Below, in pieces: positions 1-64,000 of a stretch of 64,000 bases of DNA. The notes beneath the pieces were generated by a model. That model had not been told where the DNA came from. It ran no database searches and saw nothing but the letters and a program-made list of their open reading frames with translations. The position numbers and the translations under genes were made by a program. Each line of letters opens with the position of its first letter. Position 1 is the first letter of the stretch. This DNA is from an uncultured Actinomycetes bacterium (lineage in GTDB: Bacteria > Actinomycetota > Actinomycetes > Mycobacteriales > Mycobacteriaceae). The DNA is taken from assembly GCA_903877095.1 (NCBI GenBank), contig CAIRCP010000101.1, positions 38,412-102,411 of the forward strand, read 5' to 3'.

Positions 1-1281
1 CCGGCCGGCCCGGCCGGTGAGCTGGGTGTACTCCCCCGGGGTGAGCGGCAGGTGCTGCTCGCCGTTGAACTTCACCAGCCGCTCCAGCACGACGGTGCGG
101 GCCGGCATGTTGATGCCCAACGCCAGTGTCTCCGTGGCGAATACCGCTTTGATCAGCCCGGCGGTGAACAGTTCCTCGACGGTGTGGCGGAAAGTCGGGA
201 GCATGCCGGCGTGGTGGGCGGCCAGTCCCCGCAGTAGGCCCTCGCGCCACTCGTAGTAGTCCAGCACGTCCAGGTCGGCATCGGCGAGGTCGCCGCAACG
301 GCGGTCGATCACCTCGGCGATGCGGGCCCGGTCGGCCTCGGTGGTCAGCCGCAGCGGGCTGCGCAGGCACTGCTTGACGGCGGCGTCACAGCCGGCGCGG
401 GAGAAGATGAAGGTGATGGCCGGCAGCAGGCCCTCGCGGTCCAGGGTGGCGATGACGTCCGGACGTGACGGCGGCCGCTGAAACCCCGGCCCACCGTGCC
501 GGCGACCCCGGCCGCGCGGCTGCCAGTCCGCCAGTCCGTCGGCCTCGCGCCGATGGGCGATGTGGCGAACCAACTCCGGATCGACCCGATGCGCGACCCC
601 GCCCTTGGTGGGAGCGTCGTAGTCGAACAGGTCGAAGAGTCGCTTGCCCACCAGCATGTGCTGCCACAGCGGCACCGGACGATGCTCGTCGACCACCACG
701 GTGGTGTCCCCGCGCACGGTCTTGATCCAGCCGCCGAATTCCTCGGCGTTGCTGACCGTGGCCGACAGGCTCACCAGCCGCACGTCGTCGGGCAGGTGCA
801 GGATGACCTCCTCCCACACCGCCCCGCGCATCCGGTCGGCGAGGAAGTGCACCTCGTCCATCACCACGTAGGACAGTGACCGCAATGTGTCGGACCCGGC
901 GTAGAGCATGTTGCGCAGCACCTCGGTGGTCATCACCACCACCGGGGCGTCGCCGTTGATCGACTGGTCTCCGGTCAGCAGCCCGATCCGCTCCGGACCG
1001 TAGCGGCGGACGAGGTCACTGTGCTTCTGGTTGCTCAGCGCCTTGATCGGGGTGGTGTAGAAGCACTTCTGCCCGGCCGCCAGCGCCAGATGAACCGCGA
1101 ACTCCCCCACCACGGTCTTTCCGGCGCCGGTCGGGGCGCACACCAGAACCCCGTGGCCGCGTTCGAGAGCCGCACACGCCTGGATCTGGAACGGGTCGAG
1201 CCGGAAGGTCAACTGGCCGGTGAAATCGGCGAGTTGAGGGAATTCAGGTCCATCGAGCTGGTGCTCAGGTGATGTCGTCAT
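1..1281 (-). CDS. helY: DEAD/DEAH-box RNA helicase HelY (N-terminal part; runs off the left edge)
   Basis: Reverse-strand reading from ATG at 1281: [86 protein letters not shown], with Walker A (APTGAGKT) and a DEVH box near 850; adjacent to tatC. Confidence 0.93.
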
Positions 1282-2200
1282 GGTCCGTGCCGATCGTCGT
1301 CGGCGCCGCAACCGGTGCGGGCGGCTCGATGCGCGCCGCCTCGTCGTCGGGAATCGCGGCCTCCACTTCCCGCTTGGCCTTGCGCTTGTCGTGGAACCGG
1401 GCGACCTGAATGGCGAACTCCAGCAACAACGTCAGCGCCAGACCGAGCGCCAGCATCGAGAACGGGTCGGACCCCGGAGTCGCGACGGCGGCGAAGGCGA
1501 ACACCCCGAAGATCAGGCCACGCCGCCAGGCGGCCAGCTTCTCGTAGCTCAGGATGCCGACGACGTTGAGCATGACGATCAGCAGCGGGAACTCGAAGCC
1601 GACACCGAACACCAGCAGCAGGTTGATCAGGAAGCCGAAGTACTGGTCACCGGACAGCGCGGTCACCTGGACGTCGCTGCCCACCGTCAGCAGGAAGTGC
1701 AGCGCCTTGGACAGCACCACGTACGCCAGGACCGCGCCGGCCACGAACAGTGTCGCCGCCGCGACGACGAACACCGACGCGAACCGGCGTTCATTGCGGT
1801 ACAGGCCCGGGGTGATGAATGCCCAGATCTGATGCAGCCAGATCGGGCAGGCCAGGACGATGCCAGCGGTCAGACCGACTTTGAGCCGCAGCATGAACTG
1901 GTCGAAGGGGGCCGTCGCCAGTAGGCGACAGCCGCCGTCGGCGCTGATGTCGGCGCGCGCCGACGGCGGCAACGCGCAATAGGGATGACGCAGCCACTCG
2001 CCGAGACTCTCCATGCCGAAGATGCCGTGGCTGTACCAGAAGAACCCGAAGATGGTGGTCAGGGCCACCCCTGCCACGGAGATCAGCAGGCGCGCACGAA
2101 GTTCCCGGACATGCTCGACCAGCGACATGGTGCCGTCGGGGTTGGCACGGCTGCGTCGGTGGCGCGGGTCGAAATGGATGAGGAACTTAGGGGTGCGCAC
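1265..2200 (-). CDS. tatC: Sec-independent protein translocase TatC
   Basis: ORF of 311 aa, [17 protein letters not shown] start region and six hydrophobic segments; overlaps the helY start by 17 bp. Confidence 0.96.
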
Positions 2201-2245
2201 GGCGTCTACCTAGTGGCGCCCGGGGCGCCCGCTGGAACAGCCGGC

Positions 2246-2527
2246 TCAGGCCGGGCGGATGTCGGTCGGGTTCGGGGCCGGCGGCGGGACGTCCAGACGC
2301 TCGGACGGGACAGCCTGCGCCCCAGCGGTGAAGCCGGGCTGGACCGGAGCGACCGGCGTGTCGGCCCGGTTGTCGGCCTGCAGTTCCTTGACCTCGGACT
2401 TGAAGATGCGCATCGACTTGCCCAGGGACCGGGCGGCGTCAGGCAACCGCTTCGACCCGAACAGCAGGACGACCACAAGAAGCAGGATTATCCAGTGCCA
2501 CGGCTGTAGAGCACCCAATTCGGTCAC
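2246..2527 (-). CDS. tatA: Twin-arginine translocase subunit TatA
   Basis: [49 protein letters not shown] is a classic TatA N-terminus; GTG start inferred inside the longer ORF 2246..2551. Confidence 0.93.
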
Positions 2528-2637
2528 CTCCAGACACAGCCGGACGACCAAGCGGGACGAAGTCCCGGGGAGGAGTCCGGCAATCAGATGTTGGCGACGA
2601 TGCTACCCGTCGCAGCGTGCCCCACGGTCGCGACTTA

Positions 2638-3624
2638 GCGGTCCAGCGTGGCGTAGGCGGCCAGGGCGTTGGCCGCGGCGGTGCGCACCTCGTCTGCCAG
2701 CGACTTCGGTGCCAGTACCGCCACATCAGCCCCGAACCCGAGGATCTGGCGAGCCATCCAGTCATCGGCGGCGTAGGTCATGGTGGCCTCGAACCAGCCG
2801 TCGGGCAACTCGGCGACCACCCGCATCGGGAAGTACTCCAGCATCCAGGCCGCCCGCGGCGACACCCGCAGAGTGGCCGACGGCAGCGACGGATCGGCGT
2901 CGAACAGCGCGGTCGGCGGCGGTGCCTGCACCGCCGGTGTCGGCGGCGCGGCCGGTTCGTCGAGAACGCGGGCGTCGACGATGCGGTCGAACCGGAACAG
3001 CCGCACCCCCTCGGCGTCCCGGCACCAGCCCTCCAGGTAGCTGTGATCGCCGACGAGCACTACCCGGATCGGGTCGACGACCCGCTCCGACAGCGCGTCG
3101 CGCGACGCCGAGTAGTACTCGAGCGAGACCGCCCGTTTGAGTCGCAGCGCCTCCCGCACCGCGGCGACGGCGTCGATTTCCCGCGGCGCGGCCCGGTCCT
3201 CCCGCGGCGCGGCCCGATCCGATGCGGGGGCGCCGCCGTCGGGCACCGCCGTGGCGCCGGCCGCCGCCTCGATCTTGGCGATGGCGCTCAGCGCTGCCGC
3301 CGGGTCCACCACGCCGGGGATGTCGGACAGCGCTCGCAGCGCCACCAGCAGACCGCTGGCCTCCGAGGAGTTCAGCCGCAACGGCTTGTCGATCCCGGCC
3401 GAGAAGGTGACCTTGATGGTGTCGTTGTCGAACTCGAAGTCGATCAGGTCTCCCGGCCCGTAGCCGGGCAGCCCGCACATCCACAACTGGCTGATGTCGG
3501 CTTGCAACTGCTTGCGGGTGACACCGAGGTCGGCGGCGGCATCGGTGTAGCTGACCCGCGGGTTGGCCTGGAAGTACGGAACCATGTTGAGCAGCCGCAC
3601 CAGTCGGCTGGCGACCGGGGTCAC
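2638..3624 (-). CDS. pafC: WYL-domain transcriptional regulator PafC
   Basis: VTPVASRLVRLLNMVPYFQANPRVSYTDAAADLGVTRKQLQADISQLWMCGLPGYGPGDLIDFEF, plus WYL region; GTGA overlap with pafB. Confidence 0.93.
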
Positions 3625-4622
3625 GACGACACCCCGGCCTGCGCGGTCAGCCGGGCGACCACGTCCGACCGCAGCGAATCCGGTTCCAGCACAAGGGCGT
3701 CCGCCCCGTAGCCGGCGACCTCGCGGGCCAGGCCGTCCAGGCTGGCGACGTCGATCTCGATGACATCGCCGTCGCGCTCCCCGACGGCGCGTCGGGAGAC
3801 GACGCGGCCGGCCCGCCGAAGGGCCGTCGCGTACCCGTCGGCCGCCCAGACCCGGGCCACCGCGCCCGAGGGTCCGCCGGTGGCGGCGTCGATCGACTGC
3901 TCGACGAGCGCGCGAAGGTCGACCGCGTCGGGCCGGCCCGCCTCCCCCGGTGCGCCAACGGCGTTGACGTCGGCGATGCGCGACACCCGGTACACCCGGG
4001 TGGCGTCGCGATCGCGGTCGTGGCCCACCAGATACCAGCGGCCGCGGGCGGTCAGGACACCCCACGGCTCGACGGTGCGCACGGCGTAGGGCTCGACGAC
4101 AGTGGGCCGGTGGTGGAACCGGACGGCCTGCCGGGCGTCGATAGCCGCGAGCAGGACGCCCAGGACCTGCTCGGAGCCGCGCAGGCCGGCCGAGCCCGCG
4201 GCGGCGGTGACGGCCACCCCGTCGGCCCGGTCCACGTCCACCCCGGCCGCCCGCAGTTTGAGCAGGGCGCTCTGGGTGGCGGTGATGCGTTCGGGTGATT
4301 CCCACAGTGTGGTCGCCACCGCCACCGCCGCGGCCTCGTCCGTGGTCAGGTCGATGTCGGGAAGGGCGTAGGCGTCCGGCTTGATCCGGTAGCCCTCGGT
4401 GGTGTCGAAGGCGCTGACCCGTCCGGTCTCCAGCGGGATGCCCAGATCGCGCAGTTCGCTCTTGTCGCGCTCGAACATCCGGGAGAACGCCTCGTCGGAC
4501 TGGTCGGCGTAGCCGGCGACGCTGGCCCGGATCCGTTCAGCGGTGAGATATCCGCGGGTCGACAGCAGCGCGATCACGAGATTCATCAACCGCTCGATCT
4601 TGGCGGTTTTCGCAGGCGCCAC
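3621..4622 (-). CDS. pafB: WYL-domain transcriptional regulator PafB
   Basis: VAPAKTAKIERLMNLVIALLSTRGYLTAERIRASVAGYADQSDEAFSRMFERDKSELRDLGIPLE; start inferred at GTG 4622 inside the longer ORF. Confidence 0.93.
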   Translation of the reverse strand: MAPAKTAKIERLMNLVIALLSTRGYLTAERIRASVAGYADQSDEAFSRMFERDKSELRDLGIPLETGRVSAFDTTEGYRIKPDAYALPDIDLTTDEAAAVAVATTLWESPERITATQSALLKLRAAGVDVDRADGVAVTAAAGSAGLRGSEQVLGVLLAAIDARQAVRFHHRPTVVEPYAVRTVEPWGVLTARGRWYLVGHDRDRDATRVYRVSRIADVNAVGAPGEAGRPDAVDLRALVEQSIDAATGGPSGAVARVWAADGYATALRRAGRVVSRRAVGERDGDVIEIDVASLDGLAREVAGYGADALVLEPDSLRSDVVARLTAQAGVSS

Positions 4623-4677
4623 GCTGGCCCACCTTAGCCGCAATCCGGCGAGGTGCCATGCGACGCACTGGCGGCGT

Positions 4678-6036
4678 TCACATGCTGGCGATGAGGCGTT
4701 TGACCCGCTCGTCGGAGGACCGGAACGGGTCCTTGCACAGCACCGTGCGCTGCGCCTGGTCGTTGAGTTTGAGGTGCACCCAGTCGACGGTGAAGTCGCG
4801 GCCGGCCTCCTGGGCGGCGGCGATGAACTCGCCGCGCAGCTTGGCCCGGGTGGTCTGCGGCGGGGTGTCGACGGCGGCCTCGATCTCCTCGTCGGTGGTG
4901 ACCCGGGCCGCCAGGCCCTTGCGCTGCAGCAGGTCGAACACACCGCGGCCGCGTTTGATGTCGTGGTAGGCCAGATCGAGCTGGGCGATCTTGGGGTCGG
5001 ACAGCTCCATGCTGTAGCGGTCCTGGTAGCGCTGGAACAGTTTGCGCTTGATCACCCAGTCGATCTCGGTGTCGACCTTGGCGAAGTCCTGGCTCTCGAC
5101 GGCGTCGAGTTGCCGGCCCCACAGATCGATGACCTGGTCGATCTGGGTGTCGGGCTCGCGGGACTGCAGGTAGTCGACGGCGCGGCTGTAGTACTCGCGC
5201 TGGATGTCCAGGGCGCTGGCCTGGCGGCCGCCGGCCAGCCGGACCGGGCGCTTGCCGGTCAGGTCGTGGCTGACCTCTCTGATGGCCCGGATCGGATTGT
5301 CCAGGGAGAAGTCCCGGAACGGGACGCCGGCCTCGATCATTTCCAGCACCAGCGCCGCGGTGCCCACCTTGAGCATGGTGGTCGTCTCGCTCATGTTGGA
5401 GTCGCCGACGATGACGTGCAGCCGGCGGTACTTCTCGGCGTCGGCGTGCGGTTCGTCGCGGGTGTTGATGATCGGACGGGACCGGGTCGTCGCGCTGGAG
5501 ACGCCCTCCCAGATGTGCTCGGCGCGCTGGGACAGGCAGAAGGTGGCCGCCTTCGGGGTCTGCAGGACTTTTCCGGCGCCGCAGATCAGCTGGCGGGTCA
5601 CCAGGAAGGGCAGCAGAACGTCGGAGATCCGGGAGAACTCCCCCGCCCGCACGATCAGATAGTTCTCGTGGCAGCCGTAGGAGTTGCCCGCCGAGTCGGT
5701 GTTGTTCTTGAACAGGTAAATGTCCCCGCCGATCCCCTCGTCGGCCAGGCGCTGTTCGGCGTCGACGAGGAGGTCCTCCAGGACCCGTTCCCCGGCCCGG
5801 TCGTGGGTGACCAGCTGGGCGAGGTTGTCACATTCAGCGGTGGCGTATTCGGGGTGGCTGCCGACGTCCAGGTAAAGACGGGCGCCGTTGCGCAGGAAGA
5901 CGTTGGAGCTGCGACCCCACGACACCACCCGGCGGAACAGGTAGCGGGCAACCTCGTCCGGCGACAGGCGGCGGTGACCGTGGAAGGTGCAGGTGACACC
6001 GAACTCGGTCTCGATGCCCATGATTCTGCGCTGCAC
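4678..6036 (-). CDS. pafA: Pup-protein ligase PafA
   Basis: [70 protein letters not shown]; paralogous to dop in the same window. Confidence 0.97.
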
Positions 6037-6216
6037 GCCCCGAGCCTACTGGGTTGCCATTGCGTCGGCCCCCAATGCGGGGTGATGAGCCGCCCGTCGC
6101 GTCGGCGCGTCGCCCTGGCTAGCAAACCGGGAGGATTACCCTGATCGGAGAGGGGCAAAGGTCACAATCGGCGTGGTGTTATCCCGCGGCGCCATTTTTT
6201 TCATTAGGGTGGGAGC

Positions 6217-6429
6217 GTGCACTTCGACGCCAGGGCTTTTGCGCGCAAAGTATGGATCGCGCTCGCAGTCGTGTCCGGCATTGTCGTGGTGGTCCTCAGT
6301 TGGCGGGTGCCTGAGCCCGAGAACCACCAGCCGACCAAGTCTCCGCTGGTGGAGAACGCTTCCTATATGCGGTTGGTGCCGCAGGAGCAGGTTCCCTCGC
6401 CGCCGGATTACGGCGCGCGGACCAGCTAG
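6217..6429 (+). CDS. Small predicted membrane protein (70 aa), unknown function
   Basis: GTG start preceded by a purine-rich RBS-like stretch (gggtggga); single hydrophobic segment [18 protein letters not shown]; convergent with prcA, the two stop codons sharing the palindrome CTAG at 6426-6429. Confidence 0.6.
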
Positions 6430-7196
6430 CTACCGGCGGCCGGCGCTCCGTCGGGAACCGGCGCGGGCTCTGCTGGTGGCACCAGCGCTTCCAGCGCCGG
6501 GCCGGTGATCCGGCGAAACGCCCGGCGCGGCCGGTTGACGTCGAGGATCGCGATCTCCAGTGTCGACGGCCCGAGTACCCGCGGCTCGGCGGGCGGGCTG
6601 GCGTTCCCGGCGGCACTGGCGATACCGGACCGCAGCGCATCGACCGCCATCCGGACGGCCTCGGCCAGTTCGGCGTTCTCGGTGTAGGACGCCTTGAGGG
6701 CGTTGATGATCGGTTCGGTGGTGCCGCCCATCACCACGAAATGCGGCTCGTCGGCGATCGACCCGTCATAGGTGATGCGGTACATCTCCGGCGGCTTCGT
6801 TTCGCCGTGGTGGGCGACCTCGGCGACGCAGAGTTCGACTTCGTAAGGCTTGGCCTGCTCGGTGAAGATGGTTCCCAGCGTCTGGGCGTAGACGTTGGCG
6901 AGCTGGCGGCCGCTGACGTCGCGCCGGTCGTAGGCATAGCCGCGGGTGTCGGCATACTGGATGCCGCCGCGCCGCAGACTGTCGAACTCGTTGAACCGGC
7001 CCACCGCCGCGAAACCGACCCGGTCGTAGATCTCACTGACCTTCTGCAGTGAGCGCGACGGGTTCTCGGCCACGAACAGCACGCCGCCGGCGTAGGCCAG
7101 CGTGACAACGCTGCGGCCCCGGGCGATTCCCTTGCGCGCGAGCTCGGAACGCTCACGCATCGCCTGCTCAGGCGAGATGAAATACGGAAAGCTCAC
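6426..7196 (-). CDS. prcA: 20S proteasome alpha subunit
   Basis: [94 protein letters not shown]. Confidence 0.97.
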
Positions 7197-8116
7197 GAAG
7201 CCCCCGCCCGCGGCGCCTCGCCGGCCGGGCCCGGCCCGGGCCCGAATTCGTCAGTGCGGGAACGCTTCTGGATCACCTCACGCGCCAGCCCGGCGATCCG
7301 CTCCTCGAGGACGTCCTGGGCGCCGTCGGCGTCGATGGTGACCGCCGTCGGATAGATACCCCGAACCAGGTCGGGGCCACCGGTGGCCGAGTCGTCGTCG
7401 GCGGCGTCGTAGAGCGCCTCAACGGCCACCTTCAACGCGGAATCCGCATCCGCCACAGCCGAATACAGCTTCTTCATGGACGCCTTGGCGAACAGCGAAC
7501 CGGATCCGACGGCCTGGTAGCCCTCGTCCTCCAGGTGCCAGCCCCCGGCGGCGTCGAACGACACGATGCGCCCCGCGGCGGCGCGATTCGGGTCATGGAG
7601 GTCGTAACCCACCAGCAAAGGCAGGGCGACGAAGCCCTGCAACGCCGCACCGAGGTTGCCGCGAACCATGATGGCCAACCGGTTCACCTTGCCGGCGAAC
7701 GTCATGGGCACGCCTTCGAGCTTCTCGTAGTGCTCGAGTTCGACCGCGTACAGGCGCGCGAATTCGACGGCCAGCGCGGCGGTCCCGGCGATTCCGGTGG
7801 CCGTGTAGTCGTCGGTGATGTAGACCTTCTGCACATCGCGCCCGGCGATCATGTTCCCCTGGGTCGATCGGCGGTCGCCCGCGATCAGCACTCCGCCCGG
7901 GTATTTCAGCGCGACGATGGTGGTCCCGTGGGGAAGGGCGGGGTGAGCGTCGCCCGGCGCGATCCGCTGGCCGGCAAGGCCGCCGGCGGGCAGTAGCTCA
8001 GGGGCCTTGCGGCGCAGGAGATCTGAGAACGACGACAGATCGATGGGCGACGCCGCGTTCGTCGGAGAAATCAGCGGCCCGGTGGTGGCCAGGTGGTCAG
8101 GGAAGGGCCAGGTCAC
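7193..8116 (-). CDS. prcB: 20S proteasome beta subunit (with propeptide)
   Basis: [45 protein letters not shown]...[37 protein letters not shown]; catalytic Thr in HGTTIVA; GTG start overlaps the pup stop. Confidence 0.96.
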
Positions 8117-8307
8117 TGTCCGCCCTTTTGGACGTAGGCCCGAACGAAGTCCTCGGCGTTTTCCTCGAGCACGTCGTCGATCTCGTCCAGCAGGTCGTCG
8201 GTCTCCGCGGCCAGCTTCTCGCGACGCTCCTGCCCGGCGGCGGCCCCGTTTCCGGAGAGGTCCTCGTCCTCGCCGCCACCGCCACGCTTGGTCTGTTCCT
8301 GAGCCAT
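8113..8307 (-). CDS. pup: Prokaryotic ubiquitin-like protein Pup
   Basis: 64 aa, [21 protein letters not shown]...[29 protein letters not shown]-terminal GGQ (deamidated by Dop). Confidence 0.98.
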
Positions 8308-8453
8308 CGCTGCCTCCTGCTCTCATCGGCGGCCCTGCCGGACACTCCAGCCAGCCGCCGTACCCCACAGTACCGTCCAGCACCGTCGTGATCGCTCTTA
8401 CGGGTGCCAACGTCGGTCCGCTCATGTCGATGGGCGTTCCACAAGTTCCACGC

Positions 8454-9962
8454 CTACGTCGTCAGTTGTTCCACCAGTTCCGCGGCGCTGTCCACCGAGT
8501 CCAGCAGCGCGCCGACATGAGCTTTACTGCCCCGCAGCGGCTCAAGGGTGGGGATCCGCACCAGCGAGTCGCCGCCGAGGTCGAAGATCACCGAGTCCCA
8601 ACTCGCCGCGGCGATGTCGGCACCGAATCGCCGCATGCACTCCCCTCGGAAGTACGCCCGGGTGTCGGTGGGCGGGTTGTCGATGGCGTCGAGGACCTGC
8701 TGTTCGGTCACCAGCCGCTTCATCGACCCCCGGGCGACCAGCCGGTTGTAGAGCCCCTTGTCCAGCCGGACGTCGGAGTACTGCAGGTCGACCAATTGCA
8801 GCCGGGGCGCCGACCAGCTGAGGTTCTCGCGCTGCCGGAAACCGTCGAGCAGTCGCAGTTTCGCCGGCCAGTCCAGCAACTCCGCGCACTCCATCGGATC
8901 TCGCTCCAGCAAATCCAAAACGTGCGCCCAGGTTTCGACGACGTCGGTCGCCCTGGGGTCGGGATCCCGGCTGTCCAGCAGGGCGCCGACCCGCTCGAGG
9001 TAGATCCGCTGCATCGCCAATGCGGTCAGCTCGCGGCCGTCCGCCAGCGCGACGGTCGCCCGCAGCGACGGGTCGCGGCTGATCACGTGCACCGCGTGCA
9101 CCGGCCGGGCCAGGGCGAGATCACTGAGGTCCAGCCCGTACTGGTGGCCCTCCTCGATCAGATCGAGGACCAGCGCGGTGGTGCCGACCTTCAGATAGGT
9201 GGACGTCTCGGCGAGATTGGCGTCCCCGATGATCACGTGCAGGCGGCGGTACTTGTCGGCGTCGGCGTGGGGTTCGTCGCGGGTGTTGATGATGCCGCGC
9301 TTGAGCGTGGTCTCCAGGCCGACCTCGACCTCGATGTAGTCGGCCCGCTGGGACAGCTGGAACCCAGGCTCATCCCCCGACGCCCCGAGGCCCACACGGC
9401 CCGATCCCGTCACCACCTGGCGCGACACCATGAAGGGCGTCAACCCGGCGATGACCGCCGAGAACGGCGTCTGGCGGCTCATCAAATAGTTCTCGTGGGT
9501 GCCGTACGAGGCGCCCTTGCCGTCGACGTTGTTCTTGTACAACTGCAGCTTGGCCGCCCCCGGAACGCTGGCCACATGCCGGGCCGCGGCTTCCATCACG
9601 CGCTCGCCGGCCTTGTCCCAGATGACGGCATCCAGCGGGTCGGTCACTTCAGGTGCGGAGTACTCGGGGTGCGCGTGGTCGACATAGAGGCGGGCACCGT
9701 TGGTCAGGATCATGTTCGCCGCGCCCACCTCGTCGGCGTCGACCACCGGCGGCGGGCCGGAGGCGCGGCTCAGATCGAACCCGCGGGCATCACGCAACGG
9801 CGACTCGACTTCGTAGTCCCAGCGGGTGCGCTTGGCCCGCGGGATACCGGCGGCGGCGGCGTACGCCAGCACCGCCTGAGTGGACGTCAGGATCGGATTC
9901 GCGGTCGGGTCGGTCGGCGAGGAGATGCCGTATTCCACCTCGGTGCCGATGATCCGCTGCAT
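8454..9962 (-). CDS. dop: Pup deamidase/depupylase Dop
   Basis: [64 protein letters not shown]; PafA/Dop family. Confidence 0.97.
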
Positions 9963-10031
9963 GGGGGTAAGACTAGCCGGGTGACGATCCGTGGCCCCGG
10001 CGACGAGGAAACCAGTGATAAACCCGGCCGG

Positions 10032-11198
10032 GTGACAATGCGCCGCCCCGCGGGGGAACCCGGCGAATTGCGGGCCACGGAGCGCTGGTTCCTGGCGCAG
10101 GGGTTGCCGGCGGTGTTGCCCAAGCAGGCGTTGCTGTACCGGGTATGGAGTCGCTCAGCTCCGGCCCTGGCCGGCCTGGCGGCGATGGCGATCAACTCGG
10201 TCATCGTGGTGCGACTGACCGGCCACCGAACCATCGACATCGACAGCCGCCCGAACCTCACCGAAGGGTTCGCGCTGGCCTTGCTGGCGGTGGCGCTTCC
10301 GGGCGCGATCCTGACGGGCTGGCTGGTGTCTCGCTTGGCGACGCGCGGCCGGATACTGGCGGGCCTGCTGTCCACCGCCCTCGTCGCGGCCGGGGTGGCC
10401 TTCGGCGGGCCCGGTCCGCACATGCTCGGCAGGCTGGCGTTATGGGCCGGCTCGGTGGCGCTGATCCTGCTGCTGACCGCCAGCGGGGCCGGCTCGATTC
10501 TGGGCTGGGTGGCGCGCTCGACGCTGCTGAACCTCACCGAGGTCGCCGGCATGTTCGTGCGGGCGCTGCCGGTCGTCCTGCTGACCTTCCTGGTCTTTTT
10601 CAACACTTACGTGTGGCTGATGGCGGCCATCGTCTCGCGTGGAAGGCTCTGGCTGGCGGTGGGTTTCCTGGGTGTGGTCGCCGGAGCGTTCCTGGTGTCG
10701 GGCACCCTCGACCGGGTCCGGCCGATGCTGGAAGCGCCGAGTTCGGTGTCCGAGGAAAGGGACGAACTGGCCGGCACGCCGTTCCTGGACATGCCCCAAC
10801 CGCCGAACAGCCCGCCCCTGTCCCGGCGGGAGCGGATCAACGTCGTGTTCGTCGTCGCGACCTCCCAGCTTGGTCAGGTGCTCACCGCGGCTTCCCTGAC
10901 CGGTGCGATCTTCTTCGCGTTCGGCCTGATCCTCATGAGCCCCGAACTGCTCGACGCCTGGACGCGCAACGAGGGCACCCACGACGGCCAACTGCTCGGG
11001 ATGACGCTGCCGATTCCGAACCCGCTGATACAGACCACCCTGCTGCTGACCGCCATCACCTTCATGTACCTGTCCGCCAAAGCGGTGACCGACCGCCAAT
11101 ACCGCGCGGAATTCGTCGACCCGTTGGTGGCGGACCTTCAGCAGACTCTGCTCGCCCGCGACCGGTACCGCGGGATAATCGGCAGCACCGCCAAGTGA
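10032..11198 (+). CDS. Integral membrane protein, homologue of M. tuberculosis Rv2113
   Basis: [56 protein letters not shown]..., several hydrophobic segments; position between dop and mpa; start inferred inside ORF 8007..11198 (the upstream part is antisense to dop). Confidence 0.85.
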
Positions 11199-11211
11199 AA
11201 CGAGGAGTGCC

Positions 11212-11841
11212 ATGGGTGATCAGGGCGCGGACGATCAGGGCAACGACGTGTACGGCAAGCGGTATGGCGAAGTGATGCTGATCCGGTTACATCCGGACGG
11301 CCCGAAAGCGACCGTCTACAACACCTTTCCGCTCAACGACTGCCCCGCCGAGTTGTGGGACTCCCTCGATGCCGAGGCCATCGCGCGGGAGAACGGCGCG
11401 CTCGGCGCGCTGCTCAACGGACCCCGCTACTGGCTGATGAGCCGCATCACCAAGAAGCCCGGCGAACCGCAACCCACGGCGAGTTTCGGCGGTCTGGAGA
11501 TGATCGAGCAGGCCACCGTGGCGCTGCCGTCGAACATCCCGGCGCCGTACACCACCAACCTGGTCGACCGCCGGGCGGTGTTCACCTTCGACGCCGGACG
11601 GCCGGTGTTCGAACTCATCGACCCGGACGGCCGGCGCTGGGTGATGCAGAGCTACAGCCAGATCGCCGACAAGAGCCTGGGCCTCGACGCCCTACCGGAG
11701 CTGGGATCGAGGATCCATCCGCCCGAGGGGTGGCGTTACGAAACCCGAACGCTCACAGCGCCTTTGGTGGTCGACACCACGAACACCATGGCCAGCGTGA
11801 CGCAGGACGAACTGACCAACACCTACTCGTTGGAGTCCTAA
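11212..11841 (+). CDS. Conserved hypothetical protein, homologue of Rv2114
   Basis: MGDQGADDQGNDVYGKRYGEVMLIRLHPDGPKATVYNTFPLNDCPAELWDSLDAEAIA...; RBS aacgagga; location in the proteasome locus. Confidence 0.85.
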   Translation: MGDQGADDQGNDVYGKRYGEVMLIRLHPDGPKATVYNTFPLNDCPAELWDSLDAEAIARENGALGALLNGPRYWLMSRITKKPGEPQPTASFGGLEMIEQATVALPSNIPAPYTTNLVDRRAVFTFDAGRPVFELIDPDGRRWVMQSYSQIADKSLGLDALPELGSRIHPPEGWRYETRTLTAPLVVDTTNTMASVTQDELTNTYSLES

Positions 11842-11842
11842 C

Positions 11843-11972
11843 CGGCTAGATCTGACTGCCCCGCTCCTCAACGCGGCTCGTCCCTCGCCGCTTGATCGTC
11901 GCGCGGCTAGATCTGACTGCCCCGCTCCTCAACGCGGCTCGTCCCTCGCCGCTTGATCGTCGCGCGGCTAGA
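11843..11972. repeat. 61-bp direct tandem repeat (two full copies plus a partial third) between the convergent Rv2114-like gene and mpa
   Basis: CGGCTAGATCTGACTGCCCCGCTCCTCAACGCGGCTCGTCCCTCGCCGCTTGATCGTCGCG starts at 11843 and 11904, and a third copy starts at 11965 inside the mpa 3' end. Confidence 0.95.
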
Positions 11973-13770
11973 GGTACTGCCCCAGGTTCGACTCGGTGTC
12001 GATGGCCCGGCTCGCGCTGGAACCCTTGCCCGTGACCAGGGTGCGGATGTAGACGATCCGCTCGCCCTTCTTGCCCGAGATCCGTGCCCAGTCATCGGGG
12101 TTGGTGGTGTTGGGCAGGTCCTCGTTCTCGGCGAACTCGTCGACGATCGAGTCCAGCAGGTGCTGAATCCGCAGGCCGTGCTGATTGCTCTCCAGCACCG
12201 ACTTGATCGCGTACTTCTTGGCCCGGTCGACGACGTTCTGAATCATCGCCCCGGAGTTGAAATCCTTGAAGTACATGACCTCTTTGTCGCCGTTGGCGTA
12301 GGTGACCTCCAGGAACCGGTTGTCGTCGATCTCGGCGTACATCCGGTCGACGACCTTCTCGATCATCGCCTTGATACACACGCTCCGGTCGTCACCGAAC
12401 TCGCCCAGATCCTCGGCGTGCAACGGCAGGTTCTCGGTGAGGTACTTGCTGAAGATGTCCTGCGCCGCTTCGGCGTCGGGGCGCTCGATCTTGATCTTCA
12501 CGTCGAGGCGGCCCGGGCGCAGGATGGCCGGGTCGATCATGTCCTCGCGGTTGGAGGCGCCGATGACGATGACGTTCTCCAGGCCCTCCACGCCGTCGAT
12601 CTCACTGAGCAACTGAGGCACCACCGTCGTCTCGACGTCGGAGCTCACCCCGGTGCCGCGGGTGCGGAAGATCGAATCCATCTCGTCGAAGAACACGATC
12701 ACCGGGGTGCCCTCGGAGGCCTTCTCCCGGGCCCGCTGGAAGATCAGCCGGATGTGCCGCTCGGTCTCGCCGACGAACTTGTTGAGCAGCTCGGGGCCCT
12801 TGATGTTGAGGAAGTACGACTTGGCCTCGCGGGCATCCTCGCCACGGACCTCGGCCATCTTCTTGGCCAGCGAGTTGGCCACCGCCTTGGCGATCAGCGT
12901 CTTGCCGCAGCCGGGCGGGCCGTAGAGCAGCACACCCTTGGGCGGGCGCAACGAGTACTCCCGATACAGCTCTTTATGAAGGAACGGCAGTTCGACGGCG
13001 TCGCGGATCTGCTCGATCTGCCGGGTCAGGCCGCCGATGTCGCCGTAGGACACGTCGGGCACCTCTTCGAGGACGAGATCCTCGACCTCGGCCTTGGGGA
13101 TGCGCTCGAAGGCGTATCCGGCCTTGGTGTCGACCAGCAGCGAGTCCCCGGGGCGCAGCTTGCGTGGCCGCAGGTCGTCGTCGAGGGCGTCCACGACCTC
13201 GGGCGGCAGACTCTCCGCAGCCACCAGCGGCTCGGCCAGCCAGACGATGCGCTCCTCGTCGGCGTGCCCAACGACCAGGGCGCGACGGCCGTCGGCCAGG
13301 ACCTCGCGCAGCGTGCTGATCTCGCCGACGGCCTCGAAATTGCCGGCCTCCACCACCGTCAGCGCCTCGTTGAGACGCAGCGTCTGCCCCTTCTTCAGCG
13401 AGGCGACATCCATGTTGGGCGAGCAGGTCAGCCGCATCTTGCGTCCGGAGGTGAAGACATCGACGGTGTCGTCGTCGTGGGCGCCCAGCAGGACTCCGTA
13501 GCCGCTCGGCGGCTGACCCAGCCGGTCAACCTCCTCGCGCAACGCCAACAGCTGCTGACGCGCCTCTTTGAGGGTGTCCATCAGCTTGGCGTTGCGGGCG
13601 CCCAGTGAGTCGATCCTGGCTTCCAGTTGCTGTACCTCGCGGGTCCGCGGGCCGCCGACACCGGACAGTTGGTCGCGGAGCAGCGCCGCTTCGCGGCGCA
13701 ACTGCTCCAGTTCGGCGGCGTCATCGTCGTCGTAGGCACCGAAAGCATCGGATCGATGTGAGTCACTCAT
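11968..13770 (-). CDS. mpa: Proteasome-associated AAA ATPase Mpa/ARC
   Basis: 600 aa; Walker A GPPGCGKT, Walker [12 protein letters not shown]-terminal coiled coil, C-terminal GQYL proteasome-docking tail. Confidence 0.97.
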
Positions 13771-14007
13771 AACGGCTCCTTCCGCGCACCGGATCCAGGT
13801 GCGGTGGACACCCCAACGCTACCGGCGATTGAACCATTGCGGGCACTGGTGGAATGTCGACACTCTGACATGTCTACCGCAGTCTTACCGGGGCAGCTGA
13901 CGCTGAGCCTGCGGTCAGAGCGGGACCGTTCGGCCCCGCAAGAGGACGACACACTGACATCGCTGTTAACCTCGGAGGGAGTCGGGCCCCGCCCTGAAAG
14001 GACTGCC

Positions 14008-14505
14008 GTGACCCACAAACTCCTCGCTTCCTGCTTGGCCGCCGCCGCGATCACCGGCAGCGCCGCCGCGACGACGACGGCAGTGGAAACAATCATGGCG
14101 AGCAATTCTCCGGCGGTGCAGCCTGTCGTGTTCGGTGTGCCGCTGCCACTGGACCCCGCCGCCGATGTACCGACCGCCGACCAGGTCACCGGTGTCCTCA
14201 GCAGCCTCGCCGACCCGGGGGTCCCGTTCGCCGCCAAGAGTTACCTGGTCGAGGGTGGCATCGGCCGTATCGAGGCCCGCACCGCCGACGCGTTGATGAA
14301 GAACGCGATAGCCAAGGGCCAGATCCCGCTGAACTTCTCCGTCGGCGCGATCACGCCGACCGGGCCGGGCCTGGCCAGCGCAACAGTCACCGCAACCGGG
14401 CCGAACATGCCGGCGACCACCCAGACCGTCTCCTTCGTGGACCAGGGCGGCTGGAAGTTGTCGCGGTCATCGGCCACCTCGGTGCTCGCCATCTTCACCA
14501 CCTGA
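14008..14505 (+). CDS. Secreted low-molecular-weight antigen Mtb12-like protein
   Basis: VTHKLLASCLAAAAITGSAAATTTA signal peptide, then DVPTADQVTGVLSSLADPGVPFAAKSYLVEGGIG...; Mtb12-like domain, paralogous to the next gene. Confidence 0.75.
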   Translation: MTHKLLASCLAAAAITGSAAATTTAVETIMASNSPAVQPVVFGVPLPLDPAADVPTADQVTGVLSSLADPGVPFAAKSYLVEGGIGRIEARTADALMKNAIAKGQIPLNFSVGAITPTGPGLASATVTATGPNMPATTQTVSFVDQGGWKLSRSSATSVLAIFTT

Positions 14506-14533
14506 CCAAGCGGCGCGCACTGACACACTCAGC

Positions 14534-15136
14534 GTGGCGAACGCGATGACCAGCCCAGCGCTCCGCGCCTTCCACATCGCACTGAGCGCCTTCACGCTGG
14601 TGACGGCGCTCGGCGTTTCGGGGTGCTCCCGGGAAGTGGCCCAGCCTGCGGCCGGGCCGCAGACCCCGATCTCGGAGACCGACGGGTCTGGCCCGCCGGC
14701 GCCGGCGCCGGCCGACCCGGGACCGCTGCCGCCGCCGGATGCCCTGAGCGACGTCGTCGCCCGACTGGCCGATCCCGCCGTCCCCGGCGCCGAGAAACTC
14801 GCTTTGGTCGAGAACACCACAGCAGCCGACGCCGCAGCACTGGACACCTTCGCTGGGGCGCTGCGCGACACCGGGTTCACACCTGTCACTGTCAGCGCCT
14901 CGGAGCTCGTGTCGACCCGGCCGGACGACGTCCTCGCGACGATCACGGTGACCGCTCCGGACTCCGACTCCGGTGCCGGTGGGGGCGAATTCTCCTTCCC
15001 CATGGAGTTCCGGCGCGCCGGCAACGCGTGGCAGTTGACCCGCCGGACCGCGGACATGCTGTTCGCCTTCGGCAATGCCCGCACCGCAGCGCCGGCGCCA
15101 CCAGCCCCGGCACCCAGCCTCACTATCCCGCGCTGA
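14534..15136 (+). CDS. lppK: LppK-like lipoprotein with Mtb12-type domain
   Basis: Lipobox LGVSGC; LSDVVARLADPAVPGAEKLALVENTTAAD; position corresponds to Rv2116 between mpa and the DUF503 gene. Confidence 0.75.
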   Translation: MANAMTSPALRAFHIALSAFTLVTALGVSGCSREVAQPAAGPQTPISETDGSGPPAPAPADPGPLPPPDALSDVVARLADPAVPGAEKLALVENTTAADAAALDTFAGALRDTGFTPVTVSASELVSTRPDDVLATITVTAPDSDSGAGGGEFSFPMEFRRAGNAWQLTRRTADMLFAFGNARTAAPAPPAPAPSLTIPR

Positions 15137-15141
15137 CCGCC

Positions 15142-16376
<1,235 letters not shown>

Positions 16377-16946
16377 CTAGGCCCCGTCGCACACCCCGGA
16401 ATTGCGGATGGTGTCGCCGTAGACCCTCATCGTCGCGGTGTTGGCATTGATCACACCCGACGGCATCCGCTGGGCGATCTTGTCGCTGATCCCCGTCAGC
16501 TGATACCAGAGGTGGTAGAAGGAGTCGCCGTTGTAAAGCGGCGAATACTGGCTGCGGTCAGGGTAATTCGTGATGTAGAGCGTATGGACCCGCGGATCCA
16601 GAAACGCTGTCGCCTGGTCGATGTTGGCGCGTAGCGCGTCGCCGGCGCCCTGCACCTGAGCCCACACGTCGTAGCTGTCGCGCAGCGCGTTCTGGAAGCC
16701 GAAGGCCTGCCCGGCCAACGCGTCGTACTGAGTGTTGAACCAGTGACACGCCTCGCCCTGGGCGGTGACCATCTCCGGGGTCACTCGGTTCTGCCACAGG
16801 TTGTACGGGAACGTCACGTAGTCCGGGTGCCAGCCCGGGCCCGGCGCGATGTCATCGGCATGAGCCACCCCGGCCGCACCCAGTCCCGCCGCGCACACCG
16901 CAACGGCGGCGACCCGGACAACAGCCTTGCTCCAACCCACGATCAT
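16377..16946 (-). CDS. Exported protein of unknown function
   Basis: MIVGWSKAVVRVAAVAVCAAGLGAAGVAHADDIAPGPGWHPDYVTFPYNLWQNRVTPEMVTAQGEACHWF; signal peptide with AHA|DD cleavage site; start inferred inside ORF 16377..17033. Confidence 0.78.
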   Translation of the reverse strand: MIVGWSKAVVRVAAVAVCAAGLGAAGVAHADDIAPGPGWHPDYVTFPYNLWQNRVTPEMVTAQGEACHWFNTQYDALAGQAFGFQNALRDSYDVWAQVQGAGDALRANIDQATAFLDPRVHTLYITNYPDRSQYSPLYNGDSFYHLWYQLTGISDKIAQRMPSGVINANTATMRVYGDTIRNSGVCDGA

Positions 16947-17029
16947 CCGACGATTATCCGAACGGGAACCGCCGGAGACGCCTGATTCGCTGAATTTCGG
17001 TCCGGCGGGGCGTCGTCCGGTGGGCGCCG

Positions 17030-17512
17030 TCACAGGACGCTCGTCAGGAAAGCAACCGCGAAACCGAACGCGGCGGCGAACAGATCCTCACCGAGAGCGA
17101 CCGGCCGGTCCCGCCCGCCGTTCACGGTAACGAGTCGGGTGCGCGCCGCATATCCGCCGAGGGTGCCCAGGACCGCCCCGATCAAGCCGGCCCCCAGGCT
17201 GCCCCATCGATAGCCCCAGGCGGTGCCGAGCACCGCGCCAGAAAAGGCCCCCGAGGCCAGCCGGACCAGAAACTGCGGCGCTGATTTGCGGCTGGGCAGC
17301 GTCGGCATTTTGTCGCTGATGAGTTCGGCGACCGCGAGCACGGTAAGGATCGCCACGGTGGCCCAGTGCCCCATCCACGACGCCCAGGTACCGGAGAGAT
17401 TGATCCAGTGCAGCATGGCCGCCCAGGCCAGAACCGCCGGCGCGGTGAAGGCCCGCAGACCGGCTACCACGCCGATGAGCAGGGCCAGCAACAGTACGAG
17501 CGCGTGCGTCAT
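17030..17512 (-). CDS. DUF4126 family membrane protein (Rv2120c homologue)
   Basis: MTHALVLLLALLIGVVAGLRAFTAPAVLAWAAMLHWINLSGTWASWMG...; hydrophobic, next to hisG. Confidence 0.85.
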   Translation of the reverse strand: MTHALVLLLALLIGVVAGLRAFTAPAVLAWAAMLHWINLSGTWASWMGHWATVAILTVLAVAELISDKMPTLPSRKSAPQFLVRLASGAFSGAVLGTAWGYRWGSLGAGLIGAVLGTLGGYAARTRLVTVNGGRDRPVALGEDLFAAAFGFAVAFLTSVL

Positions 17513-17583
17513 GCGTCCTCCCTAGACGGTCATCGGACGCTAGCACGGCGGCCGCACGGCGGCCTCGATGAAAGCGCCCTCGG

Positions 17584-18435
17584 TCAGAACCGGCAGAACC
17601 TCACATCTGAGGCGAGGATCGCCTTGGCGCCGATCCCGGCCAACTCGTCCATGAGTGCGTTGACATCACGGCGGGGTACCAGTGCGCGAACGGCCACCCA
17701 GTCCGGGTCGGCCAGCGGCGCGATGGTCGGCGACTCCAGGCCGGGGGTGATCGCGGTGGCGCGCTCGACGAGGGCGCGGGGGCAGTCGTAGTCCAGCATC
17801 AGGTACTGCTGTCCGAAGACCACGCCCTGCACCCGGCCGGCCAGCTGATCGCGTGCGGCCCGACTGGCCGTGTCGGGGGTGTCGCGTTCGATCAGTACCG
17901 CCTCGGAATCGCAGAGCGGCTCGCCGAAGGCGATCAGGCCGTGCATCCGCAGGGTCCGGCCCGAACCCACCACGTCGGCGATGGCGTCGGCAACCCCCAG
18001 TTGCACCGAAATCTCCACCGCGCCGTCAAGGCGGATCACGGTGGCGTCAATCCCCTTGTCCACCAGATTCTTTCGCACAAGGTTGGGGTAGGCGGTGGCG
18101 ATCCGCAGCCCGGCCAGATCGGCGACGGTCCAGCTGCGCCCGGCCGGTGCGGCGTAACGGAAGCTGGACGACCCGAAGCCCATCGCCAGCCGTTCCCGGA
18201 CCGGGGCGCCGGATTCGGCGGCGAGGTCGCGGCCGGTGATGCCGAGATCCAGGTCCCCCGAACCGACGTAGATGGCGATGTCCTTGGGGCGAAGGAAGAA
18301 GAACTCGACGCCGTTGGCCGGGTCGATGACGGTCAGGTCCTTCGGATCGGTGCGCCGGCGGTAGCCGGCCTCCGCCAGGATCTCGGCAGCAGACTCCGAC
18401 AACGCCCCCTTGTTGGGGACAGCGACACGCAACAT
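17584..18435 (-). CDS. hisG: ATP phosphoribosyltransferase
   Basis: [71 protein letters not shown]. Confidence 0.97.
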
Positions 18436-18442
18436 GGCTTCT

Positions 18443-18724
18443 CTACAGCTTCCGGTAGACGTCGTCGAGAGTCAGTCCGCGGGCGACCATCAGAACCTGC
18501 GTCCAGTAGAGCAGCTGGCTGATCTCGCCGGCGAGTGCCTCCTCGGACTCGTGCTCGGCAGCCAGCCACACCTCGCCGGCTTCCTCGAGGATCTTCTTGC
18601 CCAGGGTGTGCACGCCGGAGTCCAGCGCAGCCACGGTCGAACTGCCGGCCGGCCGGGTGCGGGCCCGTTCACCGAGTTCGGCGAACAGCTCCTCGAAGGT
18701 CTTCACGGGCTGCGATTGTCCCAT
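18443..18724 (-). CDS. hisE: Phosphoribosyl-ATP pyrophosphatase
   Basis: [74 protein letters not shown]. Confidence 0.96.
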
Positions 18725-18838
18725 GGCGTCGCCTCGGCCGTCACGGCGGTTACGCGGCGGCCGAGCCTGGGCTTAACCCACCAACCCTGGTCGAGCTTGA
18801 ATACAGTTCGACGGTGCATCCCATCGGGCCGATGACGA

Positions 18839-19897
18839 GTGCGGGTTGGTATGGCATCGCCAGTTAAGGGCCGTGCCTGGATTTCCGCGGCGGCGTTCAT
18901 GCTCGTTCTGCTGTTCGCGGGTTTCCCGATGGTCGGCGGATCCGCCTCGGCAGGTCCGATCGAAACTCTCCCCTTGTCCGGCCCCACCGGGCCGGACAAG
19001 GTGGTCGCCGGTGTGTATGTCTCCAACATCCAGCAGGTCGACCTGACCACCAACAGCTTCGATGCCGATTTCTACGTCTGGCTGCGGTGGAGCAACCCCG
19101 ATATCCATCCGACGGCGGGCATCGAGATCATGAACGTCTACCAGAGTTGGGCTCTCACCACGACCCCCATATACGACAAACCGCAAAAGCAATCCGACGG
19201 CAGCCTGCTCTGGCTCGCCCGCTATCAGGGCTCATTCAATGCGCCGCTGTCGCTGGCCGACTATCCCTTCCAGAAGCAGACTCTCAAGATCATCATCGAG
19301 GACGGCGAACAGAACATCGGGCGGATTGTCTACGAGCCGGACAAAGACCCGATCGAACTCGATCCACACATCACCCTCACGGGTTACAAACTCGGTCAAC
19401 CCCGGATCGAATTCGGCGCCAACACCTACGAGTCCTCTTTCGGCGCAGTCGAATCGACGCGTGAATACCGGACCTATACCCGAATCCTCGTCGAAATCCC
19501 GGTGTCGTCGCCGGCCACATCGGGCATCGTCAAGATCATCCTGCCGATCATCATCGTGCTCGTGGCGTCAGGGCTTGGCCTCGTCATCCCCTCGGCATAC
19601 GTCGACTCCAAGGTCAACGTGCCGATCACGGCGTTGATCGCGCTGGTGGCGATGCACTTCGTGGTCTCCGCCTCGCTCCCCCAGGTGGAGTACCTGCTGA
19701 TGATCGATGTCGTGTACATCCTCGCCTACGCCACCGTGACCACCATGCTCGCCGGTGCGGTCGTCGGCGCCTGGACGTTGAGATCGCAAGGTGAGGACGA
19801 AGCGACAGCCCTGCAACGCCGATTCCTCGGATGGGCCAGCGCAGCCTTCCTGCTGTCGCTGGCCGGCGTTCTCCTTCTCTACCTCGGCAGGTCCTAA
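18839..19897 (+). CDS. Prokaryotic pentameric ligand-gated ion channel (Cys-loop receptor superfamily) homologue
   Basis: Signal peptide; beta-rich ectodomain with VAGVYVSNIQQVDLTTNSFDADFYVWLRWSNPDI and DYPFQKQTLKIIIE (FPFDxQ-like Cys-loop position); four C-terminal TM segments; KVNVPITALIALVAMHFVVSASLPQVEYLLMIDVVYILAYATV resembles the GLIC M2-M3 region. Confidence 0.85.
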   Translation: MRVGMASPVKGRAWISAAAFMLVLLFAGFPMVGGSASAGPIETLPLSGPTGPDKVVAGVYVSNIQQVDLTTNSFDADFYVWLRWSNPDIHPTAGIEIMNVYQSWALTTTPIYDKPQKQSDGSLLWLARYQGSFNAPLSLADYPFQKQTLKIIIEDGEQNIGRIVYEPDKDPIELDPHITLTGYKLGQPRIEFGANTYESSFGAVESTREYRTYTRILVEIPVSSPATSGIVKIILPIIIVLVASGLGLVIPSAYVDSKVNVPITALIALVAMHFVVSASLPQVEYLLMIDVVYILAYATVTTMLAGAVVGAWTLRSQGEDEATALQRRFLGWASAAFLLSLAGVLLLYLGRS

Positions 19898-19921
19898 ACG
19901 TGCCTGCGTAAGTTTGGCGGC

Positions 19922-20905
19922 ATGTCCGTCACACCATCCGACAAACCGCCCGTCGACGCCATCCTGCAGAAGGTACTGGAGGCCGTTCCTTTCCAGCTGA
20001 CCGGCGACGGCGGAGTCCACGAGGCGCGTCGACGGCTGCGCGACCTGCCCCGCCGTCCGCTGCACCCGGACCTGCGCGTCGAGGACCACAGCATCGCGGG
20101 CCCGGCCGGCCCGATCCCGGTGCGGGTGTACTGGCCCGACGCGGAGCCCGGCCAGGGCCTCAACCAGGGCGCCCATCCCGTCACGATGTTCTTCCACGGC
20201 GGCGGATTCGCCGTCGGCGACCTCGACACCCACGACGCGATCGCCCGTGAGCACGCGGTCGGTGGCCGCACTGTGGTGGTGTCGGTGGACTACCGGCTGG
20301 CACCCGAGCACCCTTATCCGGCCGCCGTCGAGGACGCCTGGGCGGCGACCTGCTGGGTGGCCGACAACGCATCGGCGTTCGACGCGGACGCCGCCCGGCT
20401 TGCGGTGGCGGGTGACTCGGCCGGCGGCAACCTCTCGGCCGTCGTCGCGCAACTGGCCCGGGACGCGCAGCGCAGCGGCGACGGCCCGGCGGTGGCCTTC
20501 CAACTCCTGTGGTACCCGGCGACGGCGTGGGACACCTCGCTGCCGTCGTTCAGCGAGAACGCCGTCGCCCCGGTTCTGAGCAACGAGGCGATCGGCGAGT
20601 TCACCCGGTGGTACGCCGGCCATGTGGATCTGACCGACCTGCCGGCCACCCTGGCGCCCGCCCGCGCCGACGACCTTTCCGGTTTGGCACCGGCCTATAT
20701 CGCGATCGCGGGCCACGATCCACTGCGCGACGACGGGGCTCACTACGCCGAACTGCTGTCGGACGCCGGGGTGGACGTGGAACTCCACAACGCCCAGACC
20801 CTGGTCCACGGCTATCTGGGCTATTCGGGGGTGGTTCCGGCCGCCACCGAGGCCACCGCCCGGGGGCTGGCGGCGCTGCGTTCGGCGCTACACCCCTCCC
20901 GCTGA
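19922..20905 (+). CDS. Alpha/beta hydrolase, hormone-sensitive-lipase (Lip) family
   Basis: FFHGGGFAVGDLDTHD (HGGG oxyanion motif), AVAGDSAGGNLSAV nucleophile elbow, DPLRDDGAHYAELL and VHGYLGYSG. Confidence 0.92.
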   Translation: MSVTPSDKPPVDAILQKVLEAVPFQLTGDGGVHEARRRLRDLPRRPLHPDLRVEDHSIAGPAGPIPVRVYWPDAEPGQGLNQGAHPVTMFFHGGGFAVGDLDTHDAIAREHAVGGRTVVVSVDYRLAPEHPYPAAVEDAWAATCWVADNASAFDADAARLAVAGDSAGGNLSAVVAQLARDAQRSGDGPAVAFQLLWYPATAWDTSLPSFSENAVAPVLSNEAIGEFTRWYAGHVDLTDLPATLAPARADDLSGLAPAYIAIAGHDPLRDDGAHYAELLSDAGVDVELHNAQTLVHGYLGYSGVVPAATEATARGLAALRSALHPSR

Positions 20906-20975
20906 GCAGTAACATTTGCCGCCCGCGCGGCGACAAGCCACAATGATGTCAACGTCTACTGGAGGAAATCAAGGC

Positions 20976-21362
20976 ATGACAACCGGTCAGAACCGCCGCG
21001 TCGCGCGCGCGGCTATCGGCACCATCGTCGGCGGCTTCGCGCTTGCCGCCCTGACTGCGCCCGCGGCGTCGGCGGCGCCCGATTGCAGCCCGGCCGGCAT
21101 CGACGGTCAGGTGACATCGATCACGCAGGAAGCCCGCTCGTACCTGAATTCGCATGCGGGGGCAAACAAAATGCTGATGACCGCGGCCCTGCAACCGCAG
21201 GCCGAGGCCGCTCAGACAATCCAAAGCTATGCGAACACCAACCCGCAGGAGTACGCGGACTTCCGCTCGATCCTGGTTCCGCTGAGCAACCTGCAGAACC
21301 AGTGCGGTGTGAACGTGGTGCCCGCTGAATACCAGTGGGCGTTCAGCCAGTTCATCGGCTGA
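20976..21362 (+). CDS. Secreted hemophore-like (haem-binding, MHB family) protein
   Basis: MTTGQNRRVARAAIGTIVGGFALAALTAPAASAAPDCSPAGIDGQVTSITQEARSYLNSHAGANKMLMTAALQPQAEAAQTIQSYANTNPQEYADFRSILVPLSNLQNQCG; RBS ggagga; two Cys flank the mature domain. Confidence 0.75.
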   Translation: MTTGQNRRVARAAIGTIVGGFALAALTAPAASAAPDCSPAGIDGQVTSITQEARSYLNSHAGANKMLMTAALQPQAEAAQTIQSYANTNPQEYADFRSILVPLSNLQNQCGVNVVPAEYQWAFSQFIG

Positions 21363-21378
21363 CGGACAGGTAGCGAAG

Positions 21379-21415
21379 AAGCGGCTCACGCCTGACAACG
21401 TGAGCCGCTTTTTTG
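21379..21415 (+). terminator. Rho-independent terminator
   Basis: AAGCGGCTCACG-CCTGACAA-CGTGAGCCGCTT followed by TTTT; 12-bp stem just downstream of the hemophore stop. Confidence 0.9.
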
Positions 21416-21453
21416 TGCCGTTGATTCGGCGTCGGTGTCGGAAAGGAGCCGAG

Positions 21454-22263
21454 ATGGCCGCAGTCGTCGTCACAGCAGGCCGCGCACGCGCGGTGCTGGA
21501 CACTGAAGCGGGTGGCCGCATCGTCTCGTTAGAGGTAGCCGGCCGGCAACTTCTCGCGAGCAGCGGCAGCAGCGTGGTGGAGCACGGTTCCTTCGTCATG
21601 GCGCCGTGGGCCGGCCGTATCCGGGATGGGGCGCTGCACATCGACGGCCGCACCTACCGGCTGCCGACTGACCGCACTCATCCGCACGCCGGTCACGGCC
21701 TGGTCATGGACCGGCCGTGGCGGGTGCTGGACGCCGGCGATGACCGGGTGCGCCTGCGCTGCGACCTCGATGACCGGTGGCCGTTCACCGGGCACGTGAT
21801 CCAGGACATCGCCGTGCGTCCCGACGGGTTGCAGCAACGGGTGGAAGTGCATGCCGACGCACACCCGTTCCCGGCGACCGTCGGTTGGCATCCGTGGTTC
21901 CGCCGCGAACTCGGCGATGGCCCGGTGGCGCGACTCGCCTTCGAGGCCGACGGCATGCTGCGGAGGGATCCGGCAGGTATCCCGGACGGCACCGTGGTAA
22001 CCGTTCCCCCCGGGCCGTGGGACGACTGCTTCACCGGGGTGCACTGGCCGGTGCTCATCGCCTGGCCCGGCCAACTGGAGTTGCGGATCACCGCGAACAC
22101 CGACTACCTGGTGGTTTACGACGAGCGGCCGGGGGCGTTCTGCGTGGAACCCCAGTCCGGTCCGCCGGACGGACCCAACACGGCACCGGTCCTCGCCCGT
22201 CCCGGGGCACCCGTCACGGCCGACACGATGTGGACCTGGCACCTGCTCGATGGACCTAATTGA
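21454..22263 (+). CDS. Aldose 1-epimerase family protein
   Basis: MAAVVVTAGRARAVLDTEAGGRIVSLEVAGRQLLAS...SFVMAPWAGRIRDG...HPHAGHGLVMDRPW...TVGWHPWFRR; RBS aaggag. Confidence 0.88.
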   Translation: MAAVVVTAGRARAVLDTEAGGRIVSLEVAGRQLLASSGSSVVEHGSFVMAPWAGRIRDGALHIDGRTYRLPTDRTHPHAGHGLVMDRPWRVLDAGDDRVRLRCDLDDRWPFTGHVIQDIAVRPDGLQQRVEVHADAHPFPATVGWHPWFRRELGDGPVARLAFEADGMLRRDPAGIPDGTVVTVPPGPWDDCFTGVHWPVLIAWPGQLELRITANTDYLVVYDERPGAFCVEPQSGPPDGPNTAPVLARPGAPVTADTMWTWHLLDGPN

Positions 22264-22383
22264 GTTGATGCGAAACGGACTTTCCAGTCCGCCCGCTTGC
22301 GACCAGCGAGCCGAGTAGTCTCTGCTGCCCAAGGAGCGTCCGCCGGTGCGCTCCACGGCGCGGGGGAATTCAGAGTGGGTTCG

Positions 22384-24453
22384 GTGAACGTCGTAGACGG
22401 CTCCCGGTTCGTGCTGCAGACACCCATGTCGAGCTACGTCTTCGCTTCGGACCCTGCCGGCCTGCTGCGCCATCTGCACTGGGGCCGGCCCATCCGCGAT
22501 GTCCGGCAGTTCGACGTACGCCCGCTGCCCGAAGTGTCCACCAACGATCCGGTGACCCACCTGACCCCGGAGGAGTACCCGGTACACGGCGGATTCCGTT
22601 ACGGCGAGACCTGTCTGCGCGTGGTCCTGCCGAACGGCAGCCGGGAACTCCGGATGGAGGTGACGGGCCACCGCGTCGACGACGACGTCCTCGTGGTGCA
22701 GCAGCGCGACGAGCAGGCCGGGATATCCATCGACCTGTGCTACCGCACGATCGACGATCTCGACCTGATCGAGCGCTGGGTGGTGTTGCGCAACAATGGA
22801 TCCCACGCCGTCACCGTCGAGAACTTCTCCTCCGGCCAACTACACATCCCCGCAACCGATCTGCGGTTCACCAATGTGCACGGCCACTGGAATGCCGAAC
22901 AACAGCAGTTCCGTCAGCAGGTCTCCTACGGCAAGCTCGTGATCGAGATGCGCCGGGGCACCTCGACGCACCATCACAACCCCTACCTGATTCTCGACCG
23001 CGACGCCGGTGAACACCACGGGGACGTCTGGTTCGCCGCACTGAACTATGGCGGCAATTTCAAAGGCGTGGTCGAGCAGACGCAGTACGGCGGCACGCTG
23101 GCCCAGATCGGTATCAACGACTACGACTTCGCGATCACGCTCGCGCCGGGCGCTGAGCTGGTGGCGCCGATCATGGTGATCGGCTACAGCTCAACGGGAT
23201 TCGCGAGCATGTCGCACCGGTTGCACGCGTACGGCCGGCGCCTGATGCGCGATCCCGCGCCCCGGCCGGTGCTGTACAACTCATGGGAGGCAGCGGCCTT
23301 CGACGTCAACGGCGAACAACAGGCCGCTCTGGCAGGCAAGGCGGCGGCTATCGGGGTCGAGCTTTTCGTGGTGGACGACGGGTGGTTCGGCCAGCGCCAC
23401 AGCATCAGCGACGGCCTGGGCGACTGGTACGTCAACCGGCAGAAGTTCCCGCAGGGTCTGCAGCCGCTGGTCGACGAGGTACACCGGCTCGGCATGAAGT
23501 TCGGGATTTGGTTCGAGCCCGAGGCGGTCAGTCCCCCAAGCAGGCTGATGGCCGAGCATCCCGACTGGATCTATTCGGTCCCCGGGCGGCCCAGCGAGTT
23601 GTCCCGCGAGCAGTATCTGCTCGACCTCAGCCGGCCGGACGTCGCCGAGCACGTCTTCGCTTCGGTGCACCACCTGGTGGCCGCGCACGGCATCGATTAC
23701 GTCAAGTGGGACGTCAACCGGCCGATCGCGCAGGCCGGGACGGACCGGTCGATCTGGAAGCGCCACTTCGACGCCCTCTACGACGTCGTGGACCGACTGC
23801 ACGCGGCCCACCCCGGGCTGCTCATCGAGGCCTGCGCCAGCGGCGGCGGGCGCATCGACTTCGGCACGCTGCGTCACTTCGACGACTTCTGGACCTCCGA
23901 CAACACCGATGCCTTTGAGCGCCTTGAGATTCAGCGCAGCTACTCCTTCGTCTACCCGGTCAAGGCGATGCGGGCATGGGTCACCGACGTTCCGAACTTC
24001 ATGTCCCGCAGGGTCATCCCGCTGCGCTTCAGATTCCACAGCGCGATGATGGGCAGCCTCGGCGTCGGGCTTGATCTCGACGCGGCCGACGAAGAGGAGC
24101 TCGCCGAGAGCGCCGCACACATCGCGCACTACACGCGGATCCGGGACGTGATCCAGGACGGCCGGTTGACCCGGCTGACTGTGCAGAGCAGCAACGACTA
24201 CCGGGCATTCCAGTACACCCTCGCCGATCGCACGGTCGTCTTCGTGTTCCTGCCGCAGACGAAGATCGGTTTTCACGGCGAAACCCCGCGGATCCGCCTG
24301 CACGGCCTCGATCCCGACACCGTTTACCGGTTGTCCGGTGATTTCATCGACCCGCCCGGCGACTTCTCCGGGGATTTTCTGATGAATCTCGGTGTGACCG
24401 TACGCATGACGGGCGATTATGCAAGCACAATTCTGGAGGTGAAGGGCACATGA
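22384..24453 (+). CDS. Alpha-galactosidase, glycoside hydrolase family 36
   Basis: VDDGWFGQRHSISDGLGDWYVNRQKFPQGLQPLVDEVHRLGMKFGIWFEPEAVSP, DYVKWDVNRPIAQAG (nucleophile), ACASGGGRIDFGTLRHFDDFWTSDNTDAFERLEIQ; GTG start inferred inside ORF 22297..24453. Confidence 0.93.
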   Translation: MNVVDGSRFVLQTPMSSYVFASDPAGLLRHLHWGRPIRDVRQFDVRPLPEVSTNDPVTHLTPEEYPVHGGFRYGETCLRVVLPNGSRELRMEVTGHRVDDDVLVVQQRDEQAGISIDLCYRTIDDLDLIERWVVLRNNGSHAVTVENFSSGQLHIPATDLRFTNVHGHWNAEQQQFRQQVSYGKLVIEMRRGTSTHHHNPYLILDRDAGEHHGDVWFAALNYGGNFKGVVEQTQYGGTLAQIGINDYDFAITLAPGAELVAPIMVIGYSSTGFASMSHRLHAYGRRLMRDPAPRPVLYNSWEAAAFDVNGEQQAALAGKAAAIGVELFVVDDGWFGQRHSISDGLGDWYVNRQKFPQGLQPLVDEVHRLGMKFGIWFEPEAVSPPSRLMAEHPDWIYSVPGRPSELSREQYLLDLSRPDVAEHVFASVHHLVAAHGIDYVKWDVNRPIAQAGTDRSIWKRHFDALYDVVDRLHAAHPGLLIEACASGGGRIDFGTLRHFDDFWTSDNTDAFERLEIQRSYSFVYPVKAMRAWVTDVPNFMSRRVIPLRFRFHSAMMGSLGVGLDLDAADEEELAESAAHIAHYTRIRDVIQDGRLTRLTVQSSNDYRAFQYTLADRTVVFVFLPQTKIGFHGETPRIRLHGLDPDTVYRLSGDFIDPPGDFSGDFLMNLGVTVRMTGDYASTILEVKGT

Positions 24454-25860
24454 GTGCACCGGAAGTGGCCGGCGCCGAGCCGGAGTCCTTGGAGCAGATC
24501 ATTGCTCCGTCGCATCGGCTCGCCTACGGGTTGGGCGCGCTCGGTAAAGACTTCGGCTGCGCCATCGTCTTTATCTACGCCACGTATTTCATGATCGACG
24601 TGGCGAAGGTACCGGCAGCGTTCGTCGGCGGCCTGATGCTCTTCGCGCGCATCTTCGACGCCTTCACCGATCCCGCGATGGGATTGGTCGTGGACAACAC
24701 CCGCGGTCGGTGGGGCAAGTTCCGGCCGTGGATCATCATCGGCGCAGTGGTGAACTCGCTGTTCATCGTCGCGCTGTTCACCGTGCCCAGCGGGGTGGAC
24801 CTGAAGGTGTACTTCACCGCGATCTTCATCTTGTGGGGGATCACCTACACGATGAACGACATCTCGTACTGGTCCATGCTGCCGACGCTGGCCACCGGCA
24901 AGCGCTCACGGGAGCGCCTTGCTTGTGATACCCAGGCTCTTTGCGGCCGCGGCCTGGTGGCTGCTGGGCACCTTCGGCATCCTCTTCGTCGAACGATTCC
25001 CGTCCGAGCGGGAGGGCTTTCAGAAGCTCGCCATCCTGATGGCGGTCCTGTTCGTCGTACTGAGTGCTGTCACTTCGGTTTTCGTGCGGTCCCTGGCGGC
25101 GCCTGATTCCGACGCCGAGAAGACCAGCATCAAGCGCATGTTCCAACTCATCCTCAAGAACGACCAACTGGTCGCGTTCCTCGGCTGCGTCGTCCTGTTC
25201 AACCTGATCATCCAAACCGCCGGCGGAATGATGCTGTTCTATTTCACCGATGTCGTGGAGAAGCAGAGCCTGTTCGCCGTCTGGCAGGGCTTCGGCGGGC
25301 TGACCCAGATGGCGGCGCTGTTGGCGCTGCCGTTCGTCGCCAAACGGCTGCCGCGGCAAGTGGTCTACGGAATCGCCTCGCTGCTGCCGATTATCGGCCT
25401 GGCCCTGCTGCTGCTGACCCGCACCAACACCGGGGCCGACGTGCCCATCGTGTCGGCGGCATCGATCATCTTCAACATCGGCGTCGGATTCTTCCTCGGT
25501 ATCTCGGTGGTGATGCTGGCCGATGTCGTGGACTACGGCCAGTACAAGATGGGCACCCGCAACGAGAGCATCGTGTTCTCGGTTCAGCCGATGCTGGTGA
25601 AGTTCGCGGCGGCGTTCGCCGGCGCGTTCGTCGGCTTCGGCTTGTCCATCGTCGGCAAGAATCCCGATCTGGCGGTTCAGTCCGCGAGCACCAAGGCGGG
25701 CATGACCTTCCTGACCATCGGCATCCCGATGATCGCCGCCGTCCTCGGCTGGATCATCTACCAGTGGAAGTTCAAGCTGAACGGCGCATTCCACGACGAG
25801 GTGATGCGTACCCTCGCCGCCAAGCGCGAGGTGCCCGGCGCCGGCGGCTACCCGGGCTGA
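24450..25860 (+). pseudogene. GPH-family (MelB/LacS-type) sugar:cation symporter, split by an apparent single-base frameshift near 24921
   Basis: Frame of 24450 encodes the N-terminal half (...NDISYWSMLPTLATGKRSRERL), then garbles; the C-terminal half continues in the +1 frame from 24919 (LLVIPRLFAAAAWWLLGTFGILFVERF...). Removing one base restores RERLLVIPRLFA, matching MelB REQLVPYPRFFA. Confidence 0.85.
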
Positions 25861-25889
25861 CTGAACTCCACGACAGGAAAGACACGGCC

Positions 25890-27860
25890 ATGCAACCGGA
25901 ACCGCCGACCATTCACTTCGGTGTGGATTACTACCCCGAACACTGGCCGGAATCGATGATGGACGACGATATGGCGCGCATTCGTGCCATGGGCGCCAAC
26001 ATCATTCGAATCGGCGAGTTCGCCTGGCACATGATGGAGCCCGTCGACGGGGAGTTCGATTTCTCGTTCTGGGACGACGTGGTCGCGCGGGCCAAGCCGC
26101 ACGGACTCGCGATCATGTTCGGCACCCCCACCGCCACCTTCCCCGCCTGGCTGGCCAAACAGCATCCCGAGATCCTGGGGGTCAGCCAGGACGGCCGCGT
26201 CCGCGGCTTCGGCGGACGCCGGCAGTACAGCTTCAATTCGGCTGTGTACCAGCAGTATTGCACCCGGCTGGTGACCCGTCTGGTCAGCCACTTCGCCGAC
26301 GAACCGGCGATCAAGTTCTGGCAGGTCGACAACGAGTGGGCCCACGAAGGCTCTGACGACGACTACTCGCCGGCGTCCCACGCCGACTTCCTGGTCTTCC
26401 TGGAGCGCAAGTACGGCACCGTCGACGCACTCAACGAGGCCTGGGGAACGATCTTCTGGGGGCAGACCTACAACGACTTCGACGAGATCCCGATGCCGGT
26501 CCACACCGTGACCACACACAATCCGGCGCTGAAGCTGGACTGGGCGCGGCACCGTTCACACTCGGTCAATACCTTTGCCGCACAGCAGGTTCAGGTGATT
26601 CGGGACCACATGGGCCCGCACCAGCAGGTAACCCACGACTACGCCGGCGGATTCTTCAACCGGTTCATGGACCATGCCGAGAACGCGGCCACGCTGGACT
26701 TCGCCTGCTACAACAACTATCCGGTGTGGGGCGGTTTGAAGGAACCACTGGAGGCTGGACAGATCGCCTTCACCCTCGACCTCGCCCGCGGCCTGCGCCA
26801 GGAGAACTTCTGGGTCACCGAGCAGATCATGGGCGCCCAGGGCCACGACGTCATCGGCTACCTGCCGCGCCCTGACCAGGCCAAGATGTGGGGCTATCAG
26901 GCTTTCGCCCATGGTTGTCGCAGCATGTTGTGGTTCCGGTGGCGCGGAATGACCCGCGGAGCCGAGCAGTACTGCTTCGGCATCATCGACCACGACAACC
27001 AGGCGCGGCGCAAGTACGACGAGGTCAAACGCACCATCGCCGAGTTGTCGCAATACGGCGATGTCTTCGACGCCCCGATCGAGGCGAAGGTCGCGGTGCT
27101 CTACGACTGGGACAACGTGTGGAGTTGGCGCGCGCAGCCGCAGAGCGTCATGTTCGACTTCGTCAACGAGGCGTTGCGGCTGTACCGGCCGTTCTACCGG
27201 CTGAACCTGCCGATCGACACCGTCCCGGCCGACCGCGACCTGAGTTCCTACGCCGTGGTGGCGCTGCCGGTGATGCAGATCATCGACGACGCACTGGCGG
27301 CGCGACTGCGTGACTTCGTGACGGGCGGCGGCGTTCTGGTCTGCTCGTTCCGCGCCGGCACGAAGGATCGGAACAACAACCTGCACCTGGGTCTGACCCT
27401 GCCCGGCCCGATCCGTGACCTGTGCGGGATCACCATCGACGTCGTGGAGTCACTACAGCCGGATCAGACCGTGCCGATCGCCGGTGTCGGACCCTACGAG
27501 GGAATCTCCGGGTCGTGCGACGTGTGGCGGGACCTGGTGATTCCCGAGGGCGCCGAAACCCTGTTCCGGTTCGCTGACCCACTCTTCAGCGACCGGGCGG
27601 TGATCAGCCGCAACCGGGTAGGCGCCGGACAGGTGATCTACGTGGCCGGCGGCGTTGACGCCGACACACTCGACCGGGTGGTCGGGGATCTGGTCGCCCA
27701 GGCCGGACTTGGGGGATTCCGCACCCCGGAGGGGCTCGAATGGTACGAGCGTTCCGGACCTGATCGGCGAATCGCATTGGCGCTCAACCACACCCATCAC
27801 CCAGTGAGTTTCCGGGGCTGCGATCTGGGGCCGTACGAGTCGCGGGTCGTGCAGCTGTGA
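25890..27860 (+). CDS. Beta-galactosidase, glycoside hydrolase family 42
   Basis: FGVDYYPEHWPESMMDDDMARIRAMGANIIRIGEFAWHMMEPVDGEFDFSFWDDVVA...KFWQVDNEWAHEGSDD (acid/base Glu); Trp-rich core; ATG at 25890. Confidence 0.95.
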   Translation: MQPEPPTIHFGVDYYPEHWPESMMDDDMARIRAMGANIIRIGEFAWHMMEPVDGEFDFSFWDDVVARAKPHGLAIMFGTPTATFPAWLAKQHPEILGVSQDGRVRGFGGRRQYSFNSAVYQQYCTRLVTRLVSHFADEPAIKFWQVDNEWAHEGSDDDYSPASHADFLVFLERKYGTVDALNEAWGTIFWGQTYNDFDEIPMPVHTVTTHNPALKLDWARHRSHSVNTFAAQQVQVIRDHMGPHQQVTHDYAGGFFNRFMDHAENAATLDFACYNNYPVWGGLKEPLEAGQIAFTLDLARGLRQENFWVTEQIMGAQGHDVIGYLPRPDQAKMWGYQAFAHGCRSMLWFRWRGMTRGAEQYCFGIIDHDNQARRKYDEVKRTIAELSQYGDVFDAPIEAKVAVLYDWDNVWSWRAQPQSVMFDFVNEALRLYRPFYRLNLPIDTVPADRDLSSYAVVALPVMQIIDDALAARLRDFVTGGGVLVCSFRAGTKDRNNNLHLGLTLPGPIRDLCGITIDVVESLQPDQTVPIAGVGPYEGISGSCDVWRDLVIPEGAETLFRFADPLFSDRAVISRNRVGAGQVIYVAGGVDADTLDRVVGDLVAQAGLGGFRTPEGLEWYERSGPDRRIALALNHTHHPVSFRGCDLGPYESRVVQL

Positions 27861-27891
27861 CGGCGTCACCGAACTGAGGAAGTGCGTAACA

Positions 27892-29034
27892 ATGCGGCTT
27901 TTCCAAGCGCCGGGCCGAGCGAATCTCATCGGCGACCACATCGACTACATGGGCGGCCTCGTCCTGCCCATGGCCATCGACCGCGGCACTTGGCTGTGGG
28001 TGCAGGAGCGTGACGACACCCTGATCCGTGGCAGCTCGGTGAACTTCCCCGAGTCCGGGACGATCGAGGTGGATATCAACGAGCCGGCCTACGACACAGC
28101 CAACGGCTGGACGAACTATCTGGTCGGTATGGCATACGCGCTGCGCCGGCACGGCGCGGATATTCCGCATGGCTTCGACGTCCGGGTGCGCGGTGATATC
28201 CCCAACGGAGCGGGGCTGAGCTCGTCGGCCTCCATCGAGTTGGCCTTCGGCGTCGCGCTCAACTCGTGGTGCGACCTCGGCTTCACCCCTACCCAACTCG
28301 CGCAGGCCGGGCAGGTGGCCGAGAACCAGTTCATCGGGGTTTCCAGCGGGATCATGGATCAGCTCATCATCGCCAATGGGCGCCGCGGATCGGCCCTGGC
28401 GATGGATTGCCAAACCCTGGAGACCTCCCCGGTGCCGATGCCCGCCGACGACGTGATCATCGTCGCGGATTCGCGAAAGCGCCGCGGACTGGTGGAAAGC
28501 GCGTACAACGAGCGGCGGGCCGCCGCGGAAGAGGCGCAGCGGCAACTCGGCGGCGGCCGGCTCGTCGACATCGCGCCGGAGGATCTCGATGCGGCGCTGG
28601 CCCGGCTGGACCCGGCGCTGCGCCGGCCGGCCCGGCACGTGGCCACCGAACAGCACCGCGTTCTGGAAGCGGTGGCGGCGCTGAAGGCCGGCGATGACGT
28701 ACGGATGGGCGAATTGATGCGGCAGTCGCACGAATCCCTGCGCGACGACTACCGAGTCACCGGAGCGGAACTCGACGCGCTGGCGTCCGTCGCGTGGGAG
28801 GCGCCGGGTTGCCTCGGGGCTCGCATGACCGGCGCCGGCTTCGGCGGCTGCACGGTCAATCTGGTCCGCGCCGATGCGGTCGATGCGTTCGTCGACTTCG
28901 TCGGCCCGCGCTACACCGAGGCGACGGGGCTCGATCCGCGTTTCTTCGTCGTGCGAGCCGATGACGGGGCCCGCGAGATCACCGACCCGGCGGAGTTGGC
29001 CGCCAATCCCGCACCGCCCTGGGAGCAAGGGTGA
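27892..29034 (+). CDS. galK: Galactokinase
   Basis: APGRANLIGDHIDYMGGLVLPMAIDRGTW, IPNGAGLSSSASIELAFG, MTGAGFGGCTVNLV (GHMP motifs). Confidence 0.96.
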   Translation: MRLFQAPGRANLIGDHIDYMGGLVLPMAIDRGTWLWVQERDDTLIRGSSVNFPESGTIEVDINEPAYDTANGWTNYLVGMAYALRRHGADIPHGFDVRVRGDIPNGAGLSSSASIELAFGVALNSWCDLGFTPTQLAQAGQVAENQFIGVSSGIMDQLIIANGRRGSALAMDCQTLETSPVPMPADDVIIVADSRKRRGLVESAYNERRAAAEEAQRQLGGGRLVDIAPEDLDAALARLDPALRRPARHVATEQHRVLEAVAALKAGDDVRMGELMRQSHESLRDDYRVTGAELDALASVAWEAPGCLGARMTGAGFGGCTVNLVRADAVDAFVDFVGPRYTEATGLDPRFFVVRADDGAREITDPAELAANPAPPWEQG

Positions 29035-30566
29035 TCGAGGCGGCTATCGGAAACCTGATCGACTACGGCGTCAAGCAGGGGCTGATCGCCGATGGGGACC
29101 GCGCCTACGTCCGCAACCGCATCATCGAAGTGCTGCAGATCGAGGACTACGACCTCGCCGCTGAGAAGTCGGACTGCGCGACGTCGGACTGCGCGACACC
29201 GGACGCTGCCGACACCCCGATCGACGAACTGCTCGCTCCAATCCTCGAGTACGGCGTCGCCACCGGGCTCATCGAGCCGGACACCATCACCGAGCGTGAT
29301 CTGTGGGACACCGCCGTCATGGGCGCCTTCGTCATGCATCCTTCGGTGATCTCACAGCGGTTCTGGACGCTGTACCAGCAGGACCCGGCTGAGGCCACGG
29401 ATTACTTTCACCATCTGTCGGTCGCGAGCAACTACGTCCGCACCGGGCGTACCGCGCGGGACATCTCCTGGAAGCAGGACACCGGGTACGGCCGGATGGA
29501 CATCACCATCAACCTGTCCAAGCCGGAGAAGGATCCGCGCGATATCGCCAAGGCGGCCAAGAAGATCCGCGTCCCCGGCCAGCAGCCGTATCCCGCGAAC
29601 CTTCTGGTCCGGGACAATGAGGGCTATCCCGGACGCGGCGGTCATCCGGCCCGGCAGAATCTGCGTCTCATCCCGATAGCACTCGGCGGCGAACGCTGGT
29701 TTCTGCAGTACTCCCCCTACGAGTATTACGACGAGCACGCCATCGTGCTGAGCGAGGCGGCCCGGCCGATGAAAATCGACGGCGCCGCCTTCGCGCGGCT
29801 GGCCGATTTCGTGGAAACGATCCCGCACTACTTCGTCGGATCCAATGCCGATCTGCCGATCGTCGGCGGCTCGATCCTCAGTCAGGACCACTTCCAGGGC
29901 GGCGCTTACCAATTCGCGCTCGACCGCGCGGCCGTGGATGCCGCTTGGGATCTCGATGGGGTGAGCGTGGAAGTCCTGCGCTGGCCGCTGTCGGTGCTGC
30001 GGTTGCGCGGGCCACGCGCACAGGTGCTGGACCGGGCGACCGAACTGCTGGCCGCCTGGCGGGATTATTCCGACCCGGAGCACGACGTCCTGGCCTATAC
30101 CGGCGAGACCCCGCACAACACGATCACGCCCATCGCGCGGCTCGTCGACGGCCAGCTGCAGTTGACCCTGTGCCTGCGGAACAACCGCACCACGGCCGAG
30201 CATCCAGACGGGATCTTCCACCCGCATGCCGAGATCCACCCGATCAAGCGGGAGAACATCGGACTGATCGAGGCCATGGGTCTGGCCGTCCTGCCCGCCC
30301 GGCTGGAGACCGAACTGGAGCAGGTCGCCTCAGCACTGATGACGGGATCGGAACTGCCGCAAGACATGTCGGCTCACCAACCAATGCTCGACAGCCTCCG
30401 CGCACGCCATGCCGGGCTGGGCACCATGGCCGAGGCCGTCACGGCCGTCCGACTGGAGGCGGGGAACTTCTTCGTACGGGGGTTAGAGCATTGCGGAGTT
30501 TTCGGCGACGATCCCGTCGGCGGCTGCCGGAGGTTTCTGACCACCCTTGGCTGGATAGCTTCGTGA
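29031..30566 (+). CDS. galT: UTP-hexose-1-phosphate uridylyltransferase, class II (Gram-positive type) GalT
   Basis: YQQDPAEATDYFHHLSVASNYVRTGRTARDISWKQDTGYGRMDITINLSKPEKDP..., PHYFVGSNADLPIVGGSILSQDHFQGG; GTGA overlap with galK. Confidence 0.93.
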   Translation: MIEAAIGNLIDYGVKQGLIADGDRAYVRNRIIEVLQIEDYDLAAEKSDCATSDCATPDAADTPIDELLAPILEYGVATGLIEPDTITERDLWDTAVMGAFVMHPSVISQRFWTLYQQDPAEATDYFHHLSVASNYVRTGRTARDISWKQDTGYGRMDITINLSKPEKDPRDIAKAAKKIRVPGQQPYPANLLVRDNEGYPGRGGHPARQNLRLIPIALGGERWFLQYSPYEYYDEHAIVLSEAARPMKIDGAAFARLADFVETIPHYFVGSNADLPIVGGSILSQDHFQGGAYQFALDRAAVDAAWDLDGVSVEVLRWPLSVLRLRGPRAQVLDRATELLAAWRDYSDPEHDVLAYTGETPHNTITPIARLVDGQLQLTLCLRNNRTTAEHPDGIFHPHAEIHPIKRENIGLIEAMGLAVLPARLETELEQVASALMTGSELPQDMSAHQPMLDSLRARHAGLGTMAEAVTAVRLEAGNFFVRGLEHCGVFGDDPVGGCRRFLTTLGWIAS

Positions 30567-30592
30567 CGCCGACCGAATTCGAGGAGTGATCC

Positions 30593-31609
30593 ATGGCAGT
30601 ACTCGTCACCGGCGGGGCCGGTTACATCGGCAGCCACACCGTCGTGCAACTCATCGAGGCCGGTCTCGACCCGATCATCATCGACAACTTCTCCAACGCC
30701 AAGCACAGCGTGCTGGACCGGATCGCGGAGATCACCGGCACCCGGCCTGAGCACGTCGACGGCGACGTCCGCGACCGCTCGCTGCTCGACGGGCTGTTCG
30801 CCGACTACGACATCGAGTCGGTCATCCACTTCGCCGGGAAGAAGGCCGTCGGGGAATCCGTGGCGATGCCGGTGGACTACTACGACAACAACGTCAGTGG
30901 AACGATCGTCCTGATCGAGGCGATGCTCGAGGCGGACGTGCGCACCATCGTTTTCAGTTCGTCGGCCACCGTCTACGGCGACCCGGCGTCGGTTCCGATC
31001 CGGGAGGACTTTCCCGTCGGGGCGACGAATCCGTACGGGCACACCAAGCTGATGGTTGAGCAGATCCTGTCCGACGTGACCGTCGCCCACGACGACTGGT
31101 CGGTCTGCCTGCTGCGGTATTTCAATCCGGTCGGGGCACACGAGAGCGGACGCATCGGCGAGGATCCCTCCGGCATACCGAACAACCTGATGCCTTTCGT
31201 CGCGCAGGTGGCGGTCGGGCGGCGGGCTCACCTCGACGTGTTCGGTGGCGACTACCCGACGCCGGACGGCACCGGCGTTCGCGACTACATCCACGTCGTC
31301 GACCTCGCCGAGGGCCACCTCGCGGCGCTGCGCCACGCCGCCGGGCGACCCGGCCGCCACGTGTTCAACCTCGGCACCGGCACCGGCACCAGCGTGCTGG
31401 AACTTGTGCACGCCTTCGGGCAGGCCGCCGGTTCCCCGATTCCCTACCAGATCGTCGATCGCCGGCCGGGTGACATCGCGCAGTGCTGGGCCGACCCGTC
31501 ACGGGCCGCCGAGGTGCTCGGCTGGCGAGCCCGGCGAACCATCGAGGACATGACGTCCTCGACGTGGAAATGGCAGACGATGAACCCGAACGGCTACCCC
31601 GCCAAGTAG
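30593..31609 (+). CDS. galE: UDP-glucose 4-epimerase
   Basis: [37 protein letters not shown]...; [35 protein letters not shown] gaggag. Confidence 0.96.
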
Positions 31610-31634
31610 TGAACCCGAACGGCGGCAACGTCTT

Positions 31635-33206
31635 TCAGAACGGCCACACCAGCGGTATCAGACCCACCGCCGCGACGAAGAACAACCCGACCATCGGTAA
31701 GCCGAGGCGCCAGAAGTCCGAGAACCGGTAGCCCGCCGGCCCCATCACCATCATGTTGGCCGGCGTTGCCACCGGGGTCAGGAAGGCCGCGGCGGCGGCG
31801 ACGCAGACACACATCAGCGCCGGCTTCGGCGAGACACCGATCTGGGTGGCGGCGGACACCGCGATCGGGATCATCATCAATGCGGTCGCCGCATTGCTGA
31901 TGAGTTGGCTGAACAGGACCGTCACCACGAACAGGGCCGCCAGCACCATGATCGGACCGGCGCCGGCGGTCGTGCCGACGATGATCTTGGCGACCAGTTC
32001 GCTGGCACCCGAGGTCCGGATCGCATGGGACAGCGGAATCATGCCGGCGATCAGCAGCACGGTCGTCCACTCGATGCGGCGGTAGGCCTGCTTGACGGTG
32101 AGAACCCCGGACAGGATCATCGCGCCGGCCGCCAGCAGTGCGGCGACCACCGCGGGCACCGCCCCGGTCGCGAGCAAGACCACCATCGCGGTCAGCACCG
32201 CGATCGCCCGCTTGGAGCCTCTGCCCAGCGGCACCGCCTGCCGGCGAACCAGATCCGGCCGGTCAACCACCAACAGACCATCCGAGGCGACCAGGTCGCC
32301 AAGGGCGTCCCAGGAGCCCTCCAGCAGGACACTGTCGCCGACGTGCAGATCATTGGAGCCGGAGCTTCGCTTCTTGCCGTCGCGGTGCACCGCGAGCACG
32401 GTCGCCTCGACCGCGGGCAGCGATTGACCCGGCCGCACCGATTCACCGACAAACCGGGAACGCGGGGGAATCACCACCTCCACGATCCCCGAGCCGCGTG
32501 CCACCAGGGCGTCAGCAACATCCTCGCTGCCCAGGCCGTAGTGCTCGGTCAACGTGACGGCGTGCTCACTGAGGTTGGCCGGCAGACTGTCGCTGGTCCG
32601 GTCAGGCAGCAGGCGCGGTCCCAGGATGGCGATCAGGGCGACACTGGCCGCTACCAGTGGGACACCGATGAAGGCGAATTCGGCGAATCCGAACTCGCCC
32701 ACCCCCGCGTTGGCCGCCCCTTCCGAGACGATGACGTTCACCGGGCTTCCGGTCAGCAGCAGCAACGAACCGGCGCTGGCGGCGAACGCCAGCGGCATGA
32801 GCAGCCGCGACGGCGGGATTCCCGTGCGCACCGCGACCAGGACGACGGCCGGCAGCAGTGCTGCCACCGCGCCGTTGATGTTGATCAGCGCGGTGAGCAC
32901 GGCCACCAGCAGCATGGTGAACACCAGCAGCCGGCGGTGGCTGCCGCCGGCCACCCGGAGCAGGGCCTGCCCGATCCAGGCCGTCACGCCGGATGCGTCG
33001 AGCCCCTCACTGACGACGAACAGCGACGCGATCAACACGACCGTCGGGTCCCCGAATCCGGACAGGGCTTGCGGGAGGTCCAGCACCCCGAGGAAATACA
33101 GGGCCAGTGCCGAGCCGATCGCGACGATCTCGACGGGCACCTTGTTCCAGACGAACAGCACCACGACGACGCCGAGTGTGAGGAGACTGATGGTCGCCTG
33201 GCTCAC
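31635..33206 (-). CDS. SLC13-type (divalent anion:Na+ symporter/ArsB-NhaD superfamily) permease with RCK_C (TrkA-C) domains
   Basis: 523 aa; TM segments flanking a soluble centre (VEVVIPPRSRFVGESVRPGQSLPAVEATVLAVHRDGKK...LHVGDSVLLEGSWDALGDL); LTGSPVNVIVSEGAANAG motif. Confidence 0.9.
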   Translation of the reverse strand: MSQATISLLTLGVVVVLFVWNKVPVEIVAIGSALALYFLGVLDLPQALSGFGDPTVVLIASLFVVSEGLDASGVTAWIGQALLRVAGGSHRRLLVFTMLLVAVLTALININGAVAALLPAVVLVAVRTGIPPSRLLMPLAFAASAGSLLLLTGSPVNVIVSEGAANAGVGEFGFAEFAFIGVPLVAASVALIAILGPRLLPDRTSDSLPANLSEHAVTLTEHYGLGSEDVADALVARGSGIVEVVIPPRSRFVGESVRPGQSLPAVEATVLAVHRDGKKRSSGSNDLHVGDSVLLEGSWDALGDLVASDGLLVVDRPDLVRRQAVPLGRGSKRAIAVLTAMVVLLATGAVPAVVAALLAAGAMILSGVLTVKQAYRRIEWTTVLLIAGMIPLSHAIRTSGASELVAKIIVGTTAGAGPIMVLAALFVVTVLFSQLISNAATALMMIPIAVSAATQIGVSPKPALMCVCVAAAAAFLTPVATPANMMVMGPAGYRFSDFWRLGLPMVGLFFVAAVGLIPLVWPF

Positions 33207-33274
33207 GCGTTGAGACTACTGATTGGCGGCTCTATTGCGGCTAGATCACCGTTGTCCGCGCCTAGGCTTTCGCT

Positions 33275-34756
33275 ATGACGCCGGATTCCCAGACTTTGAT
33301 CGTCGGTGCGGGATTCTCCGGCATCGGCGCGGGAGTGCTGCTCGACGAGGCGGGCCTGGGCGACTACCTGATCGTGGACGCCGCCGACGGGCCGGGCGGT
33401 ACCTGGTACTGGAACACCTATCCCGGTATCGCCGTGGACATTCCGTCGTTCTCCTACCAGTTCTCCTTCGAACAGAGCCGGGACTGGTCGCGGGTGTACG
33501 CCCCGGGCGGCGAACTTCGCGCCTACGCCGAGCACTGCGTCGAGAAGTACGGTCTGCGCCGCCGGATGCGGTTCGGCACCACCGTCAGCGCAGCGCAGTT
33601 CGACATCGACAACGACCTGTGGCGGGTCGACCTGGGTTCCGGTGAGCCGGTGACCGCGCGGTTTCTGATCAATGCCAGCGGGGTGATGACCCGCCCCAAG
33701 CTGCCCGAGATCGACGGCCTGGACTCGTTCGGCGGTCCGGTCATGCACACCGCCCGGTGGGACCACAGCGTCGACCTGACCGGCAAGCGCGTGGCGATCA
33801 TCGGCACCGGCGCCTCAGCAGTCCAGGTGATTCCGGAGATCGCCCCGAAAGTCAAGCAGCTCAACGTTTTCCAGCGCACCCCCATCTGGTGCTTCCCCAA
33901 ACTCGACGCGCCGATCTCCGGGGCGGCCCGGCTGGCTATGCGGGTGCCCGGCGGCCGCACCGTCCAACGGATGCTCAGCCAGGCGTTCGTCGAGTTCACC
34001 TTCCCGTTGGCCGCGAACTACTTCACTCTCAACCCGTTCGCCCGAAAAATGGCCAAGGCCGGCCAGGCCTACCTGCGCAGCCAGGTGCACGATCCGGCCG
34101 TCCGGGACAAGCTCACGCCGCGCTACGCCGTCGGCTGCAAGCGCCCCGGATTCCACAACACCTACCTGTCGACGTTCAACCGCGACAACGTCGCATTGAT
34201 CACCGAGCCGATCGCACGGGTCACCGAAACCGGCGTCACGACCGCCGACGGACAGTCCCACGACGTCGACGTGCTCATCCTGGCGACCGGATTCACCCTG
34301 CTGGACGCCGACGCGGGCACCTTCGCGGTGACCGGCCCGGGTGGTCGCTCGCTGGCGCGGTTCTGGGAGGAGAACCGGCTGCAGGCCTACGAGGGCGTCA
34401 GCGTGCCGGGATTCCCGAACATGTTCTCGGTGTTCGGTCCGTACGGCTACGTCGGGTCGTCGTACTTCGCGCTGATCGAAGCGCAGACCCACCACATCGT
34501 GCGCTGCCTGGCCCAGGCCGAACGCACCGGTTCGACCCGGGTCGAGGTCAGCGGCGACGCCAACGACCGCTACTTCGCCGAGATGATGCGCAAGCGGCAC
34601 CGGCAGATCTTCTGGCAGCCGAGCTGCCAGAACGCCAACAGCTACTACTTCGACCGCAACGGCGACGTGCCCCTGCGGCCGACCACGACGGTCGAGGCGT
34701 ACCTGCGCAGCCGGCGTTTTCCGTTGAAGGACTACGAGTTCACCGCAGCCGGCTAA
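33275..34756 (+). CDS. Flavin-containing (Baeyer-Villiger type) monooxygenase
   Basis: LIVGAGFSGIGAGVLLDEAG (FAD GxGxxG), GPGGTWYWNTYPGIAVDIPSFSYQFSF, VAIIGTGASAVQVIPEIAPKVKQLNVFQRTPIW. Confidence 0.94.
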   Translation: MTPDSQTLIVGAGFSGIGAGVLLDEAGLGDYLIVDAADGPGGTWYWNTYPGIAVDIPSFSYQFSFEQSRDWSRVYAPGGELRAYAEHCVEKYGLRRRMRFGTTVSAAQFDIDNDLWRVDLGSGEPVTARFLINASGVMTRPKLPEIDGLDSFGGPVMHTARWDHSVDLTGKRVAIIGTGASAVQVIPEIAPKVKQLNVFQRTPIWCFPKLDAPISGAARLAMRVPGGRTVQRMLSQAFVEFTFPLAANYFTLNPFARKMAKAGQAYLRSQVHDPAVRDKLTPRYAVGCKRPGFHNTYLSTFNRDNVALITEPIARVTETGVTTADGQSHDVDVLILATGFTLLDADAGTFAVTGPGGRSLARFWEENRLQAYEGVSVPGFPNMFSVFGPYGYVGSSYFALIEAQTHHIVRCLAQAERTGSTRVEVSGDANDRYFAEMMRKRHRQIFWQPSCQNANSYYFDRNGDVPLRPTTTVEAYLRSRRFPLKDYEFTAAG

Positions 34757-34761
34757 AGACG

Positions 34762-34796
34762 AAAGCGGCCCACGTCTGACGACGTGAGCCGCTTTC
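34762..34796. terminator. Bidirectional hairpin terminator between convergent monooxygenase and metK genes
   Basis: AAAGCGGCCCACG-TCTGACGA-CGTGAGCCGCTTT; near-identical to the hairpin at 21379-21415. Confidence 0.8.
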
Positions 34797-34820
34797 GGGG
34801 CCGGCGCCCCTTGATCGTCG

Positions 34821-36032
34821 TCAGACGGAAGCCTGGAGCTCCTCGACCTTGTTGGTCCGCTCCCACGGCAGGTCGACGTCGGTGCGGCCGAAGTGGCCGT
34901 ACGCTGCCGTCGGCGCGTAGATCGGCCGCAGCAGGTCCAGGTCACGCACGATCGCGCCGGGGCGCAGATCGAACACCGCGCTGATGGCCTTCTCGATGCG
35001 ATGCGGATCGACGGTCTCGCTGCCGAATGTCTCGACGAACAGGCCGACCGGCGCCGCCTTGCCGATCGCGTAGGCCACCTGGACCTCGACACGCTCGGCC
35101 AGGCCTGCGGCCACCACGTTCTTGGCCACCCAGCGCATCGCATAGGCCGCCGAACGGTCCACCTTGGACGGGTCCTTGCCGGAGAAGGCGCCGCCGCCGT
35201 GCCGGGCCCAGCCGCCGTAGGTGTCGACGATGATCTTGCGGCCGGTCAGACCGGCGTCACCCATCGGGCCGCCGACGACGAACTTGCCGGTGGGGTTGAC
35301 GAGCAGCCGAAAGTCGGAGGTGTCCAGGCTCTCGTGGGCCAGCTCGCTGAGCACGACATCGACGACGTGCTTGCGGATGTCAGCCGGAAGCTGTTCCTTC
35401 TCGTCGATCTCGGCGGCGTGCTGGGTCGACAACACGACGGTGTCGAGGCGGATCGGCGTGGTGCCCTCGTACTGGATGGTGACCTGCGTCTTGCCGTCCG
35501 GGCGCAGGTAGGGCAGCGGGCCGCGCTTGCGGACCTCGGTCAGCCGGCGGGCCAGCCGGTGTGCCAGCGCGATCGGCAGCGGCATCAGCTCCGGGGTGTC
35601 GCCGATCGCGTAGCCGAACATCAGGCCCTGGTCGCCGGCGCCCTGGAGGTCCAGCGGATCGCGCTCGCCCTCCACCCGGGCCTCGTAGGCGGTGTCCACA
35701 CCCTGGGCGATGTCCGGGGACTGCCGGCCGATGCCGATGTTCACCCCGCACGAGGCGCCGTCGAACCCCTTGTCCGAGGAGTCGTAACCGATCTCGAGGA
35801 TGCGCTCCCGGACGGTGTCGGTGATGTCGGCGAACGCCTCCTTGGCCGTGGTCGTGACCTCGCCGACCACGTGGACCTGGCCTGTGGTCACCAGCGTCTC
35901 AACGGCAACGCGGGACTTCGGGTCCGCCGCGAGCAGTGAGTCGAGCACCGAGTCGCTGATGGCGTCGCAGATCTTGTCCGGATGCCCTTCGGTCACCGAT
36001 TCGCTGGTGAACAACCGACCGTTATCACTCAC
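34821..36032 (-). CDS. metK: S-adenosylmethionine synthetase
   Basis: [62 protein letters not shown] start inferred inside ORF 34821..36095. Confidence 0.97.
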
Positions 36033-36122
36033 AGTGTCAAACCCCTTCGATACCTGGTCACATACGTGGTTTCCCACCCGCATGCGCATTTTCATTGCCG
36101 GCCCCTGCGACCGGCGATAGTG

Positions 36123-37382
36123 TTACCTGTCGCTGCCGCGCAGGAACGCCGCGATCGCGTCCACAATACGGCTTGCCATCAGAGTCTTCGAACCATGCTC
36201 CAGCGCGACCTCGGTGCCGTCCGATCCGAGCAGCCACCCGTCGTTGCTGTCGACCTCGAAGGCTCGGCCGTCCCCCACCGCGTTGACCACCAGCAGATCG
36301 CAGGCTTTTCGGGCCAGTTTGGCCCGGGCGTGGAACAGCACGTCGCCGTTGGCGTCGCCGGTCTCGGCGGCGAAGCCGACGATCGCGCCCATGTTGGGCA
36401 GCTGCCCGTCGGCGCGCTGTCGCACCGTGCCGGCCAGTACGTCGTCGGTGCGGACCAACTCCACCGTCGGTCCTGCGGTGGCATCGTCGGATGAGACGGC
36501 GGTCTTCTTGATCTTGCTGCCGGCGACGTGCGCCGGCCGGAAATCAGCGACGGCGGCGGCCATCACCAGCACGTTGGCCTCCGGGGCGTGCTTGGTGACG
36601 GCGTCACGCAACTGGGCGGCGGAGGTCACGCTGAGCACATGCACGCCCGCCGGGTCGGCCAGACCGGCGGTGTTGCCGGCGATGAGAGTCACCTCAGCGC
36701 CGCGTTGCGCCGCGATCCGGGCCACGGCATACCCCTGCTTGCCCGAGCTGCGGTTGCCGATGAACCGCACCGGGTCCAGTGCCTCCCGGGTGCCACCGGC
36801 GGTGACCAGGAACTTCGTCCCGCTCAGGTCGTAGGGCATCGCGTCGGGGCGGGCCAGCAGCAGCTCGGCGAAGGTGGTGATCTCCTCCGGTTCGGGAAGC
36901 CGCCCCGGGCCGGTGTCGGCGCCGGTGAGCCGGCCCGACGCGGGCTCCAGGACCACCGATCCCCGGCTCCGCAGCGTCGCCACGTTGTCGGCGGTGGCGG
37001 GGTGCTGCCACATCTCGGTGTGCATCGCGGGCGCGAAGAGCACCGGGCAGCGGGCGGTGAGCAGGGTGGCGGTCAGCAAGTCGTCGGCACGACCGGCGGC
37101 GGCACGGGCCAGCAGGTCGGCAGTCGCGGGAGCCACCACTACCAGATCGGCCTGCTGGCCGAGCCGGACGTGTGGGACGTCGGGAACATCTTCGAAGACC
37201 CCGGTATGCACGGGGTGGCCGGAGAGCGCTTCGAAGGTGGCTGCCCCGACGAACCGCAATGCGGACTCGGTCGGGACGACCCGAACGTCGTGGCCGGCCT
37301 CACTGAGCTGGCGGACCACCGAACATGCTTTGTAGGCGGCGATGCCACCGGCAACGCCGACGACGATCCGCTTGGGGTTCAC
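36123..37382 (-). CDS. coaBC: Bifunctional phosphopantothenoylcysteine decarboxylase/ligase
   Basis: MNPKRIVVGVAGGIAAYKACSVVRQLSEAGHDVRVVPTESALRFVGAATFEALSGHPVHTGVF. Confidence 0.96.
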   Translation of the reverse strand: MNPKRIVVGVAGGIAAYKACSVVRQLSEAGHDVRVVPTESALRFVGAATFEALSGHPVHTGVFEDVPDVPHVRLGQQADLVVVAPATADLLARAAAGRADDLLTATLLTARCPVLFAPAMHTEMWQHPATADNVATLRSRGSVVLEPASGRLTGADTGPGRLPEPEEITTFAELLLARPDAMPYDLSGTKFLVTAGGTREALDPVRFIGNRSSGKQGYAVARIAAQRGAEVTLIAGNTAGLADPAGVHVLSVTSAAQLRDAVTKHAPEANVLVMAAAVADFRPAHVAGSKIKKTAVSSDDATAGPTVELVRTDDVLAGTVRQRADGQLPNMGAIVGFAAETGDANGDVLFHARAKLARKACDLLVVNAVGDGRAFEVDSNDGWLLGSDGTEVALEHGSKTLMASRIVDAIAAFLRGSDR

Positions 37383-37418
37383 GACAACCGATCCGCGCCA
37401 GCACCCGCTCCGGGACGG

Positions 37419-37736
<318 letters not shown>

Positions 37737-37782
37737 TCAGGTGGGATCGGATGGGTCTTCAGGTGGTTTGGGCTCAGACCCC

Positions 37783-38409
37783 TCACGCCGACTCAGGCGC
37801 GTTTCCCACCAGCAACGATAGCAATTCTGCACATGCAGATTCCAATTGGCTGTTGACGACGACGACGTCGAACTCGCCCTGTGCGGCCAATTCGGCCTCC
37901 GCGGTGGCCAGCCGCCGGGCCATGACCTCGGGAGTCTCGGTGCCGCGGCCGACGAGGCGCTGCCGCAATGACTCCCAGTCCGGGGGCGCCAGGAAGACGC
38001 TCAGCGCGTCGGGCATGGCATTCTTGACCGCCCGGGCGCCGGCGAGGTCGACCTCGATGAGCACCGGGCGACCGGCCTCGGCGGCCCTCAGGACTGGCGC
38101 CGACAATGTTCCCGAACGGTGCAGGCCGCCGTGGATCTCGGCCCATTCCAGCATTTGGCCGCTCTGGATGAGCTCCTGGAAGCGCTCGGTGCTGACGAAG
38201 TGGTAGTCCTGACCGTCCACTTCGCCGGGCCGCGGTGCACGGGTGGTCGCCGACACGCTGAAATGCAGGTCGGGAAACACGTCACGCAGACGCCGTACAA
38301 CCGTCGACTTACCGACGGCCGAAGGGCCGGACAGCACCAGCACGCGTCCACGCGATGCCCGAGGACGGGTTGAACCGTCCTCGCTGCCCGGCCCTTCGCC
38401 GGCGTTCAT
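37783..38409 (-). CDS. gmk: Guanylate kinase
   Basis: [53 protein letters not shown]. Confidence 0.97.
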
Positions 38410-38423
38410 CGACCTGATGAGCC

Positions 38424-38735
38424 TCAGGAGAACTTTTCCAGCAGCGCCTTACGCTGCCGGTCCCCCAGGCCGCGCAGGCGGCGGGTGGGAGCGATCTCCA
38501 GCTCGGTCATGATCTCCTGCGCCTTGACCTTGCCCACCTTGGGCAAAGCCTCCAGCAGCGCGGAAACCTTCATCTTGCCGAGAACCTCGTCGGTCTCGGC
38601 ATCCTTGAGCACCTGCGTGAGGTTGGTGCCACCGCGCTTGAGCCGATCCTTCAGCTCAGCACGTATCCGACGTGCGGCGGCAGCCTTCTCCAAGGCTGCG
38701 GCGCGCTGCTCGTCGGTCAACTGGGGAAGGGCCAC
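38424..38735 (-). CDS. mihF: Mycobacterial integration host factor mIHF
   Basis: [103 protein letters not shown]. Confidence 0.95.
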
Positions 38736-39123
38736 GGGTTTCCTCCGTCTCAATTTCCATTTCTGGACCATCAGTGTTCATGCCAGGGCCGGGTACTTCA
38801 GCCAGCGACGACGACCGTACCCACGCCCTCCGACGAAATGTAACCCGACCCCCTGATTCGGCGGGAAAACCTGCAGCACAGCGCCGGGTGAAACACCCTC
38901 GCCGGACTCGGATTCAGCCCTTCGGGCGAGCACGCCGACCACCCGGCCGAACTTGCGAAATACCGTATCTAGCTGCAGTTTTACCGTCGGTCAGCCGGCG
39001 ACGTGGTGGAACGGATCGCCTGCCGCCGGGCCCCGGGCAAGGCCGGCGCCCGATTCAGACCGGGTTACGGCGTGTCGCGCGTGTCGCGTCCGCAGCCGAT
39101 CAGGCCAGACAGGCGCCGGCGTC

Positions 39124-39157
39124 TCACGCCAGAGAGGCGCTCACGCCAGATAGGCGA
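39124..39157. repeat. 17-bp tandem duplication spanning the pyrF stop codon
   Basis: TCACGCCAGAGAGGCGC (39124) and TCACGCCAGATAGGCGA (39141), with a more degenerate copy (GGCCAGACAGGCGCC) just to the left. Confidence 0.8.
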
Positions 39158-39989
39158 CCGCGTCGCGGATGCGCTCGGCGGCCTGTCGCACCGCCAGCGG
39201 GTCGGGACCGGCCCGCAGCACCTCCCGGGACACCGCGGGCAGCAGCTGACCCGGCAGGGCGCCGCCGAGGCCGCCCAGGTCCTCCGGGCGGCCGCCCTGC
39301 GCGCCCACACCGGGCACCAGGACCGGACCGCCCAGCGCGCTCAGGTCGGGCACGTCGTCGCCGAGGGTGGCTCCGACGACGACCCCGACCGAGCCTGGTT
39401 GCGGCGAAGCCGCCCGGTTGACCTCCGAGGCCGCGTCGACGATCGACTGCGCCACGGTTCGTGCGGCCGGCCCGTCGCCGACCACTGCCCGCTGAACCGA
39501 TGCGCCCTCGGGGTTGGAGGTGGCGGCCAGGACGAACACCCCGCGGCCGTGCCGGGCTGCCACGTCGAGCAGCGGCGACAGCGAGCCGAACCCGAGATAG
39601 GGCGACGCGGTGACGGCGTCGGCGGCCAGCGGCCCGTCCCCCGCCCACGCTTGGGCGTAGGCCGCCATCGTCGACCCGATGTCGCCGCGCTTGGCGTCCG
39701 CCAACACCAGCACCCCGGCAGACTGCAACGCGGCGGTGGTGCGCTCCAGCACCGCGAATCCGGCCGAGCCGTACGCCTCGAAGAACGCCACTTGGGGTTT
39801 GACGACGGCGAAACCCACCGGGCCGGCGGAGTAGGCCTGCACGCAGATATCGCAGAACCGGGCCACGCCGTCGGCGGTCCGCCGTAGCCCCCAGGCGTCC
39901 AGCAGCTCCGGATGCGGGTCGATACCGACGCAAAGCGGGCCGCGGTCGGCGATCGCCGCCGCGAGTCGCGCACCGAACGTCGCCGTCAC
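39141..39989 (-). CDS. pyrF: Orotidine 5'-phosphate decarboxylase (type 2)
   Basis: [77 protein letters not shown]...[17 protein letters not shown]. Confidence 0.96.
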
Positions 39990-39990
39990 A

Positions 39991-43329
<3,339 letters not shown>

Positions 43330-44457
43330 TTAACGGCTCCCCTGCTCCATCAGTTCGGCGAATTGGTCGAACAGGTAGTTGGCGTCGTGCGGGCCGGCTG
43401 CGGCCTCGGGGTGGTACTGCACCGAGAAAGCCCGCCCGTCAACCAGTTTCACGCCTTCCACCACACCGTCGTTGGCGCAGGTGTGGCTGACGATCGCCGG
43501 CCCGAAGTCGGTAGTGAAGACTTCACCCGCTTCTCCTTCTAAGGCGAAGCCGTGGTTCTGCGCGGTGACGGCCACCCGACCGGTGGCGTGGTCGATCACC
43601 GGCACGTTGATGCCCCGGTGGCCGAACACCATCTTGTAGGTGGACCGGCCCAGCGCACGTCCGAGGATCTGGTTGCCGAAACAGATTCCGAACAGCGGGA
43701 TTCCGGCACCGAGCACCTCCCGGGTCAGCGCCACCACCCGGTCGGCGGTGGCGGGGTCGCCGGGTCCGTTGGACAGGAACACCCCGTCCGGTTTGAGGTC
43801 ACTGATCTGGTCGAAGGTGGCCGTCGACGGCAGCACGTGGGTGCGGATACCGCGCAGCGCGAAGTTTCGCGGGGTATTGGTCTTGATGCCCAGATCCAGC
43901 GCAGCCACGGTGAACCGTTGCGGCCCTTGCGGTTCCACGACGTAACTCTCGCCGGTGCTGACTTCACCGCATAGATCGGCGCCCAGCATCGGCGGCTGGT
44001 TGCGCACCCGGTCGAGCAGTGCCTCCTGCGGCGCCAGCGCCGGGCCGGAGAACACCCCGGCCCGCATCGACCCCCGGCTGCGCAGGTGCCGGACGATCGC
44101 GCGGGTGTCCACGCGAGAGATCCCGACGATGCCCTGCCGGACCAGTTCGTCGTCGAGAGTGCCGGTGGCCCGCCAGTTGGACGCCCGCGGGGAGGGATCG
44201 CGCACCACGTAGCCGGCCACCCAGATCTTGTCGCCGCGGCTTTCGCCGTCCTCATGGTTCCAGCCGGTGTTGCCGATCTGCGGGGCGGTGGCGACGACGA
44301 TCTGGCGGTGGTAACTGGGGTCGGTGAGGGTCTCCTGGTAGCCCGACATCCCGGTGGAGAACACCGCCTCACCGAGCGTCTGGCCGACGGCCCCGAACGG
44401 CGTCCCGGTGTAGACGCGCCCGTCCTCGAGGACGAGAACGGCCTGCTGCTGGCTCAC
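43330..44457 (-). CDS. carA: Carbamoyl-phosphate synthase small subunit
   Basis: [55 protein letters not shown]...[31 protein letters not shown]; start inferred inside ORF 43330..45027. Confidence 0.97.
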
Positions 44458-45008
44458 TCTTCTTCTCCTACCCATGTGGAATAGTCCCGGCGGTCGTCGC
44501 CGCGAAAGCCGGTGTCGATCTCGGTGCCCGATGGCAGCCGCCAGCGGATCACCAGGATCCCGGCGGCGGTGCTTCCGGTCCGCGCGGCGGGCAGCACCTT
44601 GCCGGCCAGTCCGCGTTCGGTCCGCACGCCCACGATGGACTCCTGCGGAATCCAGATCGGACCGGTCCCGGAGCGCTCCAGGAGAACGCCGTTGCGGTAG
44701 CGGGTCAGCACCGCTTTGGACCGATACCCCAGATCGCCGGTGGTGACCCGATTCAGCCAGTCCGCCGATGAGCCGCTTGCGCGAAGCGCTTCGGACTCGG
44801 CGATCGTGCAGCCGACGTACAACCCCTTGGTCGGCGGGACGAGGGTGGGGCCGGGGATGTCCGGCATCGCCGGCAGCGTGCCGATCGCCGCCTCCTGCAG
44901 TTCCGATCGGTGTCTCCAGCCGCGCAGCATCCGCCGGATCACCACACCGATTCCGACCACGATCAGAAACCCGAAGACGAAGGTTCCGATTGCGGTGGGG
45001 GTGTTCAC
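44454..45008 (-). CDS. Single-TM membrane protein of the pyr operon (Rv1382-like)
   Basis: [66 protein letters not shown]; overlaps both pyrC and carA by 4 bp. Confidence 0.85.
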
Positions 45009-46306
45009 GCGGTGCGGGCCTTGCCATCCCGGGCGGTCACCCGTCCGCGCAGCAGTGTCGCGGTCACCGTGGCCGGCAGCGTCATGGCCTGATACGGCGT
45101 ATTCGACGACCGGCTGGCCAGTTCGGTGCCGACGACGGTCCAGGTGGCATCGGGATCGACGACGGCGAGATTTGCCGGCTCCCCGACCTCCAGGGGCCGG
45201 CCCTGGTCGTCGAGTCCGACGATGCGGGCCGGGTTCTCGCTCATCACCCTGGCCACCCCCCGCCAGTCGAGCAACCCGGGGTCCACCATCGTCGCCGCCA
45301 CCACCGACAGCGCGGTCTGCAGCCCGAGCATCCCGGGCCGGGCTACGGCGAATTCGCAGCACTTCTCCTGGGCGGCGTGCGGGGCGTGATCGGTGGCGAC
45401 GCAGTCGATCACACCATCGGCCAGCGCCCGGCGCAGCGCCTCGGTGTCGGAGGCCTCCCGCAGCGGGGGGTTGACCCGGTTGACCCCGTCGTAGGTGTTC
45501 AATCGGCTGTCGTCGAGCATCAGATGGTGCGGGGTCACCTCGGCGGTGACCGAGATGCCCTGCTGCTTGGCCCATTTCAGGATCTCGATGGTGCCGGCCG
45601 TCGAGGCGTGGCAGATATGCACCCGGGCGCCGGCGTCGCGGGCCAGCAGCACGTCCCGGGCGACGATCGACTCCTCGGCCACCCGCGGCCAGCCCGCCAG
45701 CCCCAGCCGGGCGGCCGTCGGGCCCTCGTGCGCCACGGCATTGACCGTCAGCCGCGGCTCCTCGGCGTGCTGGGCGATGAGCACACCCAGCCCCGCGGCG
45801 TATTCCAATGCGCGGCGCATCACCAGGGGGTCGTGCACGCAGATGCCGTCGTCGGAGAACATCCGGACCTGACCGAGGCTGTCGGCCATCAGGCCCATCT
45901 CGGTGAGTTGCTTGCCGGCCAGCCCGACGGTCACCGCGCCCACGGGATGGACGTCGACCAGTCCGACCTGCTGTCCGCGCCGCCAGACGTGGTCGGTGAC
46001 GACGGGGCCGTCGGCAGGAGGATCGGTGTTGGCCATCGCGAACACCGCGGTGAAACCGCCCAATGCCGCAGCGGCCGAACCGGTTTCGATGTCCTCGGCG
46101 TACTCGCGGCCGGGCTCACGCAGATGGGTGTGCAGGTCCACCAACCCGGGCAGCAGCACCTGCCCGGCCGCGTCGATCACCTCGGCGCCTTCCGGGGCCG
46201 TCAGGACGGGCCCGATCCCGGCGATCTGCCCGTCGGCGACCAGGACGTCGACCTGCTCACCCTCGCCGTAGAGGCGAACGCCTTTGATGAGTACTGGACC
46301 GGTCAT
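45005..46306 (-). CDS. pyrC: Dihydroorotase
   Basis: [53 protein letters not shown]. Confidence 0.97.
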
Positions 46307-47259
46307 ACGCTCACCGCCTCGTCAGTTCCGACCAGCAGGTGGAACAACACCGCCATCCGGACGTGTACACCATTCGTCACCTGTTGCAGCACAGCCGATT
46401 GCGAAGAATCCGGTACAGCGAAGGAGATCTCCATGCCGCGCAGCATCGGCCCGGGATGCAGCACCACCGCATGATCGGGCAACTTCGCCTGCCGCCGCTC
46501 GGACAGGCCGAAGCGGGTGGAGTACTCGCGCTCGGAGGGGAAGAAGGCGCCGTTCATCCGCTCGGCCTGCACCCGCAACATCATCACCGCGTCGGCGGCG
46601 GGAAGTTCGGCATCCAGATCGTGCGAGATCGTCGCATTGCCCCAGTCGGCCACCCCGACCGGCAGCAACGTGGGCGGCGCGACGAGCACCACTTCCGCAC
46701 CCAGGGTGTTCAGCAGCGCGACGTTGGAGCGGGCCACCCGGCTGTGCAGCACGTCGCCGACGATCACCACCCGCCGGCCCTCGATGTCGCCGAGGCGCTG
46801 ACGGATGGTCAGCGCGTCCAGCAGGGCCTGGGTGGGGTGCTCGTGGGTGCCGTCGCCGGCGTTGACCACGCAGGGTCCGGTCCCGTCCGGTTCCAGCGTC
46901 CACTCCGCCAGCTGCTGCGCCGAGCCCGATGCCGGGTGACGGATGATGAGCATGTCGGCGCCGGCCGCCCGCAGCGTTAAGGCGGTGTCGCGCAACGACT
47001 CTCCCTTGGCCGCCGATGAGCCCGAGGAACTGACGTTGATGACATCGGCGCTCATCCACTTGCCGGCCACCTCGAACGACACCCGGGTGCGGGTCGAGTT
47101 CTCGTAGAACATCGTGATGATCGTGCGGCCCCGCAGGGTGGGCACCTTCTTGACCTCGCGGCCCAGCAGCGCCTGCTTGAAGCGGTCGGCGTTGTCGAGG
47201 ATCGCGGTGGCCTCGCTGCGGCTCAGGTCGGACGCGGACAACAGATGCCTGATGCTCAT
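46303..47259 (-). CDS. pyrB: Aspartate carbamoyltransferase catalytic subunit
   Basis: [50 protein letters not shown]. Confidence 0.98.
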
Positions 47260-47822
47260 CGCTGGGGCCCCCCTTCCGGTGCGATCCAGATCCCTTCGAC
47301 GCCGTCGTTCTCGATCAGGCGCACCTTGACGTTCTCGCTGCGCGACGTTGGCACGTTCTTTCCGACGTAGTCGGCCCTGACCGGCAGTTCGCGGTGGCCG
47401 CGGTCTACCAGGACGGCCAGTTGCACCGCCTTCGGCCGGCCGATATCGCGTAGCGCGTCCAGCGCCGAGCGAACCGAACGGCCGGTGTAAAGCACGTCGT
47501 CGACGAGGATCACCAGGGCGCCGTCGATGCCACCGGCCGGGATCGAGGTCTCCTCCAGAGCACGGGGCGGCTTGAAGTCGAGGTCGTCGCGATAGAGCGT
47601 GATGTCCAGCCCGCCGCGCGCGACGGTGATCCCGGAGAACTCGTGGATCCTCGCGGCCAGGCGCTGAGCCAGGGTGACGCCGCGGGTTGGGATTCCCAGC
47701 AGTACCACCCGAGGCGCATCGGCGCCGTCCAGAGCGGACTTTTCGATGATCTGATGAGACATGCGGGAAATGGTTCGGCCGACGTCCGCAGCGGACATCA
47801 GTTCCCGGTCAGTGCTGGTCAC
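47256..47822 (-). CDS. pyrR: PyrR bifunctional regulator/uracil phosphoribosyltransferase
   Basis: [48 protein letters not shown]...[61 protein letters not shown]. Confidence 0.97.
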
Positions 47823-47833
47823 GTTTGAAACCG

Positions 47834-47858
47834 GACCTCCTTCTCCGCCTCGCCGGAC
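47834..47858 (-). promoter_or_regulatory. Putative PyrR-binding RNA element overlapping the pyrR Shine-Dalgarno
   Basis: mRNA-sense GUCCGGCGAGGCGGAGAAGGAGGUC closely follows the PyrR binding-loop consensus (UCCnGnGAGGyU..AnAAGGAn) and contains AAGGAGG just upstream of the pyrR GTG. Confidence 0.72.
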
Positions 47859-47932
47859 GGATCGTTAAAGGATGTCAACGCCCCGCAGCCTAGCACCCGC
47901 CCGGCCACGGCCCAATCAGTAGACTCGCCGCA

Positions 47933-49138
47933 GTGAGCCTCGCCGACAACAGGTCCTCCATCGACCAGGCGGTCGAGGCCGGTCTGCTCTCCGGAGCGGT
48001 CACCTGCGTCTGGCATCGCGGAGAAGTGCTGCAGGTCAACGAGATCGGCCACCGTGACGTCGGTGCGGGGCTGCCGATGCGCCGTGACACCATCTTCCGG
48101 ATCGCCTCGATGACCAAGCCGGTCACCGTGGCGGCGGCGATGGCGCTGGCCGAGGAGGGCAAGCTCGAGCTGACCGACCCCGTCACCCGGTGGGTCCCCG
48201 AACTTGCCGACATGCGGGTGCTGGTCGATCCCACCGGACCGCTGGACCGCACCGTGCCGGCTCAGCGGCCGATCACCGTCGATGACCTGATGACCCACCG
48301 CAGCGGCCTGGCGTACGCGTTCTCGGTGGTCGGTCCGATCAGCCGGGCCTACGCTCAGGTGTCGCTGCGCCAGGACACCGACGACTGGCTGGCCGAGATC
48401 GCTCGGCTTCCGCTGCTGCATCAGCCCGGTGACCTGCTGACCTACAGCCAGTCCACCGAGGTGCTGGGCATTGTCCTGTCCCGTCTCGAGGGCAAACCCT
48501 TGCAGACGGTGTTGTCCGAGCGGATCTTCGAGCCGCTGGGGATGCTCGACACCGGTTTCTGGGTGTCCCCGGACAAGCGGGAGCGAGCCGCGACGATGTA
48601 CCGGCTCGACGAGACGGGCAGTCTGCAGGACGACGCCATGGGTCCGGTACCGGTGCGTGAACCGAGATTCTCCCAAGGCGGAGCCGGTCTGGTCTCCACC
48701 GTCGACGACTATCTGCGATTCGCCCGGATGCTGCTGGCCGGCGGCGAGGTCGACGGAGTCCGGGTGCTCACCGAGGAATCGGTGCTGTCGATGCGCACCG
48801 ACCGGCTCACCGACACCCAGAGACGCCACCCCTTTTTGGGCATGCCGTTCTGGATCGGCCGCGGGTTCGGGCTGAACCTGTCGGTGGTCACCGACCCGAC
48901 CCGCTCGGCACGGCTGTTCGGGCCGGGCGGCGCCGGAACCTTCGGCTGGCCCGGCGCGTACGGAACGTGGTGGCAGGCCGACCCCGCCAACGACCTGATC
49001 CTGATCTACCTGATCCAGAACTACCCGGACCTGACGTCGGCCGCCGCCGCGGTGGCGGGCAACACCGCGCTGGCGAAGCTGCAGTCGGTGCAGCCGAAGT
49101 TCGTCAAGGGGACCTACGCGGGGTTGGGTCTGCTGTAG
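47933..49138 (+). CDS. Beta-lactamase-family (class C/esterase) serine hydrolase
   Basis: FRIASMTKPVTVAAAMALAEEGKLELTDPV (SxxK), LMTHRSGLAYAF (YxN-region equivalent), GGAGTFGWPGAYGTWW. Confidence 0.92.
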   Translation: MSLADNRSSIDQAVEAGLLSGAVTCVWHRGEVLQVNEIGHRDVGAGLPMRRDTIFRIASMTKPVTVAAAMALAEEGKLELTDPVTRWVPELADMRVLVDPTGPLDRTVPAQRPITVDDLMTHRSGLAYAFSVVGPISRAYAQVSLRQDTDDWLAEIARLPLLHQPGDLLTYSQSTEVLGIVLSRLEGKPLQTVLSERIFEPLGMLDTGFWVSPDKRERAATMYRLDETGSLQDDAMGPVPVREPRFSQGGAGLVSTVDDYLRFARMLLAGGEVDGVRVLTEESVLSMRTDRLTDTQRRHPFLGMPFWIGRGFGLNLSVVTDPTRSARLFGPGGAGTFGWPGAYGTWWQADPANDLILIYLIQNYPDLTSAAAAVAGNTALAKLQSVQPKFVKGTYAGLGLL

Positions 49139-49179
49139 CGCGTGCGATCACCCTCGGCGTAAACCGCTGGCCGCGACGA

Positions 49180-49656
49180 TCAGGCGTCGGGCTTTGTCCC
49201 GCGCACCGCCGCCGCGGCCGCACGGATCTGCGGGGTCACCAGCATCACCTGCCCCAGCACGCCGTTGACGAAACCCGGCGACTCGTCGGTGGAGAGTTCC
49301 TTGGCCAGTTCGACGGCTTCATCGACGGCGACCACCGGCGGCACGTCGTCGGCGTGCAACAACTCCCACACCGCAACCCGCAGGATCGCCCGGTCCACGG
49401 CCGGCAGCCGTTCCAGTGTCCAGCCCTGCAGGTGTGAGCTGATCAACTCGTCGATGTGCGGGGCGTGCTCACTGACTCCGTGGGCGACCGCCACGGTGTA
49501 CGGATTCAGTTGCGCCACATCGGAATTGGTCTCAGCGAGAGCTATGCGGCCGTCGGCGGCCTCGGCTGAGCTCACGCCGCGGGCCTCGGCCTCGAACAGC
49601 AGGTCCACCGCTCGTTTGCGGGACTGGTGCCGGCCCTGCGACTTGCGGTCAGCCAT
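49180..49656 (-). CDS. nusB: Transcription antitermination factor NusB
   Basis: [22 protein letters not shown]...[51 protein letters not shown]. Confidence 0.96.
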
Positions 49657-49681
49657 GGTCGATCACGCGCCGCCGCAGCCG

Positions 49682-50245
49682 CTAGGCATTGACGCGGCCC
49701 AAATAGTTGCCGTCGCGCGAATCCACCTTCAACTTGTCCCCGATGTTGATGAACAGCGGCACCTGAATCTCGGCGCCGGTCTCCAGGGTCGCCGGCTTGG
49801 TCCCGGCGCTGGAGCGGTCCCCCTGCAGGCCGGGCTCGGTGTGGGCGACCACGAGTTCGACGGTGGTCGGAAGCTCCAGGTAGAGCGGCGCGCCCTCGTT
49901 GAAGGCGATCTGCACCGGCATGCCCTCCAGCAGGAAACCGGCCGAGTTGCCGACCAGCGACTCGGGCAGCGGGTGCTGCTCGTAGTCCTCGCCGTCCATG
50001 AACACGAAGTCGCTGCCGTCGCGGTAGAGGTAGGTGGCGTCGCGCCGGTCCACCGTGGCGGTCTCGACCTTCACGCCGGCGTTGTACGTCTTGTCGACCA
50101 CCTTGCCGGACAGCACGTTCTTCAGCTTGGTGCGGACGAAGGCCGGCCCTTTACCGGGCTTGACGTGCTGGAACTCGGTGATCTGCCAGAGTTGCCCGTC
50201 GATGTTCAGCACGAGGCCGTTCTTGAAGTCGGCGGTGGTCGCCAC
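49682..50245 (-). CDS. efp: Elongation factor P
   Basis: [84 protein letters not shown]. Confidence 0.98.
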
Positions 50246-50354
50246 GGTCTGTCGTTCTCCCTCGGATCTGGATGGAATCGCTCTGCGGGAGCTTACCTGC
50301 GCCGCAGCGCCGGACCCGCATCGCCGGAGGCCGCGACGACGGCCGGGCGCGGCC

Positions 50355-51458
50355 TCAGTCCAGCACGATCAACTCTTTGGGGAACCGGGACAGCGCCTCC
50401 GTGCCGTGTTCGCCCACCAGCGCGGTGTCCTCGATCCTGACCCCGCCCCGGCCGGGCAGGTACACCCCGGGTTCAACGGTGACCACCGAGCCGGCCCGCA
50501 ACTCCCCGACCGCCGCCGCGGCGATGCCGGGGGCTTCGTGGATCTGAAGCCCGACGCCGTGGCCAAGACCGTGGCCGAAGTGCTCGGCGAAGCCGGCCTG
50601 GTCGATCACTCGGCGCGCGGCGCCGTCGATGCCGGACAGGTCCGCGCCCGGTTCCAGCGCGGCCACGCCGGCGCGCTGCGCCGCGAGGACCACGTCGTAG
50701 ATCTCTCGCTGCCAGTCCGAGGCGGCGCCCAGGACGAACGTGCGGGTCATATCCGAGTGGTAGCCCGCGACCAGCGCACCGAAGTCGATCTTCACGAAGT
50801 CGCCGGTGCGCAGGACGGCGTCGGTCGGCCGGTGGTGCGGGACCGCCGAGTTCGCACCGGCGGCGACGATGGTCTCGAACGCCCGCGCGTCGGCGCCGTG
50901 GTCGAGCATGTGCGCCTCCAGCTCGCGTGCCACCGCCCGCTCGGTACGGCCCGGCCGCAGCCCGCCGCCGCTGACCAGGTCGGCCAGCGCCGCGTCAGCC
51001 GCCTCGCAGGCCGCGCGCAGCAGCGTCACCTCGCCGTCGTCCTTGACTTCCCGCAACGACTCGACCAGCCCGGTGGCGCGGACCAGTTCCGCGGCCGGGG
51101 CGGCGCCGTCACCGTCCAGCGCGCGGCGCAGAACGTCGTAGCCGTCGACGGTGACGATGTGGCTTTCGAACCCGATTCGGGGCGATCCTGCCGCAACGGC
51201 GCGTTGCGCCAGGTGCCGGCCGCAGGCCCGCTCGATCGCCACCTCCACGTCCGGGGCCTGCCGGGCGGCCTGGGTTCGGTAGCGCGAGTCGGTGGCCAGC
51301 AACGCCGGACGGCCGTCTCCGAACACCAGCAACGCGGCGTTAGAGCCCGTGAATCCGGTCAGGTAGCGAACGTTGATCAGGTCGCTGACCAGCATGGCGT
51401 CCACACCTGACGCCGCCAGCCGGGCCGCCACCCGCTCGCGGCGTAGGGAATATGTCAC
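50355..51458 (-). CDS. pepQ: M24 Xaa-Pro dipeptidase/aminopeptidase
   Basis: [46 protein letters not shown]...[22 protein letters not shown]...[17 protein letters not shown]; start inferred inside the longer ORF. Confidence 0.94.
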
Positions 51459-51492
51459 GGTCGCCGACCGTACTCGACTAGGCTGGCCACCC

Positions 51493-52092
51493 ATGACGAC
51501 CTGGTTGCCGCGCGGACTGGTGTTCGCGATCGGGATGGTGCTGCTCCGACTGGTGCAGGGCACCCTGATCAATGCCAACCCCACCAACGCCGGTGTTATC
51601 AGCTTCGCCCTGTGCGTGCTGTTCGGCGTCGCCGCTTTCCTGGCCGGGTTACTCGATGGCATGGCCGACGCCCGGTCCAACCCCGACCCGGACCGGCGTC
51701 GGGACCTGGCCATGCGTTGGCTGTTGGCCGGCCTGGTCGCCGGGGTGGTCAGCGGGCTGGTGACCTGGATCATCTCCCGGTTCTACGGCGCGGTGTACGC
51801 CGACGGCTTCGTTCCCGAGGTGGTGGTGTTCCCGGCCTTCACCACTCTGCTGATCTTCCTTCCGGCGATGTTCGCGGTGGCCCTCGGCCGCTTCCTGGTG
51901 GACCGCAAACGGCCGGTGGAACACCGACGCAGCCGTGGTGACGTGTTCGATTCGGTGTACGACGCGGACGAGGATCCCAGTGAGCGCTATGCCCCGTCAC
52001 GCACCGAACTGGACTGGCGGCAGGAGTCCCGCGAGGCGGTCCGGCTCGAACACGAAGAAGCCGAGCAGCGCCTGCACGACCACCTCAAGTGA
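51493..52092 (+). CDS. B-4DMT-family-like mycobacterial membrane protein (Rv2536 homologue)
   Basis: MTTWLPRGLVFAIGMVLLRLVQGTLINANPTNAGVISFALCVLFGVAAFLAGLLDGMADARSNPDPDRRRDLAMRW; four hydrophobic segments; position between pepQ and aroQ. Confidence 0.85.
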   Translation: MTTWLPRGLVFAIGMVLLRLVQGTLINANPTNAGVISFALCVLFGVAAFLAGLLDGMADARSNPDPDRRRDLAMRWLLAGLVAGVVSGLVTWIISRFYGAVYADGFVPEVVVFPAFTTLLIFLPAMFAVALGRFLVDRKRPVEHRRSRGDVFDSVYDADEDPSERYAPSRTELDWRQESREAVRLEHEEAEQRLHDHLK

Positions 52093-52115
52093 CGCCTAGC
52101 TCACCTGTTTCGAGC

Positions 52116-52544
52116 TCACCTTTTCGCCAGGTAGCGCAGCGCCAGCAGATACCCCTGCACGCCCAGGCCGACGATCACCCCGGTGGCCACCCCGCTCAGG
52201 TAGGAGTGGTGCCGAAAGTCTTCGCGGGCATGCACATTGGAGATGTGCACCTCGATAAGCGGCGCATGTAACTCGGCGCAGGCATCCCGCAGGGCTATCG
52301 AGGTGTGGGTCAGCGCGCCGGCGTTGAGGATCACCGGATCACCCGCGTCGGCGGCGGCGTGAATCCACTCCAGCAGTTGCGCCTCGCTGTCGGTCTGCCG
52401 GACGACGACGGACAGGCCCAGTTCCCCGGCTTCGGCCACGATCAGCTCAACCAGGTCATCGTGGCTGGTGCTCCCGTAGACCTCGGGCTGACGGCGGCCG
52501 AGCCGGCCCAGATTCGGGCCGTTGAGAACCTGAACAGTCGTCAT
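52116..52544 (-). CDS. aroQ: 3-dehydroquinate dehydratase, type II
   Basis: [32 protein letters not shown]...[18 protein letters not shown]. Confidence 0.97.
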
Positions 52545-52550
52545 CGCGAT

Positions 52551-54325
<1,775 letters not shown>

Positions 54326-54329
54326 CGCA

Positions 54330-55529
54330 TTACCCCGACAACCGGGCGAGAGCCTCGCGGTCGGCGATCTCGCTCAGATAGCCCTCGATGTTGCGCTTGG
54401 TCTCGGCCAGCGAGTCGCCGCCGAACTTCTCCAGCGCAGCGCGAGCCAGCACCAGTGCGACCATCGCCTCGACCACCACAGCGGCGGCAGGCACCGCGCA
54501 CACATCGGAGCGCTGATGGATGGCGTGCGCCTGTTCGCCGGTGCTCAGGTCCACGGTGGACAACGCTCGCGGCACGGTCGAGATCGGCTTCATCGCGGCA
54601 CGCACCCTCAGCGCCTGGCCGTTGGTCATCCCGCCCTCCAGGCCACCGGCCCGGTTGGTGGACCGGATGACACCGTCGGGGCCGGGATACATCTCGTCGT
54701 GCGCGCCACTGCCGCGCCGGCGTGCGGTGGCGAACCCGTCGCCGATCTCGACGCCCTTGATCGCCTGAATGCCCATCACCGCGCCCGCAAGCTGGCTGTC
54801 GAGGCGGCTGTCGCCGCTGGTGAACGACCCGATTCCGACCGGCAGCCCGTGCGCGACGACTTCGACGACTCCGCCCAGGGTGTCGCCGTCCTTCTTGGCG
54901 GCCTCGATCTCGGCGATCATCGACTGCTCGGCTGCGACGTCGAAAGCGCGCACCGGGCTCTCGTCGATCCGGGGCAGGTCGGCGAAAGTCGGCGGAGGCC
55001 CGTCATACGGAGTCGACGCCCCGATCGAGACGACGTGCGACACCACGTCGACGCCGAGAGCCTGGCGCAGGAACGCCCGCGCGACGGTCGCCGCGGCGAC
55101 ACGGGCCGCGGTCTCCCGGGCGCTGGCGCGCTCCAGGACCGGGCGGGCGTCGTCGAACCCGTACTTGAGCATTCCGGCGTAGTCGGCATGGCCGGGCCTG
55201 GGCCGGGTCAGCGGGGCATTGCGGGCGACATCGAGATCGGCGGCCGGTACCGGGTCCGCGGCCATCACGGTCTCCCACTTCGGCCATTCGCTGTTGCCGA
55301 TCTCGATAGCGATGGGACCGCCCAGCGTCAGCCCGTGCCGAACGCCGGCCAGCAGCGTGACCTCGTCCTGCTCGAATTTCATCCGCGCGCCGCGGCCATA
55401 GCCCAGCCGCCGCCGGGCCAGCTGCCCGGCGAGATCGGCTGAGTTCACCTCGACGCCGGCGACCATTCCCTCAACGAGGGCGATCAGCGCGCGGCCGTGG
55501 GATTCACCTGCGGTGGTCCATCGCAACAC
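54330..55529 (-). CDS. aroC: Chorismate synthase
   Basis: [57 protein letters not shown]. Confidence 0.98.
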
Positions 55530-55598
55530 CGGACCATCTTCCCATGGACCGGGGACCGGTCGCCCTCCCCTGGCGCCGACACCGGTCGCGCACGCGCG

Positions 55599-56051
55599 CT
55601 ACAGCACCGCCAGCGCCGCCGCGGCCAGGCTGGCGGCGCACATCGACGGGCCATGCGGCAGCGTCGCCGCCGAGCACCGCCCGGCCAGCCGCAGCACCAG
55701 CGCGAGCACGCCCCCGACGGCGGTCAGCAGCGGGGCGGCCAGGGCGGCCAGCGACCACACCGGCAGGCCGAGCGCGCCGGTCAGCCCGCCCAGGGCGAAC
55801 GCCAGCTTGACGTCCCCGCCGCCCAGGGCAGCCGGGTCGGCCAGGTGGACCAGCAGGTAAAGGCCGCCCAGTGCCGCGGCGCCCAGCAGGGCGGTCAGCC
55901 CGCGACCGGCGCCGGCAGCGCCGGCCAGGATGACGGCTGCCCCGCCGAGCGTCAGCACATTGGGCAGCCGGCGGCTGGTGAGGTCGAACGCCGACAGCGC
56001 CGCGGCCCACCCCAGGACGGCTAGTACGACAGCGGCCTTGACAACGCTCAC
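55599..56051 (-). CDS. A24 prepilin-type peptidase family protein
   Basis: VSVVKAAVVLAVLGWAAALSAFDLTSRRLPNVLTLGGAAVIL...ALGGGDVKLAFALGGLTGAL; Asp in SAFDLTSRRLPN and GGGDVK motifs. Confidence 0.88.
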   Translation of the reverse strand: MSVVKAAVVLAVLGWAAALSAFDLTSRRLPNVLTLGGAAVILAGAAGAGRGLTALLGAAALGGLYLLVHLADPAALGGGDVKLAFALGGLTGALGLPVWSLAALAAPLLTAVGGVLALVLRLAGRCSAATLPHGPSMCAASLAAAALAVL

Positions 56052-56061
56052 CGGCGCGACC

Positions 56062-56865
56062 CTAATCCAGCGCGGCCACCATCTGCTGTCGCGGTGCGGG
56101 CCGGCCTGTGAATTGTTCGACCTGGCTGAACGCCTGGTGCAGCAGCATCTGCAGCCCGCTGACCACCTCACCGCCGTGCTCGGCGACGGCCTGCGCCAGC
56201 GGGGTGGGCCAGGGGTCATAGATCGCGTCCAGCAGCACCGGAACACCAGCCAGCGTGGCGGCGGAGCGGGCGGCCGCATCAGCCGGGATGGTGCTGACCA
56301 GCACGTCGCACCGATCCGCGAGGGCGCGCAACCGGTCGTGGTCGGCGAGATCGGCGACCGTGGTCGCCACCCCGAGTTGCGACCCCAACTCGGCCAGCCG
56401 GGCCGCGGCCGGGGCGTTGCGGGCGGCGATCGCGATGTCTGTGACGCCCAGTTCGGCCAGAGCCGCCAGCGCCGCGGGCGCGGTGCCCCCTGAGCCGAGC
56501 ACGATGGCGCGGTGCAGGTTGCCGCGGCGCCCGAGGGCGCCGGCGACACCGTCGATGTCGGTGTTGTCGGCGCGCCAGCCGTCACCGGTGCGCACCAGAG
56601 TATTGGCCGAGCCGACCATCACTGCGCGCTCGGTGCGTTCGTCAGCGACGCGCAGGGCGGCGAACTTGCCCGGCATAGTGACCGACAAGCCGACCCATTC
56701 CGGCCCCAAACCGTTGACCAGAGAAGGCAATTGGTCTTCGGTGCATTCGATGCGGTCGTAGGTCCAGTCGTCGAGGCCGAGCGCCCGGTAGGCCGCCAGA
56801 TGAAGCTGGGGCGACCGTGAATGCGCTACCGGGGAACCCAGGACGGCGGCCTTACGCGCCGTCAC
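56062..56865 (-). CDS. aroE: Shikimate dehydrogenase
   Basis: KAAVLGSPVAHSRSPQLHLAAYRALGLDDWTYDRIE...VGLSVTMPGKFAAL...NTDIDGVAGALG. Confidence 0.95.
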   Translation of the reverse strand: MTARKAAVLGSPVAHSRSPQLHLAAYRALGLDDWTYDRIECTEDQLPSLVNGLGPEWVGLSVTMPGKFAALRVADERTERAVMVGSANTLVRTGDGWRADNTDIDGVAGALGRRGNLHRAIVLGSGGTAPAALAALAELGVTDIAIAARNAPAAARLAELGSQLGVATTVADLADHDRLRALADRCDVLVSTIPADAAARSAATLAGVPVLLDAIYDPWPTPLAQAVAEHGGEVVSGLQMLLHQAFSQVEQFTGRPAPRQQMVAALD

Positions 56866-58097
56866 CGCCCGGAATTGAGGAAGCCGCTGTCGAGCGCCTT
56901 GTCCCGGTTGGCCAAATGCTCCTGGTAGTCGTTGGTGAACAGGGTGGTGCCCTCGGAGTCGACGGTGACGAAGTACAGCCAGTTACCGGGCTCCGGCTTC
57001 TCCGCCGCCGCCAGCGCATCCGCGCCGGGCGAGCAGATCGGGGTGGCCGGCAGACCCGCCTTGGCGTAGGTGTTCCAGGGCGTCTCGGTGTGGCGATCCT
57101 CGTCGGTGGTGGCCACCTCCTGGCGGTCCAGCGGGTAGTTCACCGTGGAGTCGAACTCGAGGCGGTCGTAGTCGCTGGCCAGTCGGTTGTAGATGACGCG
57201 GGCGACCTTGGCGAAGTCGGCAGGTTGGGCTTCCTTCTGCACCAGCGAGCCCACGATGAGCACCTCGTAGGGCGAGATGTTCAGGGTCTTGGCGGAATCC
57301 AGGATTCCGCCCTTGACGTAGCGCTCACCGCTGTCACCGACCAGCTTGGACAGGATCTCCTTGGGCGATGACGACGGGTCGATGTTCCAGGTGCCGGGGG
57401 CGATCAGTCCCTCCAGGCGCCGGTGGCTCTGGCCCATCGCACCGGCGCCCTTGGCCGCCCATTCCGGCACGTTGAGGGACTGGAGCGTTCCCTCCCCTGC
57501 GGCGGCCTTCAGATCCTTGGCCGACACGCACTTCTTGGTGCCGTTGAGGTCCACACAGCTGGCATCGGCGATCAGCGAGAAGATGCCGGGGTTGACGTTG
57601 TCGGAACCGACCGCGGCGATGTCGTCGAGTTGCTTGCCCTCCGGGATCACCAGCTTGCCCACCCGCGACTCGGGCTCGACAAGTTTCTGTACCGCGGTCG
57701 CCGCAGGGATTTCGGTGCGCAGCTTGTAGTAGCCGGGCTGGATCGCGGCGAGCTGCGGGTTGGCCGACGCCGCGGAGATGAACATGCCGACGTCGGCGAT
57801 CACGTTCTTGTCCACCAGATCCTGGGCGATGATGCTGCCCGAGTCACCCTCGTGGACCTGGATGACGATGTCTTCCTTGCCCTCGCCGACGAAATCCGCC
57901 GGCGCCTTGGGGGCGTTGCCGAACAGCTTGGGCCCGAGCAGCCACAAAGCCAGCACGACGGCCAGCGCCAGCCCGATCAGAGCCACAATCCGGCCGCGCC
58001 GGCGATCGTCGCTCCGGTGCTCGGTGGCGGTCTTGCGGGGCTCGCCGACGGCCTCCGGCTCAGCGCGATCGGATCGGGAGTCTTCGGGCGTTGTCAC
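56862..58097 (-). CDS. mltG: Endolytic murein transglycosylase MltG (YceG-like)
   Basis: IVALIGLALAVVLALWLLGPKLFG TM segment; LIVGSLVQKEAQPADFAKVARVIYNRLASDYDRLEFDSTVNYPLDRQEVATTDEDRHTETPWNTYAKAGLPATPICSPG; start inferred. Confidence 0.94.
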   Translation of the reverse strand: MTTPEDSRSDRAEPEAVGEPRKTATEHRSDDRRRGRIVALIGLALAVVLALWLLGPKLFGNAPKAPADFVGEGKEDIVIQVHEGDSGSIIAQDLVDKNVIADVGMFISAASANPQLAAIQPGYYKLRTEIPAATAVQKLVEPESRVGKLVIPEGKQLDDIAAVGSDNVNPGIFSLIADASCVDLNGTKKCVSAKDLKAAAGEGTLQSLNVPEWAAKGAGAMGQSHRRLEGLIAPGTWNIDPSSSPKEILSKLVGDSGERYVKGGILDSAKTLNISPYEVLIVGSLVQKEAQPADFAKVARVIYNRLASDYDRLEFDSTVNYPLDRQEVATTDEDRHTETPWNTYAKAGLPATPICSPGADALAAAEKPEPGNWLYFVTVDSEGTTLFTNDYQEHLANRDKALDSGFLNSGR

Positions 58098-58651
58098 TAT
58101 GCTTCCGTCACTCTCTTCGCGTCTGGCCGCGGTGCGGCGTTGGTGTCGCTGCCGCATTGCGGCGTTGGTGTCGCTGCCGCGTTGCGGCGTTGGTCGAGCC
58201 AGCCCTGCAGGATCGCCACGGCGGCAGCCTGGTCGATCATGCCCCGTTGCTCCCGAGCCCGCACACCCGTCTCGCGCAACGATCGCGCCGCGCTCACCGT
58301 CGTCAGTCGCTCGTCGGCCATGCGGACCGGCACGGGGCTAATCCTGGTGGCCAGCGCTTCGGCGACCGCGACAGCGTCGTCGGCCGAGGCGCCGGCACGG
58401 TCGCCCAGGGTACGCGGCAAACCGACCACGACCTCAACGACCTCCAGTTCACGGACCAGTGCGGCGAGTCGGCGCAGGTGTCCGGTGCCACGTTCTCGCC
58501 GAGCAGTTTCCACCGGCGTGGCCAGGATGCCGTCGGGATCGCTCACCGACACGCCGATGCGAACCGTGCCCACGTCGATTCCGAGCCGACGACCGCGCCC
58601 CGGGTCGTCGGTTCCGGGTCGATCAGGCTTCCGATCCAGGCTGGACACCAT
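58097..58651 (-). CDS. ruvX: Putative Holliday junction resolvase RuvX (YqgF)
   Basis: [34 protein letters not shown]...[17 protein letters not shown]...[15 protein letters not shown]...[17 protein letters not shown]. Confidence 0.94.
58134..58193. repeat. 25-bp tandem repeat (two full copies plus partial third) in the 3' end of ruvX
   Basis: GCGGCGTTGGTGTCGCTGCCGC[A/G]TT starts at 58134 and 58159; GCGGCGTTGG starts again at 58184. Confidence 0.9.
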
Positions 58652-58685
58652 CTCTCTTTCCTGAGCTTTTTTCTCGGGCCTGGCC

Positions 58686-61391
58686 TCAATGCCGCGCCAA
58701 CTCCGCGCGGACTCCGGCCAGCGCCGCGGTGATGCCGGCGGGATCCTTGCCGGAACCCTGGGCGAGGTCGGCCTTCCCGCCGCCGCGCCCACCGACCGCG
58801 GCCGCGACCGGCGCCACCAGGTCGCTGGCGCGCAGGCCGGCATCCTGGGCGGCCTGGTTGATGGCCACGATGAACGGAACGGCCCCCTCGCTCTCGGAGA
58901 TCAGCACCACCACCCCGGGATCGGGGCCGAGCGAGGCGCGGATGTCGCCGACCAGCGAGCGCAGATCCGAGGCGGTCATGCCGGCAGCCATCCGCTGCGC
59001 CACGAGGCGCACCTTGCCGACCTGCTCGGCGGAGGTGGCGGCGTTCGAGGCCGCCGCGCGGGCACCCGCCAGGCGCATCCGGTCCAATTCCTTCTCGGCG
59101 GCCCGGAGCCGGTCGACCAGGGTCGCCACCCGGGCGGGAACCTCGTCGGACGGGACCTTCAGCGACGTCGCCAGACCGGCCATCAGCGCGCGCTCCTTGG
59201 CCAGGTGGCGGAACGAGTCCAGCCCGACGTAGGCCTCGACGCGACGCACCCCGGAGCCCACTGAGGACTCGCTGAGGAGGGTGATCGGTCCGATCTGAGC
59301 GGAGTTGTGGACGTGGGTGCCGCCGCACAGTTCCAGCGAGAATGGTCCGCCGATCTCCACCACCCGCACCCGGTCGGGGTACTGCTCGCCGAACATGGCC
59401 ATCGCACCCATCGATTTGGCCTTGTCCAGTTCGGTGACGAAGGTGTTGACCGGGAAGTCGGACTGCACCGCCTCGTTGGCGACTTCCTCGACCTGGTTGC
59501 GCTGGTCCTCGGTCAGCGCACTTTGGGAGTTGAAGTCGAAGCGCAGATAACCGGGCCGGTTCAGCGAGCCGGCCTGAACGGCGTTGGGCCCCACCACTTG
59601 TCGCAGCGCGGCATGCACCATGTGGGTGCCCGAGTGGCCCTGGGTGGCGCCGCGGCGCCAGCCCGGATCGACCGACGCGACGATGGTGTCGCCTTCGACG
59701 AACTCGCCGGATTCGACGTTGATCCGGTGCACCCACAGAGTCTTGCCGATCTTCTGCACGTCACTGACCGCGGCTTTGGCCGATTCACCCGAACCGGTGC
59801 CGGTGATCCAGCCGATATCGGCGATCTGGCCGCCGGACTCGGCGTAGAGCGGGGTGCGATCCAGCACGATCTCGACGCGTTCGGGTGGCATGGTCTCGGA
59901 GTGCACCCGGCCGTGGTGGGCCACCACCGGCACCCGTTTACCGTCGACGAAGATGCCGAGAATCCTTGCCTGCGAGGCGAGTTCGTCGAATCCGGTGAAC
60001 TCGGTCGGGCCGGCGTCGACGAGTTCACGGAACGCCGACAGGTCGGCGTGGGCATGCTTGCGGGCTGCCGCATCGGCTTTGGCACGCCGGCGCTGCTCGG
60101 CCATCAGTTCGCGGAAGCCCAGTTCGTCCACCGTCAGACCCGCTTCAGCGGCCATCTCCAGCGTCAACTCGATGGGGAATCCGTAGGTGTCGTGCAGCGC
60201 GAACGCGTCGGACCCGCCCAGTTGGGACTTGCCCGCCCACCGGGTGGTGGCAGCGGCCTCCTCGAACAGCTTGGAGCCCGATGCCAGAGTGCGGTTGAAC
60301 GCGGTCTCCTCGGCCACGGCGATCCGGTGGATCCGGTCGAAGTCGGCAACCAGTTCGGGATAGGACGGGCCCATCGCGTCGCGGACGGTCTCCATCAGTT
60401 CACCGACGATCGGCTGGTCGATGCCGAGCAGTTTGGCCGAGCGGATGATTCTTCGCAGCAACCGGCGCAGCACGTAGCCCCGGCCCTCGTTGGACGGTGT
60501 GACGCCGTCGCCGATGATGATCGCCGCGGTGCGGCTGTGGTCGGCGATCACCCGGTAGCGGACGTCGTCCTCGTGGCTGCCCTGGCCGTAGCCACGCGGT
60601 GCTCGGCGGCTCACAGCGTCGATGACCGGCCTCAGCAGGTCGGTCTCGTAAACGTTGTCCACGTCCTGCAGCAGGCAGGCGATCCGCTCCACGCCCATGC
60701 CGGTGTCGATGTTCTGGCGCGGCAGCGGGCCGAGGATCTCGAAGTCGTTCTTGCTGGTGCCGTCGCCGCGCTCGTTCTGCATGAAGACGAGGTTCCAGAT
60801 TTCGATGTAGCGGTCCTCGTTGGCCTCCGGGCCGCCCTCGATGCCGTATTCGGGGCCCCGGTCGTAGTAGATCTCCGAGCACGGTCCGCACGGCCCGGGG
60901 ATTCCCATCGACCAGTAGTTGTCGGCCATCCCGCGGCGCTGGATCCGCTCGGACGGCAAACCGGCGACCTCCTGCCACAGCCCGACGGCCTCGTCGTCGT
61001 CGTAATAGACGGTGGCCCAGAGTCTTTCGGGGTCGAAGCCGTAACCGCCCTCGGCGACCGGGTTGGTCAGCAGGGTCCAGGCCAGTTCGATGGCGCGGCG
61101 CTTGAAGTAGTCGCCGAACGAGAAGTTGCCCGCCATCTGGAAGAAGGTGTTGTGGCGGGTGGTGATGCCGACCTCGTCGATGTCCGGGGTGCGGATGCAT
61201 TTCTGAATGCTGGTGGCCGTGGCGTACGGCGGGGTGCGCTGACCCAGGAAATACGGCACGAATTGGACCATGCCCGCGTTGACGAACAGCAGGTTCGGAT
61301 CGTCGAGAATCACCGAGGCGCTGGGCACCTCGGTGTGACCGGCATTGACGAAGTGGTCGGTGAACCGCTTCCTGATCTCGTGGGTCTGCAC
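58686..61391 (-). CDS. alaS: Alanyl-tRNA synthetase
   Basis: [97 protein letters not shown]; start inferred inside ORF 58686..61466. Confidence 0.98.
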
Positions 61392-61576
61392 GGCAGTGGG
61401 CTGTCCTTGAATTCCTGATGCTGCGGGGCTGCTCGGCGTTGTCCGCCTGAGCTTCGACCGCATCACCCTACCGGTTCGGGTCCGGCCGCATCCGGCCAGC
61501 GAGGCGGGGATAACCGGCGAAGCCTTACTTTGCAGTCGACCTGGCCGCGCGCCGCCCTGGCGTCAGGCCGCCCTGC

Positions 61577-62917
61577 CTAAGAGCGACGACGCCGGATGAT
61601 CGCGCGCAGCTTGTCCAGCCGGGAAGCAATCTCCCGTTCGGTGCCGTGCCTGGTCGGCCGGTAGTAGTCGACACCGGCCAAGCCATCCGGCGGATATTGT
61701 TGCGGCACAACGCCATCCGGGTCGTCGTGCGGGTAACGGTAGCCCTGCGCGTGGCCCAGTTTGGCCGCGCCCGAGTAGTGACCGTCGCGGAGCGGCGCGG
61801 GCACCGGCCCGGCTTTGCCCGCCCGGATATCGGCCATGGCGGCCGACAGCGCGGTGGTGACCGCGTTGGATTTGGGGGCGGTGGCCAGGTGGACCGTGGC
61901 GTGGGCCAGGGTGAGCTGGGCTTCGGGCATACCGATCAGCGCCACGGTCTGGGCGGCCGCGACCGCGACGGGCAGAGCGGTCGGATCGGCCATGCCGATG
62001 TCCTCGCTGGCCAGGATCATCAACCGACGCGCGACGAAACGGGGGTCCTCCCCCGCGACCAGCATCCGGGCCAGGTAGTGCAGCGCGGCGTCGACATCGG
62101 AACCCCGCACCGATTTGATGAACGCGCTGACGACGTCGTAGTGCTGGTCGCCGTCGCGGTCGTAACGCACGGCCGCCCGGTCCAGCGACTGCTCGACGGT
62201 CTCGACGGTGATGGGGCCACCGGCCGCCCGGGCGGTTTCGGCTGCGACTTCGCACGCGGTCAGCGCGCGGCGGGCATCCCCGGCGGACAGCTGAACCAGC
62301 AGATCCAGGGCCTGTTCATCGACGTCGACGGCCCCGCCGAGCCCGCGCGGATCGGCGAGGGCGCGCCGCAACAGGGTGCGGACGTCCTCGGGCTCCAGAG
62401 GATGCAGTTGCAAAATCAGCGACCGCGACAACAACGGCGCCACTACCGAGAACGACGGATTCTCGGTGGTGGCGGCCACCAGTAGCACCACCCGGTTCTC
62501 CACGGCGGCCAGCAGAGCGTCCTGCTGGGTCTTGGAGAACCGGTGCACCTCGTCGATGAAGAGAACCGTCTGGTTGCCGTAGGCCGCGGCCCGCCGGGCC
62601 TCGTCGATGACCGCGCGGACCTCCTTGACCCCGGCGGACAGCGCGGACAACGCCTCGAAGCGCCGCCCGGTCGCCCCCGAGATCAGCGAGGCCAGCGTGG
62701 TCTTGCCGGTGCCCGGCGGGCCGTAAAGGATGACCGATGCCGCTCCGGACCCTTCGACCAGCCGGCGCAGCGGTGAGGCCGGGCCGAGAAGGTGCTGCTG
62801 GCCGATGACCTCGTCGAGAGTCGCCGGGCGCATCCGAACCGCCAGCGGTGCGGACGTCGGCGCCGGCGGGCCGGCGGAACCCTTGTCGGCGGGCACGTCG
62901 AACAGGCTGTCGGACAC
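61577..62917 (-). CDS. rarA: Replication-associated recombination protein A (RarA/MgsA AAA ATPase)
   Basis: [84 protein letters not shown]. Confidence 0.94.
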
Positions 62918-63288
62918 GGGTTGAGGCTAGCCACGCCGCGAAGCCGGCCTCCGCCGCCCACCCGGCGACACCGGTTGCCCGCCGTGGGTCGGGGAATTCG
63001 CAAACGCCAGTCGGGTTTGTCGGGGTCCTAATGCACGCGCCCGGACCCCACCGGTATGCCACGCGGCGCGAATCGTCGCAATGCCGCGCCGGCTGTTCGA
63101 AGAACCGCGGGCATCGTTACCCACGCAGAGCGCGAAATCACTCCGGCGGCACCGGCCCGGCCCGCTCGCCGCCGGTTCCCAGCAGCGCGAAATGTAGGGC
63201 GGACAAGGGTTTTTAAGTCCGGTTGAGCCAATGTCGCCGCAGTCCACGACGACCCGCGTGAACAGCGGTTAAAACTTTTGCCAAAACG

Positions 63289-63318
63289 TTGCGAGGCAAA
63301 CAAACGAGTGACTACTTT
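63289..63318 (+). promoter_or_regulatory. Putative sigma-70-type promoter for the repeat-protein gene
   Basis: TTGCGA (63289-63294), 18-bp spacer, TACTTT (63313-63318) in a locally A/T-rich patch. Confidence 0.4.
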
Positions 63319-63491
63319 TAGGCTCCTAACCGGAACAAAGACGACCTGGCTGCCTCGCGTGGTTCCTGAATCGGTTTGTGCAGTGGCACTGCACGCGCAG
63401 ATTCAGCAACTTTGAAAGGCGCTCTGCCGCTCGTGTGCCTGATGAGGGCACGTCGCGCTGCCAGCCGGGCCGCGCGAAAAGGGAGAACCCT

Positions 63492-64000
63492 GTGGCAGAC
63501 AAGAATCCCAACGACCCCCTCAACGTCGTGGACAATTACGTCGATCGGACGTACACCATCCAGCGGCTGGTGGAGCGGCCGGTGGAGAAGGTGGTAGACC
63601 GGCCGGTCACCCTTGAGCGGGTCATCGAGCGGCTGATCGTCGATACCGTCGACACGATCGTGGACAAGCCGGCCACGGTGTCGCGCATCGTTGAGCGCCC
63701 GGTGGTGACTGTCGTCGACGAGGTCGTCGATCGCCCGGTGAAGGTGAGCCGCCAGCTGGAGCGCCCGATCGTCACCGTCGTCGACGAGGTCGTCGATCGC
63801 CCGGTGAAGGTGAGCCGTCAGCTTGAGCGCCCGATCGTCACCGTCGAGGACCGCGTCGTCGACAAGCCGGTCAAGGTCGTCCGCCAGCTGGAGCGCCCGG
63901 TCGTCACCGTCGAGGACCGCGTCGTCGACAACCCCGTCAAGGTGAGCCGTCTGCTGGAGCGCCCCGTCGTCACCGTCGAGGACCGCGTCGTCGACAAGCC
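63492..64000 (+). CDS. Tandem-repeat protein with 22-aa Val/Pro/Glu/Arg-rich units (partial, runs off the right edge)
   Basis: GTG start after RBS-like aaaagggag; VADKNPNDPLNVVDNYVDRTYTIQRLVERPVEKVVDRPVTLERVIERLIVDTVDTIVDKPATVSRIVERPVVTVVDEVVDRPVKVSRQLERPIVTVVDEVVDRPVKVSRQLERPIVTVEDRVVDKPVKVVRQLERPVVTVEDRVVDNPVKVSRLLERPVVTVEDRVVDK; open to the window edge (so absent from the ORF track). Confidence 0.85.
   Translation, partial: MADKNPNDPLNVVDNYVDRTYTIQRLVERPVEKVVDRPVTLERVIERLIVDTVDTIVDKPATVSRIVERPVVTVVDEVVDRPVKVSRQLERPIVTVVDEVVDRPVKVSRQLERPIVTVEDRVVDKPVKVVRQLERPVVTVEDRVVDNPVKVSRLLERPVVTVEDRVVDK
63627..64000 (+). repeat. 66-bp tandem coding repeat array
   Basis: GAGCG(C/G)... unit starts at 63627, 63693, 63759, 63825, 63891 and 63957, exact 66-bp spacing; a preceding 54-bp degenerate unit starts at 63573. 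Confidence 0.95.

Follow-up and report, generated by a model that had tools for sequence, protein, structure and literature searches.

The Repeat Gene at the Window End

The DNA analysed here (the window, 64,000 nucleotides) forms the right-hand end of contig C101 (102,411 bases) in a genome of 4.47 Mb assembled into 248 contigs. Its last gene encodes a tandem-repeat protein (Table 1), and the repeat frame is still open at the window edge, where the contig itself terminates at base 102,411. In the relatives L032, L035 and L040, the start codon is preceded by CGAAAGGGA.

Table 1. Coordinates of the repeat gene and of its syntenic anchors in the window.
Feature	Position	Strand	Remarks
alaS	58686..61466	-	Syntenic anchor; used for the tree
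MgsA/RarA-like AAA ATPase gene	61577..62917	-	Divergent syntenic anchor, also beside the gene in L033, L034, L038 and L099; name by sequence recognition
Shine-Dalgarno-like AAAGGGAG	63477..63484	+	7 nt ahead of the GTG start; read from the sequence
Epiplastin-like repeat protein, N-terminal 169 aa	63492..64000	+	GTG start; the contig ends within the coding sequence
Short head MADKNPNDPLNVVDNYVDRT ahead of the repeats	63492..63551	+	Kept in all relatives
First repeats YTIQRLVERPVEKVVDRPVTLERVIERLIVDTVDTIVDKPATVSRIV, unit-like and position-specific	63552..63692	+	Columns (nearly) invariant in Mycobacterium and Nocardia
Near-perfect 66-bp/22-aa units	63693..64000	+	Unit starts 63693, 63759, 63825, 63891, 63957

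An earlier note, made from the window sequence, had described a strict 66-bp/22-aa repeat with five unit starts behind an N-terminus lacking a signal peptide. Both observations were borne out: the spacing is exactly 66 bp, self-match of the protein at a lag of 22 was 0.64 compared with a maximum of 0.23 in 200 shuffles over all lags from 5 to 44, and neither a signal peptide nor a membrane span was found. The units on the side of the contig edge are near-identical, as had also been noticed, with 88–95% identity at the DNA level; units 1 and 2 share 91% with each other. The proposed division of each unit into two similar 11-aa halves had to be abandoned, as prolines are spaced by 12 and then 10 residues within the unit, both in the window protein and in all full-length relatives.

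An antisense frame of 226 codons (window 63318–63998, minus strand) lies open opposite the repeats. Most relatives have stops in this frame, which marks it as a side effect of high GC content.

Full-Length Relatives and Selection

Contig C4 opens with a C-terminal part of 258 aa (bases 2–778, L002/L029, same strand), which ends in ...GEHPDDDIVGDES...PRHRRS. Because the genes that follow it match the synteny of the relatives, we infer that the C101 and C4 frames are two halves of one gene. They occupy positions 2–169 and 434–660 of the relatives' profile, and about 265 aa are probably missing between them. The assembly also breaks within the repeat gene in other metagenome-derived genomes.

Intact proteins have 656 aa (L031), 699 aa (L038) and 749 aa (L039, Nocardia), and 656–971 aa overall; those of a second genus, g4, reach ~840–970 aa and come from closed or near-closed genomes. 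In each, a short head precedes two arrays of 22-aa units that enclose a conserved, non-identical middle (...EKPVEKIVEKIIEIPVEKIVYKTVEKPVE...), and a conserved tail of 70–80 aa follows. Head, middle and tail stay in place, and lengths differ by whole units, with alignment gaps of 22, 44 or 66 residues. The earlier note proposed extending the contig; the complete protein is instead supplied by the relatives, and no membrane span was found in the repeat protein.

Over the first 85 codons, compared with seven relatives, most nucleotide changes fall at third codon positions, with dN 0.12–0.17 and dS 0.6–1.2. The resulting dN/dS of ~0.11–0.26, or roughly 0.1–0.3, shows that the protein is under purifying selection.

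Distribution

Searching 85,462 species genomes with a profile of the head yielded 11 loci. Record titles of the carriers point to assemblies from lakes or an inland sea (Superior bloom, Erken, Pavin, Loclat, Kiruna, Caspian; places partly inferred), and the one named isolate is Nocardia alni. In the genus of the window, the head matched in 10 of 397 genomes, to which G288, with a contig break within the gene, adds one. In the AlaS tree, carriers fell, together with two non-carriers, into one group of 13 rows with 100/100 support; this topology fits one gain followed by losses or missing sequence. One assembly with the same repeat gene (L035, CAMCWJ010000080.1) is titled Bifidobacterium breve, while its AlaS lies within the lake Mycobacterium clade; it looks mislabelled.

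In g4, the repeat gene is present in 16 of 59 genomes. This genus is probably Gordonia: of the 39 phage records that match a prophage-like stretch in one of its genomes, 37 belong to Gordonia phages. A prophage-like region of G466 (L121, G466:C1:3450000-3462000), matching Gordonia phages, gave a weak repeat-profile match at 3456834–3457493, opposite a 554-aa frame, which was taken as spurious.

Nothing further credible was found in 247 genomes of the phylum, where a weak match in G1039 was rejected as an unrelated gene. Matches in g93 and g95 (E 1e-4 to 1e-3) were set aside; the one inspected, in G698, is a helix-like LLERDG protein. These searches used samples and short patterns and may have missed relatives that are rarer or more distant. 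A phage or plasmid origin was rejected, as the repeat gene had no match in phage collections, plasmid collections or viral contigs; weak PHROG tape-measure matches were considered spurious.

A Putative Wall-Binding Membrane Partner

The gene directly downstream, co-oriented with the repeat gene, encodes a partner protein of 390–540 aa. This protein comprises an N-terminal hydrophobic segment (a signal peptide, judging by hydropathy), two LGFP repeats (PF08310, scoring 83–100 bits where 22 is the cut-off), a single membrane span, Arg residues and a Pro-rich tail with the C-terminal end V-x-Y-E-N-N-A-L/V-G. According to the positive-inside rule, the Arg-rich side of a membrane span is cytosolic; the tail, which lies beyond such an Arg-rich stop after the span, is therefore predicted to be cytosolic. 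The earlier opinion that flanking genes do not explain the repeats holds upstream only, whereas the LGFP transmembrane gene downstream, beyond the window, is informative.

The pair was found in ten Mycobacterium genomes (L029, which is that of the window, L031, L033, L034, L038, G112, G128, G140, G288 and G347), and in G107 the contig ends within the partner gene. Four g4 genomes have it, with a one-base overlap in G819 and G466 and simple adjacency in G1067 and G521, and in Nocardia alni the partner begins 13–16 bp past the repeat gene. The pairing is not obligatory, since 12 of the 16 g4 carriers had no adjacent partner, nor was a full-length partner found in their genomes. All strong matches to the partner tail (E below 1e-14) in the 397 genomes of the window's genus were in carriers or at contig ends. 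Among 43 g4 non-carriers, partner matches were no better than ~1e-18, and the best ones cover the LGFP domain only.

The chromosomal settings differ among the three genera. Going by sequence recognition, we take them to be rarA/alaS in Mycobacterium, copper-resistance-like and yceI-like genes in g4, and pdxS-like and thioesterase-like genes in Nocardia. The partner keeps its architecture and tail motif throughout, and the adjacency of the same two genes in three unlike settings is the best evidence that they may be functionally linked.

The best solved relative of the LGFP domain is PS1 (PDB 6swz, 6sx4), whose LGFP region was matched by the outer domain of the partner with an E-value of 2e-34. 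Unlike LGFP wall proteins such as PS1, the partner spans the membrane and carries a long cytosolic tail that is conserved, and the common mycobacterial double-LGFP proteins of 660–920 aa showed no match to this tail beyond its membrane-span region. LGFP domains have been proposed as wall anchors, according to the account in PMC3314691.

The Mycobacterium cassette usually includes a third gene, for a small Gly-rich, Gly-zipper-like protein of 85–89 aa (e.g., MEWLLGALGG...; L029:2320-2586, L034:10570-10839, L038:13488-13748, L093, L094, L097, L098, L100), which had no match in Pfam, NCBIfam or PHROG. At L095:2349-4118 and G128:C274:1135-1461, a second gene located elsewhere in the genome has both the membrane segment and the YENNALG...DKSDSVPD tail in common with the partner and perhaps encodes a second tether. 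In the g4 genome G1109, many LGFP-gene copies with identical scores occur on contigs C7, C10, C12, C13, C24, C25, C33 and C38, and the gene looks multicopy or mobile.

Comparison with Epiplastins, Alveolins and Articulins

As described by Goodenough et al. (PMC6212826), the defining feature of epiplastins is a medial domain in which V/I and charged residues abound, with almost no G or A and with acid–base dyads; the means given are V+I 33 ± 7, charged 35 ± 6, G 0.4 ± 0.7 and A 1 ± 1. The repeat domain agrees with this definition in composition (V+I 35–40%, charged 38–43%, G 0–0.2%, A 0–1.2%) and in dyads, which are about twice as numerous as expected by chance. It is also flanked, as in epiplastins, by an ordinary head and tail, both conserved, although the head of ~20 aa is very short.

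The Pfam IMCp model (PF12314, curated cut-off 21.1 bits) scored above its cut-off in seven proteins, with 28.0, 25.8, 23.4, 49.1, 28.7, 26.2 and 30.9 bits (the C-terminal half from the window genome, at 28.0, and L031, L038, L039, L113, L114 and L117). The g4 relative L115 remained below it at 14.8 bits, and the N-terminal part in the window by itself gave no match. When two segments were reversed or shuffled, the model no longer recognized them, so the match depends on residue order. However, the unrelated families DUF445 and MIP-T3 also exceeded their cut-offs, and one reversed copy exceeded that of another family; a Pfam match here is therefore not proof of descent, and the IMCp score may reflect convergent low-complexity similarity. 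Matches to DUF445, MIP-T3 and DnaG_DnaB_bind were rejected as low-complexity artefacts. Across 299 genomes of the order, the IMCp model gave no match, an uninformative negative as it includes the window genome itself. Caulobacter vibrioides was the only control genome with an IMCp match.

Alveolin and articulin repeats have a period of 12, as given in PMC4303705, whereas the period here is 22, built from the 12 + 10 proline spacing. The articulin hallmark of more than three VPV modules was absent overall, with 0–1 modules in Mycobacterium and 2 in Nocardia; two g4 proteins contain 4 and 5. Because of the 22-residue period, because the Pfam match does not prove descent, and because PMC6212826 reserves the full name epiplastin for organisms that assemble an epiplast, we class the protein as epiplastin-like, neither alveolin nor articulin. 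The articulin/alveolin resemblance suggested in the earlier note fares better than that note had claimed, given the epiplastin-like composition and the above-threshold IMCp scores in most full-length relatives; the VPV triplet is absent from the window protein.

The protein thus shares with protist epiplastins (alveolins/IMC proteins, articulins, plateins) a dyad domain rich in V/I and charge and poor in A/G between head and tail, as well as the IMCp score and, in its models, low-confidence strands and no helix. It differs in being bacterial, in its strict 22-aa unit (12 + 10), in its wall-binding membrane partner and in the absence or rarity of VPV in Mycobacterium. Proteins termed epiplastin-like were reported earlier in Caulobacter, with convergence or gene transfer suggested (PMC6212826). 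These articulin-like proteins are likewise bacterial, belong to the same composition class and have no assigned function in the descriptions of PMC6212826 and PMC4303705; as described there, they are rich in VPV and VYV, and a wall-binding partner is not mentioned.

Structure Prediction

AlphaFold models of the 656-aa protein (8 rows) and of the 169-aa part (10 rows) reached pLDDT values of 30 and 32, with no confident fold. Strands and no helix were assigned, which at a pLDDT of ~30 only suggests a beta fold. The elongated beta-rich scaffold proposed earlier, for which such modelling had been recommended, stands better than claimed, although its fold is not confidently predicted. A sequence search of the PDB gave weak OspA matches (E 3e-4), attributed to composition.

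A role as a scaffold at the cell cortex has been proposed for crescentin/bactofilin-type cytoskeletons, as we propose here, and Pfam scans of the repeat proteins gave no match to these families. Crescentin is predicted to be helical, according to PMC6212826, while the repeat protein is Pro-rich with no helix predicted.

Proposed Role and Alternative Explanations

We consider it about an even bet (probability roughly 0.5) that the gene encodes a cytosolic, beta-strand-prone, epiplastin-like structural protein of 650–1000 aa that self-assembles and, in many carriers, is tethered to the wall via the partner. The repeat protein would reside in the cytosol, where strands of alternating Val and charged residues could stack side by side into fibres or a sheet beneath the plasma membrane. 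The cytosolic tail of the partner, Pro-rich and closing with its conserved motif, would bind this scaffold, while the LGFP domain would grip the cell wall outside, so that skeleton, membrane and wall would be mechanically coupled. The gene pair suggests, but does not prove, such a wall-linked bacterial skeleton. Tentatively, some mycolic-acid bacteria may line the plasma membrane from within with an epiplast-like beta skeleton that a dedicated transmembrane LGFP protein bolts to the wall.

A somewhat unlikely alternative is that the protein is a cytosolic low-complexity scaffold with another job, such as the organization of granules, enzyme clusters or polar material, and that the LGFP gene is only loosely related to it in function. 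The g4 carriers without an adjacent partner (12 of 16) and the missing signal peptide agree with this, and a membrane skeleton does not follow from composition alone; however, the same partner with a common cytosolic tail motif lies next to the gene at three loci in three genera, whose settings share no granule or enzyme gene. Mycobacteria export some proteins without signal peptides, and together with the anchoring role proposed for LGFP domains this would allow a surface or matrix repeat protein, exported non-classically and held by the partner from outside. We regard this as improbable, because the repeat protein has neither a signal peptide nor a membrane span, no export motif is conserved among its tails (by inspection), and the conserved non-LGFP part of the partner is on the Arg-rich, cytosolic side of its span. 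It is very unlikely that a near-functionless low-complexity frame is kept by repeat expansion and resembles alveolins by chance. Near-identical units and whole-unit indels do show active expansion, and in high-GC repeats both strands retain long open frames, but the dN/dS of ~0.1–0.3, the head, middle and tail conserved between Mycobacterium and Nocardia, the full-length gene in closed g4 genomes and the stops in the antisense frame of most relatives speak against it.

The tethered cytosolic scaffold that we favour is compatible with a different origin, in which the protein is a true alveolin/articulin homologue acquired from protists by gene transfer rather than by convergence. The order-dependent IMCp score and, going by record titles, a lake habitat that protists also occupy are in keeping with a transfer. 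We nevertheless hold it to be unlikely, given the period of 22 (12 + 10) instead of the 12 described for alveolins (PMC4303705) and the near absence of VPV in Mycobacterium; low-complexity similarity does not separate homology from convergence, and such sequence allows no reliable tree.

In 5.39 million open-access papers, searches for alveolin, articulin or epiplastin in Mycobacterium, Actinobacteria or Gordonia returned no report, subscription literature being mostly outside their reach, and the wall-tether pairing was likewise not found in mainly open literature. The impression of an undescribed protein in the earlier note must be narrowed accordingly: the bacterial epiplastin-like class is already known, from Caulobacter only and without function, in the descriptions of PMC6212826 and PMC4303705, while the actinobacterial branch with its transmembrane wall-binding partner appears new. 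Alveolin-type membrane skeletons are regarded as a protist invention, with Caulobacter as the sole unexplained outlier. If the proposal is true, it would reveal a bacterial counterpart of a wall-attached membrane skeleton, something that has not been described for bacteria. A further bacterial group in which a conserved membrane partner is able to reach the wall would offer a testable idea of the role of such proteins in walled cells, and the choice between convergence and gene transfer would become approachable in culturable hosts (Nocardia alni, Gordonia).
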